NCBI RefSeq assembly: GCF_009695545.1
Contig: NZ_VUNS01000025.1
Location: 1 to 64,000, forward strand
Direction of reading: 5' to 3'
Source: Victivallis lenta
Lineage (GTDB): Bacteria; Verrucomicrobiota; Lentisphaeria; Victivallales; Victivallaceae
DNA length: 64,000 bases
Positions 1 to 64,000 of this stretch are shown in pieces. How positions within the stretch are numbered: position 1 is the stretch's first letter; every line of letters begins with the position of its first letter. A program made the translations under genes and the position numbers. The notes under the pieces are model-generated. The model was not told the origin of the DNA. It saw only the letters and a list, made by a program, of their open reading frames with translations, and searched no databases.

Positions 1-334
1 TTCGCTTTTTAGGACAGCTGATTTACAACAAAGGGGGGCTACTTTTGAGAATTGGTGTGAAATAGATGAAAATGAGGGGGCGTAATCAGAAAATTACGCC
101 ATTTTGAAAATTGTTAGGACAGGTGTGCGCTTTTTTATCAATTTTTTTCCATATCAGCTGTTTTTTATGTCAGAAAATTTTTTTCACCGCTGATTAATAA
201 GTGAAGAACAAAAGAGAATTTAATCGGAAGGAGGTGGTAGAACAATTAAAAGCACGATCGGGCTTCAATCGATCCGCCCAAAGAAGATCGGGAGTAGAAT
301 TGATCTTCAAAAATAAAAATTAAAGGTATTAACT
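1..334. other. AT-rich leader region of the integrated element, no gene
   Basis: No convincing open frame is present. The stretch is AT-rich, like the next 6 kb and unlike the rest of the window. It carries two copies of TTAGGACAG followed by CTG or GTG (near 9 and 114), an 8-bp hairpin (79-100), and just before the first gene an inverted GAAGATC/GATCTTC pair (283-308 region). These could be control sites for the gene at 335, but no consensus promoter is obvious. Confidence 0.4.
79..100. terminator. Small hairpin, possible terminator
   Basis: The arms GGCGTAAT (79-86) and ATTACGCC (93-100) pair perfectly across a 6-nt loop and are followed by ATTTTG. The stem is short and the T-run weak, so it may be a terminator of a gene lying left of the window or just a small operator. 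Confidence 0.35.
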
Positions 335-943
335 ATGAAAACTGTTAAAACAATTCTGGTACGTTCGTGCAAAACACCCGTTTTGCTGGGAATCGGCAAG
401 CAATCTGAAATCATTGAAACGGTGAAGGTGGAGAGAAAATTCGATTTTACTGCGTCTGATCCTGTCTCATGCGTGTTGGCAGGGAGTGATCGCTTCGGCT
501 CCAAATGTACGCTCGTCCTGCTGGAAGAAATTCCAGAGGATGAAAATCTGCGTATGATCGAACTCTCCTGTTGGGCTTCCACTGTTGTCAACACGTTGGT
601 TGATATGAACACAATTGACGACGCTTTGAAACCGGCATTTCTCAAGGAGTGCATTCATGATCTCATTTCTGAAGTGCAGGCATTGCGTGAAGCCGATGAA
701 GAAGCCAGAGAAACCCTGCGCCGATCCACTTCAAAATTGATTGTTCCGCTCAAAGATGCGCGGAACAAGTGCAACGATCCGGAAATTTGCGAGTTGATTG
801 ATCAGAAAATAAAAGAAGTGGAAAATGCAGCAGACAAGGATACTGCCAAGCAGATCGCCGATGCCGCCAAAGCGGATAACAGGATCAAACCGTTGTTGCC
901 CGACATCAGAAGAACAGCTCCGGCAGACAATCCGGCTGCCTAA
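335..943 (+). CDS. Hypothetical element-borne protein, 202 aa
   Basis: I do not recognise this protein. It has no signal peptide or membrane segment. The first 90 residues look like a mixed alpha/beta domain; residues 100-190 are highly charged and helical (many E, K, R, D), consistent with a coiled coil. The tail is rich in Ala and Pro. The start is ATG 335 with an AAAGG-type ribosome site about 9 nt upstream. A strong terminator at 1015-1057 makes it a single-gene unit, separate from the replication genes. Its AT-rich composition matches the mobile element. It could be an accessory or DNA-associated protein of the element, but nothing in the sequence fixes its job. Confidence 0.7.
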   Translation: MKTVKTILVRSCKTPVLLGIGKQSEIIETVKVERKFDFTASDPVSCVLAGSDRFGSKCTLVLLEEIPEDENLRMIELSCWASTVVNTLVDMNTIDDALKPAFLKECIHDLISEVQALREADEEARETLRRSTSKLIVPLKDARNKCNDPEICELIDQKIKEVENAADKDTAKQIADAAKADNRIKPLLPDIRRTAPADNPAA

Positions 944-1014
944 ACTGCAATCCTGCCTCCAAGAAGATCAGATGGTCCGACCAAGCCCGCATTGACAACA
1001 GGAAGTTATCCGAA

Positions 1015-1057
1015 GCATCCCGTTTTTCTCCAACCCGGAGAAGCGGGATGTTTTTTG
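1015..1057 (+). terminator. Rho-independent terminator after the 202-aa gene
   Basis: CATCCCG pairs with CGGGATG, with an inner TTCTCC/GGAGAA pairing, followed immediately by six T (1051-1056). This is a strong intrinsic terminator on the plus strand. Confidence 0.85.
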
Positions 1058-1270
1058 TCCGGAAACAACAGGAAATATTTGGTCCTATTCAGATCAAATA
1101 ACAAAATGATGAAAATTCCAACGCGTTGGGAAATTTCTACTTCACTTGCCGACTGATTGAAACGCCATTATTCCAGATAGCATACTCTTGGCGAAATGCA
1201 AATCATGCTCATCTCTCATTAGCCACAACGGTTCGCCTTTAGTACCGGAACATCCCGTTTTTGCATCCCC
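1058..1270. other. Intergenic stretch with a 12-bp perfect palindrome
   Basis: No gene is seen here. CCAACGCGTTGG at 1118-1129 is a perfect palindrome inside a larger imperfect dyad (GAAAATT on the left, GAAATTTC on the right). It lies about 150 bp upstream of the replication promoter, so it is a candidate operator for an element regulator. Confidence 0.45.
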
Positions 1271-1299
1271 TTGACATTTCACGCATCGCTGCTTATATT
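1271..1299 (+). promoter_or_regulatory. Sigma-70 promoter of the replication genes
   Basis: TTGACA (1271-1276), a 17-bp spacer and TATATT (1294-1299). Transcription should begin near 1306, giving a leader of about 200 nt before the HTH gene at 1503. It is the only good promoter seen upstream of the HTH/helicase pair. Confidence 0.8.
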
Positions 1300-1502
1300 A
1301 AGTTTTATCGAAGAAACAGAAGTATTCTTCCTATCAAAACAAGACATTGTTCTTGCGTGGCACCGTACACAGATATTGGCGTTCACGTTCTTTGCAACAA
1401 CAGCTTTATCCTGATTTAATCCGGATACACGAACCGTTAACAGCATGGTTCCGAGGAATCGTGCGCGGGGATACCGGTTAATATTTTATTTAAGGAGGCA
1501 TT

Positions 1503-1730
1503 ATGCCCCAAAGAAACTCAAGAATGGTTTGCCCCGACTGGGCAAAGAGAGAACTGTATGGAGAACCGTACATTACCCGGCAGGAAGTATGCGACTACCT
1601 CGGCATCAGCATTTCAACATTGATGAAACTGCGGAAAAACGGCCTGCCTACTTATCAAGTCGGCGGTCAAAAGAGATTCCGGCTTTCAGATGTAAATGAA
1701 TTTATCAAACAAAACTATCTCGGAGAGTAA
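1503..1730 (+). CDS. Excisionase/AlpA-like helix-turn-helix protein, 75 aa
   Basis: A small winged-helix DNA-binding protein of the HTH_17 (excisionase/MerR-like) type. The stretch from YITRQEVCDYL through GISISTLMKLRK to QKRFRLSDVNEFI (residues about 23-68) has the usual pattern: helix, turn with GIS, recognition helix, wing, then a closing helix beginning with a D. AAGGAGG sits 5 nt before ATG 1503, which fixes the start over the longer overlapping frame. It is the first gene after the promoter at 1271 and lies 4 nt upstream of the helicase gene. In phages and integrative elements such proteins act as excisionase (Xis) or as activator of excision and replication; the choice here is inference. 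Confidence 0.85.
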   Translation: MPQRNSRMVCPDWAKRELYGEPYITRQEVCDYLGISISTLMKLRKNGLPTYQVGGQKRFRLSDVNEFIKQNYLGE

Positions 1731-1734
1731 GAAA

Positions 1735-4068
1735 ATGGAAAATGTGAAAACAGATAAAAAAGTAACCGGGGCGGTATTCCCCGGCTATATGATCGATGAT
1801 TTTGAGTATGTTTCATCTATCAGTAATATACACCCTAATTCATTAACTTGCAACGAAATCAAAATCAGTACCGTTCAAACCGGAATGGACCATTTCACAC
1901 CGACTGCACCAACTGTCGATGAAACAGAAGAGTGGGCCCGAAGAGACTTACAGAATTCCGGAATCGACTGGAATGAATTTTGTTCCTTTGGCGGCAAATT
2001 GATTACTTCGGAAGCAGAGTTCCATGAGTATCTTGATTATGAACCGAGCTGTTTGGATGGCAAAGCAGTCGGATGGCTGTTGCCTTTCTATAATCCCAAG
2101 AATGGAGAAGAACTCATCGGAGCGGATGGAATGCCGTATTTCCGAATCCGAATGCGATATCCGGCACAAACCTCCGGCGAGAAGCCCGCAAAGTACCTGA
2201 GCCGCAAAAATGCGGGACAGCACGCTTTTATTCTTGCAACAGTTCACAAACAGTTGGCACATGATCCCAAAGCACCGCTGATCCTGACCGAAGGAGAAAA
2301 GAAAGCATGGTGTGCAACTAATCACGGCATGCCGACCATTGGACTTACGGGCAACTTCGGCTGGTCGCTTTCCGGTACGAAAGAACTTCTGCCTGAATTG
2401 GTGGAATATCTTAATAAAGAGCGTCCTGTTTACGTCATCTGGGACAGCGATGCGCGTAACAACCGCATGTTTCAATCGTCAACCCGTCAGCTTGCAACCG
2501 CACTCCAACCGCACGGATGCACGTTAAAAGAGATCATCCTTCCGGCACTGCCGAAGAATAAAAAGACCGGGCTTGATGACTATATCATGCAGTTGAACCC
2601 TGCCAACTTGTTTGAATCCATTGCCTCGCAAAGCAAGATAGCAGAACCGGATAAACGCAGTATCACCAGCAAAGCCAACGGAGCACTTGGCGGTCGTCTG
2701 GTGGTCACCAAAGACATTGCGGACGAGATCGCCAGAGAGTGGCTCGATGATAAGGGTAGAAAACTTCTCGCTTATTACAGGGGGAGCTTCTACGAATACA
2801 AGCGTGGTCTTTACACCCGATGTGCCGATGAGGATATGGATGCAAAGATCATGAGTCTCCTGCGTAAAAAAGCTCCGGAAAATGCAACCCCCAACATGCT
2901 GAAATCGGTCAAACTGAATTTCACCTCGACAGAACTTTTCTACATCAGCAGCAGAGCAGAAATCCCCTGTGATCGTGATACGGGAGCGTCTCTGCCGCAG
3001 ATCATCCATCTGCAAAACGGCTACTGGTTCGCAGATCAGATCATTCAGGAGATCAGAGACGGGAAATCTCCGGCATCTTCGTTTAAAGCCAATACTCCGG
3101 AAATTTTTGACCAGCTTATTCTGCCTGTGGAATACAAAGCCGATGCCGATTGCCCCAAATTCAAAAAATATCTGGAAGAGGCACTGCCTGATCCGGAAAT
3201 CCGCCACATGCTGCAATGTCTGATGGGGCTGTCATTGATTCCCGACACGTCGCGCAATGTGATCTTCTTTCTCTATGGCGAAGGCGGTTGCGGCAAGAGT
3301 GTATTCATTGAAGTATTGCGCAATCTGGTCGGTGTTGAGAACTGCTGTTGTGTACCGCTGGCAAGATTTACTGACCGTTTCCGGTGCATCGATCTTACAA
3401 AGTCACTGTTGAACATCATTGGCGACATGCCGACCGATGACGGTACTACCGCACCGCACAATATTGAAGGCATGATGAAAGATGCCGCTGACGGCGGTTC
3501 GATTCCGGTAGAGGAAAAGTTCAAAACACCGTATACGGCAAAAGTGACAGCAAGAAGCATATTTGCCACCAATTCACTGCCTCATTTTACCGATCGCACA
3601 CAGGCATTACAGGATCGGTTGCGCATCATTCCCTTTATGCAGCGGTTCCGAGGAACAAAAACAGAAAATCCGCATCTGCGTGACGAACTGATCCGGGAAG
3701 AACCCTCCGGCATATTCAATTTTGCTTTACAGGGGCTTGCAGAATTGAGTAATCATAGAACATTTCCCGAACCGGAGGTTTGCAAAAAGATCAAGATGGA
3801 GCATTTCGACAGTTGCATTACGGAACGTGCCTTCATCAAGAGCCATGTGGAGCGTGCAAAGGAGGATTATGTTTTCAAGTGTGACCTCTACCGGGCATTC
3901 AAGGCTGTCTGTCAGGATGAAGGACGGCGACCGGTATCTGCCATGAAATTTGCCGAAGAGCTTGCACGCTGTTTCCCGGAATTACGGGAGGAATACATTT
4001 CTGTGCCGCCACGCAAGGCAATCGGCTGGCGTGGTATCCGTCTGGTTTCAGAGCGAGACGGAGAATAA
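1735..4068 (+). CDS. P4-type primase / SF3 helicase replication protein, 777 aa
   Basis: Initiator-type replication protein of the phage/plasmid P4 class. The N-terminal half carries a Toprim-like DUF3854 module: LTEGEKKAW near residue 184, VIWDSDA near 235 and TGLDDYI near 278, the acidic residues expected to bind metal. The middle has a D5-N-like region; the C-terminal half is a superfamily 3 helicase with Walker A GEGGCGKS (residues 515-522), a GDMPTDD segment, the IFATNSLP sensor and a DRLRIIPF arginine stretch. I chose ATG 1735 over an in-frame ATG 39 nt upstream because GGAGAG lies 7 nt before it and the longer start would overlap the HTH gene. It is translationally close to that gene and is followed by a polymerase, so the pair forms a replication module. 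Confidence 0.92.
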   Translation: MENVKTDKKVTGAVFPGYMIDDFEYVSSISNIHPNSLTCNEIKISTVQTGMDHFTPTAPTVDETEEWARRDLQNSGIDWNEFCSFGGKLITSEAEFHEYLDYEPSCLDGKAVGWLLPFYNPKNGEELIGADGMPYFRIRMRYPAQTSGEKPAKYLSRKNAGQHAFILATVHKQLAHDPKAPLILTEGEKKAWCATNHGMPTIGLTGNFGWSLSGTKELLPELVEYLNKERPVYVIWDSDARNNRMFQSSTRQLATALQPHGCTLKEIILPALPKNKKTGLDDYIMQLNPANLFESIASQSKIAEPDKRSITSKANGALGGRLVVTKDIADEIAREWLDDKGRKLLAYYRGSFYEYKRGLYTRCADEDMDAKIMSLLRKKAPENATPNMLKSVKLNFTSTELFYISSRAEIPCDRDTGASLPQIIHLQNGYWFADQIIQEIRDGKSPASSFKANTPEIFDQLILPVEYKADADCPKFKKYLEEALPDPEIRHMLQCLMGLSLIPDTSRNVIFFLYGEGGCGKSVFIEVLRNLVGVENCCCVPLARFTDRFRCIDLTKSLLNIIGDMPTDDGTTAPHNIEGMMKDAADGGSIPVEEKFKTPYTAKVTARSIFATNSLPHFTDRTQALQDRLRIIPFMQRFRGTKTENPHLRDELIREEPSGIFNFALQGLAELSNHRTFPEPEVCKKIKMEHFDSCITERAFIKSHVERAKEDYVFKCDLYRAFKAVCQDEGRRPVSAMKFAEELARCFPELREEYISVPPRKAIGWRGIRLVSERDGE

Positions 4069-4093
4069 AGAAAAAAATAAAAATTTCAAACTG

Positions 4094-4156
4094 CTATTAA
4101 GTGTAGAATAACCTAATCTGCAAAATACATAATATTAGGTTATTCTATCTTAATAG
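4094..4156. repeat. 63-bp AT-rich interrupted palindrome between helicase and polymerase
   Basis: The outer arms CTATTAA (4094-4100) and TTAATAG (4150-4156) and inner arms TAGAATAACCTAAT (4104-4117) and ATTAGGTTATTCTA (4134-4147) pair perfectly, 21 bp in all, with 3- and 2-nt bulges and a 16-nt loop. The flanks are extremely AT-rich. It may be a replication origin, a regulatory operator, or an attenuator between the two genes. The absence of a T-run directly after it argues against a simple terminator. Confidence 0.8.
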
Positions 4157-4202
4157 GGAATTATAAAATTTAAAATTTTTTATACTAAAGGCTCTATTTA
4201 TT

Positions 4203-6164
4203 ATGCTTCCATTACTGCCCCTTGATTTCGAGACCTATTATTCCGACAGTTACAATCTCAATAACTCCACCTCTTATCAGGAGTACATTCTTTCACCCCA
4301 GTTTAAGATTCATGGACTGGCAGTGTACTATCCTGACGGTAAAAGAGAGTTCCGCCGTGATGCCGATGTGTTGCTTCATGAGTTGCAAAGTGTTTACGGC
4401 AACAATCTGGAAAATGTCTGTATCATCATGCACAATGCCATGTTTGATGCCGCTATCCTTAAATACAAGTTCAACATCATTCCCCCATGTATTTACGATA
4501 CCATGCTGATGGCAAAGTATCTTTACGGTGTCGATGTGAAAGTAAGCTTAAAAGAGCTTGCGGAACGCTGTCATTTGCCCGCAAAGCTCGACCTTGAGTT
4601 CTCCAAAGGTAAACGTGAGCTCACAGCAGCAGAGTTTGCGGAACTCCGTACCTATGCGATCAACGATGTCGTCATCACTCGTGAACTCTATGGCCATATT
4701 GTTCCAAAGATATTACCGGAGGAGTTGGAGATCATCAATCATACCGTACAATGTTTCCTGCGTGATGCAGTAAAGATCAACAAAGAACTGCTCCAACTGG
4801 CCCGCCATGAACTTTGTACCCAACTGATCAATGAATTGGGGGAAATACATCCCGAAGAAGTTTCGAGTGATCGTCAGTTTGCTCAACTGCTTTCCGGTGC
4901 ATTGGCTGAAACCAATCGTGCTCTTGCGATGAAACCGGGTAAAAACGGAATGATCCCGGCTATTTCAAAGAATGACCCTGAAATGCAGAACATGCTCTCC
5001 GATCCCGACCCGCTTGTCCGTGAACTTGTCAAAGCAAGGTTGCTGGTGAAATCAAAAGCACAATTGCAGTCACGTATCAATTACCTCATCGGTACGGCAA
5101 ATCTGACGGGCGGTACATTGCCGGTGTTTCTCAAGTATCATCATGCGCAAACCGGACGTTTTGCAGGAGGCAACGGTCTTAACTTGCAGAATCTTCCTGT
5201 TCCCGGACGCTCGCCGGTTCAAATCCTCAATGATACGGCACGGAAGATCAGGCAAGCCATTCATGCACCGGCAGGATACGTTTTTGTCGCCGTGGATGCG
5301 GCACAGATCGAAGCGCGTGTGCTTGCGTGGCTGACTGGCGAAGAAACACTGAACACCGCCTTTGCCGCAGGGAAAGATATTTATTCCGAATTTGCCACCG
5401 ATGTTTTCCATGAACCTGCCGGACATCCCCGTGACAGCACTCCTGCTGAACAGCGAAAGGGCTTATTGCGCAAGATCGGTAAAACAGCCATCCTCGGTTT
5501 GGGATACAATATGGGAGTGGAGCGTTTCGCGGAACAATTGAAAAGTTTCATCGCCAGCAGCGAATTGTGCCGTTCAGAGCGCGAGCTTGCCGCCCTTGCC
5601 TATAAGATCGTCCACTCTTATCGAGCAAAATACAACAACATCTCCACATTTTGGAATCGGCTGGAAAAAGCATTCAGGGAAAGCATCTGCAAACAACAGC
5701 ATGTTCGGATCGGAATGCTTGAGATCTCTTCCAATAGCGAAGCAACATGGTTGCAACTCGCTTCCAGACGTGAGCTGATCTATCGTGACTGCGAAATACG
5801 TCCCTCTGAATTCCAAGAAATCACCTTTTACAACACTTCCGGAGAATGTGAATCAAGAATCATCGAACAACAATCGATACAATACCGTAACAGCACCTCT
5901 TTGTACGGTGGGAAGCTGACTGAAAATGTCGTTCAGGCTATAGCCCGTGATCTGCTGGTCAGGGTGATTCTGGAATGCGAGAAAGCTGGTATTCCGATTG
6001 TCCTTCACATTCACGACGAGGTGATTGCCTGTGTTCCTGAAGTTCAGGCCGAGCAAGCTATGGAAAAAATGATTCAAATATGGAGAACGGTTCCCCAATG
6101 GGCTGAAGGATTGGTCCTTGACGCCGAAGGAGTCATCGGAACCAATCTTGCCGAGCTGAAGTAA
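4203..6164 (+). CDS. Family A DNA polymerase with 3'-5' exonuclease, phage-type, 653 aa
   Basis: Replicative-style DNA polymerase I homolog without a 5' nuclease domain. The N-terminal DEDD exonuclease keeps its acidic residues: LDFET (residues 7-11), HNAMFDAA near 77-84 and YAINDVV near 151. The polymerase domain has TGRFAGGNGLNLQNLP (317-332), motif A VAVDAAQIEARV with Asp365, motif B RKIGKTAILGLGYNMG near 423, and motif C HIHDEV near 613. All catalytic residues appear present, so it should be active. Length and layout match polymerases of phages and phage-like elements rather than the host repair enzyme (about 900 aa). ATG 4203 has an AAAGG site about 11 nt upstream, and a strong terminator follows the stop. 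Confidence 0.93.
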   Translation: MLPLLPLDFETYYSDSYNLNNSTSYQEYILSPQFKIHGLAVYYPDGKREFRRDADVLLHELQSVYGNNLENVCIIMHNAMFDAAILKYKFNIIPPCIYDTMLMAKYLYGVDVKVSLKELAERCHLPAKLDLEFSKGKRELTAAEFAELRTYAINDVVITRELYGHIVPKILPEELEIINHTVQCFLRDAVKINKELLQLARHELCTQLINELGEIHPEEVSSDRQFAQLLSGALAETNRALAMKPGKNGMIPAISKNDPEMQNMLSDPDPLVRELVKARLLVKSKAQLQSRINYLIGTANLTGGTLPVFLKYHHAQTGRFAGGNGLNLQNLPVPGRSPVQILNDTARKIRQAIHAPAGYVFVAVDAAQIEARVLAWLTGEETLNTAFAAGKDIYSEFATDVFHEPAGHPRDSTPAEQRKGLLRKIGKTAILGLGYNMGVERFAEQLKSFIASSELCRSERELAALAYKIVHSYRAKYNNISTFWNRLEKAFRESICKQQHVRIGMLEISSNSEATWLQLASRRELIYRDCEIRPSEFQEITFYNTSGECESRIIEQQSIQYRNSTSLYGGKLTENVVQAIARDLLVRVILECEKAGIPIVLHIHDEVIACVPEVQAEQAMEKMIQIWRTVPQWAEGLVLDAEGVIGTNLAELK

Positions 6165-6170
6165 TCTCCG

Positions 6171-6223
6171 TTCCCCCATGTATTCATGATTTCAGCAGAA
6201 TGTGAAACATGGGGGAATTTTTT
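6171..6223 (+). terminator. Strong terminator after the DNA polymerase gene
   Basis: TTCCCCCATGT (6171-6181) pairs perfectly with ACATGGGGGAA (6207-6217), followed by six T. It begins 7 nt after the stop codon and closes the replication operon. Confidence 0.9.
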
Positions 6224-6311
6224 CTGACCTTTAAGCGGGGAATCCAATACCGAAGATTGCACAGATACCAATTCCTGTAATCTGTAAAGTTTTTCAATTC
6301 GTCAGCATTAC

Positions 6312-6342
6312 AAGAGCCCCTCAAGTGATTTGAAAGGCTCTT
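6312..6342. terminator. Hairpin, possible second terminator
   Basis: AAGAGCC (6312-6318) pairs with GGCTCTT (6336-6342), with an inner TCAA/TTGA pairing. A weak T-rich stretch follows. It could be a backup terminator or a regulatory hairpin. Confidence 0.5.
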
Positions 6343-6764
6343 TACCCACAATTATTCTTTTTGAACACTCTGCATGGCACGGAACTCTTCCTGAATTACT
6401 TCACTCTACTGCAAAGTGTTCCATCCTATGCAATAACAGGCCAATCTGTTTCTTCATGTTGACATCAAATACCCATTCACTTCTTAATCGACAGAGTGGA
6501 CATATTCGATTAACTGAAAATGATACGATCATTGCCAAAATCAAAACTTGAATATACAGAGAAACGATAATATACCAAGTTGAAATAACATGAACAATTC
6601 AGCTGGTGTATAAAAGTCTATTTTTCCGTAATTGTCATTGGGTACACATCATTTTTCCTTTTATTGAATGAATGGAGACGTTCGATTAGCTAAAGAAAAG
6701 AGGGAAAAAGTTGAATGCTCAGGGTTGAATTGGACTTAAGCAGGGATAGATTATAACGAGTTTG
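6343..6764. other. Gene-free right arm of the element
   Basis: AT-rich stretch of about 420 bp. Only short open frames occur, without ribosome sites or recognisable products. I see no gene, tRNA or transposon end. It looks like the non-coding right arm of the integrated element. Confidence 0.5.
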
Positions 6765-6791
6765 TGGTACCACGTGGTACACATTTGGTAC
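6765..6791. repeat. Three helically phased TGGTAC repeats
   Basis: TGGTAC occurs at 6765-6770, 6775-6780 and 6786-6791, that is every 10-11 bp, on one face of the helix. The first two also form the palindrome GTGGTACCAC. Such phased direct repeats near an attachment site are typical of excisionase or integrase arm-binding sites; this role is inferred. Confidence 0.55.
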
Positions 6792-6852
6792 ACAAACGGC
6801 AGGGTGAACGAGATTTTTGACGTTGATTTGAGCTCTCAAAAGGCCGAATGGT

Positions 6853-6877
6853 GTACCCGGTCCTCTCCCGGGTACCA
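6853..6877. other. Hairpin resembling a tRNA 3' end: probable attachment site
   Basis: GTACCCGG (6853-6860) pairs with CCGGGTAC (6868-6875). The segment GTCCTCTCCCGGGTACCA (6860-6877) reads like the 3' end of a tRNA (end of the T arm, acceptor strand, then ACCA), but no complete tRNA precedes it. GC content rises sharply to the right. This is what the right attachment site of an element integrated into the 3' end of a tRNA gene would look like, the intact tRNA being expected left of the window. It could instead be a chance terminator-like hairpin, since CATTTTT follows. Confidence 0.4.
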
Positions 6878-7084
6878 TTTTTATGCCCGAAAACGCCCTT
6901 TGAGGTGCCACTGAGTACCGTTCGAAAATTTTTCATTCCCCGTTTGGATTTCTTTCGGTTTCAGGCTGTATCGGAATTTACCGGCACATTTCAAGGGGAG
7001 GCTGAAATGTGCAAGGCACTTCGATCGAGATTGCCCGGAGACTGGGTCCTGCGGGTCGTGATTGGCGCTTGACGGATTCTGGCA

Positions 7085-7121
7085 AATCGGCTTTTCCTGA
7101 TTATCCGGCCGATTGTTTTTT
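7085..7121 (+). terminator. Terminator upstream of the sugar regulator
   Basis: AATCGGC (7085-7091) pairs with GCCGATT (7108-7114), followed by GTTTTTT. No gene is seen just upstream in the host-like DNA (6880-7080), so it may once have ended the locus interrupted by the element. Confidence 0.6.
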
Positions 7122-7142
7122 GAGAAAAATTCAGCTTCCCTC

Positions 7143-7171
7143 TTGACATTTTCTTTTCGGTTTGGTATAAT
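7143..7171 (+). promoter_or_regulatory. Consensus sigma-70 promoter of the GntR/LacI hybrid operon
   Basis: TTGACA (7143-7148), a 17-bp spacer and TATAAT (7166-7171): a perfect consensus. Transcription should start near 7178, inside the first operator. Confidence 0.92.
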
Positions 7172-7176
7172 ATATT

Positions 7177-7187
7177 TAGTCTGACTA
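7177..7187. promoter_or_regulatory. Operator O1 (TAGTCtGACTA)
   Basis: Perfect 11-bp dyad around a single central base, covering the predicted transcription start. The 17-bp context (7174-7190) recurs at 7234-7250 with only the central base changed. The GT-n3-AC core suits a GntR-type winged helix. Binding here would block RNA polymerase. Confidence 0.8.
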
Positions 7188-7236
7188 GATTTCATTTCCC
7201 GTTCGATTATGCGGCGGGAATTGCGCAAACTACATT

Positions 7237-7247
7237 TAGTCCGACTA
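7237..7247. promoter_or_regulatory. Operator O2 (TAGTCcGACTA)
   Basis: Second copy of the 17-bp operator context (7234-7250), identical to O1 except the centre. The centres are 60 bp apart, close to six helical turns, so one regulator tetramer could bridge both by looping. It lies directly before the ribosome site of the regulator gene. Confidence 0.8.
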
Positions 7248-7262
7248 GATAAAGGTGGAATA

Positions 7263-8327
7263 ATGCCGAAATTATTGACAGAGACCAAACATTTTCAGGC
7301 AGCTTCGCAGATCCGCGAGCTGGTGAACACGCTGTCGCCGGGGGAAGTCCTGCCGGTAGCGAGCGAATTGATGGAGACGCTGAATATTTCGCACGGGACC
7401 GCGATGCGGGCGTTGAAGGTCCTGGCGGACGAGGGAGTTATCGTTCGCCCGATGGGCAAATTGCGCTACCGGATCGCGGAACGCTTCGAACGGGTTTCGG
7501 CCCGGATCAGCATGGTTCGGCCGGATTTTCCATCGAGTGACCTCGACGGAATGGTCCAGAGCGTCTATGAGGCCGGAAAGAAGCGAAACTGGAAATTCAA
7601 TCAGTACTGCTTCCGCAAAAGCGATGAGGTCGATTTCACTCGGATCATGGGAGAAGCCGACGCGATGGTGCTGATTCCGACCGCCGAATTCATCAGCGAG
7701 GAGCTGATCAGGGCGCTTCTGAAACCGGAACGCCCGGTGGCGGTGCTGCTGCAGCATTTGCGTCATCCCGGAATCAACAATGTCTGCATCAACGATTTCC
7801 GGGTCGGGGAGCTGGCTGCCGAAACCCTGTTCGAACGCGGACACCGCCGGATTCTCTTCGTCAAGGACCAGCCGGACGAAACCACCATGGCGGAACGTTA
7901 CCGCGGATTCTCTGCCGCGGCGGAGCGGTTCGGGATTCCATGCGGCGGAGAGTGGTTTCTCGATACGCATATCCATGCGTTTGAGGACGGAAGGGAAAAC
8001 TGCTACCGGGCGTTGTCGGAACTGATCGGCCGGAAGAAACCGGAATTCACCGCCGTTTTCTGCGCTTCGATGATGGGCGGTGTTGCGGCGCTCCGGGCGG
8101 TGCGGGAGCAGGGGCTGGCGGTTCCGGACGATATCGCGGTGCTGGCCTTCGGCGGCGAGTCGGATCTTGCACCCTATCTGTATCCGCCGCTTTCCTGCAT
8201 CGAAATCCATTACGAACTGTTCGGGGAATATGCGGCGCGGCTGCTCGAAGCTGCGCTTTCGCCGGAACCGTCCGAACCGCGCCGGTTTACGATTGAGCCG
8301 CGGCTGGTTTTGCGGGAATCCATCTGA
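7263..8327 (+). CDS. Transcriptional regulator: GntR HTH fused to LacI-type sugar-binding domain, 354 aa
   Basis: Residues 1-75 form a GntR winged helix (LMETLNISHGTAMRALKVL, then the LADEGVIVRPMG wing). Residues about 80-350 are a periplasmic-binding-protein-like effector domain of the LacI/GalR family, with GHRRILFVKDQ, a RYRGF stretch and DDIAVLAFGGESDL. Such hybrids sense a sugar. I chose ATG 7263, preceded by AAAGGTGG, over the longer frame from 7209, which would overlap operator O2. The gene has its own promoter with two identical operators and is followed after 35 bp by a secreted sugar hydrolase-like gene, so it probably represses itself and that gene until a sugar binds. The ligand cannot be read from the sequence. 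Confidence 0.9.
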   Translation: MPKLLTETKHFQAASQIRELVNTLSPGEVLPVASELMETLNISHGTAMRALKVLADEGVIVRPMGKLRYRIAERFERVSARISMVRPDFPSSDLDGMVQSVYEAGKKRNWKFNQYCFRKSDEVDFTRIMGEADAMVLIPTAEFISEELIRALLKPERPVAVLLQHLRHPGINNVCINDFRVGELAAETLFERGHRRILFVKDQPDETTMAERYRGFSAAAERFGIPCGGEWFLDTHIHAFEDGRENCYRALSELIGRKKPEFTAVFCASMMGGVAALRAVREQGLAVPDDIAVLAFGGESDLAPYLYPPLSCIEIHYELFGEYAARLLEAALSPEPSEPRRFTIEPRLVLRESI

Positions 8328-8362
8328 TGACAACCCCATCGTAAAATAGGAGGATAACGTTC

Positions 8363-10765
8363 ATGAATCTGTTTCGTCTGCTGCTTCTTTTTCTGCTGCT
8401 GCCCGGGGCATCGTCGTATGCCGGCGGAGACGCGCGGCAGGAAAAAATGTGCTGGGCGCACTACGTCGGCTGGGGCTTCAACCAGAGCGACGGTTACGAC
8501 AAGGCTGCGCTTTCGCCGGAGTGGATGCTGCATCCGTTCAACGACCGCACACTGCTCGGCAGGGATCTGCAGTGGGATTCCGGCATCTTTTTCGGCGCCC
8601 GGAAACAAATCGATGCGGCCCGCGCCTACGGTTTCGACGGTTTCTGCATCGACGTGGTCGATCCGGCTGCCTATGTGTCGGCCCTGTCGCGTTTCTTCCG
8701 CGATGCGGAGGGAACCACGTTCAAGATCGCGCTCTGCATCGACAGGCTGAATTACCCGGACGACTATCTGCTCAAGCATCTCGGCGGGTTTATCCGAACC
8801 TACAAAGATCACCCGAACGCCTGCCGGATCGACGGGAAAATGGTGATTTTCGTGTACAACATCGCCGGCAAGAAGACGGAGGAGTGGCTCGCCCTGCGGC
8901 AGGAGCTGGCGAAGCGCGGACTCGACGCTTACTATATCGCTCAGCCGATGCACGAGACTTCCATGTGGAACGATCCGGCCCGGCTCCGGGAGGTGCTGGA
9001 CGGGTTTGAATCGCTCTACGACTTCGGCTGCAACGGATTTTTCCCGGAACAGATGAAGGAGCGGCTCGCCAACGGCCGCGCCGCGCTGAAGGAGAAGCGT
9101 CCGGACGGCATGCTGGTCGGCGGCATCGCGGTCGGTTACATCGGTTTCAGCTCCGCCTTTTACCGGCCGTTTCTGAATACCGGCACGCTTCGGCACAACT
9201 GGGAGGCGGCGCTGGCGAACGATGCCGACTGGGTCTGCATCACGACCTGGAACGATTATATTGAGCATACGCAGTTCGAGCCCTCCGCGATCAACCGAGA
9301 CGCGCTGCTGCTGATCAACCGCGAGTATCTGGACAAATGGCGCGGAACCGTTCCGCCGGCCCGTCCGCCGAGGGTGATTTACAGCTATCACGAGGAGACG
9401 GTCGCCGGGGACGACCTGACCATCGAGGTCATGAATTTCTCCTACACGACTCCGGACGCCAAAGCCCGGGTCCGGCTGCTCGATGCGGCGGGGAAGCTCC
9501 TGCACGAGTTCCCGGAAATCTCCCTGACCCGGAAGGAAATGGGCGTCAGGACGCTCCGGCTGAATCATGCGGAGCAGAGGGACTGGAGCGTGATCCGGGT
9601 TCAGGGCGCCGTCTATGCCGCCGGAGAGAAGCCGGAGTTCAAGGAGCTCTATCCGATCGTCCGCCGTCCGGGGCGGGTTGAGAGCGTGCGTACCGTCCGC
9701 GTCCGCCAGGACGACCTGACCGTTCCCGCAGTTTCGCTCGAACTGCGGAAGACGGACGGCCGGAGCGTTGCGCATATCCGGATCAGCGGCTGGACGTTCG
9801 CCGGCAAATACGAGCTTCTCCGCAACGGCTGGCCGGTGGCGGAGGGGGAGATCAGCCATCTGAAGAAACCGGTCTGCGAGATCGCCGTTCCGCTGCCGGA
9901 GCCGGCACGTTCCCCGGCCGATGTCTATCTGGTCCGGCTGACCGATGTTTCGGACCGGATCGGCTTCAGCAATCCGGCCGTTGATGTCCGGCCCGGCATC
10001 GAGGGGAAGAGCCTCCAGCCCGTTGTTGTGACCGGATCGGACTTCGATGAGAACTGGCCGATCTGGAGCCGCCGGATTTCGCGGCTCAAAAAGGCGGAAG
10101 TGCGGAATATGGAATTTCCGGAACGCGACATCTTCCGCGTCCGCTACGACTTCACGGAAGGGGAGGGGAATCTGCTCGTTTCCTCTTCCGGCTGGACGGT
10201 TCCGGCGCGGCTCGGCTGCCGGGGCGGTTTCTCTTTCGACGTGGTTCCGGAGGCGTCGCCGGCGTGGAAAAAAGCACCGGGACCGGACGGCGCGGAACGG
10301 AATCTGCTCGCCTTCGACGGAAAGGACGACAATATCGCATTGGCGTCCCGCACGATGCCGTACGGACCGTTCACGCTTGAATTCCTGCTGCGGCCCGGCA
10401 GGAAGGGCTCCCCGATGACGCTCTTCTCCGACCGCTGCGGCATCGAACTCTCTCTCGATGCGGAGCTGCGTCCGCAGCTTCGCCGCGGCAATGCTCCGAT
10501 GCTGGCCGGGAAGAAGCTTCTTCCGCCGGAGCGCTGGTCGCATCTGGCCGCCGTCTACACAGGGAAAAGGATGCAGCTCTATCTTGACGGCGTGAAAATC
10601 GGCGAGTGCGACGCCGAAGCATGCACGATCCCGATCAACTCGCTGGCGCGGATCGGCAATGCGCTCGAACTGAACAACGGTTATCAGGGAGAGCTTGCCG
10701 GATTTTCACTGGAAGGCGCGGTTCGCTCGCCGAAGGAATTCCAACTGCTGAACCAGCGGAAATAA
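8363..10765 (+). CDS. Secreted GH71/GH99-like glycoside hydrolase with C-terminal LamG domain, 800 aa
   Basis: A 19-residue signal peptide (LFRLLLLFLLLPGASSYA) is followed by a TIM-barrel domain (about 28-320) opening with WAHYVGWGF and closing with ITTWNDYIEHTQFEPS, the pattern of GH71 alpha-1,3-glucanase and GH99-like enzymes. A beta-sandwich linker region follows (about 330-620). The last 160 residues are a LamG/concanavalin-like domain (GPFTLEFLLRPG, ERWSHLAAVYTG, MQLYLDGVKIGE, PINSLARIGN). AGGAGG lies 9 nt before ATG 8363. It is probably co-transcribed with the regulator just upstream. It should act outside the cytoplasm on a glycan. The GH family is inferred from sequence style; the exact substrate is unknown. 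Confidence 0.78.
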   Translation: MNLFRLLLLFLLLPGASSYAGGDARQEKMCWAHYVGWGFNQSDGYDKAALSPEWMLHPFNDRTLLGRDLQWDSGIFFGARKQIDAARAYGFDGFCIDVVDPAAYVSALSRFFRDAEGTTFKIALCIDRLNYPDDYLLKHLGGFIRTYKDHPNACRIDGKMVIFVYNIAGKKTEEWLALRQELAKRGLDAYYIAQPMHETSMWNDPARLREVLDGFESLYDFGCNGFFPEQMKERLANGRAALKEKRPDGMLVGGIAVGYIGFSSAFYRPFLNTGTLRHNWEAALANDADWVCITTWNDYIEHTQFEPSAINRDALLLINREYLDKWRGTVPPARPPRVIYSYHEETVAGDDLTIEVMNFSYTTPDAKARVRLLDAAGKLLHEFPEISLTRKEMGVRTLRLNHAEQRDWSVIRVQGAVYAAGEKPEFKELYPIVRRPGRVESVRTVRVRQDDLTVPAVSLELRKTDGRSVAHIRISGWTFAGKYELLRNGWPVAEGEISHLKKPVCEIAVPLPEPARSPADVYLVRLTDVSDRIGFSNPAVDVRPGIEGKSLQPVVVTGSDFDENWPIWSRRISRLKKAEVRNMEFPERDIFRVRYDFTEGEGNLLVSSSGWTVPARLGCRGGFSFDVVPEASPAWKKAPGPDGAERNLLAFDGKDDNIALASRTMPYGPFTLEFLLRPGRKGSPMTLFSDRCGIELSLDAELRPQLRRGNAPMLAGKKLLPPERWSHLAAVYTGKRMQLYLDGVKIGECDAEACTIPINSLARIGNALELNNGYQGELAGFSLEGAVRSPKEFQLLNQRK

Positions 10766-10782
10766 GAGGGGATTTAATACCG

Positions 10783-10896
10783 TCAAAACATTGATATGAG
10801 CAAGAGTGCCTTCAACCTGATCGGACAATATGTCACAATATAACCGCGATTGCGCATAATACCGGGTATGTGAAGTTTCCGTATACGGTCTGTCAT
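10783..10896 (-). pseudogene. 37-aa remnant of a pseudopilin leader
   Basis: On the minus strand AAAAGGAGTT sits 5-7 nt before an ATG encoding MTDRIRKLHIPGIMRN and then an unrelated short tail. HIPGIMR is also encoded, by the identical DNA, directly before the pseudopilin at 11219. The TLIEL transmembrane segment that should follow is missing. It is best read as a decayed or truncated copy of a pseudopilin 5' end, though a short expressed leader peptide is possible. Confidence 0.45.
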
Positions 10897-11225
10897 GATA
10901 TAACTCCTTTTGTTGAATGAATTTATTCGGCCTCTGGCGGCTGAATTGTTCCGTTTTTGTTTCCTGGACTCGTCTGTCTGCATTGTCGCGGGATTCGCGG
11001 GGGGAAATACATTTCCCCCGCACCCCCATTTCTTACTCTGTGCCGGGCTTTCATTTCCCGCTGGTTGCGTCCTTACCGCCCGCGGCGGCCAACTCACCGC
11101 CCGCTTCGCGGGCTGCAGCAGAGGGCCTTCTCTCCGCTGCGTTCACATCCGCTGCGCGGCGCCTGCCGCGCTTTTTTTGCCGGGCGGCAATGCTGTTTCA
11201 TTTCACATACCCGGTATTATGCGCA
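10851..11225. repeat. 24-bp perfect inverted repeats flanking 327 bp
   Basis: The segment 10851-10874 and its exact reverse complement at 11202-11225 each encode the HIPGIMR leader of a pseudopilin, on opposite strands. The enclosed 327 bp hold no clear gene. They include a GCCCGC-TTC-GCGGGC hairpin (11099-11113) and a C-rich stretch (11000-11190). The arrangement suggests two copies of a pseudopilin leader facing each other, or a small invertible or mobile unit. Confidence 0.7.
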
Positions 11226-11878
11226 AACCGTTCACTTTGATCGAACTTCTGGTCGTTATTGCCATCATCGCCATTCTTGCCGCCATGTTGCTTCCGGCTC
11301 TGAATAAGGCGCGTTCGGCTGCCAAAAATACGCAGTGCCTGAACAATCTCAAACAGATCGGCGTCTATGTCGGCATGTATGCCGCGGACTACGACGGCTA
11401 CTTCGTGACACAGCCTCTTTCGTGGGACTGGAGCGGCGGCGCACTCGGCAAGATTGTCGGCTGCTACGCCCAGTGGGACGGCGATTGTCCCGTGGTCGGC
11501 AGCGATGCCCAGAAGATCGCACGCTGTCCGAACGATCGGAAGTGGACGAAGTGGGAACCCTCCTACCGGACCATCGGTTTTGAAGGCCTCTATTACTGGG
11601 CCGGCTGGAAGCAGAATGACAACTGGTTTTACCAGAAGCTCGAAAAAATCGTCAAGGCTGCGGGCAAGGCATCGAACTACACGGCCCTGGTCGCAGACGA
11701 TCCCGGGCTCGAAAACCATGTGGATGGTGTGCGGATCTGGCTGAACCGGCTCAAGGCCAACGGCAGCGTCAGCAGCTTCTACGACCACCAGGGGAATCTG
11801 CCGCTCACCGGCGGCCGGGCTTTTTGGAGCGATTACACCCGTCGCAGTGAAATATGGAGACTGATGGGCTCAGATTGA
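11219..11878 (+). CDS. Type II secretion-like pseudopilin, 219 aa
   Basis: The N-terminus is a type IV prepilin/pseudopilin signal: a short basic leader, then [20 protein letters not shown] with Glu at +5 of the mature protein, followed by the [20 protein letters not shown] helix typical of the Lentisphaerota/Planctomycetota family. The globular part has paired Cys and aromatic-rich loops ([18 protein letters not shown]). The usual HxxGxNxxFxDGHV-like ending is altered to SSFYDHQGN. The start ATG 11219 has no ribosome site; a 16-codon frame from 11190 overlaps it, and the conserved HIPGIMR leader lies in frame just before it, so the true start may be upstream. Function is not known; such proteins often sit beside sugar-degradation genes. 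Confidence 0.8.
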
Positions 11879-11925
11879 ACATCCGGAGATGTACGGACTT
11901 TTTTCGCCTTTTTCCCGTTTCACGC

Positions 11926-11954
11926 TTGACAGCCCGGGCTTGGCGCGGCATAAT
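11926..11954 (+). promoter_or_regulatory. Promoter of the DUF4832 gene
   Basis: TTGACA (11926-11931), a 17-bp spacer and CATAAT (11949-11954). The predicted start near 11961 gives a leader of about 40 nt before ATG 12000. Confidence 0.8.
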
Positions 11955-11999
11955 ACGTGCGGACAATTGGCCGGTTTCAGCCGGCCGGAAAGGAAAAAT

Positions 12000-13442
12000 A
12001 TGAAGACAGTCCGCGCGATCGCCCTGCTTGCCCTGATCTGCTGCCCGCTTCTGCCGTCCGCCGCGGAGCCGGTGACGGTGGCGCTGCGGGATCACGGCAG
12101 GGCGCTGCTGAATCCGGGAATGGGCTGGACCATGCATTTCTATTCGAATCTGACGGAGCATTACGGGTCGAAGCTCGAGCCGTCGGATACGCTGGAGTGG
12201 TTCGAGGGGTGTTCCGTCGTCTATCTGCGGCTTCCCTGGGCCTTCCTCGAGCCGTCGGAGGGGGATTTCCGCTGGTCGCTTGTCGATACGCCCGCCCAGC
12301 GCTGGATTTCCCGCGGCAAGAAGGTGGCTTTCCGCTTCACGACCTCCGAAAACTGGCTGGAGTATGCGACGCCGCGCTGGGTGGAGCAGGCCGGGGCGAA
12401 GATGGTGCGTTACACATTTCCCGGCGGCCCCGCTCCGGACGGCGCCGCGGCGGACCCCGTGTTTGACGACCCGGTTTACCTTGCGAAGCTGCGCAACTTT
12501 CTGCGGGCGGCCGGAGAGCGGTACAACGGCAATCCCGACGTCGCCTTCATCGATGTCGGCACCTTCGGGCTCTGGGGCGAAGGGCATACGCTGATGACAC
12601 AGCGCCTGAAGCCGGAAGAGAATGAACGGCTTGCGCGGATTCACATCGACCTGCACAAAGAGTATTTCCCGGATACGCAGCTGGTGATTTCGGACGATGT
12701 CATCGGCCCGGAGACGCCCGGAGACGATTTTCCGCTGATGCGTTATTGCCGGGAGCGCGGGATCTCCCTCCGCGACGACTCGATTCTGGTCCAGCCCGGC
12801 GAAAAGGCGTATTTCCATGCGGAACTCGCCCGGGCATTCTGGCCGGAGCTGCCGGTCGTGCTCGAGCATGAGCACTACGGAAACACGCGGAAGAGCGGCT
12901 CCTGGAACGGGGAAACGCTGCTGCGTTCCGTGGAGGAGTACCACGCCAGTTATCTGTCGATCCACTGGTGGCCGGAGATCGAATGGCGGGAAAATGTCGA
13001 AACGATCCGCGCCGTCAACCGCCGCCTCGGATACCGGATTGTGATTCCGGAGCTGACGTTTCCCGCCGGGATCGTTCCCGGCGTCCCGTTCGAAATATCG
13101 ATCCGGGCCGGAAACGCCGGAGTCGCTCCGCCTTACCGGGATCTGTTTCCGGCCTATACGCTGACGGACGAACGCGGCGGAATCGCCGGCGTACTTGTCG
13201 ACGAAACTTTGAATTTTCGCCGGCTGCCGGTCGGTCCCGCCGGCCGGACGCCCCTGACGAAGCACGTCTCCCGCCTCACTCTCGATGCCCGCGCTCCGGC
13301 AGTGAAGCCGGGGCGGTATACGCTGTCGGTCTCGGTCGGCAGACGGGACGGAAATCCCGAAATCGCGCTGCCGTATGACGGCGGCGACTCCCGGAACAGG
13401 ATTCCGGTCGGATCGGTTGAAATACTGAAGGAGCCTCGCTGA
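12000..13442 (+). CDS. Secreted DUF4832-type protein, glycoside-hydrolase-like, 480 aa
   Basis: A signal peptide (VRAIALLALICCPLLPSAA) is followed by a barrel-like domain starting NPGMGWTMHFYS, the usual opening of DUF4874/DUF4832 proteins, with YLRLPWAFLEPSEGDF, an FIDVGTFGLWGEGH segment and LEHEHYG as likely active-site stretches. From about residue 350 a beta-sandwich domain follows (FEISIRAGNAG to the end). ATG 12000 is preferred over the longer frame because it lies downstream of the promoter, has AAAGGA just upstream and begins a clear signal peptide. It is a single-gene unit closed by a hairpin. Members of this family occur in sugar-utilisation loci; the substrate is unknown. Confidence 0.8.
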   Translation: MKTVRAIALLALICCPLLPSAAEPVTVALRDHGRALLNPGMGWTMHFYSNLTEHYGSKLEPSDTLEWFEGCSVVYLRLPWAFLEPSEGDFRWSLVDTPAQRWISRGKKVAFRFTTSENWLEYATPRWVEQAGAKMVRYTFPGGPAPDGAAADPVFDDPVYLAKLRNFLRAAGERYNGNPDVAFIDVGTFGLWGEGHTLMTQRLKPEENERLARIHIDLHKEYFPDTQLVISDDVIGPETPGDDFPLMRYCRERGISLRDDSILVQPGEKAYFHAELARAFWPELPVVLEHEHYGNTRKSGSWNGETLLRSVEEYHASYLSIHWWPEIEWRENVETIRAVNRRLGYRIVIPELTFPAGIVPGVPFEISIRAGNAGVAPPYRDLFPAYTLTDERGGIAGVLVDETLNFRRLPVGPAGRTPLTKHVSRLTLDARAPAVKPGRYTLSVSVGRRDGNPEIALPYDGGDSRNRIPVGSVEILKEPR

Positions 13443-13463
13443 GGGCGAACTTGCCGGGGAAAG

Positions 13464-13484
13464 GGCGCCGTTTTCGGCGGCGCC
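13464..13484. terminator. Bidirectional hairpin between convergent genes
   Basis: GGCGCCG (13464-13470) pairs with CGGCGCC (13478-13484). It sits exactly between the stops of two convergent genes; the T-runs are weak. Confidence 0.5.
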
Positions 13485-14327
13485 TCAATTCGCTTCGGAA
13501 TTTTCCGGCTCTTCCGGCTCGTCGTCGGCCGGGTAGTAGGGGTAGGGCATATAGTCGAGCGATTCATCCCCTTCGGTGCCGGAGAGCGCCTGCGCAATGG
13601 TCAGGATATAGCGGAAGCTGTCGCTGTTGACCGCCGCGGCGAACAGGGTGGTCGAGGCGAAGCGTAGCAGCATGCGCCGGTCCCAGAAGTCGCAATGCTC
13701 GATGCCGGGGGCCGCGCAGACCTGAAAGTTGCGGCCCGGCAGCAGAAGCCGCCCGTCGCCGTCGTAGAGCGCGAATTCCCCCATGACCCGGACCAGCTTG
13801 ATCCGGAAGGCCGGATCGGCGATTTCGAGGATGATCCCGGCCAGAAGCGAACCGGCGCCGACTCCGTTTTCAAGCACGGGGCCGATGCAGTAATATTCCG
13901 GGTGCAGCGTGGTTTCCGCCATGGCCGAGAAGCCGGATTTCCGCATGAAATACGAGAGGTTTTCGAGCGTCCGCTGCGGAAAGCGCCGCGCTTCGGTGCG
14001 GAAGTCCTCCCAGAGCCGAACCAGCCCCGGCCGCGAATCGTTGTCGTACCATTGCAGATGCACGTCGATCAGTCCGTCGATGAGATCGACTTTCGGCGCG
14101 TCGAGCTTTGCCGCGAACTCCCGCCGCCGCCGCCGGAGCGTGATGGCGGCCTGAAGCTGATGGGCGCGCCGCCGTGCGAGCGCGTCGTCGCTTTCCTGCA
14201 GTTCGGCGAGCACTTCCCCGAGCTCCTGCTCACGGTCCAGAAGCTCGGCCATGGCGCTGACCGCCACGTGCTCATCCTCATCGTCCAGGAGGGAGATCAG
14301 GCTTTCAAGACTCGGATTGCGACTCAT
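13485..14327 (-). CDS. SirB1/transglutaminase-core-like protein lacking the catalytic Cys, 280 aa
   Basis: Residues 1-75 are helical and acidic (LESLISLLDDEDEHVAV, then RRRAHQLQAAI), like a HEAT repeat or coiled segment. Residues about 95-230 resemble the SirB1 N-terminal transglutaminase-like domain: LENLSYFMRKSGFSAM, a tyrosine-rich step, GPVLENGVGAGSLLAGIILEIA, then a GRNFQ equivalent of the PGHF step. Where active members have a catalytic Cys/His arrangement, none is evident. The C-terminus is acidic and Pro-rich. ATG 14327 overlaps the end of the upstream exonuclease gene by 23 nt, so the two are translationally coupled. A structural partner role is inferred from this coupling only. Confidence 0.6.
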   Translation of the reverse strand: MSRNPSLESLISLLDDEDEHVAVSAMAELLDREQELGEVLAELQESDDALARRRAHQLQAAITLRRRRREFAAKLDAPKVDLIDGLIDVHLQWYDNDSRPGLVRLWEDFRTEARRFPQRTLENLSYFMRKSGFSAMAETTLHPEYYCIGPVLENGVGAGSLLAGIILEIADPAFRIKLVRVMGEFALYDGDGRLLLPGRNFQVCAAPGIEHCDFWDRRMLLRFASTTLFAAAVNSDSFRYILTIAQALSGTEGDESLDYMPYPYYPADDEPEEPENSEAN

Positions 14328-15117
14328 TCTGCGTCGTTTTCCTGACCGGGAATTTGCCGAGAAGCGCGTCGTTTGCGATCGACTTGACCTCTTCGGAGAA
14401 ATCACTGCGCACGATCCAGCGCAAAAAGCCCGGATCATTCGCCGCAAGCTCCTTCAGCGTGCGTCCTGCATTTTTGCCGAAATTGACAACGACTTCGTCG
14501 CCGCTCCATTTGAACCGGCGGGTCCGGTCGACCGCATCGGCGCCGAGCAGGTCGCCGAATTCGGCGAGGCCGCCCGGATCGCGCGGCAGCTCCGGGTGTT
14601 TGGCGAACTGGCCGAGCAGCACCTCGAAGGTCGCCGCAGTATCGGCCGCCGCGCCGTGGGCTCCTTCAAGCTCCTTGCCGCAGAAAAATTCATAGGCCGC
14701 CGAGAGCGTGCGCGGGTAGAGTTTGCAGAAGATGTTGTAGACGTCGACGACCTTGCGGTCATCCACCTTGAATTCGAAGCCGGCGCGCTTGAACTCCGCT
14801 TCGAGCATCGGAATGTCGAAGCCGGTGATGTTGTAGCCGCAGAGGTCGCAGCCGTTGATGTAGTTGAAGAGCTTTTCGGCGATGAGCGAAAAGACCGGGC
14901 ACTCCTTCACATCGTCGTCGGTGATGCCGTGAACCGCGGTCGCCCCGGGCGGAATCGGCATTTCCGGATTCAGCCGCCGCACGGTATTCTGGGTGCGACC
15001 GTCCGGGAACACTTTCAGCACGGCGATTTCGACGATGCGGTCGCGCTGAGGCATGATTCCGGTGCTTTCGATATCGAATACGACCAGCGGCCGTTCGAGC
15101 TTCAATTCATTTGACAT
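14305..15117 (-). CDS. DnaQ-like DEDDh 3'-5' exonuclease, 270 aa
   Basis: Exonuclease of the DNA polymerase III epsilon family. VVFDIESTG (Exo I, DxE), NITGFDIPML (Exo II), and HGAAADTAAT (Exo III, with the His of DEDDh) are all present in residues 8-165, so it should hydrolyse single-stranded 3' ends. The C-terminal 70 residues (FKWSGDEVVVNFGKNAGRTL to DPGFLRWIV) are a DUF3820-like domain found attached to such exonucleases. The start at 15117 is supported by AGGAG about 10 nt upstream and by the typical MSNELKLERPLVVFD opening. It is not the housekeeping dnaQ by context; a repair or processing role is likely. Confidence 0.88.
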   Translation of the reverse strand: MSNELKLERPLVVFDIESTGIMPQRDRIVEIAVLKVFPDGRTQNTVRRLNPEMPIPPGATAVHGITDDDVKECPVFSLIAEKLFNYINGCDLCGYNITGFDIPMLEAEFKRAGFEFKVDDRKVVDVYNIFCKLYPRTLSAAYEFFCGKELEGAHGAAADTAATFEVLLGQFAKHPELPRDPGGLAEFGDLLGADAVDRTRRFKWSGDEVVVNFGKNAGRTLKELAANDPGFLRWIVRSDFSEEVKSIANDALLGKFPVRKTTQNESQSES

Positions 15118-15224
15118 GGCAGAGGGACTCCTGTTAACTTTCATTATTAAGTGAGAATATATCACGGTTTTACATGCAATGCAATCGGATTTTCCGATTT
15201 TCCGGCGGGAATGCCGGGCCGGGA

Positions 15225-15253
15225 TTGACAATTTTCCCCTTTTATGCTATTGT
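15225..15253 (+). promoter_or_regulatory. Promoter of the V4R/cyclase/amidase operon
   Basis: TTGACA (15225-15230), a 17-bp spacer and TATTGT (15248-15253), a 4/6 match to the -10 consensus. It lies about 70 nt upstream of the first start codon. Confidence 0.6.
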
Positions 15254-15321
15254 TATCCCCGTGCGGGCGTCGGGGAGTTGCCTGCCGGAAACAAGTCTGC
15301 TTACAATCCGGGGAGGATTAC

Positions 15322-15849
15322 ATGTTCAAGGAAGAACGCAGGGAGCTGATGTTCGACTGGTCGATGCTCGGCGACATCGGCGAGGGCCGTCCGAATCTCG
15401 GCATGACGATGAATGTGGCCGTCTACCGGCTGATGCAGTTCACGCTGCGCGACGTGCTGATCCGGGAGTACGGCGTGGCGGAAGCAGACCGTATTTTTTT
15501 CGAGGCGGGCAAGAAGGCGGGCGAAGAGTTTTTCCGCCATAACCTGAAGGGATGCCGCGACTTCGACGAACTGACCGTGCGTCTTCAGGAGGATCTGCGC
15601 GAATACCGGATCGGGATTCTGCGCTTCGAGCGGACCGAGCCGGAAAACGGGGAGTTCACGATCACCGTGGCCGAAGACCTCGACTGCTCCGGGCTGCCGA
15701 TTTCGGATGAGACGATCTGCACGTACGACGAAGGGTTCCTGAGCGGAATCCTCGGTGAATTTTTCGGACGGCCGTTCAATGTCCGGGAGGTCGACTGCTG
15801 GTGCCTCGGAGACCGGATCTGCCGCTTTGAAGCGAAATCGAACCGCTGA
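15322..15849 (+). CDS. V4R-domain sensor protein, 175 aa
   Basis: The whole protein matches a V4R (4-vinyl reductase) small-molecule-binding domain: a helical N-terminal half with GMTMNVAVYRLMQFTLRDVL, and a C-terminal half ending ICTYDEGFLSGILGEFFGRP and VDCWCLGDRICRF. The paired Cys in the last segment are typical and may bind a metal or ligand. ATG 15322 has GGGGAGG 5 nt upstream. It lies 9 nt before a class III cyclase and under the same promoter, so it probably acts as a separate input domain for that enzyme. The ligand is unknown (hydrocarbon-like or heme-type ligands are known for V4R relatives). Confidence 0.85.
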   Translation: MFKEERRELMFDWSMLGDIGEGRPNLGMTMNVAVYRLMQFTLRDVLIREYGVAEADRIFFEAGKKAGEEFFRHNLKGCRDFDELTVRLQEDLREYRIGILRFERTEPENGEFTITVAEDLDCSGLPISDETICTYDEGFLSGILGEFFGRPFNVREVDCWCLGDRICRFEAKSNR

Positions 15850-15858
15850 GCCGCACCC

Positions 15859-16956
15859 ATGCTGGAAGTGAACGAAACGTATCTGGACCGGCTGAGCGAA
15901 GCGGTCTATTCGCTGCTCAACGGGCGGCCGGCCGCTCCGGTCGAGCTGCCGCCGGATCATCCGCAGGACGAACTCCGGCAGCTCGCCGGTTATGTGAACA
16001 GCCTGATTGCGGAATATGGAACACTTTCGGCCGGAATCTCTTCCGTTGCGCGCGGCAACCTCGATTTCACGATCGGAAAGGGGAAGCTTGAGGCGCTCCA
16101 GCAGTTGAAGACTCTTCAGGGCAATCTGCGCCATCTGACCTGGAAAACCCAGCGGATCGCCGGAGGGGATTTCGAGCAGAAGGTCGATTTCATGGGGGAT
16201 TTCTCCACCGCGTTCAACAGCATGACCCGGCAGCTCAAGGAGGCGTTCGAGAAGATCGAAAAGCAGAATGAGGAACTCTCCGAAGCGTACCGCGCCATCA
16301 AGCGCGAAAAGGAGAAATCCGACCGGCTGCTGCTGAATATCCTGCCGGTTCGCGTCGCCGAGGACCTGAAACGCACCGGAAAGACCTCGCCCGAGATGTT
16401 CGAGCATGTGACCGTGGCGTTTGCCGATATCGTCGGCTTCACGAACCTCTCCGCCGAGCTCGACCCGAAGGTGCTGATCGATGAGCTGAACGAGATCTTC
16501 ACCGGGTTCGACCTGATCGTCGAGCGGAACGGCTGCGAACGGATCAAGACCATCGGAGACGCCTATCTCGCCGTGAGCGGCATGAATTCCGGCACCGGCC
16601 GGCACGCCCGCAACATCGTCGATGCGGCGCTCGGCATGATCCGGTTCCTGGAGGAACGCAACGCCGGCAGGGAACTGCGCTGGCAGGTGCGGATCGGCAT
16701 CCACTCCGGCCGGGTGGTCGGCGGCGTCGTCGGCATCAAAAAATACATCTACGACGTGTTCGGGGATACGATCAACACGGCCTGCCGCATGGAACAGAAT
16801 TCCGAACCGATGAAAATCAACATCTCCGAGGCGGCCCGCGCCGAAATCGGGGAACATTATGCGCTTTTCGAGCGCGGTGAACTCAACGTGAAAGGCAAGG
16901 GCGGCATGAAAATGTATTTCGTGACCGGCCCGCGCCGGAAGGAAATGGAGGAATGA
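15859..16956 (+). CDS. Soluble class III adenylate cyclase with HAMP-like linker, 365 aa
   Basis: No transmembrane segment is visible. Residues 1-150 are helical and include a HAMP-like stretch (RIAGGDFEQKVDFMGDF to MTRQLKEAF), then a coiled coil (EKIEKQNEELSEAYRAIK) leading through the LLNILPVRVAEDL signalling helix to the cyclase domain. Both metal Asp are there (VAFADIVGFTN and KTIGDAYLAV), and substrate residues Lys (in KTIGD) and Asp (in YDVFGDTINTACRM) indicate ATP rather than GTP. It follows the V4R gene by 9 nt and overlaps the next gene by 4 nt (ATGA). It should make cAMP in the cytoplasm in response to the V4R protein; that link is inference. Confidence 0.9.
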   Translation: MLEVNETYLDRLSEAVYSLLNGRPAAPVELPPDHPQDELRQLAGYVNSLIAEYGTLSAGISSVARGNLDFTIGKGKLEALQQLKTLQGNLRHLTWKTQRIAGGDFEQKVDFMGDFSTAFNSMTRQLKEAFEKIEKQNEELSEAYRAIKREKEKSDRLLLNILPVRVAEDLKRTGKTSPEMFEHVTVAFADIVGFTNLSAELDPKVLIDELNEIFTGFDLIVERNGCERIKTIGDAYLAVSGMNSGTGRHARNIVDAALGMIRFLEERNAGRELRWQVRIGIHSGRVVGGVVGIKKYIYDVFGDTINTACRMEQNSEPMKINISEAARAEIGEHYALFERGELNVKGKGGMKMYFVTGPRRKEMEE

Positions 16957-17558
16957 GACGTTTTGCCCTGTACGGCGTCTGCTGCGCCGTCATGATGTTC
17001 GCGCTTTGCGGCTGCCGGATGCTGGAATGGCGGCAGGTCACCTTTTACAAGGGGCTCAAGATCCGCGAAGACCTGCTGGAAAAGAACAGTTACAACCTGA
17101 AGTACAAATACGGCAACCCGATGCCGAAGGTCGAATATATCACGATTCACAACACCTGGAACGTCGGGCCCGCGGTCAATGAACGGACCTATCTGAACAA
17201 CCGCCGGGACAACAGCTATGTCTCGTATCATTTCGCCGTCGACGAGAGCGAGGCGATCCAGATTCTGCCGCTCGACGTGAACGGCTGGCATGCCGGAGAC
17301 GGGCAGGGGAAAGGCAACCGCGCCAGCATCGGCATTGAAATCTGCCGCAGCCGCTGCACAGGAAAGGACGAACAGCTCTACCGCCGGGCGGAGGCCAACG
17401 GCGTGAAGCTCGCCGCCTGTCTGCTGCGCAAATTCAACCTGCCGCTGTCGGCGCTGCGCAAGCATCAGGACTGGAGCGGCAAGAACTGCCCGCACCGGAT
17501 TCTCGACGAAAAACGCTGGGAATCCTTCCGGCGGCAGGTCGGCGACGCGATGCGCTGA
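16953..17558 (+). CDS. N-acetylmuramoyl-L-alanine amidase lipoprotein (Amidase_2), 201 aa
   Basis: A lipoprotein signal ends at the lipobox FALCGC (Cys about 23). The remainder is a zinc amidase_2 domain: YITIHNTWN (first His ligand), SYHFAVDE, the substrate stretch NGWHAGDG, SIGIEICRS, and KHQDWSGKNCPHRIL near the end with the last ligands. It should cleave the bond between MurNAc and L-Ala in peptidoglycan at the inner face of the outer membrane or in the periplasm. The start overlaps the cyclase stop (ATGA), indicating coupled translation. A cell-wall hydrolase as third gene of a cAMP sensor operon is unusual. Confidence 0.9.
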   Translation: MRRFALYGVCCAVMMFALCGCRMLEWRQVTFYKGLKIREDLLEKNSYNLKYKYGNPMPKVEYITIHNTWNVGPAVNERTYLNNRRDNSYVSYHFAVDESEAIQILPLDVNGWHAGDGQGKGNRASIGIEICRSRCTGKDEQLYRRAEANGVKLAACLLRKFNLPLSALRKHQDWSGKNCPHRILDEKRWESFRRQVGDAMR

Positions 17559-17599
17559 GGAGTGCCCGGCCGCGGGGAGAATGCCGCGGGTTCCGGCGG

Positions 17600-18130
17600 T
17601 CAGCTGTAGAGGGTCGCTCCGCTTGCGTCGGTAGCGACGACGAGCGGGAAGTCCTCGACTTCGAGGCGGTAAATCGCCTCGGGACCGAGATCCGGGAAGG
17701 CGATCAGCTCGCACCGCTTGATGCATTGGGCGATCAGGGCGCCGGCGCCGCCGGTCGCCGCGAAGTAGACAGCGCCGCAGCGCCGCATGGCTTCGACCAC
17801 GGGGGAGGTGCGCGCGCCTTTGCCGATCATGCCGCGAAGTCCGCACGCTTCCAGCAGCCGCGGCGAATAGGCGTCCATCCGGTAGCTGGTGGTCGGCCCG
17901 GCGCTGCCGATCGGGCGTCCGGGCGGGGCGGGGCAGGGGCCGACGAAGTAGATGACCTGGTCCTTCAGCTCCACCGGAAGCGGCTTCCCTTCGTCGAGAA
18001 GAGCGACGAGACGCTTGTGCGCCTGGTCGCGGCCGGTCCAGATCACGCCGGAGAGCAGCACCCGGTCACCGGCTTTCAGCCCTCTCGCTACCTCTCCGGT
18101 GAGCGGAGTCGTTATTCTGATCGTGTTCAT
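17600..18130 (-). CDS. Fe-S fumarate hydratase/tartrate dehydratase, beta subunit, 176 aa
   Basis: Beta-subunit domain of class I (4Fe-4S) fumarase or tartrate dehydratase: VLLSGVIWTGRDQAHKRL near residue 26, VGPCPAPPGRPIGSAGPTTS near 66, MIGKGARTSP and TGGAGALIAQCIK. The GSAGPTTSYRMD loop binds the substrate carboxylates. The start at 18130 overlaps the stop of the alpha-subunit gene by 4 nt, as expected for a two-gene enzyme. It interconverts fumarate and malate (or dehydrates tartrate) in the cytoplasm. Sequence alone does not separate fumarate from tartrate specificity. Confidence 0.9.
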   Translation of the reverse strand: MNTIRITTPLTGEVARGLKAGDRVLLSGVIWTGRDQAHKRLVALLDEGKPLPVELKDQVIYFVGPCPAPPGRPIGSAGPTTSYRMDAYSPRLLEACGLRGMIGKGARTSPVVEAMRRCGAVYFAATGGAGALIAQCIKRCELIAFPDLGPEAIYRLEVEDFPLVVATDASGATLYS

Positions 18131-18981
18131 AAAGTCACCTCCGCATGGCGCGCCGCATGGCAGTTCAGGTTGATCGCGACCGGCAGGCTGGCGATATGGC
18201 ACGGAAAATATTCGATGTGGACCGCAAGGCTCGTCACGACTCCGCCGAGCCCCTGCGGGCCGACGCCGGTCGCGTTGATCTTCTCGAGAATCTCCGCTTC
18301 GAGTTCGGCATAGCGCGGGTCCGGGTGCGGCTCGCCGGTTTTGCGCAGCAGCGCTTTTTTGGCGAGATACGCGGCTTTCTCGAAAGTTCCGCCGATGCCC
18401 ATGCCGACCACGGTCGGCGGACACGGATTGCCGCCTGCGTTCCGCACGGTCTCGACCGCGAACTCCACCACGCCCTTCCGGCCGTCGGAGGGTTTCAGCA
18501 TCCGGATGGCGGACATGTTTTCGGAACCGCCTCCCTTCGGCGCGAGGACGATGCGGAGCCCGTCGCCCGGCACGAGCTCAAGGTGGATCACCGGCGGCGT
18601 GTTGTTTTTCGTATTCCTGCGGTCGAACAGCGGATCGTCGACGATCGATTTGCGCAGGAAATGCGTCTCGTAACCGCGGGCGGTTCCGGCCGCCACCGCC
18701 TCGCTGAGCGTGCCGCGGTCGAGCCGGACGCGGTCGCCGAGCTCGATGAAGTAGACTGCGAAGCCGGTGTCCTGACAGAGCGCCATGCGTTCCGCCCCGG
18801 CGATTCGCGCATTTTCGAAATACTGGCGGAAGAAATCGGCGGCGAGTTCGCCCGTCTCCTGTTTCTCCATGACTTTCAGCCGGTCGAGGACGTCGGGCGG
18901 CAGGTCGCAGGCGGCCTTGCCGCAGAGTTCCGCGACCGCCGAAGCGATCGTTTCAAACGGAATGATTCTGCAGTCGTTCAT
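18127..18981 (-). CDS. Fe-S fumarate hydratase/tartrate dehydratase, alpha subunit, 284 aa
   Basis: Alpha-subunit carrying the catalytic [4Fe-4S] cluster. Cys ligands appear in MALCQDTGFAVYF (near 78), GGNPCPPTVVGMGIGG (near 188) and VAINLNCHAARHAEV (near the C-terminus). LAPKGGGSENMSAIRML, the conserved substrate loop, is intact. ATG 18981 is chosen because it begins the usual helix and the longer frame runs into the neighbouring gene. Together with the beta subunit it forms an oxygen-sensitive enzyme, in keeping with an anaerobic host. It follows the phosphate transporter gene closely on the same strand. Confidence 0.92.
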   Translation of the reverse strand: MNDCRIIPFETIASAVAELCGKAACDLPPDVLDRLKVMEKQETGELAADFFRQYFENARIAGAERMALCQDTGFAVYFIELGDRVRLDRGTLSEAVAAGTARGYETHFLRKSIVDDPLFDRRNTKNNTPPVIHLELVPGDGLRIVLAPKGGGSENMSAIRMLKPSDGRKGVVEFAVETVRNAGGNPCPPTVVGMGIGGTFEKAAYLAKKALLRKTGEPHPDPRYAELEAEILEKINATGVGPQGLGGVVTSLAVHIEYFPCHIASLPVAINLNCHAARHAEVTL

Positions 18982-18986
18982 GATGA

Positions 18987-21446
18987 TCAAAGCTCGATAT
19001 AGTGTTTCTGGATTTCCGGAGTGCGTTCCGCGATGTTCGACAGGCGTTCGCCGATTTTGGTCATTTCTCCGAGCATTTCGATGAAGATGACGGCATTGGC
19101 CAGCTGGCACTTGCCTTTCCGGAGCCGTTCGGTATGGGCGGCTTCGAGCTTGGCGGCCATTTTCTGGAGCCGTCGCTCGTCCTTCATGGCGAACTTGATC
19201 TGTTCGGGACTCGTGCTGCCGAGCGCCGAGATCGTGTTGCGGGCCTGATCGTCGAGGACGTTCCAGAGTTTGCGGAGATCTTTCTTGCCGGAGAGGGAGA
19301 CCTTCTTGCCGGTTTTCAGCAGCCGGTCGGTCAGCTGGAGGATGAGCTCGGTGTGGTCGGCGATGCGCTCCGCGTCATTCGTGCAGTGCATGAGCAGCGG
19401 GACGAGCTCGGACTGCGGCTCGGTCAGCTGCCGCCGGGTGATCTGGACGAGGTAGGCGGTCACTTCCGTCTGCATGGCGTCGATCCGCTCCTCGGCCTCG
19501 GCGAGCGCTTTATACCTGTCGGCGTCGGAGACTCCGGCGATGAAGTGCATGTTGACGGCCTGGTCGACCATTTTCCAGGAGTCTTCGACCATCATGCGGA
19601 TCACGCTGACGGACTGCTTCAGCGCAACGGACGGCGTCGACAGCAGGTTCGGCTCGAGCGGCTGGATCCGGATTTTCTCGTTGGCCGGGATCGGCAGCAG
19701 CCAGTTGCAGAGCCGCGCGAACTGGTTGATGAACGGCAGCAGCAGCAGGACGACCGCGACGTTGAAGAAGGTGTGCGCCATGGCGATATGGCGTTCGATA
19801 TTCTGCGGGTCCGGCGCGAAAACATTGCCCGGCGTGATCGCATTGATGAAATAGAGGAATACCGGAATCCGCTGCGGTCCGTACGGCACGTAGAACAGCA
19901 CGAGCATGAGGACCGCGCCGAAAAGATTGAACAGTGTGTGGGCGACGGCCGCCTGCTTGGCGACGCGGTTCGCCGTGATCGCCGCGAGCATGGCGGTGAT
20001 GGTCGTGCCGATATTGGTGCCGATGAGGAGCGGTACGGCGGTCCAGAAGTTGATGAGTCCGCCCGCCGCCAGCGCGAGCACGATGCCCATCGCGGCCGAG
20101 CTCGACTGGATCAGCACGGTGGCGACCAGCCCGATCAGGATCGCTCCGAGCACCGCGCCGATCGGCATCCAGCCGCCGAAAGCGGCCGGGCGGCAGTCGA
20201 ACCACTGGAACGCGTTCCGGAAATCCGGGAAGTCCGCGAGCATTTTGAGCTCGCCGGACATCATCATCATGCCGAAGAACAGCAGCCCGAAACCGAGGAT
20301 GCTCTCTCCCCACCCCTTGACCGTCCGTTTTTTGGAAAGCGTGATGACGAAACCGATCGTGATCGCCGGCAGCGCCAGCCCGGAGAGATTGAACGAAATG
20401 ATCTGCGCCGTGACGGTCGTGCCGATGTTCGCGCCGAAGATGATGCCGATCGCCTGCGACAGATTCAGCAGCCCGGCGTTGATGAAGCCGATGACCATGA
20501 CCGTCGTGGCGCTCGACGACTGGATGACCGCCGTGACCAGCGTTCCGGCCAGCACGGCGACGATGCCGTTGCGGGCGAAGAACTGCAGGACCTTCTTCAT
20601 GTTCTCGCCGGCGATCTTCTGAATGCCGTCGCCCATGAGTTCCATGCCGAAGACGAAGAGCGCGAGTCCGCCGAGCACGGCGATGACGACCGAGATGATG
20701 TTGAAGCCGAGCAGCTTGACCGTCTTGTTCTGGATCAGGAAGCCCTCTTCCGGGCTGACCACGCTGATTCCGATGTTGTAGACGCCGCTGCGGTCGCCGA
20801 GTTTCACCTCGGTTTCGGCGATGCCGTCGGCGTTGGTCACCGCCGTCGGCGTCAGGATTTTCGCATTGGTTCTGGCGCCTTCGGCGGTGGCCAGCAGGTC
20901 GAAGTTGACTGCGACGCCCTGAGCGGGAGACCCGTCCGGCTTCACAAGCTTCACCGAGAGCGGCTCGGCGCTGACCGATCCGGTCCGGTACTGCTCGTTG
21001 TCGCCGTCGATCTGCATGCCGGTGATGAAACGGAGCGTGACGCTTCTGTCGGGGGCATCCTTCGGAATGATCCGCAGATACTGGTCGCCTGTGGTTTTTC
21101 CGGCGGTGACGGTCACGACCGCGCCGCCGCCCTCGTCGGTCTTGACGACTTCCGGCTCGACCTTCAGGTCGGAGCCGTCGGCGGGTTCGAAGAGCACGAC
21201 GCTTCCGGCCGCGGGCGAACGGCTGCCTTTGCCGCCGAGCAGCCCGGGTTCCTGCGGGCCGAGCAGTTCGATCTTGACCGGCCTGGCGAACGCCTTTCCG
21301 GGCAGGGCGCATTGTTCGGCGCCGTCGACGACCCTGATCTGGTCGACGGTCCGGCTGCCGGTTTCTCCGCAACCGGTCAGCACGATCAGAAATCCGGCAA
21401 TCAGGGCGAGACAGAGAGGCGTTCCGATCCGGGAGAGTGGTGCCAT
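18987..21446 (-). CDS. Na/Pi cotransporter family protein with lipoprotein signal and Ig-like domain, 819 aa
   Basis: The N-terminus has a hydrophobic segment ending in a lipobox-like LTGC (residue about 25). Residues 30-240 hold Ig-like/Big_1 sandwiches (VSAEPLSVKLVKPDGSPAQG, then TNADGIAETEVKLGDRSG). Next come two inverted Na/Pi cotransporter repeats with the paired QSSSATT (about 310) and QSSSAAM signatures, then a PhoU-like helical domain (about 600-815). The family normally lacks the exported front part. It should take up phosphate (or a similar anion) with Na+. RBS AGGAT precedes ATG 21446; a promoter is at 21490-21518. The Ig-like front would sit on the outer side, perhaps as an anchor or binding module. 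Confidence 0.85.
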   Translation of the reverse strand: MAPLSRIGTPLCLALIAGFLIVLTGCGETGSRTVDQIRVVDGAEQCALPGKAFARPVKIELLGPQEPGLLGGKGSRSPAAGSVVLFEPADGSDLKVEPEVVKTDEGGGAVVTVTAGKTTGDQYLRIIPKDAPDRSVTLRFITGMQIDGDNEQYRTGSVSAEPLSVKLVKPDGSPAQGVAVNFDLLATAEGARTNAKILTPTAVTNADGIAETEVKLGDRSGVYNIGISVVSPEEGFLIQNKTVKLLGFNIISVVIAVLGGLALFVFGMELMGDGIQKIAGENMKKVLQFFARNGIVAVLAGTLVTAVIQSSSATTVMVIGFINAGLLNLSQAIGIIFGANIGTTVTAQIISFNLSGLALPAITIGFVITLSKKRTVKGWGESILGFGLLFFGMMMMSGELKMLADFPDFRNAFQWFDCRPAAFGGWMPIGAVLGAILIGLVATVLIQSSSAAMGIVLALAAGGLINFWTAVPLLIGTNIGTTITAMLAAITANRVAKQAAVAHTLFNLFGAVLMLVLFYVPYGPQRIPVFLYFINAITPGNVFAPDPQNIERHIAMAHTFFNVAVVLLLLPFINQFARLCNWLLPIPANEKIRIQPLEPNLLSTPSVALKQSVSVIRMMVEDSWKMVDQAVNMHFIAGVSDADRYKALAEAEERIDAMQTEVTAYLVQITRRQLTEPQSELVPLLMHCTNDAERIADHTELILQLTDRLLKTGKKVSLSGKKDLRKLWNVLDDQARNTISALGSTSPEQIKFAMKDERRLQKMAAKLEAAHTERLRKGKCQLANAVIFIEMLGEMTKIGERLSNIAERTPEIQKHYIEL

Positions 21447-21489
21447 GAATGTATCCTATTGGTTGTTTTCCGAAACAGCACGGTCGCAT

Positions 21490-21518
21490 ACTATACTTCC
21501 GGATCGGTCAATTCTCAA
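21490..21518 (-). promoter_or_regulatory. Promoter of the Na/Pi transporter and fumarase genes
   Basis: On the minus strand: TTGAGA (21518-21513), a 17-bp spacer and TATAGT (21495-21490). It lies about 45 nt upstream of ATG 21446. Confidence 0.65.
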
Positions 21519-21537
21519 GTTTTCGCCCCTTCTTTTC

Positions 21538-21565
21538 TTGTAAATTCACGGAGAAGTGCTATAAT
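21538..21565 (+). promoter_or_regulatory. Promoter of the DUF362/polyferredoxin genes
   Basis: TTGTAA (21538-21543), a 16-bp spacer and TATAAT (21560-21565). It is divergent from the promoter at 21490-21518 and about 50 nt upstream of ATG 21615. Confidence 0.7.
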
Positions 21566-21614
21566 TTACAGAAATGCAGACAACCGGAATCAACCAGTTA
21601 TGAGGAGGCACGGG

Positions 21615-22535
21615 ATGGATCGTCGGGATTTTCTGAAGGGGACCGCCGCGCTTGCGCTGACGGTCGGAATCGCCGGGCGGCTCGGAAATGCGGCCGCCGC
21701 GGAACAGCAGCCTCCGGCGGAGGGGAAAACACCGGATCTGGTCGCCCTGCGGGGAGATTCGCCGGCTGAAATGTTCGACGCCGGAATCGCCCTCTTCGGC
21801 GGCATGTCCGCTTTCGTCAAGCCCGGTCAGAGCGTGGTCATCAAACCGAACATCGGCTGGGACCGTCCGCCCGAAAGCGGCGCGAACACGAATCCGGAGC
21901 TGGTCGGTCGCATGGTCAGCCGCTGCCTGGAGGCCGGAGCGAAGGAGGTTTCCGTCTTCGACCACACCTGCGACAACTGGGTCGCCAGCTATTCGAAAAG
22001 CGGAATCAGGGCGGCGGTCGAGGCCGCCGGCGGCAAGATGGTCTCCGGCGCGGTGGAGGAGGATTACCGCGAGGTCGATATTCCCGGCGCCGTCAACATG
22101 AAGAAGGCGAAGGTGCATCGGCTGATTCTCGACAGCGACGTATTTTTCAACGTTCCGGTCCTCAAGCACCACGGCGGCGCGAAGCTGACCTGCGCCATGA
22201 AGAATTTCATGGGGCTCGTCTGGGACCGGCGCCATATGCACGCCAACAACCTGCAGCAGTGCATCGCCGATGCGAGCCTGATCCGGCGGCCGGACCTGAA
22301 CGTGGTCGACGCGTTCCGGGTCATGACGACCGGCGGTCCGCGCGGCAACGCGAATTCGGTGGTGCGGAATCTGCGCAGTCTGCTCCTGTCGCGCGACATC
22401 GTCGCCGTCGATACGGCTTCGGCGCGCATGATCGACTTCCCGCTTTCGACGATCGGGCATATCCCGGCCGGGCAGAAGCTCGGACTCGGCACGACCGAGC
22501 TCGGCAAACTCGATATCCGGAGGGTGGTGCTCTGA
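21615..22535 (+). CDS. DUF362 protein with Tat signal, 306 aa
   Basis: A twin-arginine signal (DRRDFLKGTAALALTVG) indicates folded export. The body is a DUF362 domain: VVIKPNIGWDRPPE near 75, FDHTCDNWVASY near 115, FFNVPVLKHHGGAKLTCAMKNFMG near 180 and a VVDAFRVMTTGGP stretch. DUF362 proteins are related to LarA-like/Fe-S-linked proteins and often pair with ferredoxin domains; their reaction is not known. ATG 21615 with GGAGGC 6 nt upstream is preferred over an ATG 15 nt earlier. The next gene, a membrane polyferredoxin, starts 3 nt after its stop, so the two probably form one electron-transfer unit at the cytoplasmic membrane. Confidence 0.85.
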   Translation: MDRRDFLKGTAALALTVGIAGRLGNAAAAEQQPPAEGKTPDLVALRGDSPAEMFDAGIALFGGMSAFVKPGQSVVIKPNIGWDRPPESGANTNPELVGRMVSRCLEAGAKEVSVFDHTCDNWVASYSKSGIRAAVEAAGGKMVSGAVEEDYREVDIPGAVNMKKAKVHRLILDSDVFFNVPVLKHHGGAKLTCAMKNFMGLVWDRRHMHANNLQQCIADASLIRRPDLNVVDAFRVMTTGGPRGNANSVVRNLRSLLLSRDIVAVDTASARMIDFPLSTIGHIPAGQKLGLGTTELGKLDIRRVVL

Positions 22536-22538
22536 ACC

Positions 22539-24095
22539 ATGCTGAAGTTCCGGCTGCTGAAGTATCTGCGAATTGTCGTCTCGCTGCTCGTTCTGGCGGG
22601 TTTCCTCGCCGGATTTTCATCGCTTGCCGTCTGGTGCGGCGAAGCGGCGAAAGGGGAGTTCCTGCCGTCGTTTCTCCGCGCGCTCACGCGGTTTTCGGTT
22701 GTGTCGCTGGTTCTGTTTGCGGTCGTTGCCGCTTCCGCGCTGCTGGCGGGCCGGTTCTACTGCTCTTTCTGCTGTCCGCTCGGCGTGATGCAGGATATTT
22801 TTGCGCGCCTCGGCAGGCTGGTCAGCTTCAACCGCTTCCGGTATAAGCTCCAGCCGAACCTGAAACGCACACGCTGTCTGGTGCTGCTGATTGCGGTCCT
22901 GCTCGCGCTCGGCGGCTGGATCGTGCCGCTCGGCCTTCTCGATCCGTATTCGCTTTTCGGACGGAACGCGGCCGGCGTCGGGCAGGCGCTTTTCATCGAG
23001 GGCAACAACAGTCTGTACGGGCGGGTCGATTCGGTCGTTCCGCTGGAACCGCGCCCGGAGGTCCCGCTGCTGCCGGCCGCGCTGGCCGGAGGGCTGCTGC
23101 TGGCGGTTCTGGGCGCGGCGGCATACCGGGGGAGGATTTTCTGCAATACGCTCTGTCCGGTCGGGGCGGTGCTCGGGCTCCTGGCGCGCCGGGCGTTTTT
23201 TCCGCTCGGACTCGATCCCGACAAGTGCATGCGGTGCGGCCAATGCGTGAAGGTCTGCAAGGCCGGCTGTATCGACGTCCGGAACCGGAGGCTCGATACC
23301 GAGCGCTGCGTGGCGTGCATGAACTGCGGCGCAGTCTGCCGTTTCGGGGCGATCCGTTTCGGCCGCCGTCCGGAGAAGGAGGTTCCGCCGGAGGAACCGA
23401 AGCAGGAGGTCGACCGGGGACGCCGGGCTTTTCTGGCCGCGGCCGGAATTTCCGCCGCTCTGGCGCTGCCGGCCGGGCGGCTGATCCGGCACAGCGCCTC
23501 ATCGGGGAAAGCCGCCGGCGGCGTGCCGCCGGTGATGCCGCCCGGAGCCGGCAGCCGCGATGAATTCCTGCGCCGCTGCACGGGCTGCGGACTGTGTATC
23601 GCAAACTGTACCGGACACACCCTGAAACCGGCCTTCCTCGAATACGGACTGGCCGGGATGGGGCAGCCGGTGCTTTCCTTTGAAGTCGGCAAATGCGAGT
23701 TCGAATGCCGCAACTGTTCGAATCTCTGTCCGACCGGCGCGCTGAAAAAATTGACCGCCGACGAGAAGCACCATTGCCGGATCGGCGAGGTGCGGTATTA
23801 CCGGGAGCGTTGCGTGGTCGTGACCGACGGCACAAGCTGCGGGGCCTGTGCCGAACACTGTCCGACCGGTGCGCTCCAGATGGTGCCGTACAGAGATCAC
23901 CTGACGATTCCTCAGGTGGTGGAGGAGCTCTGCATCGGCTGCGGCTGCTGTCAGTACATCTGCCCGGTGTCGGGGGCGGAGGGGAAGGCGGTTATGGTGC
24001 ACGGCGTCGCGGAGCAGACCCGCGCCGCCGATCCGCACAGGGTTCTGGAGAAAACGGAGACGGAACAGCCGGAAACGGAAGAGTTTCCGTTCTGA
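22539..24095 (+). CDS. NapH-like membrane polyferredoxin fused to a second Fe-S module, 518 aa
   Basis: The first 220 residues hold about four membrane helices with the NapH/YccM signatures FYCSFCCPLG (near 70) and FCNTLCPVGA (near 203). A ferredoxin pair follows (CMRCGQCVKVCKAGC, CVACMNCGAVC). Around residue 290 an internal twin-arginine-like segment (GRRAFLAAAGISAALALPA) precedes a NapG-like periplasmic half with CTGCGLCIANC, CEFECRNCSNLCPTG, CGACAEHCPTG and CIGCGCCQYICPVSG. It looks like a fusion of NapH-like and NapG-like proteins. It could pass electrons across the membrane to the exported DUF362 protein encoded just upstream. No nitrate or sulfur reductase is nearby, so the terminal acceptor is unknown. 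Confidence 0.88.
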   Translation: MLKFRLLKYLRIVVSLLVLAGFLAGFSSLAVWCGEAAKGEFLPSFLRALTRFSVVSLVLFAVVAASALLAGRFYCSFCCPLGVMQDIFARLGRLVSFNRFRYKLQPNLKRTRCLVLLIAVLLALGGWIVPLGLLDPYSLFGRNAAGVGQALFIEGNNSLYGRVDSVVPLEPRPEVPLLPAALAGGLLLAVLGAAAYRGRIFCNTLCPVGAVLGLLARRAFFPLGLDPDKCMRCGQCVKVCKAGCIDVRNRRLDTERCVACMNCGAVCRFGAIRFGRRPEKEVPPEEPKQEVDRGRRAFLAAAGISAALALPAGRLIRHSASSGKAAGGVPPVMPPGAGSRDEFLRRCTGCGLCIANCTGHTLKPAFLEYGLAGMGQPVLSFEVGKCEFECRNCSNLCPTGALKKLTADEKHHCRIGEVRYYRERCVVVTDGTSCGACAEHCPTGALQMVPYRDHLTIPQVVEELCIGCGCCQYICPVSGAEGKAVMVHGVAEQTRAADPHRVLEKTETEQPETEEFPF

Positions 24096-24097
24096 GA

Positions 24098-24919
24098 ATG
24101 GAAAGAGTAGCCGGAATGATTCCGGTGGGAGATCGGTCGGGAATGGTGAAGCATTATATTCGCAGAATCGTGCGGTTCTGGAAAGTCGTCTGGTGGTTTA
24201 TCGTATCGAGCATCCGGGTGCACCGGGATCAGAAGGGGCGCTCCGGCTGGGATGCCGTCGCATGTTCGGCCCGGCATGCGCGGGAGTGGGCGCGCGGCTC
24301 GGCGAGGATTTTCAATTTCGAGATTGAGGTCCACGGCGATCCGCAGCAGTTTCCGGGCGGGCTGATCGTCAGCAATCATCAGGGGTATCTGGATATTCTG
24401 ACCCATGCGGCGATTTTCCCGATCCGGTTCGCGCCGAAGATGGAGATGCGGAAATGGCCGGTGCTCGGCCCGTTCGTCGCGCAGAGCCGCCCGATCTGGA
24501 TCAACCGCACGTCGCGTCAGAAATCGAAGGAGGCCGCCGATGAAATGATTGCGACGCTCGAGCACAAGATCAATCTGCTCGTCTATCCGGAGGGAACGAG
24601 CACGGACGGCGAGCACGGGCTGCTGCCGTTCAAGTCGACGCCGTTCGAGGCGGCGGTCGAGGCCGGGTGCCGCATTCAGCCGCTGCTGACGTTTTTCAGC
24701 AGCGGGGACCCGAACGCCTATCCGCTGGCCTGGTTCGGGCACGCTGCGCTTTTTCCGCACATCTGGCGGATTCTCGGCCTGTCGCATGTGAAGGCCGATG
24801 TTTATATTCTGCCGGTCGTGGAACCGGTTCCCGGTGAAAACCGCAAGGAGCTGGCCGCCCGGGTCCATGAACTCATGTGTGCCGAATACAAAAGGATCAA
24901 AGGTCATGATGAAACCTGA
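24098..24919 (+). CDS. 1-acyl-sn-glycerol-3-phosphate acyltransferase (PlsC-like), 273 aa
   Basis: A membrane-proximal hydrophobic segment (VVWWFIVSSIRV) is followed by a PlsC acyltransferase domain: IVSNHQGYLDIL (the HX4D catalytic pair) near residue 95, RPIWINR near 130 and VYPEGTSTDG near 165. It should transfer an acyl chain to lysophosphatidic acid in phospholipid synthesis at the inner membrane. Three in-frame ATGs (24098, 24116, 24143) are possible; the first is given because it follows the polyferredoxin stop by 2 nt, but the ribosome sites are all weak. The 3' end overlaps the next gene by 14 nt. Confidence 0.85.
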   Translation: MERVAGMIPVGDRSGMVKHYIRRIVRFWKVVWWFIVSSIRVHRDQKGRSGWDAVACSARHAREWARGSARIFNFEIEVHGDPQQFPGGLIVSNHQGYLDILTHAAIFPIRFAPKMEMRKWPVLGPFVAQSRPIWINRTSRQKSKEAADEMIATLEHKINLLVYPEGTSTDGEHGLLPFKSTPFEAAVEAGCRIQPLLTFFSSGDPNAYPLAWFGHAALFPHIWRILGLSHVKADVYILPVVEPVPGENRKELAARVHELMCAEYKRIKGHDET

Positions 24920-25697
24920 AAAATATCTGCGCGGCGCATTCGGCGCCTGGGAGATGCTGATCGATTTTCCGCTGCCGGCGGCTTTGCGCGCCCGGCTCGG
25001 CGGCAGGACGGATGCGACTTCGAAGCTGGTCGGATTTCCGCTGGCGGGGGCGGCGGTCGGCATCCTGCTGGCGCTGGCGGCGGTCTTCTGCTCGGTCGTT
25101 TTCAAGCCGGTGGCGGGGAGCATCATTTTCGCGGTTCTCTGCACGGCGTTCCTTGATTTGAAGGATTCCGGGCGCGGCCTCGGGCTGCTGACGTCGTGTT
25201 TTCTGCTGAAGCAGCACGGGGTCCCGGTGGTCGACGCGCTGCCGAGGATGACCGGGGACTGGAACGCGATCGGCAATCCTCTGGCCGCCGTCTTCGTTTC
25301 GCTGCTGGAGGTGGCCAAGGCCGCATTGCTGTTCACGCTGGCTTTCTACGGCGCGAAGCTCTGGATTCTCGTGATCCTGGCCGGCGCTTTTACGGTGCAG
25401 GGGATGCTGGCCGCCGACCCGGACCGCGAGAGCGGCGTGCCGCTGCTGCCGGTGCCGCATGAAAACCGCCGGGCCGGCTGGTGGGCGTTCGGCATCCTCT
25501 ATCTGATCATGCTGCCGTTCTTTCCGTTCGGGGTGATTGCGGCGGGCGCCGTGGTTTATTTCTGCGCGACCGGGTTTGCGGGCTACTTCCGCCGGAATTA
25601 CGGCGGGGTTACGTCGGATTTCATCACGCTGGCCGGCAGCCTGACCGAGCTGCTGCTGCTGATTGTCGGCGTATTGTTCGCTCTGGACGTAAAATAG
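24906..25697 (+). CDS. CobS-like membrane protein (cobalamin synthase family), 263 aa
   Basis: Polytopic membrane protein of about seven helices resembling adenosylcobinamide-GDP ribazoletransferase: FPLAGAAVGILLALAAVF near the front, RRNYGGVTSDFITLAGSLTELLLL at the end (the GGxTGD step of CobS). The usual acidic motif HLDGLADTADG is changed to FLDLKDSGRG, so catalysis may differ or the substrate may not be a cobamide. Start ATG 24906 (or 24909) has AAGG just upstream and overlaps the acyltransferase gene by 14 nt. No other cobamide genes are visible in the window. Alternative: a CDP-alcohol phosphotransferase-like lipid enzyme, which would fit the plsC neighbour. Confidence 0.65.
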   Translation: MMKPEKYLRGAFGAWEMLIDFPLPAALRARLGGRTDATSKLVGFPLAGAAVGILLALAAVFCSVVFKPVAGSIIFAVLCTAFLDLKDSGRGLGLLTSCFLLKQHGVPVVDALPRMTGDWNAIGNPLAAVFVSLLEVAKAALLFTLAFYGAKLWILVILAGAFTVQGMLAADPDRESGVPLLPVPHENRRAGWWAFGILYLIMLPFFPFGVIAAGAVVYFCATGFAGYFRRNYGGVTSDFITLAGSLTELLLLIVGVLFALDVK

Positions 25698-25708
25698 GAA
25701 CGGATACG

Positions 25709-26884
25709 ATGCGGAATGATTTCACGAAACGTTACGATGTTGTGGTTGCCGGCGGCGGCGTTGCCGGTGTGGCGGCGGCGCTTGCGGCGGCCCGTCGCGG
25801 GGCGAAGACCGCGCTGATTGAGAAAACGGTGCTCTGGGGCGGTCTCGCCACGGCCGGAATCATTTTCATCTATCTGCCTCTCTGCGACGGCAACGGAACG
25901 CAGGTGACCTTCGGCATCTCCGAAGAACTCCTGAAAACCGGTCTCAAATACGGACCCGGCGAAATTCCGCCCGGTTGGAGCAGCGGCAGAAACCTGGCGG
26001 AAGAAAAGCGTTACCGGGTTGTTTTTTCTCCGGCTTCGATGGTGCTCGGGATCGACGAACTGCTTCAGGCGTCCGGCTGCGACCTGTGGCTCGACACGCA
26101 GCTGATCGATGCGGAGACGGCGGGCGACCGGGTGACGGCGGTGCGGGTGGCGAACAAGTCCGGCATCGGACGCCTCGAGGCGGCTGTGTTCGTCGATGCG
26201 TCCGGTGATGCGGATGTCGCTTTTTTTGCCGGGGCGGATTGCCCGGTTGCGGCGAATGCGCTGGCAAGCTGGACGCTGGAGTATTCAAAGCAGGAGAGCG
26301 GAGCTGTGCTCGCGCCCGGAATCCGCGCTTCGATCGTCGGCGGTTCGACCGACCCGGATTTTACGGAGCCCGGCGTCAGCGGGCGGATGGTCAGTGATTT
26401 CGTCATGGCCGGGCGGGAGAGATACCGGCGGCAGCTTGCGGAAGCCTATGCTTCGGGGGCGGCCGACCGTTTCGGCCGTTTCCCGCTCAAGCTGCCGGCC
26501 ATGCCGGATTTGCGCCACACCCGGCGGATTGACGGGGCGTTCACCTTGCAGCCGGGTATGGAGTGGCGGGCGTTCGAGGATTCGGTCGGGGTCTGCGCCG
26601 ACTGGAGATGCTGCGGCAAGGTCTGGGAATTACCGTACCGTTCGCTGCTGCCGAAAACGCTGAGCAATGTGCTGGCGGCGGGCCGCTGCATTTCGTCGGA
26701 GGGCGATGCGTGGGAGGTGACCCGGGTGATTCCCGTGGCGGCGCTGACCGGAGAGGCCGCCGGAGCCGCGGCGGCGCTTGCCGCGGAACGGCGGACGACT
26801 GCCGCGGAACTGCCGTATGCGGAGGTGCAGCAGGCGATGCGGAAAGCCGGAAACCCGACCCGTATCGCCGAACTGTATCCGTAA
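25709..26884 (+). CDS. FAD-dependent oxidoreductase, 391 aa
   Basis: The FAD_oxidored family: N-terminal Rossmann dinucleotide motif VVVAGGGVAGVAAALAAARRG (residues about 11-31), ending acidic residue in TALIEKT, then WGGLATAGII. FVDASGDADVAFFAG (near 160) and AGRCISSEGDAWEVTRVI (near 320) are the expected internal and C-terminal flavin contacts. RBS AGGA precedes ATG 25709, 11 nt after the CobS-like stop. Members often occur in polysaccharide and secondary metabolism loci of this phylum; the substrate is unknown. It closes the plus-strand group; a hairpin follows. Confidence 0.85.
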   Translation: MRNDFTKRYDVVVAGGGVAGVAAALAAARRGAKTALIEKTVLWGGLATAGIIFIYLPLCDGNGTQVTFGISEELLKTGLKYGPGEIPPGWSSGRNLAEEKRYRVVFSPASMVLGIDELLQASGCDLWLDTQLIDAETAGDRVTAVRVANKSGIGRLEAAVFVDASGDADVAFFAGADCPVAANALASWTLEYSKQESGAVLAPGIRASIVGGSTDPDFTEPGVSGRMVSDFVMAGRERYRRQLAEAYASGAADRFGRFPLKLPAMPDLRHTRRIDGAFTLQPGMEWRAFEDSVGVCADWRCCGKVWELPYRSLLPKTLSNVLAAGRCISSEGDAWEVTRVIPVAALTGEAAGAAAALAAERRTTAAELPYAEVQQAMRKAGNPTRIAELYP

Positions 26885-26890
26885 GAAAAG

Positions 26891-26914
26891 CGGGGCGGAA
26901 ATTCTCCCGCCCCG
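26891..26914. terminator. Bidirectional terminator between convergent genes
   Basis: CGGGGCGG (26891-26898) pairs with CCGCCCCG (26907-26914). On the minus strand the stem is followed by CTTTTCTTA, so it best serves the epimerase operon. Confidence 0.65.
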
Positions 26915-26928
26915 GGAATTCGTTTCCG

Positions 26929-27828
26929 CTAACGGCTGATGGTTTCGGCGAGCGCATCGGCGAAGCTCCACGAGGGGGTGAAGCCGGCGGCGCGGATCTT
27001 CTCGGGCGAGGCGGTCGAATGCCTGATGTCTCCCGCCCGTTCCGGCAGGTGTACGATTTCGGATTTCGAGCCGGTCAGCCGGATGATCTCTTTCGCAAGG
27101 TCGTTGATGGTGATTTTGCCGCCGTTCGCAATGTTGTAGACGCCGGTATGAGCGCTCATGGCGAGGAACGCGTTCGCCGCGACGATGTCCTTCACGAAGA
27201 TGAAGTCGCGGGTCTGGCCGCCGTCGCCGAAAATCGTCAGCGGTTCGTTCTTCCGGGCCTTGTCGATGAAAATCGGCACTGCGGCGGCATAGGCGCTCTT
27301 CGGGTCCTGGCGCGGCCCGAACACGTTGAAGTAGCGCAGGCAGGCGGTCTGCAGTTTTCCGGTTTCGGTGAACATCCGGCAGTAGTATTCGCCGTCGAGC
27401 TTTGTGATCGCATACGGGCTCTTCGGCTCCGGCGTCATGCTTTCGCGTTTCGGCAGCTCGGGATTGTCGCCGTAGACGGCCGCCGAGGTCGAGAAACAGA
27501 GCTTTCTGACGCCGGCGCGGGCGGCCTCTTCCAGGACGACGATCATGCCGGTGCCGTTGATGTCCATGCACTCCGTGATTTTCTCCATCGACTCCGGCAC
27601 GCTGACGAGCGCGGCGAGGTGAAAGACGTAATCGACGTCCTGCATCGCCTGCCGCACGAGTTCGCGGTTCCGGATGTCCCCCTCGATGAATTCGACGTCG
27701 AAGCCGTCGAGGTTCCGGCGGTAACCGGAGCGCAGCGAGTCGAGCACCCTCACTTCGGCCTTCCCCTGAAAATGTTCGACGATGTGGCTGCCGATGAAGC
27801 CGGCGCCGCCGGTGACGAGTACGCGCAT
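26929..27828 (-). CDS. NAD-dependent UDP-sugar 4-epimerase, 299 aa
   Basis: Extended short-chain dehydrogenase: GGAGFIGSH (NAD-binding, residues 7-15), FSTSAAVYG (catalytic Ser/Thr) and SPYAITKLDGEYY (catalytic Tyr-x3-Lys) near 140-150. The stretches LRYFNVFGPRQDP and IFGDGGQTRDFIFVKD are usual for GalE and WbpP-like enzymes that act on UDP-glucose/galactose or their N-acetyl forms. It lies immediately after a Gfo/Idh-type oxidoreductase gene (2 bp) in one operon, pointing to nucleotide-sugar or sugar modification. Specificity is not readable from the sequence. Confidence 0.88.
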   Translation of the reverse strand: MRVLVTGGAGFIGSHIVEHFQGKAEVRVLDSLRSGYRRNLDGFDVEFIEGDIRNRELVRQAMQDVDYVFHLAALVSVPESMEKITECMDINGTGMIVVLEEAARAGVRKLCFSTSAAVYGDNPELPKRESMTPEPKSPYAITKLDGEYYCRMFTETGKLQTACLRYFNVFGPRQDPKSAYAAAVPIFIDKARKNEPLTIFGDGGQTRDFIFVKDIVAANAFLAMSAHTGVYNIANGGKITINDLAKEIIRLTGSKSEIVHLPERAGDIRHSTASPEKIRAAGFTPSWSFADALAETISR

Positions 27829-27829
27829 G

Positions 27830-29035
27830 TTACTTTTTCTCCTCTGCCCGGGCGAAATCCCAGTTTTCCAGATAGTCCGGCAGCGCCGGAACGTTCTCCG
27901 GCATGCCGCCGGAACGGATCGAATCCGCGCCGCAGCAGCCTGCCGCGACGCTGTAACGCGCGGCCTGCGGCGTCGACCAGACGTCGTAGACGCCGTGCAG
28001 CGCGTCGATGAAGCTTTCGATGATCAGCGGGTCGGCGCCGCCGTGTGAGCCGTCCGACGCATCGACGCGGCAGGTGATGTCGCCTTCGAGCCGGAAGTTG
28101 TCGGTGCGGCGGGTCCAGATCTGGATGTCGCTCTTCGGCGAGTAGTCTCCGTAATTTTCGAGCCGCCCCCGTGTGCCGATGACCGTGTAGTTCCGGCAGG
28201 TGTCCGGCGTGTAGAAGCACTGCTCGTAGCTGGCCATGACGCCGTTGGCGAGCTGCATGTTGATCATGTTGACATCCTCCACCTCGATGACCGGGTAGAG
28301 CTCCTTCTGCTCGAGCGGAGGCCAGTGGTCCGTCTTCCAGACCGACGCAATGCCCTCTCGGATCCGTTCCTCTCCCGCCGGCCGGCGCGGCAGCTTGTCG
28401 TAGACGGAGAGATTGCCCATGCCGTTGACCCGCACCGTGCGCGATCCGGCCAGGAAGTGGATCACGTCGATATCGTGCGCGCCCTTCTGCAGCAGCAGGC
28501 TGTTGCTGTACGCCTTTCTGGCGTGCCAGTCGCGGAAATAGGCGTCGCCGCCGTAGCTGACGAAGTGACGGCACCAGACCGCCCTGACTTCTCCGATCGT
28601 TCCGGCGTCGATGATCTCCTTCATCTTGCGGACGAACGCCATGTAACGCATGTTGTGGCCGATGACGAGCTTGGTTCGGCCGGCATAAGCTGCCTCGAGG
28701 ATGCGGTCGGCGCTGTCGATCGCGATTGCGATCGGTTTTTCGAGATAGACCGGAACCCTGTGTCCGAGCGCATAGACGGCATGCTCTTCGTGCAGGAAGT
28801 CCGGACTGGCGATGACGACGCCGTCGAGCTGCTCTTTGTCGATCATTTCGCGGTAGTCGGTGTAGACGGCCGGCTCCGTGCGGTATTTTTCGCGGTAGCG
28901 GTCGAGGAACATCTGCCGCTGTTCCGGGTAGCGGTCCGCGCCGGCGACGACGCGCGCTTTGCCGGGCAAATTGGCGTGATCGGCGAGTGTGCCGCGCCCC
29001 GCGCAGCCGATAAGTCCGATTCTGAGTTCTTTCAT
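27830..29035 (-). CDS. Gfo/Idh/MocA-family oxidoreductase, 401 aa
   Basis: N-terminal NAD(P)-binding fold with IGLIGCAGRGTLADHA (residues 6-21), DGVVIASPDFLHEEHAVYAL and the EKPIAI Lys-Pro motif near 105. The C-terminal alpha/beta domain holds RHFVSYGGDAYFRDWHARKA and a KGAHDIDVIHF stretch with the catalytic-type Asp/His. Such enzymes oxidise or isomerise sugars and inositols. ATG 29035 has GGAGAAAG upstream and gives the standard opening; the frame from 29068 is less likely. It is the first gene of a two-gene operon with the epimerase. Confidence 0.87.
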   Translation of the reverse strand: MKELRIGLIGCAGRGTLADHANLPGKARVVAGADRYPEQRQMFLDRYREKYRTEPAVYTDYREMIDKEQLDGVVIASPDFLHEEHAVYALGHRVPVYLEKPIAIAIDSADRILEAAYAGRTKLVIGHNMRYMAFVRKMKEIIDAGTIGEVRAVWCRHFVSYGGDAYFRDWHARKAYSNSLLLQKGAHDIDVIHFLAGSRTVRVNGMGNLSVYDKLPRRPAGEERIREGIASVWKTDHWPPLEQKELYPVIEVEDVNMINMQLANGVMASYEQCFYTPDTCRNYTVIGTRGRLENYGDYSPKSDIQIWTRRTDNFRLEGDITCRVDASDGSHGGADPLIIESFIDALHGVYDVWSTPQAARYSVAAGCCGADSIRSGGMPENVPALPDYLENWDFARAEEKK

Positions 29036-29205
29036 AAATATCGCTTTCTCCGGGCCTGAAAATGGCAATGCCGGTTCCTTTTATTCTTCTTATAATATAA
29101 CCCGGGATGCGCAATCGCCAAATGGAATTTTCATGATTCGTTATGGATTTTTCGGCAAAACGGCATTCGCCGGATGATTCCTTGCGGAAATTCAACCGAA
29201 ACGGG

Positions 29206-29234
29206 TTGAAAAAATCGCCGATCGGGTGTAAATT
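29206..29234 (+). promoter_or_regulatory. Promoter of nifJ
   Basis: TTGAAA (29206-29211), a 17-bp spacer and TAAATT (29229-29234), about 85 nt before the start codon. Confidence 0.6.
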
Positions 29235-29277
29235 GTGATATTATTTGTGGAACTGAGGTGTCATAACGGTCTTTTTC

Positions 29278-29300
29278 AGTAAAAGAAGCCAACTTTTACT
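29278..29300 (+). promoter_or_regulatory. Inverted repeat in the nifJ leader
   Basis: AGTAAAAG (29278-29285) pairs with CTTTTACT (29293-29300) across 7 nt, ending 24 nt before the nifJ start. It may be an operator or an mRNA hairpin near the ribosome site. Confidence 0.5.
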
Positions 29301-29324
29301 CATCTAATCAATAACGGAGGAATC

Positions 29325-32300
29325 ATGGCTAAAAAAATGCAAACCATCGACGGGAATTACGCGGCGTCGTACGTTGCCTACGCGTTCAGCGAGGTGGCGG
29401 CGATCTACCCGATCACCCCTTCCTCGACGATGGGCGAGTACGCCGACATCTGGGCCAGCCAGGGCCAGAAGAACATGTTCGGCCAGAAGCTTGAAGTTGT
29501 TGAAATGCAGTCCGAAGCCGGTGCCGCCGGTGCGGTGCACGGTTCTCTTTCGGCCGGTGCGCTGACCACGACCTACACGGCCAGCCAGGGGCTGCTGCTG
29601 ATGATTCCGAACATGTACAAGATCGCCGGCGAGATGCTCCCGACCGTCTTCCACGTTTCGGCCCGCGCCCTCGCGGCCCAGTCGCTGTCGATCTTCGGCG
29701 ACCATTCCGACGTGATGAGCTGCCGCGCGACCGGTTACGCGATGACCTCCGCCGCGTCGATCCAGGAGACCCACGACCTCGCGCTCGTCGCCCACCTTGC
29801 GACGCTCGAGAGCGAAATCCCGTTCCTCGCGTTCTTCGACGGCTTCCGCACCTCCCATGAGTTCCAGAAGGTCGAGCTGCTCGATTACTCCGACATGAAG
29901 TCGATGCTCGACATGAAGTACGTCGAGCGTTTCCGCAACCGCGCGCTGCGCCCGGATGCTCCGTACGCGAAGATGGCCGCCCAGAATCCGGACGTCTACT
30001 TCCAGGGCCGCGAGACGACCAACAAGCAGTACGAGGCGCTCCCGGCCATCGTCCAGAAGTATATGGACAAGGTCGGCGAAGTCACCGGCCGCAAGTATCA
30101 CCTGTTTGATTACGTCGGCGCCGCCGACGCCGACAAGGTCATCGTCGCGATGGGTTCCGCCTGCGAGACCATCGAAGAGGCGATCGGCTACCTGAATGCG
30201 AAGGGCCGGAAGCTCGGTCTCCTGAAGGTTCGTCTCTATCGCCCGTTCGCTGCCGATGTGCTCGTCAAGGCGCTGCCGGCGACCGTCAAGAAGGTTGCGG
30301 TCCTCGACCGCTGCAAGGAGCCCGGCAGCCTCGGCGAGCCGCTTTTCCTCGACGTCAAGGCCGCTCTCGCCGGGAAGGATGTCACCGTTATCGGCGGTCG
30401 TTACGGACTGGCCAGCAAAGAGTTCACCCCGTCGATGGTCAATGCGATCTACAAGCACATGGACGGCAAGAACACCCACAATTTCACCGTCGGCATCAAT
30501 GACGACGTGACCGGTCTTTCGCTGCCGATCGATGAAGAGATCGTCACCGAGCCGGCCGGCACCACGGCCTGCATGTTCTGGGGCCTCGGCGGCGACGGCA
30601 CCGTCGGCTCGAACAAGAACTCGGTCAAGATCATCGGCGACCACACCAACAAGTACGTGCAGGCCTACTTCGTCTACGACTCGAAGAAGTCCGGCGGCAT
30701 CACGGTTTCGCACCTGCGTTTCGGCGACAAGCCGATCACCAGCGAATACACGATCACGGCGCCGAACTTCGTTGCCTGCCACAATCCGGCTTACATCGGC
30801 CGTTACGACATGCTCGCCGGCATCGTTGACGGCGGCACGTTCCTGATCAACAGCGAACTCCCGGCCGACAAGGTCTTCGAGAGCTTCACCCGCGAAATGC
30901 AGGAAGTCATCGTCAGGAAGCATGTGAAGGTCTACACGATCGACGCGCTGAAGCTCGCGCTCGAAGTCGGCAGCCCGAAGTACGTTTCGACCATCATGCA
31001 GACCTGCTTCTTCAAGCTGGCCAACATCATTCCGGCCGACGAGGCGATCGGCTACATCAAGTCCGGAATCGAGAAGAAGTTCAAGAAGAAGGGCGACGAT
31101 GTCGTCAAGGAAAACCAGGCCTGCGTCGATCAGGCGCTCGCCATGCTGAAGGAAGTCGAAGTTCCGGCTTCGCTGGACGGCGTCGCGGCCTACGAGCCGA
31201 AGGCGCTCATCACCGAAGATATGGGCACGTTCGCGAATACGCTCATGAAGCCGATCCTGCACCAGAAGGGCGACGACATCCCGGTCTCCGCGATGTCCTA
31301 TGACGGTTCGATGCCGACCGCGACCTCGAAGTTCGAGAAGCGCGGAATCGCTCCGTCGGTTCCGAAGTGGGATTCGGCCGCCTGCATCCAGTGCAACCAG
31401 TGCGTGATGGCGTGCCCGCATGCCGCGATCCGTTCGAAGCTGATCGAGCCGGCGAATCTCGCCGGAGCGCCGGCCTCCTTCAATACCGTCGACGCGAAGC
31501 CGCCGGTCAAGAAGGAGCTCGGTCTCAAGTACCGTCTGCAGGTCTTCATCGAAGACTGCACCGGTTGCGGCGTCTGCGTCGAGACCTGCCCGGTCAAGGA
31601 GAAGGCGATCCACCTGACCCACACGCCGGAAGAGCGTGCCGCCGGCCAGGACGAGAACGTCGAATTCTTCCTCTCGCTGCCGGACAATGTCATGGGCGGC
31701 ACCGATGCGAAGACCGTCAAGGGTTCGCAGTTCCTGATGCCGTACTTCGAGTTCAGCGGCGCCTGCGCGGGCTGCGGCGAAACTCCGTACGTCAAGCTGG
31801 TCAGCCAGCTCTTCGGCAACCGCATGATCGTCGCGAACGCGACCGGCTGTTCGTCGATCTACGGCGGCTCGTTCCCGTCGCTGCCGTACTGCAAGGACAA
31901 GAAGGGCCGCGGTCCGGCCTGGGCGAACTCGCTCTTCGAGGACAACGCGGAATACGGCTTCGGCATGCGCCTCGCGGTCGATACGAACCGCAAACAGCTG
32001 ATGGACTGCATCAAAAAGATCCAGGAACTCGGCGTCTGCTGCGACGATATGAAATCGGCGCTTGATTACGCGGTCGCGAACTGGGAGAACACCTCCGACG
32101 AAGCGATGGCCAATCAGGAAAAGCTCGGCGAGCTGCTGAAGGTCGCCGTTGAAAAATCCGAAGGCGAAAAGCGGGAAATCTACGCCAAGATGCTCGAGCT
32201 GAAGGATTACTTCGTCGACAAGTCGGTCTGGATCCTCGGCGGCGACGGCTGGGCCTACGACATCGGTTTCGGCGGCCTCGACCATGTCGTTGCGCAGAAC

Positions 32301-32855
32301 CGCAACGTGAACATCCTCGTGCTCGACACCGAGGTTTACTCGAACACCGGCGGCCAGGCTTCGAAGTCGACTCCGATCGGTGCTGTGGCGCTCTTCGCGA
32401 ACAGCGGCAAGCGCCTGACCAAGAAGAACCTCGGCTTCATGTGCATGAGCTACGGCAATGTCTATGTCGCCTCGATCTCGATGGGCGCGAACCGTCAGCA
32501 GGCGCTGACCGCGATCCGCGAGGCCGAAGCGCACAACGGCCCGTCGATCATTCTGGCCTATGCTCCGTGTATCGCTCACGGCATCAACATGTCGAAGAGC
32601 CAGACCGAAGCGAAGCGCGCGGTCGAGGCCGGCTACTGGCCGCTCTACCGCTACAACCCGGCGGAGGAGCAGCCGTTCAAGTGGGAGACCAAGGAAGCCA
32701 CCGCGAGCTTCCAGGAGTTCATCCGCAGCGAGAACCGTTACAAGGCCCTCTTCAAGACCTCTCCGGCCGATGCCGAAGAGCTGTTCACGAAGGCGGAAGC
32801 CGACGCGAAGCGCCGCATGACCTTCTACAAGAACCTCGGCGAACTCATGAAGTAA
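29325..32855 (+). CDS. nifJ: Pyruvate:ferredoxin (flavodoxin) oxidoreductase, 1176 aa
   Basis: Single-chain enzyme that oxidises pyruvate to acetyl-CoA and CO2, reducing ferredoxin. Domains in order: pyrimidine-binding domain (AAIYPITPSSTMGEYAD), a transketolase C-like region, the gamma-type domain (SNKNSVKIIGDH), two 4Fe-4S clusters (CIQCNQCVMACPHA and CTGCGVCVETCPV, near residues 685-750), and the TPP-binding domain (GACAGCGETPY, GDGWAYDIGFGGLDHV, EVYSNTGGQASKSTP). Length matches NifJ. GGAGG lies just before ATG 29325. Codon use is strongly biased, suggesting very high expression, as expected for the central enzyme of an anaerobic fermenter. It has its own promoter and terminator. Confidence 0.97.
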   Translation: MAKKMQTIDGNYAASYVAYAFSEVAAIYPITPSSTMGEYADIWASQGQKNMFGQKLEVVEMQSEAGAAGAVHGSLSAGALTTTYTASQGLLLMIPNMYKIAGEMLPTVFHVSARALAAQSLSIFGDHSDVMSCRATGYAMTSAASIQETHDLALVAHLATLESEIPFLAFFDGFRTSHEFQKVELLDYSDMKSMLDMKYVERFRNRALRPDAPYAKMAAQNPDVYFQGRETTNKQYEALPAIVQKYMDKVGEVTGRKYHLFDYVGAADADKVIVAMGSACETIEEAIGYLNAKGRKLGLLKVRLYRPFAADVLVKALPATVKKVAVLDRCKEPGSLGEPLFLDVKAALAGKDVTVIGGRYGLASKEFTPSMVNAIYKHMDGKNTHNFTVGINDDVTGLSLPIDEEIVTEPAGTTACMFWGLGGDGTVGSNKNSVKIIGDHTNKYVQAYFVYDSKKSGGITVSHLRFGDKPITSEYTITAPNFVACHNPAYIGRYDMLAGIVDGGTFLINSELPADKVFESFTREMQEVIVRKHVKVYTIDALKLALEVGSPKYVSTIMQTCFFKLANIIPADEAIGYIKSGIEKKFKKKGDDVVKENQACVDQALAMLKEVEVPASLDGVAAYEPKALITEDMGTFANTLMKPILHQKGDDIPVSAMSYDGSMPTATSKFEKRGIAPSVPKWDSAACIQCNQCVMACPHAAIRSKLIEPANLAGAPASFNTVDAKPPVKKELGLKYRLQVFIEDCTGCGVCVETCPVKEKAIHLTHTPEERAAGQDENVEFFLSLPDNVMGGTDAKTVKGSQFLMPYFEFSGACAGCGETPYVKLVSQLFGNRMIVANATGCSSIYGGSFPSLPYCKDKKGRGPAWANSLFEDNAEYGFGMRLAVDTNRKQLMDCIKKIQELGVCCDDMKSALDYAVANWENTSDEAMANQEKLGELLKVAVEKSEGEKREIYAKMLELKDYFVDKSVWILGGDGWAYDIGFGGLDHVVAQNRNVNILVLDTEVYSNTGGQASKSTPIGAVALFANSGKRLTKKNLGFMCMSYGNVYVASISMGANRQQALTAIREAEAHNGPSIILAYAPCIAHGINMSKSQTEAKRAVEAGYWPLYRYNPAEEQPFKWETKEATASFQEFIRSENRYKALFKTSPADAEELFTKAEADAKRRMTFYKNLGELMK

Positions 32856-32872
32856 GCCGGACGGTGTTCCGA

Positions 32873-32909
32873 AAGCCCGTTCCCCGGATTTCCGGGAGCG
32901 GGCTTTTTT
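32873..32909 (+). terminator. Terminator of nifJ
   Basis: AAAGCCCG pairs with CGGGCTTT, with an inner CCCCGG/CCGGG stem, then a T-run (32904-32909). It begins 17 nt after the stop codon. Confidence 0.9.
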
Positions 32910-32963
32910 CTCATACAGGTCGGAAGATTGCCGTTTTGTCATCGAATTAAGTTGCCGCCGCGG

Positions 32964-32992
32964 TTGACAAAGGGGCGGATTCAGACTATTTT
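32964..32992 (+). promoter_or_regulatory. Promoter of the amidoligase operon
   Basis: TTGACA (32964-32969), a 17-bp spacer and TATTTT (32987-32992). It lies about 70 nt upstream of ATG 33062. Confidence 0.75.
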
Positions 32993-32993
32993 A

Positions 32994-33011
32994 ACTGATA
33001 TCATTATCAGT
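32994..33011 (+). promoter_or_regulatory. Palindromic operator at the amidoligase promoter
   Basis: ACTGATA (32994-33000) and TATCAGT (33005-33011) flank TCAT, covering the predicted transcription start. The internal ATCATTATC equals half of the Escherichia coli Fur box, but the other half does not match well, so the regulator is uncertain. Confidence 0.6.
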
Positions 33012-33013
33012 AT

Positions 33014-33032
33014 TCCGGAACGGAGTTCCGGA
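33014..33032 (+). promoter_or_regulatory. Hairpin in the amidoligase operon leader
   Basis: TCCGGAAC (33014-33021) pairs perfectly with GTTCCGGA (33025-33032) around a 3-nt loop, directly after the operator and before the ribosome site GGGAGG at 33044. It may affect mRNA stability or translation. Confidence 0.55.
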
Positions 33033-33061
33033 GGGATTGCTCAGGGAGGTTCGTGAGGATT

Positions 33062-33586
33062 ATGAGGCTGGTCGGTACGCTTCTGCCGTGTGTTGTGATT
33101 CTGGGGATGGCCGGCTGCTGCCGCCGGGCGGAGATGCCGGAGCCTCCCCCGCCGGAGAACAAGGTCGTGACCGATCTTCCGCTCGGAATCATCGGGGAGA
33201 CCGAAGTGGTCTACCTGCCGGATTTCACCGTTCCCTTCGAGGCGCGGATCGACACAGGCGCGACGACGAGCTCGATCGATGCGCGGGATGTCCGGACCTT
33301 CGAGCGCGACGGCAGAAAATGGGTCTCCTTCCGGGTCTTTGCCCGTTCCGGCGGGGAGTCGAAGGAGTACGAACTGCCGGTGGCGCGGACGGTCCGCATC
33401 AAGCAGCACGGCGGAGAGTCGCTTGAACGGATTTCCGTCATGCTGACCTTCCGCATGGGCCATCTGACGCTCGAGCGCGAATTCACGCTGACCGACCGCA
33501 GCAAGTTCGAATATCCGGTTCTGGTCGGCCGCAACATCATCAACGGCATTGCGGCGGTCGATCCGTCCCGCCGCAACGTGCTGTAA
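33062..33586 (+). CDS. Retropepsin-like aspartic protease lipoprotein (Zn_protease/DUF785 family), 174 aa
   Basis: The lipobox LGMAGC marks export and lipid attachment. After a Pro-rich spacer, EARIDTGATTSSIDA is the retropepsin active-site motif (D-T-G) and EYPVLVGRNIINGI the second flap region, so the product is the small aspartic peptidase known beside amidoligases (often labelled ATP-dependent zinc protease). Start is uncertain: GTG 33053 lies only 3 nt from GGGAGG, ATG 33062 lies 12 nt from it; ATG is chosen. It is the first of three genes that recur together: protease, inactive transglutaminase with 7 membrane helices, and ATP-grasp ligase. It probably cleaves peptides or linkages made by the ligase outside the membrane. 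Confidence 0.85.
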   Translation: MRLVGTLLPCVVILGMAGCCRRAEMPEPPPPENKVVTDLPLGIIGETEVVYLPDFTVPFEARIDTGATTSSIDARDVRTFERDGRKWVSFRVFARSGGESKEYELPVARTVRIKQHGGESLERISVMLTFRMGHLTLEREFTLTDRSKFEYPVLVGRNIINGIAAVDPSRRNVL

Positions 33587-33595
33587 GGAGGATAC

Positions 33596-35128
33596 ATGGC
33601 CGATTCCCGCAATCCGCGCCGGATGCTCTACATCCTGGTGATTCTTCTGGCCGTCGCAGCGGTGGCGGTTTCGTTTGTGAAGATCAACTTTTTCGGTTTC
33701 AGCCTCAGCGACCGCGCCGCTTTCTTTTATCAGGTCGACGGCAATATCACGCTGGAGCCGTCCGGAGATGAACCGGTGCGGATCTCTCTCGCCGTGCCGG
33801 AGCCCGATGCGGGATGGGCGTTCGGGCTCGACCCCGACAGCCGCACCCGGTTTCAGCTGCAGGAGCAGGACGGTTTTCCGCGCATGGTGCTGACGCTGCC
33901 GGCCCCGGTTGAAACGCGCCGCGTATCGTGCCGCTACCGCCTGGTGCCGGCGCCGCAGCGGGAGCTGCCGCCTCTTTCTCCGCCGGAAAACGCCGGGGAA
34001 ACACTGGTTGCGGATACGGTGAAGATCGCTGCCGCCGCAATTCTGGACCGAATCGACCCGGAACGTAAACTGCCTGCCGCCAAACTGGTTCCGGCCCTGC
34101 TGCTCCGGCTCGGCGCCCTGTCGCCGGCTGAAAAGCGGGCGCTGGCTCCGAACTCGGGTTCCGATGTGACGGTCGATGCCGCGATCGCGGTGCTGGCCGG
34201 GCGCGGCATCCCGGCCCGCGCCCTGCGCGGCATTCTGCTCGACCAGAAGCGCTATCAGCAGCAGCCGTCGGTTTACCTCGACGTCTGGTACGGGGACCGC
34301 TGGCATATCTACCGGCCGAACACAGGGGCTCTTGAAGCTCCCGGTGAATTTCTGGTTCTGCAGCGCAGCGACAAATCCCTGCTGGAGGTGACCGGGGCGA
34401 AGAATTCATCGATCCGCTTCTCCGTGACCCGGGTTCCGGCCGGAGCGGAGCAGCTGAACCGGATTCGGGCGAAGATCATCGATGACCGTTCGCTTTCGGG
34501 TTTTTCGCTTTTTTCACTGCCGGCCTCGGAACAGAACCTGTTCAAACGCCTTGCGCTGCTGCCGCTGGCGATTCTGCTCATCGTCATCACGCGCAACATC
34601 GTCGGCATCACGACGATGGGAACCTTCATGCCGGTGCTGATCGCTATGGCGTTCCTCGAAATGCGGCTGCTGCCGGGACTTGTGAATTTCGCGCTGATTC
34701 TGACGGTCGGGCTCGGAATCCGCGCCTGGCTGTCGCGTCTGAATCTGCTGATGGTGCCGCGCATTTCGGCGGTGGTGGTCGTGGTGATTCTGCTGATGCA
34801 GCTGATCAGCGTAGGAGCGAACCTGATCAACCTGCCCGAGTTCGTTGATGCGACTTTCTTCCCGATCATCATCATCGCCTGGACCATCGAGCGCGCTTCG
34901 ACGACCTGGGAAGAGGACGGAGCGAAGAATACGCTCAAGCAGCTCGCCGCCAGCATCGGCGCCGCCGCGGTCTGTTATCTGGTTCTGTCGAGCGGTTATC
35001 TGCAGTATGTGCTCTACACGTTTGCGGAGCTGAATCTGATTATTCTCGGCGTGATTCTGCTGCTCGGCACCTACACAGGCTACCGGCTGACGGAGCTCGC
35101 GCGCTTCGAACCGCTGGTGAAGCCATGA
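33596..35128 (+). CDS. Inactive transglutaminase fused to seven transmembrane helices, 510 aa
   Basis: An N-terminal helix (LYILVILLAVAAVAVSFV) anchors an extracytoplasmic transglutaminase-like domain (about 40-300); DAAIAVLAGRGIPARALRG aligns with the papain-like core but without the catalytic Cys, and YLDVWYGDRWHIYRPNTG is the WxxxD-like strand. Seven hydrophobic helices follow (LALLPLAILLIVITRNIVG to LNLIILGVILLLGTYTG). This matches the transglut_i_TM/7TM_transglut pair known from amidoligase operons. It may present a substrate or peptide from one side of the membrane to the other. It lies 9 nt after the protease gene and overlaps the ligase gene by 4 nt, so the three are co-translated. 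Confidence 0.9.
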   Translation: MADSRNPRRMLYILVILLAVAAVAVSFVKINFFGFSLSDRAAFFYQVDGNITLEPSGDEPVRISLAVPEPDAGWAFGLDPDSRTRFQLQEQDGFPRMVLTLPAPVETRRVSCRYRLVPAPQRELPPLSPPENAGETLVADTVKIAAAAILDRIDPERKLPAAKLVPALLLRLGALSPAEKRALAPNSGSDVTVDAAIAVLAGRGIPARALRGILLDQKRYQQQPSVYLDVWYGDRWHIYRPNTGALEAPGEFLVLQRSDKSLLEVTGAKNSSIRFSVTRVPAGAEQLNRIRAKIIDDRSLSGFSLFSLPASEQNLFKRLALLPLAILLIVITRNIVGITTMGTFMPVLIAMAFLEMRLLPGLVNFALILTVGLGIRAWLSRLNLLMVPRISAVVVVVILLMQLISVGANLINLPEFVDATFFPIIIIAWTIERASTTWEEDGAKNTLKQLAASIGAAAVCYLVLSSGYLQYVLYTFAELNLIILGVILLLGTYTGYRLTELARFEPLVKP

Positions 35129-36093
35129 AACTGCCCGCCGTCAGACTGCCCCGGCTGGTTTCCCCGGCGAGCCTGCATCGCGCCGGCGTGCTCGGCATGA
35201 ACCAGCGCAATTACGCCTACATCATGCGCTACAACCGCCGGGCGGATTACCCGGATGTGGACGACAAGCTGCGCACGAAGCAGCTGGCGATTCGTCACCA
35301 TGTGGCGACGGCGGAGCTGATCGGCAGCATCCGGCACCAGTATGAGGTCAGAGGTTTCCGCGACATGATTGCGGGTGTGCCGGACTTCGTGATCAAGCCG
35401 GGACACGGCAGCGGCGGCCGCGGCATTCTCGTCATCAAACGGCACGACGGCGTGAATTTTTACAAACCGAACGGCGAGGTGTGCAGTTATGAGTTCATTT
35501 ACGAGCACATTTCGAATATTCTCTCCGGCCTTTACAGCCTGGGCGGACAGGTGGATTATGCCCTGTTCGAGCGCTGCATCGATTTTTCGGATGTTTACAG
35601 CCGTTTCAGTTTTCAGGGCGTGCCGGATGTGCGGCTCATCGTCTTCTGCGGCTACCCGGTCATGTCGATGATCCGGCTGGCGACGCGCGAGTCGGACGGG
35701 CGGGCGAACCTGCACCAGGGGGCGGTCGGCGTGGGGCTGCGCATCCGGGACGGACGGCCGGAGTTCGCGGCCTCGCACAATAAGGAGGTCACGTACCATC
35801 CCGATACCGGCGCGGCTTTTTCGGAGCTCGTCGTTCCGCAGTGGGAGGAACACCTCGAGCTTGCCGCCCGTTGTGCCGAAATGACGCCGCTCGGTTATTT
35901 CGGCGCCGATATTGCGACGGACCGCAGGCGCGGGCCGCTGCTGCTTGAGCTCAATGCGCGTCCCGGGCTGGCGATCCAGATCGCGAACGGGCACGGGCTG
36001 CTTTCGCGCCTCCGGCTGATCGAGTCGCTGCCTCCCGGCGCGCACGCGACCCGGGCGGAGAAAATCGCGTTTGCACGGGAACAATTCGGTTGA
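35125..36093 (+). CDS. ATP-grasp amidoligase (alpha-L-glutamate ligase-like), 322 aa
   Basis: ATP-grasp fold of the sugar-transferase-associated type: GVLGMNQRNYAYIMRYN at the front, DKLRTKQLA, then VIKPGHGSGGRGILVI (ATP-binding loop, near 92), DVRLIVFCGYPVMSMIRL (near 170) and LLLELNARPGLAIQIAN (metal-binding Glu/Asn, near 275). Such enzymes join an amino acid, usually glutamate, to a carboxylate. It acts in the cytoplasm and is coupled by ATGA overlap to the 7TM transglutaminase gene. Together with the exported peptidase it forms a three-gene system thought to build and trim a small peptide-like product or to modify a membrane substrate; the product is not known. Confidence 0.9.
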   Translation: MKLPAVRLPRLVSPASLHRAGVLGMNQRNYAYIMRYNRRADYPDVDDKLRTKQLAIRHHVATAELIGSIRHQYEVRGFRDMIAGVPDFVIKPGHGSGGRGILVIKRHDGVNFYKPNGEVCSYEFIYEHISNILSGLYSLGGQVDYALFERCIDFSDVYSRFSFQGVPDVRLIVFCGYPVMSMIRLATRESDGRANLHQGAVGVGLRIRDGRPEFAASHNKEVTYHPDTGAAFSELVVPQWEEHLELAARCAEMTPLGYFGADIATDRRRGPLLLELNARPGLAIQIANGHGLLSRLRLIESLPPGAHATRAEKIAFAREQFG

Positions 36094-36120
36094 GGCGATA
36101 CAAAATAAAGGGTGACGGAG

Positions 36121-37146
36121 ATGAGAACGCAATGTACGTTTTGCGGACAGCGGTTTGAGATCGGCGACAACTATCTCGGCAAGACCGTCGGCTGTACGAA
36201 TTGCGGAAAGGACTTTGTCGTTTCCGCACTGCCGGAGCGCAAGGTCCTCCGGCCGGTGCCGGTCAAACCGCATCCGGAGAGGTCGGATTTCGTTCCGCCT
36301 CCGCCGCCGAAACCGGCGCCGCCGCCTCCGAAGGTGCCGGCTCCGGGCATGGGAGGGGATCTGTATTCGCTGCTCGAACGGCAGGGGCTGGCGCCGAAAA
36401 CGCCGCCTCCGCCTCCGCCGCCGTTTTCGGGGATGAAAACCTATGACCGGGAAGAGGAGGAGCCCGCGTCCGGGCTGGATGCCGACCGGATGCCGGAAGC
36501 GTCTCCTGACCGGAAAAGCAGCTCTCCTTTTTCCTTCGATTTCGGCGGCGGCAAGGGGAGCAGCGGCCGCTTCCTGCTGCCGATTGCGGCTGCCGTTTTC
36601 GCGTTGTTCGTCATAGCCGTCCTCCTGATGAACGGCGGCGGACGCGGGAGGATGCTGATCATCGACGAGCTGTTCCGGGAAAATCTGATTTCCCTGCTGA
36701 ATGCCGGTTCGGAGATTGAAACGATGTCGAGCCGGGGGATCGACAAGGATCGGCTCGAAGCCTCGGCCAACCGGCTGGAGGCGCAGCTGAAGCTGCTTCA
36801 GGCGAACCGGGCCGCATTCCCGGCGGACAGCGGCGATCTGGAGGCCGCGCTGGCGAAGTACGGACAGGCGGTCACCGGCTGGCGCCATGCGATTGAACTC
36901 TGGGACGCGAAGCGGAACTCTTCGAATGCCTCCTGGCCGGGCTTCGATCTTTCGACCGCCTACGGCGAAGCGTTTTACCGCCAGCTGGAATCGTATGCCG
37001 GGGAACGGATTGCGGAGGCGTTGAATCCGGATAAGAAATATCTGGATTTCGACCGGGCGGTCGGGATTCTGCTCGGCGTGTCCGGAGACCACTGCCGGGC
37101 CGGGCAGACCGGGCTGCTGCGTTGCCTCTCGGCGCAAAAACTCTGA
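36121..37146 (+). CDS. Zinc-ribbon membrane protein with Pro-rich linker, 341 aa
   Basis: A zinc ribbon opens the protein (CTFCG, then CTNCGK, near residues 5-30). Residues 50-115 are Pro-rich (PPPPKPAPPPP, TPPPPPPP). One transmembrane helix (FLLPIAAAVFALFVIAVLLM) leads to a helical extracytoplasmic part (EIETMSSRGIDKDRL and so on). ATG 36121 is chosen over GTG 36112 because AAAGGG lies at a good distance. It follows the amidoligase gene by 27 nt on the same strand, so it may belong to that operon. The combination resembles MJ0042-type zinc-finger membrane proteins of the PVC bacteria; the role is unknown. Confidence 0.7.
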   Translation: MRTQCTFCGQRFEIGDNYLGKTVGCTNCGKDFVVSALPERKVLRPVPVKPHPERSDFVPPPPPKPAPPPPKVPAPGMGGDLYSLLERQGLAPKTPPPPPPPFSGMKTYDREEEEPASGLDADRMPEASPDRKSSSPFSFDFGGGKGSSGRFLLPIAAAVFALFVIAVLLMNGGGRGRMLIIDELFRENLISLLNAGSEIETMSSRGIDKDRLEASANRLEAQLKLLQANRAAFPADSGDLEAALAKYGQAVTGWRHAIELWDAKRNSSNASWPGFDLSTAYGEAFYRQLESYAGERIAEALNPDKKYLDFDRAVGILLGVSGDHCRAGQTGLLRCLSAQKL

Positions 37147-37174
37147 CCGGGCAGCCGGAATCACTTCCGCATTC

Positions 37175-37211
37175 ATTCCGTTTTTCATCTGTTTTGCATG
37201 AAAAACGGAAT
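37175..37211. terminator. Perfect 14-bp hairpin after the zinc-ribbon gene
   Basis: ATTCCGTTTTTCAT (37175-37188) pairs fully with ATGAAAAACGGAAT (37198-37211) around a 9-nt loop. A weak T-rich stretch follows. Probably the operon terminator. Confidence 0.6.
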
Positions 37212-37330
37212 TTGTGTTTGCTTATTCCGAAAAAAGCAATATCTTGATTCATAACCGGTGGAGGAGCCGGTTTTCCGCATCCGTTCTCCGGAAGGGGGAA
37301 GGGCAGGGCTTATTTTCAGGAGGAGAAGCT

Positions 37331-38187
37331 ATGAATACCAGAAAAGTCGCAAGAGTGGTGACCGGCATCCGTACAGAAGACGGCGCCGGAGTGAAGCTGA
37401 CCCGGGTGATCGGGCATGATGACGTGAAGGATTTCGATCCGTTTCTGATGCTGGACGCTTTCGATTCACGGAATCCGGACGACTATACCGCGGTTTTCCG
37501 TGGCATCCGCATCGCGGCATCGAAACGGTCACCTATCTGATTTCAGGCAATATCGAGCACGGCGACAGCCTCGGCAACCAGGGCTGCATTTCCGACGGCA
37601 GCTGCCAGTGGATGACCGCCGGCGGCGGAATCATCCACCGGGAGATGCCGAAACCGTCGCAGCACATGCTCGGCGCTCAGCTCTGGATCAACTTGCCGAA
37701 GAAGGACAAGATGACCGCCCCCGCCTACAATGACATCAGGGCGGAGGCGATTGCGAAAGTCGCCGAAGATGGGGCTCGGATCGCGGTCGTCTCCGGCGAA
37801 TACAAAGGCGTCCGGGCTTCGATGCAGGGCGATTTCGTCAAAACGACCTACCTCGACATCGAGCTTGAGTCCGGCCGGGAGTGGACGCTCGAAACACCGC
37901 CGGAAAACACTGTTTTTCTCTATATCGTGCTCGGGTCGCTGCGGATCGACGGCGTCTCCCATGAAAATCGCCGCGCCGTCCTGTTTGGCCGGGGAGAGCG
38001 GATTTGCGTGACGGCAGGTGAAAAGGGAGCGCGTTTTCTGCTGTTCTCCGGCAAGCCGCTCGGCGAACCGGTCGCCTGGGCGGGGCCGATCGTCATGAAT
38101 ACGCGCGAAGAGCTGGCGCAGGCCTTCCGCGAGCTCGACGACGGCACCTTTGCACGCGGCTGCGACACGGCGCACGGAAATGAATAA
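37331..38187 (+). pseudogene. Pirin family gene with a single-base frameshift
   Basis: The first 55 residues (MNTRKVARVVTGIRTEDGAG to DPFLMLDAFDSRNPDDYTA) are a normal pirin start. The frame then runs into a stop, while the next frame continues as FPWHPHRGIETVTYLISG, GNIEHGDSLGNQG and GGGIIHREMP, which contain the two metal-binding His of HPHRG and the later His and Glu of HRE. Restoring one G in the CGG at 37491-37493 would give the usual TAGFPWHPHRG. The C-terminal cupin half (to 38187) is intact. AGGAGG precedes ATG 37331. Either a real recent mutation or a sequencing error; without the shift the product would be a 285-aa Fe-binding cupin, known relatives acting as quercetinase or transcription co-factor. 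Confidence 0.85.
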
Positions 38188-38237
38188 GCCGGATGCCGGG
38201 CGTGAGCCTCGGGGAAGGCCCTGTACGCTTTTTCTTT

Positions 38238-39113
38238 TCACGGAATCGCGGCTGTTGCGATGCGCCTGTCGAGCTCCCCGCAGTTTTCGAGGTAGAACGC
38301 AGCGCTTTCGAGGTTGCGGAAGTGCTGCTTCGGCGTAATCTCGCGCGGGCGGCCCGAACACGGTTTCAGGACGGCCGTTTCGAAGATCAGCAGCGGATTG
38401 CCCGGAACCCGGCGGATCGCCGCCATGACCGAGGGCCAGTCCAGCAGCCCGAGTCCCGGCAGCCAATGGGCCTCATCGACGCCATCGTAGTCGGAGAGGT
38501 GGAACGAACGGAGCCGCCCGCGCAGCCGGTCGATGAATTCCGGCACGCGCTTCAGGCCGCCGTCGCCGGTCAGATGATTCACGTCAAAGCAGATTCCGGC
38601 CGCCTCCGGCATGCCGTCGGTCAGCGCCTGAAGCTCTTCGACGCAATTGCCGATGCAGGTTCGCGGCAGGAGCTCCACATTGAGCGATGCGCCGGCCGCC
38701 GCCGCGGCGCGGACCAGCGATGCGATGACCGGCCTGGTCTGCTCGAGCAGCATGCCGCGCTCTTCCGGCCGGACCGGTTCGATGCTGGTGTGGAAGGTGT
38801 AGTTTTTCGCCGCGAGCGGCGCGGTGAGCCGGATGAATTCGGCCAGGTATTCCGCGACGGCTTCCCGCTCCTTCTCTCCGGCCGGATACGGGAACTTTTC
38901 AAACGGACAGAACGGCAGGTGGACCGACGCGGTTTCGACTCCGGCGAGTTCATCGGCGTTGCGGACCAGTTCGACGAGCTCTTTCGTTTCCTGCGGTTCG
39001 AGATATTGGCCGCAGGAGAGCTCGATTCTGTGGAATCGGCTTTCGGACAAAGCCTTGCGCCATTCGGGGAGGCGGATCAGCGATGCATTGACGGAAACGG
39101 CATACCGGTACAT
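38238..39113 (-). CDS. Sugar phosphate isomerase/epimerase-like TIM-barrel protein, 291 aa
   Basis: Xylose-isomerase-like (AP endonuclease 2) barrel: YAVSVNASLIRLPEW at the start, ASVHLPFCPFE near 64, NVELLPRTCIGNC near 148 (metal Glu), ICFDVNHLTGDG near 180 and FHLSDYDGVDEAHWLPGLG near 215 (metal Asp and His), LLIFETAVLKP near 250. These acidic and His residues would bind a divalent metal for aldose-ketose isomerisation or epimerisation. GAGGAG precedes ATG 39113. It is the last gene of the large minus-strand sugar operon, after the twin pseudopilins, 176 bp away. Confidence 0.85.
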   Translation of the reverse strand: MYRYAVSVNASLIRLPEWRKALSESRFHRIELSCGQYLEPQETKELVELVRNADELAGVETASVHLPFCPFEKFPYPAGEKEREAVAEYLAEFIRLTAPLAAKNYTFHTSIEPVRPEERGMLLEQTRPVIASLVRAAAAAGASLNVELLPRTCIGNCVEELQALTDGMPEAAGICFDVNHLTGDGGLKRVPEFIDRLRGRLRSFHLSDYDGVDEAHWLPGLGLLDWPSVMAAIRRVPGNPLLIFETAVLKPCSGRPREITPKQHFRNLESAAFYLENCGELDRRIATAAIP

Positions 39114-39289
39114 GTTTTTCTCCTCTGTTTCCCGAAACGTTGCTTCTCTCTCGTCTCCCCGCTCCGGTCTGCGGAGAGCCGCTCGGACACGTCATTCATG
39201 GCGTTTGCGCGGCGGGTGATACTTTGCCGCAGCTTTTATAGGATACCACTGTTTTGCGCCGATGCCAAGCGCCGTTCTGAAAAAATCCG

Positions 39290-39976
39290 TCAAATGATGC
39301 TTGCTTCAAAGCTCCCGTCGCCGCTCCAGAGATATTTGTGCTCCTCGCTGTTGTAAGGCATGAGTTCATTGTAACGGTAGGATTTCGCGTGGCCGTCGGC
39401 ATAGGAGGCGTTGCCGGAACCGGCATGGGGCGTGCCGGGCATGGTCATGTCGGTCCAGGTCGGGTCGAGCATGAAGTCATAGAACAGCGAACCGTCCGAG
39501 TCGGTGATGACCAGGAGCCTGCTCGGTTGCCGCAGCCGGGTGACCTTGGTCAGTTTTTTCAGGAGCCGGAAGCTGCCGCCGTCTCCGAGCGTGTCGTAAT
39601 AGCCGGCGTAGACATTGTAGCTGTAAGGCAGGTTGTTGCTGTTGTAAGTATTGTCCTCATTGCGGAGGTCGGCTGCGCCGGGGTGGTCGAAGACGCCCGA
39701 TATCACAGCCGTGCTGTTCGACTGGAGCGTCTGCTGGATTTTGTCATACCAGAACGGTGCCGTACCGTCGCCGCCGTCGAAGCAGCTCGGCAGGATGTCG
39801 AGATTCTGCTGGGTGTAGAAGGCGGTCGCGGTTCCGAGCTGTTTCAGGTTGCTCGTGCATTTGATCGCTTTGCCGCGTTCGCGCGCCTGCTGCAGCGCCG
39901 GGAGCAGCATGGCCGCCAGGATCGCGATGATCGTAATGACGACCAGGAGTTCGATGAGTGTGAAGAACCGTTTCAT
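39290..39976 (-). CDS. Pseudopilin, copy A of a tandem pair, 228 aa
   Basis: Prepilin signal [20 protein letters not shown], Glu at +5, then [20 protein letters not shown]. The globular half ends with the family signature around [19 protein letters not shown] (an H/DG-type ending). GGGAGGAGG lies upstream of ATG 39976. It is about 85-90 percent identical to the neighbouring copy B; nearly all differences lie in residues 70-105. This indicates a recent tandem duplication followed by divergence of one surface loop. It lies in a sugar operon after an SSS transporter. A role in binding or moving a glycan or enzyme through a type II secretion-like machine is inferred only. Confidence 0.87.
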
Positions 39977-40054
39977 TCCGCAGCCTCCTCCCTTGATTTG
40001 CATTATGATACCGGGGAATGCCGCCGGCGTCGGGCGGCATTCAGAAAAAATCCG

Positions 40055-40750
40055 TCAGATGATGTTTGCGTCAAGCGTCCCGTCGCCGCTCCAGAGATAT
40101 TTGTGCTCCTCGCTGTTGTAAGGCATGAGTTCATTGTAACGGTAGGCCTTCACATGGCCGTCGGCATAGGAGGCGTTGCCGAACCCGGTATGCGGTGTGC
40201 CGGGCATGGTCATGTCGGTCCAGGTCGGGTCGAGCATGAAGTCGTAGAACAGCGAACCGTCCGAGTCGGTGATGACCAGGAGCCTGCTCGGCTGCCGCAG
40301 CCGGGTGACCTTGGTCAGTTTTTTCAGGAGCCGGAAGCTGCCGCCGTCTCCGAGCGTGTCGTAGTAGCCGGCGTAGACATTGTAGCTGTAGGGCAGTTTG
40401 TTGCTGTCGTAGGTGTTGTCCGGATTGCGGAGATTGACCGAGCCGGGGTGATCGAAAACACCGGTCAATGCATCCCGGTTGGTTGCGGCGTTCGGCTGCA
40501 TGGCGTCCTGAAGTTTGTTGAACCAGAACGGCGCCATGCCGTCGCCGCCGTCGAAGCAGCTCGGCAGGATGTCGAGATTCTGCTGGGTGTAGAAGGCGGT
40601 CGCGGTTCCGAGCTGTTTCAGGTTGCTCGTGCATTTGATCGCTTTGCCGCGCTCGCGCGCCTGCTGCAGCGCCGGGAGCAACATGGCCGCCAGGATCGCG
40701 ATGATCGCGATGACGACCAGGAGTTCGATGAGTGTGAAGAACCGTTTCAT
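40055..40750 (-). CDS. Pseudopilin, copy B of a tandem pair, 231 aa
   Basis: Same build as copy [41 protein letters not shown], shared [20 protein letters not shown] and the [19 protein letters not shown] ending. The variable segment has [20 protein letters not shown] where copy A has [18 protein letters not shown], giving three extra residues. Its ATG overlaps the stop of the SSS transporter gene by 4 nt, so it is translated with it. Being coupled to the transporter, copy B is probably the parental gene. Confidence 0.87.
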
Positions 40751-42870
40751 TCCGCAGCCTCCTTTGATTGCATTTTTTTTCGGGATTCCGTTTCCGTATC
40801 GGCATGCTCCGCGACCCTGCCGTCATCTTCGGCATCGGCGGTGCGGTCCAGCGATTTCAACTGGCGGAAGAGCCGGACAAGGTCGCGGATTCCGCCCCAG
40901 GTGAACCAGACCGTGGTGACCGCCCCGATGAGCAGATTCAGCCAGATCGTATAATATTCGAACCAGGCGAACCAGGTTTCGTCGCTCCAGAAGCCGAAAC
41001 AGGTGTTCGCAATGAGCTGAAAGAGAAAGATGAAAAACGTATAGCCGGTCCAGATCACGACCGACCAGGCGAGAATCCGGTCGGACCGGCTGTATTCGGC
41101 GGTGATTCCGGCAAGCCGGCTCCAGCGGAATTTCTTCTCCTTCGGGGCAGGGGGAGCGGCGGCGCCGCTGTCGCGGTGCAGCATCCGGTCGAGGTCGAAC
41201 GGTTTGCGGCAGGTCAGCAGCGAGACGAGAATGTAGGAGCCGATGGCGAGCAGGATGCTAGCGAAGAACATCTCCTGTCCCGAGATCGGGAAGCGGTGCG
41301 GCGACATCTCCCAGTTTACGAACGGCAGCGCCGATCCGGCTCCCTCGAGAATCAACGCGAACTGCTTGAGCAGATCCGGATGATGATCCGAGAGATACGG
41401 GTAGATCGGGTCCTCCCAGAATTTGGTCAGGAGGAACGAGAGCGTTCCCATCACGACGCCGGAACACATCGCGCACCAGGCCCCCGCCGTCGTCGCGCGT
41501 CTCCAGTAGAGTCCGCCGATGATGACCGATCCCGCGCCGCCGAGGTAGATCGTCCCGGTGACCGCGAAGAACATCAGAATGTAGTCGATCTGGTTGAAGA
41601 AATAGCTGAAGCACCAGGCGAAAAGCGCAACCCCCGCGATGGCTCCGCGCAGCAGCCAGATGTGGGCGCGCGGCGACAGAGGCCGCTTTTTGAACGGCAG
41701 CAGCACATCCTGTACGAGAATCGACCCCCAGCTGTGCAGGTAGGTCGTGTCGGTGCTGATCATGAGGAACAGCATGAGCGCGCAGAACGCCCCCGTCGCA
41801 CCGGTCGGCAGCAGATAACGGAGCGTCAGCGGAACACGCAGCTGGGAGCGGAGCGTTTCGGTCGTCGCGGCGGAGTCGAACTGGATCCTCTCCGCCAGCT
41901 CCGCGTTGACCAGCCCCGCCTGTGCGGCGAAATCCGGGTGGTTCAGAAAGGTGTAGGCGCCGTAGACCAGCAGCGGCACCATGACCGTGACGAAGCCTGC
42001 ACGCCAGTAGCCGAGCACGCCGCCCATCTTCTGCTCGTGCGGCGACGCTCCGGCCGAGTTGTAGCCGGAGTTGCCCTGCCACGCCATCCGGCTGTAAATC
42101 GCCGCGAAGATCGAGATGAAGACGAAGAGGATGTTGAAGTCGGTCAGCTTGCCGGTGTCGAACGGGTTGATGAACGATTCGCCGGGCGGACGGGCGAGCA
42201 TGACGTCGCGGAACTGGCTCATGCTGAAGGTTGTGAGGATCACCGCGACCAGAAGCGCGTAAACCCAGTAGCTGAAGATGCCCTGTACGCAGTCGGTCAC
42301 CATGGTCGACAGCTGGCCGCCCATGGTGACGAGAATGACCGCGATGGTCAGAAAGAAAGCCATCAGCAGCCCGAAAACCGACCAGTCGGCGCCGAGAATG
42401 GAGACCGTCTCCGGCAGCCGCAGGAAATACTGGATGCAGCGCGCGCTGACCGCCGGGAAGATCGCGTAGTTCAGCACTCCGGCCAGAAAGGCGAGGAATC
42501 CGGCGAAGACGCGGAACGCCTTCGAATAGCGCATTTCGAAGAACTGCGCCAGCGTCATCGCCCGGGTTTCGCGGTAGCGGTAGATGACGAATCCGGTCAG
42601 GTTCATGGCCAGGCCGACCGGAATCAGCAGCGCCCACCAGAAGCTGATCGCGGAGCCGCTTTTGTAGGTCATTTCAAACGTCGCGACGAGGCTGATGAGG
42701 CCCATGCCGGCGGCGCCGTCGGCGACCGAGAGCAGATAGCGCCCGGCCGCGCGTCCGGCGGAGAGGAAGTCCGCCACGCCTTTTACGCAGCGCTGCGCCT
42801 GATAGCCGATCCAGAACACCGCGCCGAGCGGCACGAGAATGATCAGCCAGTCGATCCAGGAGAGGTCCAT
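40747..42870 (-). CDS. Sodium:solute symporter (SSS family), 707 aa
   Basis: About 13-14 membrane helices. [19 protein letters not shown], then the helix-1 region and [19 protein letters not shown] are typical of SSS proteins; [26 protein letters not shown] and [21 protein letters not shown] are conserved substrate and Na+ site loops. Longer than many relatives because of an extended loop and C-terminal helices. ATG 42870 begins the first helix; the frame further upstream overlaps the next gene. It lies 13 nt after the ADP-ribosylglycohydrolase gene. It should import a sugar or sugar acid released by the secreted enzymes of the operon. Confidence 0.9.
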
Positions 42871-42883
42871 CGTCTGTATTTCC

Positions 42884-44383
42884 TCAGATTTCGAGTGTGA
42901 TTTCGTCGAGGTGATTGTTGGCGGGGTCGCCGAACATGAGACAGGCCCGCAAGGGCGGCAGACAGTACTGCAGCCGGAGCCGCACAAGCCGGCGCTCCCC
43001 ATCGCGGAAATGTCGCGTGAAGGCAGCTCCACCCTCGGCACGGTGGAACGACGGCAGCGACGGCAGCCGCGAATGATGGTTGCACTGCATCTCGCCGTCG
43101 AACCACAAGGTCAGCCCGACGTCGGCGGTCGCCGATACCATGACCGGATCGGGCGGCGTGCCGCGGACCTGGAGAAAGGTGAAGAGCTCGAGCGTGTTTG
43201 CATCGCGGGCGAACGGCGAGAGGTCGAACTGAAGCTGCCCGGTTTCGATGATCCGGTGCTTCAGCCGTTCCGGACAGCGGCCGGACTTCCGAAGCTCCCG
43301 TTCGAGCGCTTCGGTATCGCATTCCGCCGGGTCGGCGACGAGCCATCGGGAGCGGCAGATCGCCGGTTCGGAGCCATCGGGCCGGTAGGGCGCATAGGCC
43401 GGGTAGGGGACGGCCGGAAGCTTCGGGCGGAGGGTTTCGTGAAGCCGGAGAGTTTCGTCCACCGTCTCCGTCAGCGTTTGCGGCACGCCGGGGACCCGCT
43501 CGACATACGGACTCAGGCTCAGGCGGTCGTTCAGCCGTTCGAGCAGATCGGCCGGAAGGCCGCCGCGCCCGAGGAGAATGCCGAGAAACGCGCCGACGCT
43601 GGCGCCGGTGCAGTCGGCGTCGCGCCCGAGATTCACGGCTGACAGTACGCTCGGCAGGAATTCCCCGTTTCCCCAGAGCAGGGCGTGGCAGATGAAGGCG
43701 AGGTTAGTCACACAGTCCGTGAAGTTGTAGTGGTAGAAGGTTTCGCGGATGCGGCTTCCGGCTTCGCCGGCTTCGACTCCGGCGCGGTGGAGTTCGAAAA
43801 CGGCGTCGAGCGTCCGGGCGAGGCGGCAATCGTCCGGCAGCTGCGCCCGTCCGAATTCGAGCGACGGGATGAGTTCCCCGGTTGTGAAGGCGCGGCACTC
43901 GGCCGCCGCCATGAAGATTTCACCCCATACGCCGTCCCCCCAGTGGTCCACCGAGGCGTCGAGTTCGGCGAAGTGCATGGCTGCGTCCGGGCGCCCGGCG
44001 AAGACGGCGGCCCAGATTTCCGAACGGATCGTCGCGCCCATGCCGTCCGCAAAGCAGTTGTCGAGCCAGCCCGAGACGGGCGGGTTCACACCGTGCCGCA
44101 AATTGCGGATCGCGATGCTGTATTCGTCGCACCCGGCCGGAATGTGGCGGCGCCAGAGGTGGCTGAAGGCGGCGGCATCCAGGTCGAGCCCGCGCTCCCG
44201 GAGCCCGGTCAGCCAGATCAACTGCATTTCAAGGTCGTCGTTCGGGACGTCCTGGCGCAGCCGGATCGACTCCGGCGTCAGGTTCGGACGATAGGGAACG
44301 CCTTCGAACGGCATGCCGATCGCGCCGCCGAGGCATTTGCCGGCCCAGCAGCCGGAGATTCTTTCACGCAGGTCGAGACTCAT
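42884..44383 (-). CDS. ADP-ribosylglycohydrolase family protein with C-terminal beta domain, 499 aa
   Basis: The N-terminal 330 residues are an ADP-ribosylglycohydrolase fold: ISGCWAGKCLGGAIGMPFEG at the start, PNDDLEMQLIWL (metal-binding acids) near 48 and NLGRDADCTGASVGAFLGIL (the GxDxDTxxxxxG-like motif) near 258. The last 150 residues form a beta-sandwich (LELFTFLQVRG, TADVGLTLWFDGEMQ). In PVC bacteria this family often sits in sugar operons and may act on N-glycosidic or other glycans rather than ADP-ribose; that is inference. It overlaps the giant secreted protein gene by 4 nt (ATGA). No signal peptide is seen, so it acts in the cytoplasm. Confidence 0.82.
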   Translation of the reverse strand: MSLDLRERISGCWAGKCLGGAIGMPFEGVPYRPNLTPESIRLRQDVPNDDLEMQLIWLTGLRERGLDLDAAAFSHLWRRHIPAGCDEYSIAIRNLRHGVNPPVSGWLDNCFADGMGATIRSEIWAAVFAGRPDAAMHFAELDASVDHWGDGVWGEIFMAAAECRAFTTGELIPSLEFGRAQLPDDCRLARTLDAVFELHRAGVEAGEAGSRIRETFYHYNFTDCVTNLAFICHALLWGNGEFLPSVLSAVNLGRDADCTGASVGAFLGILLGRGGLPADLLERLNDRLSLSPYVERVPGVPQTLTETVDETLRLHETLRPKLPAVPYPAYAPYRPDGSEPAICRSRWLVADPAECDTEALERELRKSGRCPERLKHRIIETGQLQFDLSPFARDANTLELFTFLQVRGTPPDPVMVSATADVGLTLWFDGEMQCNHHSRLPSLPSFHRAEGGAAFTRHFRDGERRLVRLRLQYCLPPLRACLMFGDPANNHLDEITLEI

Positions 44384-47300
44384 CTGGTTGGCTCCTTCGG
44401 TTTGCCGTTGTCCTGCCGGAACGCCTTGAATACGGCGTCGGCGTAGCATTTCATGCCGTTGTCGTTCGGATGCCAGCGGACGCCGGCCGTCGCGCCGTCG
44501 CCGGTGTTGGCCGGGTCGTTTTCGAACGGCGAAACCGGGACGAATGCAATGCCGAGCTGCTCCGAAATGCGCCGCTGCGCAGCCTCGACCTCCCGGGCGC
44601 ATTCATCGTAATCGGGGGCGGTGCAGTTTTTAAACTCCTCGCGGTAGCGCGGATTCCAGATGCCGATCGTGATGATGCGCGGCGGCCCCGGGAATTCCCG
44701 GAGCGCTTTCAGCAGCTTCTCATAGTCGGCCGGGAAGCGCTTCGCCGTTTCGCCGAACGCCGAATGCTCGCCGTTCTGCACGAGAATCAGGTCCGGGCGC
44801 AGCGCCTTCTCCTGTTCGACGGAGGCGACGGCGAGGTCCGGGCGGCCGCCGGTTCCGAATACGACCCGGACCTTCTTCCCCGGCATCGTCTGCTGCACCA
44901 TGCGGGCGAAGCGGTGAACATAGTCGTTCGCTTCGGAGGTCGCTGCCATGCCGCACTCGCGCGCCCAGCCGAGCTTTTCGCGCGTCTCCTCGTTCCAGCC
45001 GTGGCGTGAAATGCTGTTTCCCTTCACGAGGATGACATACTCTTTATCCGTTTTCGGGGCGGCCGCCGCGGCATCGGCCGCCGGAACGAAGCTGAGCAGA
45101 TCCGCGTTTTCGGGAACGACTTCGATCGCATTCAGCAGCCGCGCGGTCGGGTCGCTGCCGCCGACGGTCCGGAACTCGATCCGGATTTCCCCTTTCTCAG
45201 GCTCCACATCCGGGATGACGAGCTCAGCGTAGCCGCGTTCCGGCGACTCGGACTTGAAGAGGTCGTAGTCCGGAACCGCCGTCTTGCCGTTGACCAGGAC
45301 CGCGAACCGGAAGAGTCCGTCCTTGCGTCCCGGCTCGAAGCCGACCCGGAAAAGCAGCCTCACCGTGTATTTGCCCGGCTTCACCTGAAAACGGTAGCCG
45401 TCGAGGTCGTATGCCTCGGTGCTGAAGAGCGGGTTGAGTTCTCCGCCGGCGGGCATCGCATTTGTGTTCCGCGTTGCGGTAGTGCACTTTTCGTCGAAGC
45501 CGTACGGGAGTTTTCCGCCGAACCGGCGGTCCGGGAAGAAGAGCCTGCCGTCCGGGGCGCGGAAGAAATCGGCTGATCCGCAGTTGACTGCGATGTGCGA
45601 TGCTTCGAGCATCTTCCGCTGCTGCTGCGGATAACCGGCCGCGAGCGCCGCGATGGTGCCGGCCGCATTGTAAAAGAGCTTCGAGTGATAGAGCCGGTGG
45701 AACTCCGCGTAACGGCCCGCCTTCAGCAGTACGCGGCAGCGCTCCACCCGTTCGGCGAGCTGTTCCGCGTCGCCGGTTTCGGCGGCGAGCCCGGCGACGC
45801 CGTCCGCCAGTTCGGCGAAGGCGGCTTCGGTCTCCCGCCGGTACGCGTCGGGAACTGCGGTCGATTTCCATACCGGAACGGCTTCGCCCGGAATCAGGAA
45901 CGAGCGCAGCTCGAACGGTTTGAGCGTGACGGGGGAGACCGGCGTCTCCCGGCCGGTTGACAGATCGCGCATCGTCCGGGCGCCCGGAATCTCCAGCGCG
46001 ACTTCCGTATCGACGTGGATCAGGCTGACCAGATAGAGATAGGTCCCGTTCTTCGTCGGCAGATAACGGACGGTTACGGGGTCGGTCGCCCCGGCAACAT
46101 CCCGGAACGGGCGGTCCGGCAGCGCCCGGAAGGCGCGGGCGAATTCCCGCATCTCCTCCTCGCGTCCGAGCGAGGCCAGCGGCTGGGCGCCGAACGAGAT
46201 GCGCTGGGCGTCTCCGGCGCCGACATTGAATGCGAGCTCCTTCAGGAAGAAACGGCCGTGCGGCTTCAGGTCCGAATTCTGGAAGTGCGACGGGTATTTC
46301 TCCGGAATCGGCGAGTTGCTGAAGCTCTCGAAATAGCGGAAATAATCATTCACATAGTTCTGTTTCTGACAGCGGAACGGCTGCTGCATGGCCGGGTCGA
46401 AGAGTGTTTCGTCGCCTGTCGTTCTCGCATTGTTCCAGTGCTGCTGCCAGAGGCGCATCAGCGAATCGCGCATCGGCACGAGGACCACGCCCGGAATCTG
46501 CCGGACTGCGGCGAAATCGATGCCGGGCTCCTCAAGGTAGCTGCGCTCCGGATCAAGCCCGGAAGTCGTGTCGAGCTCGAGGCTGCCGGTCTGCGGCACG
46601 CCGCGGAGAACCAGGTGGAGCGGCAATTCCGGCGCATGGCGGTCGACGGCGCTGCGCAGGCGCCGGATCATTTCGGTCGTTTTGGCGGCGCGCCACTTCA
46701 CCCAGGCGTCGCGCTGCGGCGGCGCGGTCAGGAACTCATAGCGCCTCTGATACTTCTGTTCGTCGAATTCCGGCACTTTGACGCCGGTCTCCCTGCTGAA
46801 CAGCGCGACGGTGTAGTCGTCGTAGCCGCTGGTCAGGTCCGAGAAGGCGATGGTCGGCCATTCGACCCAGTATTCGATCGCCTGCACGCCCGGCAGTTTC
46901 CCGAACCGGCGCGCAAAATCCTCGACCAGCTTTTCGACTTCGTTCCGGACCAGCGGATGGACCGGGTTGCAGCGTTTCATGGAAACGATGCTGCCGCGGT
47001 TGTTCCGGGTGAAGACGCCGGTACGACCGAATTCGGCGGTCCGGTCCGGCGCATGAAAGAGCGCCGGCGGCTCCGACAGGTTGATGATTGCGTTGAAACC
47101 GATGCCGTCCTTCGCAAGCGTTTCGACGATATACGGCACTTCGCCGTTTTCGAACGGGAACACGCCGTTGGTCTGCGGAAACGCCGTCGTCTGATAGACA
47201 GCAAAATTGTAGCGCAGCAGCGGCAGCGAAAATGAGTTCTGACCGGTGTAGGCGTAGTATTCTCGGAGCATCCGGACGATTTTCGGCACGGCCGCCGTGC

Positions 47301-48867
47301 AGGGCAGTTTCGGGCGCGTGTTGTCCCAGTCGAGATTGTAGTCAAAGCTCTGGTCCTCATCGAGATGGCCGATCTGACGCCCCGGCATTCCGTCCGGGAG
47401 ATTCAGTTCCAGACGAGGCAGGCCTTCCGGCAGCGGAAGCAGCCGCAGCGCGGAGATGGCGGCGGGCGTGTTGTCCGCCTGCGTTCTCAGCTCGAGCAGC
47501 ATGGTCGGCGTAGAGCCGTAGATCAGGTAGCGCAGGCGCTGCATTCTGTTGGAGTTCGGGTAGATGCCGCCGGCCGCGACGCCTCCGCCGAGCCGGTCGC
47601 GGATTTCGGACTTGCTGCCGGCTTCGGGGTAGAGATAAATGGAGAACATGCGCTCTTTGTCGTCCGGCCACTCGATTTCGAGCAGCAGCGGCTTGCCGTT
47701 GCGGTACTCGGGCGGAATCGGCAGGATGCAGGAGATGTGATCGTCTTTCTTCGAACCGGCTTCGAGATAGCCGTCCGCCGCTTTTGCGCTGCCGCGGGTC
47801 GCCGCCGAATCGGCGACGGTCCGGAAGGTTTTCTCGAATACCGGTTTCCCGGTTTTGAGTTCGCCCGGAGCGGCATTCACCGGCGTTTCGTCGTCGGCCA
47901 GCGTGATGCGGAAGGCGCGGGTCAGCCCGGTTCCGAGCTTTGCCTCAAGGCGGTATTCGCCCGGCGGCAGCTCCGGAACCGGCAGCTTCAGCGTCTGGCG
48001 GGAGTCTGCCGGGAGCTTCGGAAATGCTTTCTGCGCAAGGATTTTTCCGTTTTTATCGACGAGCGACAAATCGACACTGCTCTCCCGGCCCGATTCGGGG
48101 CGAAAAAGTTCGAGCTCGATCTCCCGCGGCGCATGATACAGTGCCCGGTCGAGGTAGAGGTCGAAGGGAGCGAACGCACGGTATTCGGCTTCGACCTCCT
48201 TGTCGCTCAGGGGTTTTTTATAGAACTTCACTTCGTCGATGGTTCCGAGGAATGTGGTTTCCGGCGCGCCGAAAGCGTCCGAACCGATCGATACGCTCCG
48301 GATCTCTCCGGCGGAGACGCCCGGGACCCGTTCCATGTTCTGTTCGTACCGGTTCCGGCTCCCGTTCAGATAGATCGCGCACCAGTTGCGCCGGTTCCAG
48401 ACGGCGGTGATATGGACCCAGTCGTTTTTCGTGATGTTTCCGCGGATCAGCTTGGCTTCGACCGATTTGACGCTGCCGTCGTCCCGCGGCAGGTCGAGCC
48501 GGAGCCAGTTCCAGAACCAGAACGGGAAAACCTGTTTCCCATCCGCATTCAGGGCCGAGAGCAGAAAGCGGTTCAGGCTGGTCTCTTCCCAGCCGTTCCA
48601 GTCGGCGCGGACCCACATCGAGACGGTTCCGGTGTCTCCGAGCAGTCCGGGATGTTCGAATAGGAGCTTCGAGCCCGGCTTGAAGCGGATGGCCTGGCCG
48701 CGGAGCCCCGGTACGAATTCGAGCTGTTCCGCTTTGGCCGCGACGGCGTTGCCGGAGGCATCGCGCCCGTCGGCTGTGCCGTCGCCGCTGACGGTGAGGT
48801 CGGGAGTGCCCCCGAAAACGAGTGCCGATGCAAAGAGTGCGGCAAGTGCCGGCAGATTCTTTTTCAT
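44380..48867 (-). CDS. Giant secreted protein: LamG, barrel, malectin-like and SGNH hydrolase domains, 1495 aa
   Basis: A signal peptide (LPALAALFASALVFG) is followed by a LamG domain (about 40-230: GTVSMWVRADWNGWEE, NDWVHITAVWNRRNW, TFLGTIDEVKFYKKPL). Beta-sandwich linkers lead to a large central region (about 510-1010) with barrel-like features (EYWVEWPTIAFSDLTSGYD, LHLVLRGVPQTGSLE), possibly a glycoside hydrolase not placed in a family. A malectin-like domain follows (about 1110-1270: YRFQVKPGKYTVRLLFRVGF, RLLNAIEVV). The C-terminus (about 1295-1485) is an SGNH hydrolase (VKGNSISRHGW block I with Ser, and RWHPNDNGMKCYA with the catalytic Asp/His). It probably removes acyl groups and cleaves a glycan. 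Second gene of the operon. Confidence 0.8.
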   Translation of the reverse strand: MKKNLPALAALFASALVFGGTPDLTVSGDGTADGRDASGNAVAAKAEQLEFVPGLRGQAIRFKPGSKLLFEHPGLLGDTGTVSMWVRADWNGWEETSLNRFLLSALNADGKQVFPFWFWNWLRLDLPRDDGSVKSVEAKLIRGNITKNDWVHITAVWNRRNWCAIYLNGSRNRYEQNMERVPGVSAGEIRSVSIGSDAFGAPETTFLGTIDEVKFYKKPLSDKEVEAEYRAFAPFDLYLDRALYHAPREIELELFRPESGRESSVDLSLVDKNGKILAQKAFPKLPADSRQTLKLPVPELPPGEYRLEAKLGTGLTRAFRITLADDETPVNAAPGELKTGKPVFEKTFRTVADSAATRGSAKAADGYLEAGSKKDDHISCILPIPPEYRNGKPLLLEIEWPDDKERMFSIYLYPEAGSKSEIRDRLGGGVAAGGIYPNSNRMQRLRYLIYGSTPTMLLELRTQADNTPAAISALRLLPLPEGLPRLELNLPDGMPGRQIGHLDEDQSFDYNLDWDNTRPKLPCTAAVPKIVRMLREYYAYTGQNSFSLPLLRYNFAVYQTTAFPQTNGVFPFENGEVPYIVETLAKDGIGFNAIINLSEPPALFHAPDRTAEFGRTGVFTRNNRGSIVSMKRCNPVHPLVRNEVEKLVEDFARRFGKLPGVQAIEYWVEWPTIAFSDLTSGYDDYTVALFSRETGVKVPEFDEQKYQRRYEFLTAPPQRDAWVKWRAAKTTEMIRRLRSAVDRHAPELPLHLVLRGVPQTGSLELDTTSGLDPERSYLEEPGIDFAAVRQIPGVVLVPMRDSLMRLWQQHWNNARTTGDETLFDPAMQQPFRCQKQNYVNDYFRYFESFSNSPIPEKYPSHFQNSDLKPHGRFFLKELAFNVGAGDAQRISFGAQPLASLGREEEMREFARAFRALPDRPFRDVAGATDPVTVRYLPTKNGTYLYLVSLIHVDTEVALEIPGARTMRDLSTGRETPVSPVTLKPFELRSFLIPGEAVPVWKSTAVPDAYRRETEAAFAELADGVAGLAAETGDAEQLAERVERCRVLLKAGRYAEFHRLYHSKLFYNAAGTIAALAAGYPQQQRKMLEASHIAVNCGSADFFRAPDGRLFFPDRRFGGKLPYGFDEKCTTATRNTNAMPAGGELNPLFSTEAYDLDGYRFQVKPGKYTVRLLFRVGFEPGRKDGLFRFAVLVNGKTAVPDYDLFKSESPERGYAELVIPDVEPEKGEIRIEFRTVGGSDPTARLLNAIEVVPENADLLSFVPAADAAAAAPKTDKEYVILVKGNSISRHGWNEETREKLGWARECGMAATSEANDYVHRFARMVQQTMPGKKVRVVFGTGGRPDLAVASVEQEKALRPDLILVQNGEHSAFGETAKRFPADYEKLLKALREFPGPPRIITIGIWNPRYREEFKNCTAPDYDECAREVEAAQRRISEQLGIAFVPVSPFENDPANTGDGATAGVRWHPNDNGMKCYADAVFKAFRQDNGKPKEPTR

Positions 48868-48871
48868 GATC

Positions 48872-49771
48872 TTACTCTTCCATGTTGACGATTTCGAAGT
48901 CTTTGATTTCGAGGTCCCACATCCCGTAGACGCGGACGTCGCCTCCCGGAGTCAGTTCGGCTTCGAAGCTGTCGCCCCGCTTGCCGTCGATGAAGGTTTC
49001 GAAGAAGTTGCCGTCGGTGCAGGTCAGCTTGAAATCATGCCATTCGCCGTTCAGCGACTTTTCGAAATTGCCGAGCCCCTTTGAATTGTCGCCCTGGATC
49101 ATCTGATAGAGGGAGTCCCAGATGACGAGCATGAGCCGGGGCTGGTTTTTGTCGCCGTAAATCTGAAAGCCGTAATGGTTGTTCTCCTGATTGCGCCGGG
49201 TCGGGCGGAAGCGGCAGCGCAGCTCCCAGTCGCCTTCCGGCGTTTTGCCGAGGACCTGGTCCCACATATGTTTTCCGTAGGTGCGGATCACGGCCTCGAT
49301 CTTTGCTTCCGGGTCTGCCGTCCATTTCACTTCATCGAGGATGACTTTGCACTGGAACGGATCGAGTTCGACCGTGCAGGGGCCGTTTTCCGGTTCGGTG
49401 GTGAAGCTCGCCTGCAGGTAATCGTTCAGTGCTGCCGCATACCAGGCGTTTCGGGCGATATGGATTTTCAGCGTGAAGGTCTCTCCGGCCGCAAGCGGTT
49501 CCGCCAGCTGCGCGATGCCGTGGTTGTCCGGCACGATCAGCTGATTGTCGCCGAGACGCATGCGGAAGAGTTCCTTCCCGGCGGCGTTTTTGAAGATCAG
49601 GTGGAACCAGAATACCGGCTGTTCCGACTCCATTTTCCCCTTCAGCACAAGGTCTCCGGAGAGCGCTTCGAGCTTGACCAGTTCACCGCCGGAGGTGAAA
49701 ACGCGCGGGTTTTCCGCCAACGCGCAGCAGGTGGTCAGAATCAGGACGGCAAGGGCAAGGAGTTTTCTCAT
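48872..49771 (-). CDS. Secreted protein with concanavalin-like C-terminal domain, 299 aa
   Basis: A signal peptide (KLLALAVLILTTCCALA) starts the protein. Residues 25-140 are a beta-sandwich; residues about 150-299 resemble a DUF1080/LamG-type fold (HYGFQIYGDKNQPRLMLVIW, GNFEKSLNGEWHDFKLTCTDG, FETFIDGKRGDSFEAEL). It may bind or hydrolyse a sugar (3-keto-glycoside hydrolases have this fold), but no catalytic residues are recognised. GAAGGA lies before ATG 49771. It is the first gene of the seven-gene minus-strand operon and lies behind the operator and promoter at 49813-49861. Confidence 0.72.
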   Translation of the reverse strand: MRKLLALAVLILTTCCALAENPRVFTSGGELVKLEALSGDLVLKGKMESEQPVFWFHLIFKNAAGKELFRMRLGDNQLIVPDNHGIAQLAEPLAAGETFTLKIHIARNAWYAAALNDYLQASFTTEPENGPCTVELDPFQCKVILDEVKWTADPEAKIEAVIRTYGKHMWDQVLGKTPEGDWELRCRFRPTRRNQENNHYGFQIYGDKNQPRLMLVIWDSLYQMIQGDNSKGLGNFEKSLNGEWHDFKLTCTDGNFFETFIDGKRGDSFEAELTPGGDVRVYGMWDLEIKDFEIVNMEE

Positions 49772-49812
49772 ATTACTGTTCCTTCTCTACGATTCAGGTT
49801 GCGGAAAAGATC

Positions 49813-49830
49813 ATAGTAACTACTTACTAT
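49813..49830. promoter_or_regulatory. Palindromic operator ATAGTAActacTTACTAT
   Basis: Two perfect 7-bp arms around 4 bp, placed just downstream of the minus-strand -10 box, that is at the transcription start of the sugar operon. The divergent LacI-family gene begins 162 bp away. An 18-bp dyad with this spacing is the kind of site LacI-type dimers bind. Confidence 0.75.
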
Positions 49831-49832
49831 AA

Positions 49833-49861
49833 ATTATGTGCCAAGTCGAAGAAAAAAGCAA
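49833..49861 (-). promoter_or_regulatory. Promoter of the seven-gene sugar operon
   Basis: On the minus strand: TTGCTT (49861-49856), a 17-bp spacer and CATAAT (49838-49833). The operator follows at once. Confidence 0.65.
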
Positions 49862-49931
49862 GAGTCAAACGTGAAAAAAAAGGAAAAAATGTTCTTTTCC
49901 CTTGATTTCATGTTTTTTACGCAGAGAAGTA

Positions 49932-49960
49932 TTGACATTGGAATCTTTCGGAATTATAAT
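49932..49960 (+). promoter_or_regulatory. Consensus promoter of the LacI-family gene
   Basis: TTGACA (49932-49937), a 17-bp spacer and TATAAT (49955-49960): perfect consensus, about 25 nt before the ribosome site GGAGGG. Confidence 0.9.
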
Positions 49961-49991
49961 AGAAACGAGTTACTGAAAACGGAGGGATTTC

Positions 49992-51029
49992 ATGAACATC
50001 AAAGAGGTTGCAGAGCTGGCCGGAGTGTCGGTCGCCTCGATTTCGAGGGCGTTTCAGGACCCGCCGTCTCCGTACATATCCAAGAAGCAGCGGGAGCGGA
50101 TTCTGAAAATCTGCGAGGAGCTGCAGTACTATCCGGATATCCACTCCCAGCGGTTGAATGCGAAACGTTCGAACACCATCGCATTCCTCTCCCGCCATGT
50201 CGCGGAGATGGAGGTTTACGGGGCAGGGGGACGCCGGATGTTCGATTACAACTTCGGCTCGGTCATCATGGGCGCTCAGGTCGCTCTGGCCGGATACGGC
50301 AAGAGCCTGCAGCTGATTCTGGTCGATGACGTCTACCTTGCGGAACGGCGGCATCTGAAGATGGTGCGTTCGCGCATGGTCGACGGCATCCTGATCTGGG
50401 GCGCCGTCGAGAGCGACAGCTACGTGACGGAGCTGCTGCGCGAGAAAATCCCGGTTGTGCTCCTGACCACCGACGGCGTGCCGGGCGGGGCCGGCTGCGG
50501 CAGCGTGGTTGCCGACGAGTATGCCGGCATGTCGATGCTGATTCAGGCCGCGCTCGATGCGGGACATCGCCGCATCGCCGTGCTCGAGCCGGGCCGCAGC
50601 GGTTCGGCCGGAGCCGCCCGCATGCGTGCCGTGACCGATACGCTCGGCCGGGCGGGAATCGCCCCGGTCTGGACTTCGCCGGAGAACGGATTCAACTATG
50701 AGTTCGGCCGCCGGATGACCGCGGAGCTCCTGAAAAGCAAGGTTCCGGCGACCTGCGTGGTCGCGTCGAACGACATGGCTGCCTGGGGCTGCATCTCCGA
50801 GCTCCGGAACGCCGGTCTGCGTGTGCCGGAAGATATGTCGGTGGTCGGCGCGGACGGCATCCCGGTGCCGGGGGATCTGGTGGTCGACTCCTTCCACCTG
50901 CCTGCGTACGAAATCGGGCTGGAGGGGGCGCGGACGCTCTGCCGCGGCCTGGAAGGGGAGCCCGGTCCCCGCCGCCTGATCCTGCCGGTGGCCCGCGTCT
51001 TCGGCAACACGATCCGCCCGCTCTCCTGA
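49992..51029 (+). CDS. LacI-family transcriptional regulator, 345 aa
   Basis: The N-terminal HTH and hinge (NIKEVAELAGVSVASISRAF to YYPDIHSQRLNAKRSNTIAF) are typical; the rest is the sugar-binding effector domain with MVDGILIWGAVE, a GHRRIAVLEPGRSG stretch, CVVASNDMAAWGC and MSVVGADGIPVP. Positions 15-20 of the recognition helix are VASISR. GGAGGG precedes ATG 49992 and a consensus promoter lies upstream. Divergent to the seven-gene sugar operon with an operator between them, it is very likely the operon repressor, released by a sugar. The ligand is unknown. Unlike the regulator at 7263 it has a true LacI DNA-binding domain. Confidence 0.93.
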   Translation: MNIKEVAELAGVSVASISRAFQDPPSPYISKKQRERILKICEELQYYPDIHSQRLNAKRSNTIAFLSRHVAEMEVYGAGGRRMFDYNFGSVIMGAQVALAGYGKSLQLILVDDVYLAERRHLKMVRSRMVDGILIWGAVESDSYVTELLREKIPVVLLTTDGVPGGAGCGSVVADEYAGMSMLIQAALDAGHRRIAVLEPGRSGSAGAARMRAVTDTLGRAGIAPVWTSPENGFNYEFGRRMTAELLKSKVPATCVVASNDMAAWGCISELRNAGLRVPEDMSVVGADGIPVPGDLVVDSFHLPAYEIGLEGARTLCRGLEGEPGPRRLILPVARVFGNTIRPLS

Positions 51030-51123
51030 GACGGCCGCTCCTGCCCGTTTTTCCCGCAAAGCGTTTTTCCTCATACCGGCGCGCCGGCATTCGCGGCTGC
51101 CCGCGTCCGGAGAGCGGAACTGA

Positions 51124-51969
51124 TTACCGGACCGGCTCAACCGGAGGGAGGAATCTCCGCGAAAATTGTTCCCGGAGCCATTGGCGCATCTCCGGTCCGT
51201 TTACGTCGCGGTCGGGAGCGGCGCCGTGCGCGGCGAAGAAAACCGGTTTTCCGTCCGCGGGTTCCGCAAAACCGACGAACCAGCCTTCCAGACGGTTGGT
51301 GTTGTGGTTGCGGCCGCTTCCCGTTTTTCCGTAGAGCGTCCAGTCTCCGGCGCATCCGTCGCGCATGCACTCCCTGAGGAGTTCCACATGCCCGGGCGCA
51401 AATCCGGATCGGCCGGAAAAAATCTTTTCCAACACGCCGAGCTGTTCCAACGGCGAGATCAGCAGACTCGACTCGATCCAGAAGACATTGTGCCCGTTGC
51501 TGTTCCATACGCTGATGTCGCAATTGCCGTAATTCAGGCGGTCGAGCGTTTTCTGCACGGTGCGTCTGTCGAGCTTTCCGGTCAGTTTCTTGTAGTACGG
51601 CACGCAGGAAGTCCGGAACGCCTCCCGCAGCGTGAGGTCTCCGTTCCATGCGGCGAACTCGTACCGGGTGCCGTCATAACCGAGACGGCTCTCCGGGCCG
51701 GTCAGCACTCCGGAGTCAAGCCCCATCAGCGTAGAGACGATTTTGAAGGTCGAACACGGCGGAAAACGGTGTTCCGCAAGGGTGCGATTCCCGCAGACCA
51801 CGATTTGGTCCGCACCCGTTTTGCCGAACACAGCGACGAATCCGGCCGGAATTCCGGCCGCAGCCGATGATTTCGGCATAAGCGGCTCCGGCTGCCGGCA
51901 GCCGATGGCGGAAACAGTCAAACAGAACAGGATAAAGCTTTTCAGAAGGATATTTCTCATCATTGACAT
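51124..51969 (-). CDS. Class D beta-lactamase-like lipoprotein, 281 aa
   Basis: A lipoprotein signal (ILLKSFILFCLTVSAIGC) is followed by a serine beta-lactamase/transpeptidase domain with all class D motifs: S73-T-F-K76, S121-C-V123, Y147-G-N and K215-T-G, plus FWIESSLLISPLEQ in the place of the class D tryptophan loop. So it may hydrolyse penicillins, or be a BlaR/MecR sensor-like or LD/DD-peptidase relative. AGGA precedes ATG 51969 (a second ATG is 6 nt inside). It is a single-gene unit with no mobile-element signs around it, so it appears chromosomal. Close identity to named OXA enzymes is not claimed. Confidence 0.85.
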   Translation of the reverse strand: MSMMRNILLKSFILFCLTVSAIGCRQPEPLMPKSSAAAGIPAGFVAVFGKTGADQIVVCGNRTLAEHRFPPCSTFKIVSTLMGLDSGVLTGPESRLGYDGTRYEFAAWNGDLTLREAFRTSCVPYYKKLTGKLDRRTVQKTLDRLNYGNCDISVWNSNGHNVFWIESSLLISPLEQLGVLEKIFSGRSGFAPGHVELLRECMRDGCAGDWTLYGKTGSGRNHNTNRLEGWFVGFAEPADGKPVFFAAHGAAPDRDVNGPEMRQWLREQFSRRFLPPVEPVR

Positions 51970-52173
51970 TTTTTATTCCTGCGGAACTCCCCGGGAGGAG
52001 GAAACAAATTACTGAATTCAGCAGCCGCCCCCCCTCTTCCCGGGGGAACCGGCGCTTACTGTAGCATGGTTTCCGAAAACGTCAAGCAGTTTCTCCCGTC
52101 CGTCAGGCCGAAGATGCGGTGTTTTCCGGCTTCCCGGCTTGAACCGGCGCCGGAAAGCGTGTATTTTATCAGC

Positions 52174-52896
52174 ATGGAGATTATGAATCGTACGTCATCG
52201 GATGCGGAACGCCTGACCGCCGCCTGCGTGTTGAGCGTGGTCGGCGGCTTTCTCGACATCTACACTTATCTGTACCGGGGAAAGGTATTCGCCAATGCCG
52301 TGACCGGGAACATGGTGCTTTTCGGCTTCCACCTGGCCCACCGGCAATGGGGGGAGGGGACGCGGTATCTGCTGGCGATTCTGTTCTATGCCTTCGGCAT
52401 TTTCACTGCGGAAATCGTTCATGCGAAGCTGCCGAAGTCCCGGCGGCTTTCCTGGCACCAGTCCGTGATTCTGCTCGAACTCGCATGTCTGCTCCCGGTC
52501 TGCTTTATTCCGTACGGCGAATTCGATTTCCTCGTCAATGCGCTGATCTCCTTCGTCTGTGCCTTGCAGGTGCAGACCTTCCGCCGCGTGCACGGGCTGC
52601 CGTTCGCCTCCACGATGTGCACCGGCAACCTGCGCAGCGGCACGGACGCCCTGTTCCGCAGCCTGTTCGGGAAAGTTCCGGGTGAGCTGCGCAAGGCGCT
52701 GCACTATTACGGCGTGATCGTCTGCTTCATTTTCGGCGCCGTTTCGGGGGCGCTTCTGCTGCACCGGTTCGGACATTATGTCTTTCTGCTCGCTCCGGCC
52801 GGGCTGTGCGCGGTCTTTTTCCTGATCGCAACCCGGCGCGGAGTCGCTTCCTGGCGGCGCTCGCTCCGCGGCGTTTTCCGGAAACTCCGGGGCTGA
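52174..52896 (+). CDS. YoaK-family (DUF1275) membrane protein, 240 aa
   Basis: Six or so membrane helices with the family marks CVLSVVGGFLDIYTYLYRG (residues about 14-32), FANAVTGNMVLFGFHLA (near 37) and a second half-repeat VCALQVQTFRRVHGLPFAST with CTGNLRSGTDALF. These proteins are inner-membrane proteins of unknown transport function. Three in-frame starts occur (52066, 52174, 52183); 52174 gives the normal length and the usual sequence before helix 1. No clear operon partner. Confidence 0.85.
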   Translation: MEIMNRTSSDAERLTAACVLSVVGGFLDIYTYLYRGKVFANAVTGNMVLFGFHLAHRQWGEGTRYLLAILFYAFGIFTAEIVHAKLPKSRRLSWHQSVILLELACLLPVCFIPYGEFDFLVNALISFVCALQVQTFRRVHGLPFASTMCTGNLRSGTDALFRSLFGKVPGELRKALHYYGVIVCFIFGAVSGALLLHRFGHYVFLLAPAGLCAVFFLIATRRGVASWRRSLRGVFRKLRG

Positions 52897-52936
52897 ATCC
52901 GCTCCGCGTTGACCCGTCGTGATTCCGGGTGCACCG

Positions 52937-55039
52937 CTAATTCTGCAGACGGATGACGCGGCCGCTCATCGGAGCCGGAGCATCCAGCCGGTACTCGTTT
53001 CCGGCAGTCGACGATGTGCCGGTTCCCGGAGCTGCGAACTCCTCGATGATCTTCCATTCTCCCGCCGGCAGCCGGAACGCGATCTGCGACGGCGGATTGT
53101 CGAAGACATGCACGAACAATGCCAGCTCCCGCCCGTCCCGGCTCCGGCGCACCAGAATCTGATTGCCGCGCAGTTTCCGCCAGGCCGGACTCATCATCGT
53201 GGACAGCGTGCTGCTGCCGTGCTTCAGGACCGGAACCAGACGCCGGTAGAACTCCATCGCTTCACGGACGAAAGCCCACTGTTCGTCATTGAGCCCGAGA
53301 ATATCGCCCGACAGGCAGAACCGCCCGAGCATGGCCGACGAAAGGATATAACCGAGCTTCTTCAACTCGTGCTGCGGCTTGACCACGGCCCAGATCTGGT
53401 TCTGGCGCGGCAGCATGAGCCGGTGCAGGCTCGCGGCGATCACCGGAATCTCCGGCTCTTCATGCGCGTCCGAAAACGACGACATCGAACTGAGCGCGAA
53501 CATCGACGGTTCAAGCCTGTGGCCGCCCGAGGAACAGTTCTCGATCACAAGCCCCGGATTCACTTCGCGCAGCCGGCGGAACATGCCGTAGGTGCCGAGC
53601 ACCTGGCGGCGCAACCCTTCGCCCGGGGAATCCGGGTGGTCGCAGCCGAAGCCGACGGTTTCGTTGTAGTCGACCTTGATATAGCCGAAGCCGTTCCGCT
53701 TCAACATCTGCACGACCTTCTCCTCCAGGATGGCTTTCGCCTCCGGGTCGTTCAGATTCCAGAAATGGCGATCCGGAAAGACCGGAATTCCGTCGAGGGT
53801 CAGATGATGCTTTTCGTATAACTTGAACGCTTTGCTTTGCGGTCCGCAGACTTCGAATTCAAACCAGATGCCCGGGATGAAGCCGTATTCGCGGATTTTG
53901 TCCGCGACGGCCTTCAGCCCGTTCGGAAAGAGGCGCGGGCTCGGTTCCCAGTCTCCCTGAGCCGCATACCATTCGGAGCCGTCGCTCTTGAACCAGCCTG
54001 CATCGATCACAAGATAACGGACCGGCGTACCGCGCAGCTTGTCGGCGATGGCAAGTACCTTCTCCTCGGTCGGATCGCCCCACGTCGTGCACCATTCGTT
54101 GAAGATGACCGGCAGATCCTCCTCGGACTCCGGCACGTCGAGGCGTGCTTCCTGCTCGGCCAGAAGCCGGGAACAGAGCGCGTCGAAGCCGTGCGCCGAG
54201 CAGGCGACAAAAGCCTCGGGAGCCGTGAAGGTCTCCCCGGCATCTATTGTCTTGCTCCAGTGGCCGAACTCCCGGTCGGCAAGACCGCCGGAAAGACTGA
54301 AATCCAGCGCCCGGCGGCGCGAAAATTCGATCTGCCACGAACCGGCCCAGGCGAGCTGCACGCCCCAGAAAACGCCGGTTTTCGCATCCTCGACCGCCGC
54401 GAACGGATGAAAACCGCGCACCGGCATCGTTCCGATCTGGCCGAAGCGTTCGCTGCAGACCGAGTGGCCGGACCAGGATCGTTCGAGGTGCAGCGCCTCG
54501 GCCGTGTCGGCGACATGGTACGCCTCGGCGCTCCAGCTTGAACGGAACCGGTGCAGCCGGATTCGCTCATGCTGTTCGTCGGACGCGTAAGGGCCGAGCC
54601 CGCCGAGCGCAAAACTTTCGATCATGTCGAGCGTGACCGGTTTCCGGGAACGGTTGCGGAATTCGACCGACACCGTGAAGACCGGCGTGTCTCCGCGCCA
54701 GGCCAGCCGGTGTGCAAGTTCGTATCCGCGCGGATCGGCGAGAATCGTTTCGACTTCGTGGTCGCGCATTTGCTGCTCCCGGAATCTGAACTGCTCCGTG
54801 GAGCCGTTGTGCCGCATCGAGCGGCCCGCGCCGAAGCCGCAGGTGTTGTGATCGCCGCGGATTTTGACTTCGGCGAGCGGCGTCAGCTCCGCGTTGTCGA
54901 TCTCCGACCGGTCCAAAGCCGGGGCAGGGGCGGCGGCCGGTACGAGCGCGAGTTCGACTTGACCGCTTTTGATGTTCTGCCAGTAAACGACTTCGGTGTC
55001 TCCGACCGTGACGGAGGAAAGCTTTTTGATCTCATCCAT
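52937..55039 (-). CDS. Alpha-galactosidase, GH36-type, 700 aa
   Basis: No signal peptide, so intracellular. An N-terminal beta-sandwich (1-300) precedes the barrel with VIDAGWFKSDG (near 345), GIWFEFEVCGP (near 390), YIKVDYNE with nucleophile Asp457, ENCSSGGHR (near 500) and SFSDAHEEPE with the acid/base Asp near 522. The C-terminal beta domain ends at RVIRLQN. It should release terminal alpha-galactose from oligosaccharides such as melibiose or raffinose. RBS AAGGAG precedes ATG 55039. It stands alone between a YoaK gene and a divergent phosphatase gene. Confidence 0.93.
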   Translation of the reverse strand: MDEIKKLSSVTVGDTEVVYWQNIKSGQVELALVPAAAPAPALDRSEIDNAELTPLAEVKIRGDHNTCGFGAGRSMRHNGSTEQFRFREQQMRDHEVETILADPRGYELAHRLAWRGDTPVFTVSVEFRNRSRKPVTLDMIESFALGGLGPYASDEQHERIRLHRFRSSWSAEAYHVADTAEALHLERSWSGHSVCSERFGQIGTMPVRGFHPFAAVEDAKTGVFWGVQLAWAGSWQIEFSRRRALDFSLSGGLADREFGHWSKTIDAGETFTAPEAFVACSAHGFDALCSRLLAEQEARLDVPESEEDLPVIFNEWCTTWGDPTEEKVLAIADKLRGTPVRYLVIDAGWFKSDGSEWYAAQGDWEPSPRLFPNGLKAVADKIREYGFIPGIWFEFEVCGPQSKAFKLYEKHHLTLDGIPVFPDRHFWNLNDPEAKAILEEKVVQMLKRNGFGYIKVDYNETVGFGCDHPDSPGEGLRRQVLGTYGMFRRLREVNPGLVIENCSSGGHRLEPSMFALSSMSSFSDAHEEPEIPVIAASLHRLMLPRQNQIWAVVKPQHELKKLGYILSSAMLGRFCLSGDILGLNDEQWAFVREAMEFYRRLVPVLKHGSSTLSTMMSPAWRKLRGNQILVRRSRDGRELALFVHVFDNPPSQIAFRLPAGEWKIIEEFAAPGTGTSSTAGNEYRLDAPAPMSGRVIRLQN

Positions 55040-55341
55040 ATCTGAGTTTCTCCTTTTTTCCTATAATTTACTCCCGCCCTCCGTTTTTACCAGCTTTTTT
55101 TCGGAAATTGCCGGAAATGGCCCGAAATGGCCCGGAATCAGATTAGTATTTTATGAAAAATGGATTGAAATGCAAAAAAAATGGATTATTTTGTATAGGA
55201 GAGAGAAGAGAAGAAATATGGTTTCCGGGGGGGCGTTCCCGGCGGCCGCTCCTGTCCGCGATTCCGGTTGCGGACAAGGGCCTTTTGCCGCCTTGCGTTC
55301 GGGTCCCGCAAACCCGCAATGCCGGAGAGGAGGGGCATGAG
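55040..55341. other. Divergent intergenic region with repeats, no gene
   Basis: Between the alpha-galactosidase and phosphatase genes. It is AT-rich on the right (55141-55215) and holds the 10-bp repeats at 55102-55141. Control regions of both genes must lie here; a clear consensus promoter was not found. Confidence 0.4.
55102..55141. repeat. Four imperfect 10-bp direct repeats
   Basis: CGGAAATTGC, CGGAAATGGC, CCGAAATGGC and CCGGAATCAG follow each other without gaps at 55102-55141. The 10-bp period suits a cooperative protein-binding array for one or both flanking genes. Confidence 0.55.
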
Positions 55342-55827
55342 ATGAGAGTGTATGTGGTACCGAGGACATATTTTGAGGTTCAGCGCGGCACCCTGGTTGA
55401 AGAGGAGTGTTTTGAGCGCTGCAACATCATCTCGATCAACGCTCCGTCCCGCGGCGAGATCCCGCCGTTTTCTCCCGGCTACGAGAATGCGCCGAATCTG
55501 CTTGAGCTCCGTTTCGACGATGTCGCCGATCCGGTCCGCGAGGCGGGGGGCGTTTTTATGAGCGAGGCAGACGGAGATGCGGTTCTCGCCTTCGTGAAGC
55601 GAATGGACCGGACCCGCCAGCTCTATGTGCATTGCACGGCCGGAATTACGCGTTCCGGCGCGGTCGGCGAGGTGATCGACTGGTTCGTCAACTGCTGCCT
55701 CGAGAAAAATCACGAGGACCACGCGATGTTCCTGCGCCGTCATCCGTATCTGGTGCCGAACCGGTGGGTGCGGCGCATTCTGCTCGAGAAGTTCCACTCC
55801 CACTGGCAGTTCGCCATGCAGGGCTGA
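55342..55827 (+). CDS. Small Cys-based tyrosine/dual-specificity phosphatase-like protein, 161 aa
   Basis: The PTP loop YVHCTAGITRSGAVG carries Cys98 and Arg104 in HCx5R form, with the general acid region NLLELRFDDVADP (near 52-64). It has no signal peptide. Length and layout match bacterial dual-specificity-like phosphatases (relatives of predicted protein tyrosine phosphatases). GGAGGGG lies before ATG 55342. It should remove phosphate from a protein or small molecule in the cytoplasm; the target is unknown. It ends 7 nt from the convergent sialidase-fold gene. Confidence 0.82.
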   Translation: MRVYVVPRTYFEVQRGTLVEEECFERCNIISINAPSRGEIPPFSPGYENAPNLLELRFDDVADPVREAGGVFMSEADGDAVLAFVKRMDRTRQLYVHCTAGITRSGAVGEVIDWFVNCCLEKNHEDHAMFLRRHPYLVPNRWVRRILLEKFHSHWQFAMQG

Positions 55828-55833
55828 ACGCCG

Positions 55834-56985
55834 TTACCGGAACAGGAGCCGGGCGATGAAGATCGAATTGTCGCTGCCGCGGTCAGTGCAGCGTTTCAGG
55901 TTTTCAGGTCCGGGAGGACCGGGGCTTTGCATCCACTCCGAAACGACGACCCAGGACTCCGTGCCGCTGAGGTGCGTGCAGCCGAAGTTTCCGAGCCGGG
56001 CGCCTCGTTCGGGAACCGCGATCCGTTCGGTGTCCCGCCGGATTCGCAGGGAGTCCGGATCGACCTCCGCCGCGAAGAGCGGGGCGCGGTGCCGGAACAC
56101 ATGGCCGTTGTTTTCGGCGCGGCGGGTGTAGACGAGCAGCAGCTTGCCGCCGCCCGTAATCCAGTGCTGCTGCGTACAGTAGTTGCCGAGCGGTTCGCCG
56201 TCGTCGAATTTCCATTCCACCGGCGGCCGGTAGCGGAGCCCGTCGCTGCTCACCGTCACATAGCCGGCTTCGTCGTTGCGCAGCGTCAGGTAGAAACGTC
56301 CGGCATATCCGATGACCGATGGCTCGCAGAAACCGCGCGGAACCGGGTGCGACAGCAGCGGGCCGTGTTCGAGGTAACGAAGGGTCTCCCCGTCGAAGCC
56401 GCACCGCATGACGGCGGCGCTGAAGCTGTTCTCCCACGGATGGCGCGCGGCTTCGCGGTTCATGGTGTAGAACGGAATCAGCAGTTCGCCGTTGTCGAGT
56501 TCGAGATACTGCGCGCACCCGGCCGCGGCGGAGAAAAAGGTGTCTTCCGGGTCGGACGGCATTTCGAGCAGACGGTAGCTGCTCCATTTCCCGTCGGCCG
56601 GATTCATGCAGCTCCAGACCGTATGGCGCGGCCGCGGGTCCGGCACAAACTCGTCATTCTGATAAACCATGCTTGCGCCGACAAGCAGAAAGCGGCCGGT
56701 TGCCCGGTGAAAATGCGGGGTGGCGTCGGCCATGGCAAGCTCCAGCTCCGGCCTGCCGGGGAACGGGCGGCGCGACAACTCCGGCACTTCGCAGATCGCG
56801 GACCAGCTTTTGCCGCCGTCGCGGCTCACGAGTTCGCGCATTCCGTAGTAGATGTCGCTGCCGGAGAGGCGCAGCGGCTGCGTGGTCATGACGGCAAAAC
56901 CGTCCGGCGCGACGGCGGCCCGCGCGTGCGTATAACAGAACTCACCCGAAAAGCAGGTGTCGATCCTCTTCAGCTCGATTTCCAT
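55834..56985 (-). CDS. Sialidase-fold (BNR-like) protein, 383 aa
   Basis: Six-bladed beta-propeller of the exo-alpha-sialidase class: ELVSRDGGKSWSAICEVP (an Asp-box, SxDxGxTW) near 52, then repeated blades such as GRFYLTLRNDEAGYVTVSSDG and GGGKLLLVYTRRAENNG. No signal peptide, so cytoplasmic. No full set of sialidase catalytic residues was identified, so it may be a hydrolase of another sugar or a lyase relative. Last gene of the overlapping operon with PfkB and Fe-ADH, 9 nt after PfkB. Confidence 0.65.
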   Translation of the reverse strand: MEIELKRIDTCFSGEFCYTHARAAVAPDGFAVMTTQPLRLSGSDIYYGMRELVSRDGGKSWSAICEVPELSRRPFPGRPELELAMADATPHFHRATGRFLLVGASMVYQNDEFVPDPRPRHTVWSCMNPADGKWSSYRLLEMPSDPEDTFFSAAAGCAQYLELDNGELLIPFYTMNREAARHPWENSFSAAVMRCGFDGETLRYLEHGPLLSHPVPRGFCEPSVIGYAGRFYLTLRNDEAGYVTVSSDGLRYRPPVEWKFDDGEPLGNYCTQQHWITGGGKLLLVYTRRAENNGHVFRHRAPLFAAEVDPDSLRIRRDTERIAVPERGARLGNFGCTHLSGTESWVVVSEWMQSPGPPGPENLKRCTDRGSDNSIFIARLLFR

Positions 56986-56994
56986 CGCGGAAGC

Positions 56995-57924
56995 TCACGC
57001 TTCGCTGAATTCGATGCGGCGGGCGATCGCGTCGGCATCGGACGGCGAAAAGCTGCCCGGAAATGCCGAAAGGCAGTTCGCGCTCGCGGCCGCCAGCGCC
57101 AGCCGGAACGAATCGAACGGGTCGTTCCCGTTCAGGAGTTCGCTCGCCCAGACCGCGCTGGCCGTATCGCCGCAGCCGATCGGATTCACGACATTGTCGA
57201 GGTGCGGAATCGTGTAGACGCAGATCTTTTTCCCGTCCGACGCATAGGCCTTTCCAGGGCCGTCGGTGATGGCGGCGAACCTGACGCCGGAGGAACGGAA
57301 CACGTTGGCGAGTCCCGCTTCAACGGTTTTCTCCCCCGTCATCGCCTGAAGCTCTTCGACGTTGATCTTGAGCCAGATTTCGACGCCGGATTCGAAAACC
57401 GGCTGCAGGTTCTGATAGGAGTCGAGCAGAAGCGGCTTTTTTTGTTCGAGCACCGTTGCCGCGGCGCGGGCGTAGAGTCCCGGATCGGTTCCGGTCGGCA
57501 GCGTGCCGCAGAAAGCGGCCGCGCCGGAGTCGTCGAGCGCGTCTTCGAAATAGTCGAGCAGCATTTTGACCTCGGCCGGATCGGCCGGGTAAGAGGGTTC
57601 GATGACTTCCGTCATGGTTCCGGTTTCGCGGCAGAGGCAGGTCGTGCAGCAGCGGGTCGCACCGCCGGTTCTGACCGAGAAGACCGACATTCCCTCACGG
57701 GCGAGCTCAGTTTGAATACGGTCGCCGTTTTCGCCGCCGGTGAACTGGACCAGTCTGCCGACCGCCCGGGAATGGCAGGCCGCAGCCCGGCAGAAGTTGA
57801 TCCCCTTGCCGGCCGGAAACTGCTGCATCTCTTTGGCCCGGTTGATTTTTCCGTATGCGAAACGGTCAAAGAACAAAGTTTTCTGCCAGGCCGGATTCGG
57901 CCCGAGTACCGCGATGTTGTTCAT
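56995..57924 (-). CDS. PfkB-family sugar kinase (hexose/1-phosphofructokinase type), 309 aa
   Basis: Ribokinase-fold kinase: NPAWQKTLFFDRFAYGKINR at the start, FPAGKGINFCRAAA near 40 (substrate loop), ITDGPGKAYASDG near 230 and NPIGCGDTASAVWASELL near 255, where the GAGD anion hole is GCGD. It phosphorylates a sugar or sugar phosphate with ATP. It overlaps the iron alcohol dehydrogenase gene by 4 nt, suggesting the two act on one small sugar alcohol or keto sugar. Exact substrate unknown. Confidence 0.87.
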   Translation of the reverse strand: MNNIAVLGPNPAWQKTLFFDRFAYGKINRAKEMQQFPAGKGINFCRAAACHSRAVGRLVQFTGGENGDRIQTELAREGMSVFSVRTGGATRCCTTCLCRETGTMTEVIEPSYPADPAEVKMLLDYFEDALDDSGAAAFCGTLPTGTDPGLYARAAATVLEQKKPLLLDSYQNLQPVFESGVEIWLKINVEELQAMTGEKTVEAGLANVFRSSGVRFAAITDGPGKAYASDGKKICVYTIPHLDNVVNPIGCGDTASAVWASELLNGNDPFDSFRLALAAASANCLSAFPGSFSPSDADAIARRIEFSEA

Positions 57925-59027
57925 CCCATGAGCTCCTTTAAAATCATCCTGACCTCATCGTCCGAAAAATCGCGCGGATTGCTCTTCATGCTGCCCGAGC
58001 GGCAGTTTTTGACGATGAAGTCGAAATGTTCCTCTTTCAGCCCGTATCGGCTGAAATTCTCCGGCAGGCCGACGGCGCGGCGCAGCTCTTCGATCGCGGC
58101 GATCATCGCCTCGGCGGAGTCCTGCACCAGCATTCCGGCCAGCACTTCCATCTTCTCCCGGCAGGCCGGCAGATTCCGGCGCAGCAGCGCCGGCAGCAGG
58201 ATCGCGCAGCAGACGCCGTGCGGCACGTGCAGCAGGCTGCCGAGCGGATGGCCGATGCCGTGCACGGAGCCGAGCCCGGACTGCGCGAAGGCCATCGCGG
58301 CCAGCATGCTTCCCTCGGCGACCATGGTACGGGCCGGCGGTGCGGATTCCCGGACGGCCGGGAGCAGCATCGTGAACACGTCGGCCGCCGCTTTGAGGGC
58401 CAGAGCCTCGCTGGCGACATTCGCTTTTTTCGACAGGTAGCTTTCAATCCCCTGAGTCAGCGCGTCAAAACCGCTCGCGGCCGTTACTCCGGGGGGACAA
58501 TCCCAGGTCAGTTCGGGGTCGACGATTGCGACGTCGGCGAACATCGTATCGTGCCGGATGGACTGTTTGATCCCGGTTTCCGGGTCGGTCAGCACCGCGT
58601 TCGGCGTGATTTCGGCGCCTGTTCCGGCCGTGGTCGGCAACGCCGCGAAAAAACAGCCTTTCCCGCCGATCTTCCGCCTGCCGTAAAAGTAGTCGGCGAC
58701 GCTGCCCTCCTGCCGCATCAGCGCGGCGGCGGTCTTGGCCGCGTCGATGGCGGAGCCGCCGCCCCAGCCGATGACGCAGCCGGCATCGATCTCCCGCCCG
58801 GCGGCGATGATCCGCTCCACATCCGGGATCGGCGGTTCCGGGGAGGCGTCGGAGACCAGCCGCACCGTGCGCCCTTCGAGCGCGGGCAGCAGTTCCGCTT
58901 CGACCCTCCGCCTCGAGTGGCGTCCGGTCACGATGAGCACATTGCCGGGAGCCAGCAGCCCCGGCAGCCCGCGGCGTTCGCCGCAGCCGAACAGAATCCG
59001 GCCCGGAAGATGAAATTCACAATTCAT
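57921..59027 (-). CDS. Iron-containing alcohol dehydrogenase, 368 aa
   Basis: Group III dehydrogenase: IGWGGGSAIDAAKTAAALM (NAD-binding, near 88), ALPTTAGTGAEITPNAVL near 130, GFDALTQGIESYLSKKAN near 185 and HGIGHPLGSLLHVPHGVCC near 255, which carry the Asp and His iron ligands. It interconverts an alcohol or polyol and its aldehyde or ketone. It overlaps PfkB (4 nt) and RNase III (4 nt), so three unrelated functions are translated as one coupled chain. Confidence 0.9.
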   Translation of the reverse strand: MNCEFHLPGRILFGCGERRGLPGLLAPGNVLIVTGRHSRRRVEAELLPALEGRTVRLVSDASPEPPIPDVERIIAAGREIDAGCVIGWGGGSAIDAAKTAAALMRQEGSVADYFYGRRKIGGKGCFFAALPTTAGTGAEITPNAVLTDPETGIKQSIRHDTMFADVAIVDPELTWDCPPGVTAASGFDALTQGIESYLSKKANVASEALALKAAADVFTMLLPAVRESAPPARTMVAEGSMLAAMAFAQSGLGSVHGIGHPLGSLLHVPHGVCCAILLPALLRRNLPACREKMEVLAGMLVQDSAEAMIAAIEELRRAVGLPENFSRYGLKEEHFDFIVKNCRSGSMKSNPRDFSDDEVRMILKELMG

Positions 59028-59743
59028 ACATTCGCCTCATGTTCCGTCAGATACAGATACAACACATGCGCCGCCGAGCTCTCCGCCTGCTTGCGGCTGG
59101 CGGCGCGTCCGAACGCGACATAACCGCGCAGCGAAACTTCCACTTCGTAGACCGGCTGGTGCTCCGGACCCGTCGTGCGCAGCACGGTATAGACCGGCGG
59201 CTGCCCCCAGCGGGCCTGGGAGTACTCCTGGAGCAGTCCCTTCGGGTTGATCGTATGGAGGAGCGAGCGCGGGTCCGGGTATTCCGTCGAGAACATCCCG
59301 GTGATGAATTCTTTGACCGCTTCGAATCCGGCATCGAGGTAGAACGCTCCGAGCAGCGCCTCAAAGAGATCGGCCAGCGTCGAATCGCGCCCGGCGCCGC
59401 CGGACTCCTTCTCGCCGCGGCCGACCAGCAGATATTCGCCGAGCTCGAGCTTGCGGGCAAGGCGGGCCAGCGCAGGCTCGCGCACGAGCGCCGAGCGGAT
59501 TTTCGTCATCGCTCCCTCGTCGCAGTCGGGATAGAGCCGGAACAGATAGTCGGTCAGCACGATTTCGAGGACGGCATCGCCGAGGAACTCCAGCCGCTGG
59601 TTGTCGTAAGAGAGTGAATTCTCCACGGCGTAGGAACGGTGGGTCAGCGCCTCGGTCAGGCGGCTGCTCCACGGGATATCGTTCCCGAGGCGGGCTTTGA
59701 GTTCATTGATATCGCGCGGCACGGTTCCACTCCTCGGTTTCAT
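59024..59743 (-). CDS. rnc: Ribonuclease III
   Basis: The catalytic domain has RLEFLGDAVLEIVLTDYL (the rnc signature, residues about 50-67), ALTHRSYAVENS and DLFEALLGAFYLDAGF (second acidic pair). The last 75 residues are a double-stranded RNA-binding domain (NPKGLLQEYSQARWG to AAHVLYLYL). Length 239 aa matches the family. It processes rRNA precursors and other double-stranded RNA. The start overlaps the lipoate ligase gene by 41 nt and the end overlaps the dehydrogenase gene by 4 nt. Confidence 0.96.
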   Translation of the reverse strand: MKPRSGTVPRDINELKARLGNDIPWSSRLTEALTHRSYAVENSLSYDNQRLEFLGDAVLEIVLTDYLFRLYPDCDEGAMTKIRSALVREPALARLARKLELGEYLLVGRGEKESGGAGRDSTLADLFEALLGAFYLDAGFEAVKEFITGMFSTEYPDPRSLLHTINPKGLLQEYSQARWGQPPVYTVLRTTGPEHQPVYEVEVSLRGYVAFGRAASRKQAESSAAHVLYLYLTEHEANV

Positions 59744-60404
59744 ACTTCGAGCGGGCGAGCGTTTCGGCCCGTTCGATCCACTCCGGCGGGATCGGCATTG
59801 CGCGGAACGTCACTCCGAAAAAGCCCTGCAGCGCGTCGAGGAGCGCCGCATTCAGCTTCTCCCAGTCTCCGCCGGCGGCGGAGAGCCGGATGCTGCCCTG
59901 GTGCAGGATGCCGTTCCGGGTCCGGCGCTGCGCGGCTCCGGCGTATTTGCTGCCGGCCTCGGCCACGATGTCGAATTTGCTCGGCGAGACGAAGCATTTC
60001 ATGGTGGCGCGGTCGACATTCGGCGTTTCGTCGCTTTTGAGTTCGGCCGCGACGCCGAGCGCGGCCAGCATCGGCAGCATCGCTTCGTGGAAGATCCGGT
60101 AGCTGTCCATGCGGTTCAGATCGGTCAGGGAGTGTCCGGCCGGAATGACCGCCGTGTAAGTCAGGTCGACGTCGTGGTAAACGTTTCCGCCGCCGGTCGG
60201 GCGGCGGACGATCGCATAACGCGCCTCTTCGCTTTCCGGGTAGAGCTGGGAGCTGCCGATCGAGAGCGACGGCCGGTCCCAGCGGTAGGTGCGGATCAGC
60301 GGAGCGCCGAGCGACGACGCTTCTTCGAGCAGGATTTCATCCATGCTCATATTGAAAAAGGGGTCGTGCGTTCCGTCGCGCCAGAGCAGCCAGCTTTCGC
60401 TCAT
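59703..60404 (-). CDS. Lipoate-protein ligase-like protein, 233 aa
   Basis: LplA/BirA-fold ligase: FNMSMDEILLEEA near 16, RWDRPSLSIGSSQ near 42, AIVRRPTGGGNVYHDVDLTYT (the RRxxGGGxVxHD motif) near 65 and PSKFDIVAEAGSKYAGAAQRR (the catalytic Lys region, near 144). ILHQGSI is the usual product-site strand. It attaches lipoate or octanoate to E2 or GcvH proteins. The start at 60404 overlaps the kinase stop by 4 nt. It is smaller than E. coli LplA, lacking the accessory domain, as in many single-domain forms. Confidence 0.85.
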   Translation of the reverse strand: MSESWLLWRDGTHDPFFNMSMDEILLEEASSLGAPLIRTYRWDRPSLSIGSSQLYPESEEARYAIVRRPTGGGNVYHDVDLTYTAVIPAGHSLTDLNRMDSYRIFHEAMLPMLAALGVAAELKSDETPNVDRATMKCFVSPSKFDIVAEAGSKYAGAAQRRTRNGILHQGSIRLSAAGGDWEKLNAALLDALQGFFGVTFRAMPIPPEWIERAETLARSKYETEEWNRAARYQ

Positions 60405-61258
60405 GATCTGCCGTCCTTCCGGATGCGGCCGGTCAGGTAGCCGACCCGGGCGTCGAGCGCGCTGCCGGCGAGATTGTAGCCGGAGAGCTCCTTGTATTTG
60501 CGCGTGAAGTCCCCGATGACCGTGTCGGCGTCGAGCTTGACCTGCGGCGCACGGCTTTTCACGCAGCGCAGATAGGAGGAGATGACCCGGGCGAGCTCGC
60601 GCTTCCGGCGCGGCTCCGGCATCTCTTCGACGTGAATCCTGCAGCCGTCGAGGTCGATGACTCCCCAGCCGGAGTAGATTCCGATCTGGCTCTTGCGGCA
60701 GAAGATGTTGCGCAAACTCAGGTCGCCGTGTTCGACGCCCGCCGCGTGCATCTTGACCATGAGCGCCGTCACGCCCGAAACGAACTGCCGGTACGGGTCG
60801 CCCTGCGCGAACTCCCCGGCCAGCTTGTCCAGCGGAAGCTGGAGCGTCGAGAGCTCCCGCGTCACGAGGAAGTCTTCGTACGGCAGGCGAAACTTCGTCC
60901 GGCGCGCGGCGATCAGGACCTCCGGCGTCGGAATTTCGAACTCCTTCAGCCGCACCGCTCCGGCCAGCACCCGCTCGGGGCGCGGGGTTTTGAAGATTTT
61001 CCGGAACGCATTCCAGCAGCCGCGGAAATTGTAGCGCTTGATGAACACCCCGCCCGCAACAACGGCGAAAACCTTGCGTCCGCTCTTGCACTTGCGCGCC
61101 GACGGGTCGTCGATCAGTTTCAGCGTCTCGGCCGGATCGTTGCCGGCGTGCATCCAGTCCCGCCGGACGAGCCCGGCGAATCCGGAGCCTTCGAACGGCA
61201 GATAGTTTCCGTTTTCCGTGACGGTTTCGAGAATTTCCGGCAGACCGGGTTGTTCCAT
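60401..61258 (-). CDS. Kdo/WaaP-type lipopolysaccharide kinase-like protein, 285 aa
   Basis: Protein-kinase-fold enzyme: FAVVAGGVFIKRYNFRG (Lys of strand 3, near 68), HGDLSLRNIF (catalytic loop HGDxxxxN, near 175) and GVIDLDGCRI (the DFG-like metal Asp, near 200). It fits heptose or Kdo kinases of the lipopolysaccharide core better than protein kinases. First gene of the overlapping operon. A strong hairpin at 61279-61315 lies upstream, behind leuB. Confidence 0.8.
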   Translation of the reverse strand: MEQPGLPEILETVTENGNYLPFEGSGFAGLVRRDWMHAGNDPAETLKLIDDPSARKCKSGRKVFAVVAGGVFIKRYNFRGCWNAFRKIFKTPRPERVLAGAVRLKEFEIPTPEVLIAARRTKFRLPYEDFLVTRELSTLQLPLDKLAGEFAQGDPYRQFVSGVTALMVKMHAAGVEHGDLSLRNIFCRKSQIGIYSGWGVIDLDGCRIHVEEMPEPRRKRELARVISSYLRCVKSRAPQVKLDADTVIGDFTRKYKELSGYNLAGSALDARVGYLTGRIRKDGRS

Positions 61259-61278
61259 GTGCTCTGTTCTCCGCGAAC

Positions 61279-61315
61279 CGCGCTCCGTCCGTGCATCACG
61301 CCCGGACGGAGCGCG
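61279..61315. terminator. Strong 13-bp GC-rich hairpin between leuB and the kinase operon
   Basis: CGCGCTCCGTCCG (61279-61291) pairs perfectly with CGGACGGAGCGCG (61303-61315) around 11 nt. No T-run, so either a hairpin that stabilises the leuB end or a weak terminator/attenuator before the kinase. Confidence 0.65.
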
Positions 61316-61324
61316 TGTGTTGAA

Positions 61325-62434
61325 TTACAGGTTCTCGACCACGAGGTCGCCGACTTCGGTCGTGGAATAGCCCATTCTTCCGGCCGCCATCGACTTGAGC
61401 TTGTTGCCGGTCACGTAGGCGACGCTGCGGTCGATCGCCGCCGCCGCCTCTTTTTCCCCGAGGAAGTCGAGCATCATCGCCGCCGCGCCGATTGCGGCCA
61501 GCGGGTTGATGACGTTCCTGCCGGTGTACTTCGGCGCACTGCCGCCGATCGGCTCGAACATGCTCAGGCCCGTCGGATTCAGGTTGCCGCCCGACGCGAC
61601 GCCCATGCCGCCCGAGGTCATGGCCGCGAGGTCGGTGATGATGTCGCCCATCAGGTTTTCAGTCACCACCACGTCGAACCACTCCGGATTCTTGACCATC
61701 CACATCGTGGCCGCGTCCACGTGGCAGTAGGCGGTCTTGACGGTCGGGTAGTTTTTCGCCATTGCGTTGAAGGCGCGCTCCCAGAGGCCGCAGACGTAGG
61801 TCAGCACGTTGGTTTTGCCGACCAGCGTAAGCTGCGAGGTGTAACCGGCCTTCTTGTCCTCTTCGGAAAGGCCGCGCCACGGATTCTCCTTCGTGTGGCG
61901 CTTTTCGGCCAGTTCGAAGGCGAATTTCAGACAGCGGTCGACCTGGCGGCGGGTGTAGACCCAGTTCTGGCAGGCGACTTCGTCCGGCGTGTCGATCTGG
62001 ACGTTGCCGCCCATGCCGGTGTAGACGCCGCCGCTGTTTTCGCGGACCACGACGTAATCGATGTCCTCCGGCTTCTTGTTGGCCAGCGGAGTCTCCACCC
62101 CGGGATAGAGCTTCACGGGACGCAGGTTGATGTACTGGTCGAGGTCGAAGCGGAGCTTCAGCAGGATGCCTTTTTCAAGCACGCCCGGCTTCACGTCCGG
62201 GTGGCCGATCGCGCCGAGCAGGACCGCGTCATGCTTCGACAGCTGTTCCTTCGCGTCGGCCGGGAGCGTCTCGCCGGTCTTGAGGTAGTGTTCGCCGCCC
62301 CAGTCGAAATATTTCTTTTCGGTGCTGAAACCGAACTTTTTGCCGGCGGCGTCAAGCACTTTGATCGCCTCGGCGATCACTTCCGGACCGGTTCCGTCGC
62401 CCGGAAGGACGGCAATTTTGTAGTTTTTGGACAT
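61325..62434 (-). CDS. leuB: 3-isopropylmalate dehydrogenase
   Basis: Decarboxylating dehydrogenase: IAVLPGDGTGPEV at the start (NAD-binding), GVLEKGILLKLRFDLDQYINLRPVKL near 85, VVRENSGGVYTG near 128, LVGKTNVLTYVCGLWERAF near 205, NLMGDIITDLAAMTSGGMG near 265 (metal Asp). It matches LeuB, which oxidises 3-isopropylmalate in leucine synthesis; isocitrate or tartrate specificity is less likely. GGAG lies about 9 nt before ATG 62434. It follows argG by 28 bp in one operon. Confidence 0.85.
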   Translation of the reverse strand: MSKNYKIAVLPGDGTGPEVIAEAIKVLDAAGKKFGFSTEKKYFDWGGEHYLKTGETLPADAKEQLSKHDAVLLGAIGHPDVKPGVLEKGILLKLRFDLDQYINLRPVKLYPGVETPLANKKPEDIDYVVVRENSGGVYTGMGGNVQIDTPDEVACQNWVYTRRQVDRCLKFAFELAEKRHTKENPWRGLSEEDKKAGYTSQLTLVGKTNVLTYVCGLWERAFNAMAKNYPTVKTAYCHVDAATMWMVKNPEWFDVVVTENLMGDIITDLAAMTSGGMGVASGGNLNPTGLSMFEPIGGSAPKYTGRNVINPLAAIGAAAMMLDFLGEKEAAAAIDRSVAYVTGNKLKSMAAGRMGYSTTEVGDLVVENL

Positions 62435-62462
62435 ATCGTTGTTCTCCAATGTTTTTTTTCGA

Positions 62463-63659
62463 TCAGTAACGCTTCTGCTTGCTGTTGGCCAGCACACGCA
62501 GCCTCAGCGCATTCAGGCGGATGAAACCCTCCGCGTCCTTGTGATTGTAGGCGCGGTTATCCTCGAAGCTCGCGACGTGGTCGTCGTAGAGGCTGTACTC
62601 GGAGCGGCGGCCGGTCACGTGGCAGGCGCCCTTGTAGAGCTTCACACGGACTTCACCGGTGACGAACTTCTGGCTTTCGGTGATCGCGGCCTGCAGCATC
62701 TCGCGCTCCGGCGCATACCAGAAGCCGTTGTAGACCATATCCGCGTAACGCGGGATCAGGCTGTCGCGCAGGTGCATGACTTCGCGGTCCATGGTGATCT
62801 CCTCGAGTCCGCGGTGCGCGAGGTTCAGGATCGTGCCGCCCGGAGTTTCATAAACACCGCGCGACTTCATGCCGACGAAACGGTTTTCGACGATATCGAC
62901 GCGGCCGACCGCATGCTCCTTGCCGATCGCGTTGAGCTTGCGCATCAGCGCGGCCGGGGAGAGTTCCTCGCCGTTGACCTTCTTCGGAATACCCTTCTCG
63001 AAGTAGATGATGACGTCTTCGGGCTGGTCGGCGGCCTGCGACAGCGGCTTGGTCATGACGGCGATCTCATCCGGGAACTCGTTCCACGGGTCTTCGAGGA
63101 TGCCGCCTTCGAAGCTGATGTGCAGCAGGTTGCGGTCCATGCTGTACGGCTTGGCCGCGGTCGTGGTGACCGGGATGCCGTTTTTCTTCGCGTATTCGAC
63201 GAGGTCCATGCGGCCCGCGAAATCCCACTCGCGCCACGGCGCGATGATCTTGATGTTCGGCTCGAACGCATAGGCGGTCAGTTCGAAGCGGATCTGGTCG
63301 TTGCCTTTGCCGGTCGCGCCGTGGCAGATCGCGTCGGCGCCTTCGGCGCGGGCGATCTCGATCAGGCGCTTGCCGATGAGCGGGCGCGCGATCGAGGTGC
63401 CGAGCAGGTAATTGCCTTCGTAAATCGCATTCGCCTGCATCATCGGGAAGATGAAATCGCGGGCGAACTCTTCGGTCAGGTCCTCCACATAGCACTTCGT
63501 GGCGCCGGTGCGGATCGCTTTTTCCTCGACGCCGTTCAGCTCCTCCTCCTGGCCGACGTCGGCGCAGAAGCCGATGACCTCGGCATTGTACTTCTCTTTG
63601 ACCCACTTGACGATCACGGAGGTGTCAAGCCCGCCGGAATAAGCGACGATTACCTTCAT
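62463..63659 (-). CDS. argG: Argininosuccinate synthase
   Basis: N-type ATP pyrophosphatase: [18 protein letters not shown] (P-loop-like, residues 3-20), [20 protein letters not shown] near 80, [18 protein letters not shown] near 115, and [26 protein letters not shown] near 165-190. Length 398 aa matches ArgG. It joins citrulline and aspartate with ATP. It overlaps the mscS gene by 4 nt upstream and is followed by leuB, so an amino-acid pair sits behind a mechanosensitive channel gene. Confidence 0.96.
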
Positions 63660-64000
63660 TTTACCACTGCTCCTTCACTTGTTTGTGCGGTGTTGTTTTG
63701 TGCGATAATGTAATTGGTGCTGGTCGGGAAGGCAAATTCCAGCCCGGCAGCATTGAACTGTTCGAGGATTGCGAGGTTGATTTCCTGTTTCCATTTCTGG
63801 AACTGCACGAAGTCGAGCGTCTGGAACCAGAGCGTGACGCTGATGTCGAGTGAAAACGCCTTGTAGTCCGTGAAGAAATAGAGCGGCGGCTTTGTCGCCG
63901 GATCGAAGCCGGGATGGTTATCGAGGATGCCGCCCAGAATCCGCAGAGCCCGGCGCATCTGTTCGGGCGTGGTCGAATAGACCAGTCCGAGCGTGAAGGC
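63656..64000 (-). CDS. Mechanosensitive channel (MscS family), C-terminal part, cut by window edge
   Basis: Only the C-terminal 114 codons or so lie in the window (the gene runs on to the right). The visible part, [20 protein letters not shown] then [20 protein letters not shown] and [12 protein letters not shown], is the typical end of the MscS cytoplasmic beta/alpha cage. It overlaps argG by 4 nt. Role: pressure relief in the membrane during hypo-osmotic shock. The membrane part is not seen. Confidence 0.82.

Follow-up and report, generated by a model that had tools for sequence, protein, structure and literature searches.

The window considered here spans positions 1–64,000 of C25, a contig of Victivallis lenta, whose 5.5-Mb genome is in 78 contigs. 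At its left end lies an AT-rich block (45.4% GC over positions 128–6860, compared with 61.9% over 6900–64000), and the GC content steps from 45% to 62% at 6877/6878. A first-pass annotation had rightly singled out this block and had proposed that positions 1–6877 are the right end of an integrative element with its own family A polymerase. Our analysis supports that proposal through the right attachment site (attR), the empty sites of related genomes and the recovery of the other half of the element, here called element B, on contig C42.

The block carries a rightward replication operon on the forward strand. The first gene (335–943) encodes a 202-aa protein without family assignment, for which no match was obtained in Pfam, PHROG or NCBIfam. 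A near-identical copy of this gene is found in another element (C40:28046–28678, L025), where it is followed by an HTH gene and a different primase and where an insertion sequence (IS) stands immediately before the start codon. The second protein of the operon is an excisionase/MerR-like HTH_17 protein of 75 aa (1503–1730; Pfam E 1.7e-11, with excisionase and HTH matches in PHROG, including a weak match to a terminase-small-subunit family via the HTH domain). Its gene overlaps the start, at 1696, of a gene (1696–4068) for a protein that combines a Toprim-like primase (Pfam DUF3854), an SF3 helicase (DUF5906) and a C-terminal winged helix. This primase-helicase scores 147.1 bits against TIGR01613, ‘phage/plasmid primase, P4 family’ (curated cut-off 108.7), as expected of the P4-family primase-helicase of P4/PICI satellites, and matches the DNA primase 7OLA in the PDB (E 1.5e-16).

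The operon ends with a complete family A DNA polymerase of 653 aa with a 3′–5′ exonuclease domain (4203–6164; Pfam DNA_pol_A and DNA_pol_A_exo1), which matches PHROG_17 (E 6.8e-87) and Klenow (E 1e-19). Read by eye, the exonuclease motifs DFET, NxxFD and Y-ND and the polymerase motifs VAVDAAQIEAR, RKIGKTAILGLGY and HDE are all present. The Xis-like HTH protein, the P4-type primase/SF3 helicase and the complete exonuclease-polymerase named in the first-pass annotation are thus all confirmed within 1503–6164. Comparison with a homologue of 82% identity gave a dN/dS of approximately 0.34, and thus the polymerase is under purifying selection. Against the nearest annotated relative of the window (L012, a Victivallis metagenome-assembled genome that corresponds to G074, in the same genus), dN is 0.05 over the first two thirds of the polymerase and 0.26 over the C-terminal third (5523–6164), which has diverged as if exchanged by recombination.

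The border of the element falls exactly on a tRNA end, as had been suggested for a point at about 6.88 kb. The attR (6861–6883, TCCTCTCCCGGGTACCATTTTTA) consists of the 3′ end of tRNA-Arg(CCT), with its last base at 6877, and a few bases of attB flank. Beyond it lies the chromosomal flank (6878–8327), the first gene of which, on the forward strand, encodes a GntR/LacI-type regulator (7209–8327). No intact tRNA gene is present within the 64-kb window. However, a search of the same genome with window positions 6550–7250 recovered the core sequence elsewhere, one copy forming the terminal part of an intact tRNA-Arg(CCT) gene on another contig (C50:4322–4397). Furthermore, genomes lacking the element at this position could be compared: in the congeners G074 and G073, an intact tRNA-Arg(CCT) gene passes directly into the homologue of window positions 6878–6950. 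As the tRNA runs into the window flank at these empty sites, 6861–6883 is a true attR. The same comparison ruled out that the stem-loop at 6852–6879 is a terminator alone. The empty-site homology covers 6878–6950, and the congener neighbourhoods are too fragmentary for longer synteny around the tRNA gene. The tRNA-Arg(CCT) gene on C50 is identical to that of G075 and only approximately 87% identical to those of other congeners; from its sequence it looks replaced, perhaps by an incoming element.

At the other end of the block, the contig opens in a multicopy IS4-type IS, whose end takes up positions 1–127 (terminal GTTAGGACAGGTGTG) and which is the cause of the contig break. Identical stretches of 124–127 bp are found at other contig ends, and fragments of IS4-like transposases (named by eye) adjoin such ends. 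The IS end is followed by a 9-bp target site duplication (TSD; 128–136, CGCTTTTTT), and contigs were joined by targeted searches. Comparison of 12 right with 12 left IS ends gave eight exact one-to-one TSD pairs and no pair at one mismatch, and the TSD of the window matched that of C42 alone among the IS ends compared. Given this unique pairing, C42 in reverse continues element B, for 21,143 bp as far as the tRNA-end core TCTCCCGGGTACCA, which forms a direct repeat at both ends of the element. The TSD, the arm repeats described below and the GC content (45.1% in the C42 half and 45.4% in the window half, against 62% in the flank) all agree on this join. Element B therefore measures approximately 27.9 kb plus one IS, from a 590-aa integrase beside the core to the attR of the window. 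The same IS4-type group, with its 9-bp TSDs, explains at least eight contig breaks in this assembly, and the paired ends can be joined by their TSDs.

Read via C42, the sequence to the left of the window does not consist of chromosomal genes of matching GC that lack an integrase or a tRNA boundary. The 590-aa protein is a tyrosine integrase (Phage_integrase) that begins approximately 130 bp from the core. GGTACAC repeats adjoin the C42 core and the integrase, and the same repeats lie 70–100 bp inside the attR of the window, where three TGGTAC direct repeats (6765–6794) are read as integrase arm-type sites. Element B thus shows the features of a tyrosine-recombinase integrative element at a tRNA gene: an integrase next to one att site, direct repeats of the tRNA 3′ end, and relatives in which the site is empty. 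Integration by a tyrosine recombinase is well supported by these att sites, the integrase and the empty sites.

A second element (element A) has its right end on the far side of the C42 core, with TTTTGTGCCG arms that match the sequence adjoining a 432-aa integrase next to the tRNA gene on C50. This C50 integrase was considered as the partner of the window attR and rejected, because its TTTTGTGCCG arms correspond to the opposite side of the core on C42 and the GGTACAC arms of the window match the 590-aa integrase instead. Elements A and B are probably arranged in tandem at the same tRNA-Arg(CCT) gene, an order that rests on the att sequences; no contigs were recovered between C50 and C42, and the tandem map has a gap there. 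The recovered pieces of element A are C42 in reverse up to base 6272 (L022) and C50:4322–5806 (L023), and relatives of its left end come after the same tRNA gene in G075 and G072.

From the integrase, the C42 half of element B encodes, in order, a DUF932 protein, a PD-(D/E)XK exonuclease, a 129-aa protein, a β-clamp homologue and then cargo, which comprises a DUF3990/DUF3791 pair, Sel1 and ankyrin proteins, a DUF697 protein, a dynamin-like GTPase, a Ser/Thr kinase and a sigma factor. After the IS, the 202-aa protein, HTH protein, primase-helicase and polymerase complete the order. The clamp homologue matches PHROG_947 (E 1.5e-22), with a match to TIGR00663 below the cut-off of that family. Its AlphaFold model, of moderate confidence (pLDDT 69, pTM 0.51), matches solved DnaN clamps (E approximately 1e-14) and has one additional helix at the C terminus; global TM-scores are low, which suggests that domains of the model are misplaced.

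The first-pass annotation had noted that no capsid, terminase or conjugation gene was in view, and none was recognized in the recovered element either. Apart from the weak match of the HTH protein, no terminase, portal, capsid or tail gene, as would mark a prophage, was matched by Pfam or PHROG among the recovered open reading frames (ORFs). Likewise, Pfam and PHROG recognized no relaxase or type IV secretion system domain, as would mark an integrative conjugative or mobilizable element, although a transfer function might reside in small ORFs without assignment. Neither a clamp loader nor an SSB was recognized in element B, and so the element may still rely on host factors.

Elements of this kind are not confined to one genome. 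Among 388 genomes of the phylum, nine match the polymerase at E 1e-30 or better, and a close clade (44–82% identity) has four members including element B. In L012/G074 the polymerase gene is at a different chromosomal site and is followed by triple repeats and a border that resembles a tRNA 3′ end. L066 has tRNA-Asn, integrase, HTH, Toprim, SF3 helicase and polymerase on one contig; a direct repeat of the tRNA-Asn was not found there, and the right end was not located. G216, from another family, contains a complete element of approximately 23.8 kb on a single 292-kb contig. Its order is tRNA-Arg(CCT), triple TCGTGGAAA repeats, PolA, SF3 helicase, primase and HTH, then a divergent block of clamp, 129-aa homologue, exonuclease, DUF932 protein and dynamin-like GTPase, followed by cargo and an integrase, with the arm repeats recurring at the far end beside a second copy of the tRNA end. 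This intact element gives independent support for the join of C42 to the window. G177 has the same layout in part. In G391, a 12-kb contig (C55) groups PolA, primase and ParB-like genes (named by eye); that this contig is a circular plasmid was considered, but its ends do not overlap and circularity is not supported.

Several known systems resemble element B. Cryptic integrated mobile elements (class iii of PMC5862659; CIE of PMC6563490) lack phage and conjugation genes, and element B has the attributes of this class: an integrase, att repeats (often at tRNA genes), its own primase-helicase and no recognized phage or conjugation genes. However, it adds a family A polymerase, a β-clamp homologue and an exonuclease, and so encodes the greater part of a replication fork. 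Pipolins (PMC7385651) are likewise integrated at tRNA genes and have a recombinase, their own replicative DNA polymerase and variable cargo, but theirs is a primer-independent family B polymerase, whereas element B has a family A polymerase with a separate primase-helicase and clamp. Pfam and PHROG revealed no PolB or piPolB among the scanned element B genes. By analogy, element B may work like a pipolin, yet it is not one, as its polymerase belongs to family A. Casposons (PMC6563490), which are self-synthesizing elements, also carry their own polymerase in an integrated element, and tandem insertions of them are known, but they use a Cas1 integrase and PolB, and Pfam detected no domain of either among the genes recovered from element B. 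Finally, phages with family A polymerase and primase modules (for example KPP25 and the phage-like, integrase-bearing Pyramidobacter record NZ_CP133039) have a PHROG_17-type polymerase beside primase and exonuclease genes, but their genomes also include terminase, holin or other phage genes, whereas element B has no recognized virion gene.

We consider it probable that element B is a cryptic integrated element of 27.9 kb (plus one IS) at tRNA-Arg(CCT), with its own PolA–clamp–primase replication and helper-dependent transfer. From gene content we infer its excision, replication and transfer, and the description ‘self-replicating’ is meant in that sense. The integrase would excise the element, with the HTH protein acting as directionality factor; the SF3 primase-helicase would then open an element-borne origin and prime, and the PolA, held by the clamp of the element, would copy the DNA largely independently of host Pol III. 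Reintegration might follow, or exit from the cell via a helper phage or conjugative element. The choice offered by the first-pass annotation, between a plasmid-like element, a phage and a phage-plasmid, narrows accordingly to a plasmid-like, cryptic integrated element; a phage or phage-plasmid fits less well with an integrase and clamp but no recognized virion or conjugation genes.

Other origins and transfer routes have to be weighed against this. If element B were a self-replicating phage satellite packaged by a helper prophage, like PICI or P4, this would concern the transfer route only and would be compatible with a cryptic integrated element. Like those satellites, element B has a P4-family primase-SF3 helicase (similar to the solved primase 7OLA), an integrase, a tRNA-type att site and no capsid genes, and prophage-like terminase genes occur on C12 of the same genome. 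Nevertheless, no satellite-type packaging-interference genes, whether for capsid redirection, terminase small subunit or helper derepression, were recognized in element B. Phage satellites normally use the polymerase of their helper or host, and they are not usually polymerase carriers. We therefore regard packaging as a satellite as rather unlikely. The C12 terminase genes (142–148 kb, L131) adjoin a tRNA-Gly pair and possibly belong to a prophage able to serve as helper.

Transfer could instead depend on helper conjugation, with element B a mobilizable element or integrated plasmid using an unrecognized relaxase or oriT. The several ORFs without assignment leave room for this, and the grouping of PolA, primase and ParB-like genes in G391 is in keeping with it; against it, neither Pfam nor PHROG finds a relaxase, and the PD-(D/E)XK and DUF932 proteins match phage families, so that we think it improbable. 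A prophage remnant, in which the structural genes were lost and an integrase and replication module were left, would account for the PHROG_17-type polymerase, which is approximately 30% identical over its full length to those of tailed phages, and for the exonuclease and clamp, which are also of phage type. However, the same virion-less architecture recurs in another family with its reading frames intact, the polymerase is under purifying selection, and the att sites and integrase of element B are intact; a remnant is therefore likewise improbable.

A wider proposal, which we put forward tentatively, is that these elements form a distinct Victivallales/Lentisphaerota lineage with a PHROG_17-type PolA, a β-clamp, a P4-type primase-helicase and an exonuclease but without genes for transfer. 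Such elements would be the counterpart of pipolins with a family A polymerase and a clamp, and once excised would be able to replicate independently of the host replicase. Searches of the open-licence literature for a family A polymerase, with or without a clamp, in a non-viral integrative element gave no published description; the self-replicating integrated elements that we found described have family B polymerases (pipolins, PMC7385651; casposons, PMC6563490). If the proposal is correct, a phage-type replisome can sustain a non-viral integrative lifestyle, and element B would be a case in which the movement of cryptic elements can be tested.

The clamp gene is present in 36 of the 78 genomes of the family, and related elements therefore look like a large share of the mobilome in this understudied phylum. 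The clamp-cassette elements are an abundant family with varying replication initiators. As the cassette also occurs in elements where PolA was not seen, PolA and clamp need not act together. In the genome studied here there are some ten clamp copies, on C42, C11, C37, C9, C23, C26, C55, C4, C50 and C12; many lie in a cassette of clamp, 129-aa protein, PD-(D/E)XK exonuclease and DUF932 protein, and several adjoin a tRNA gene and an integrase.
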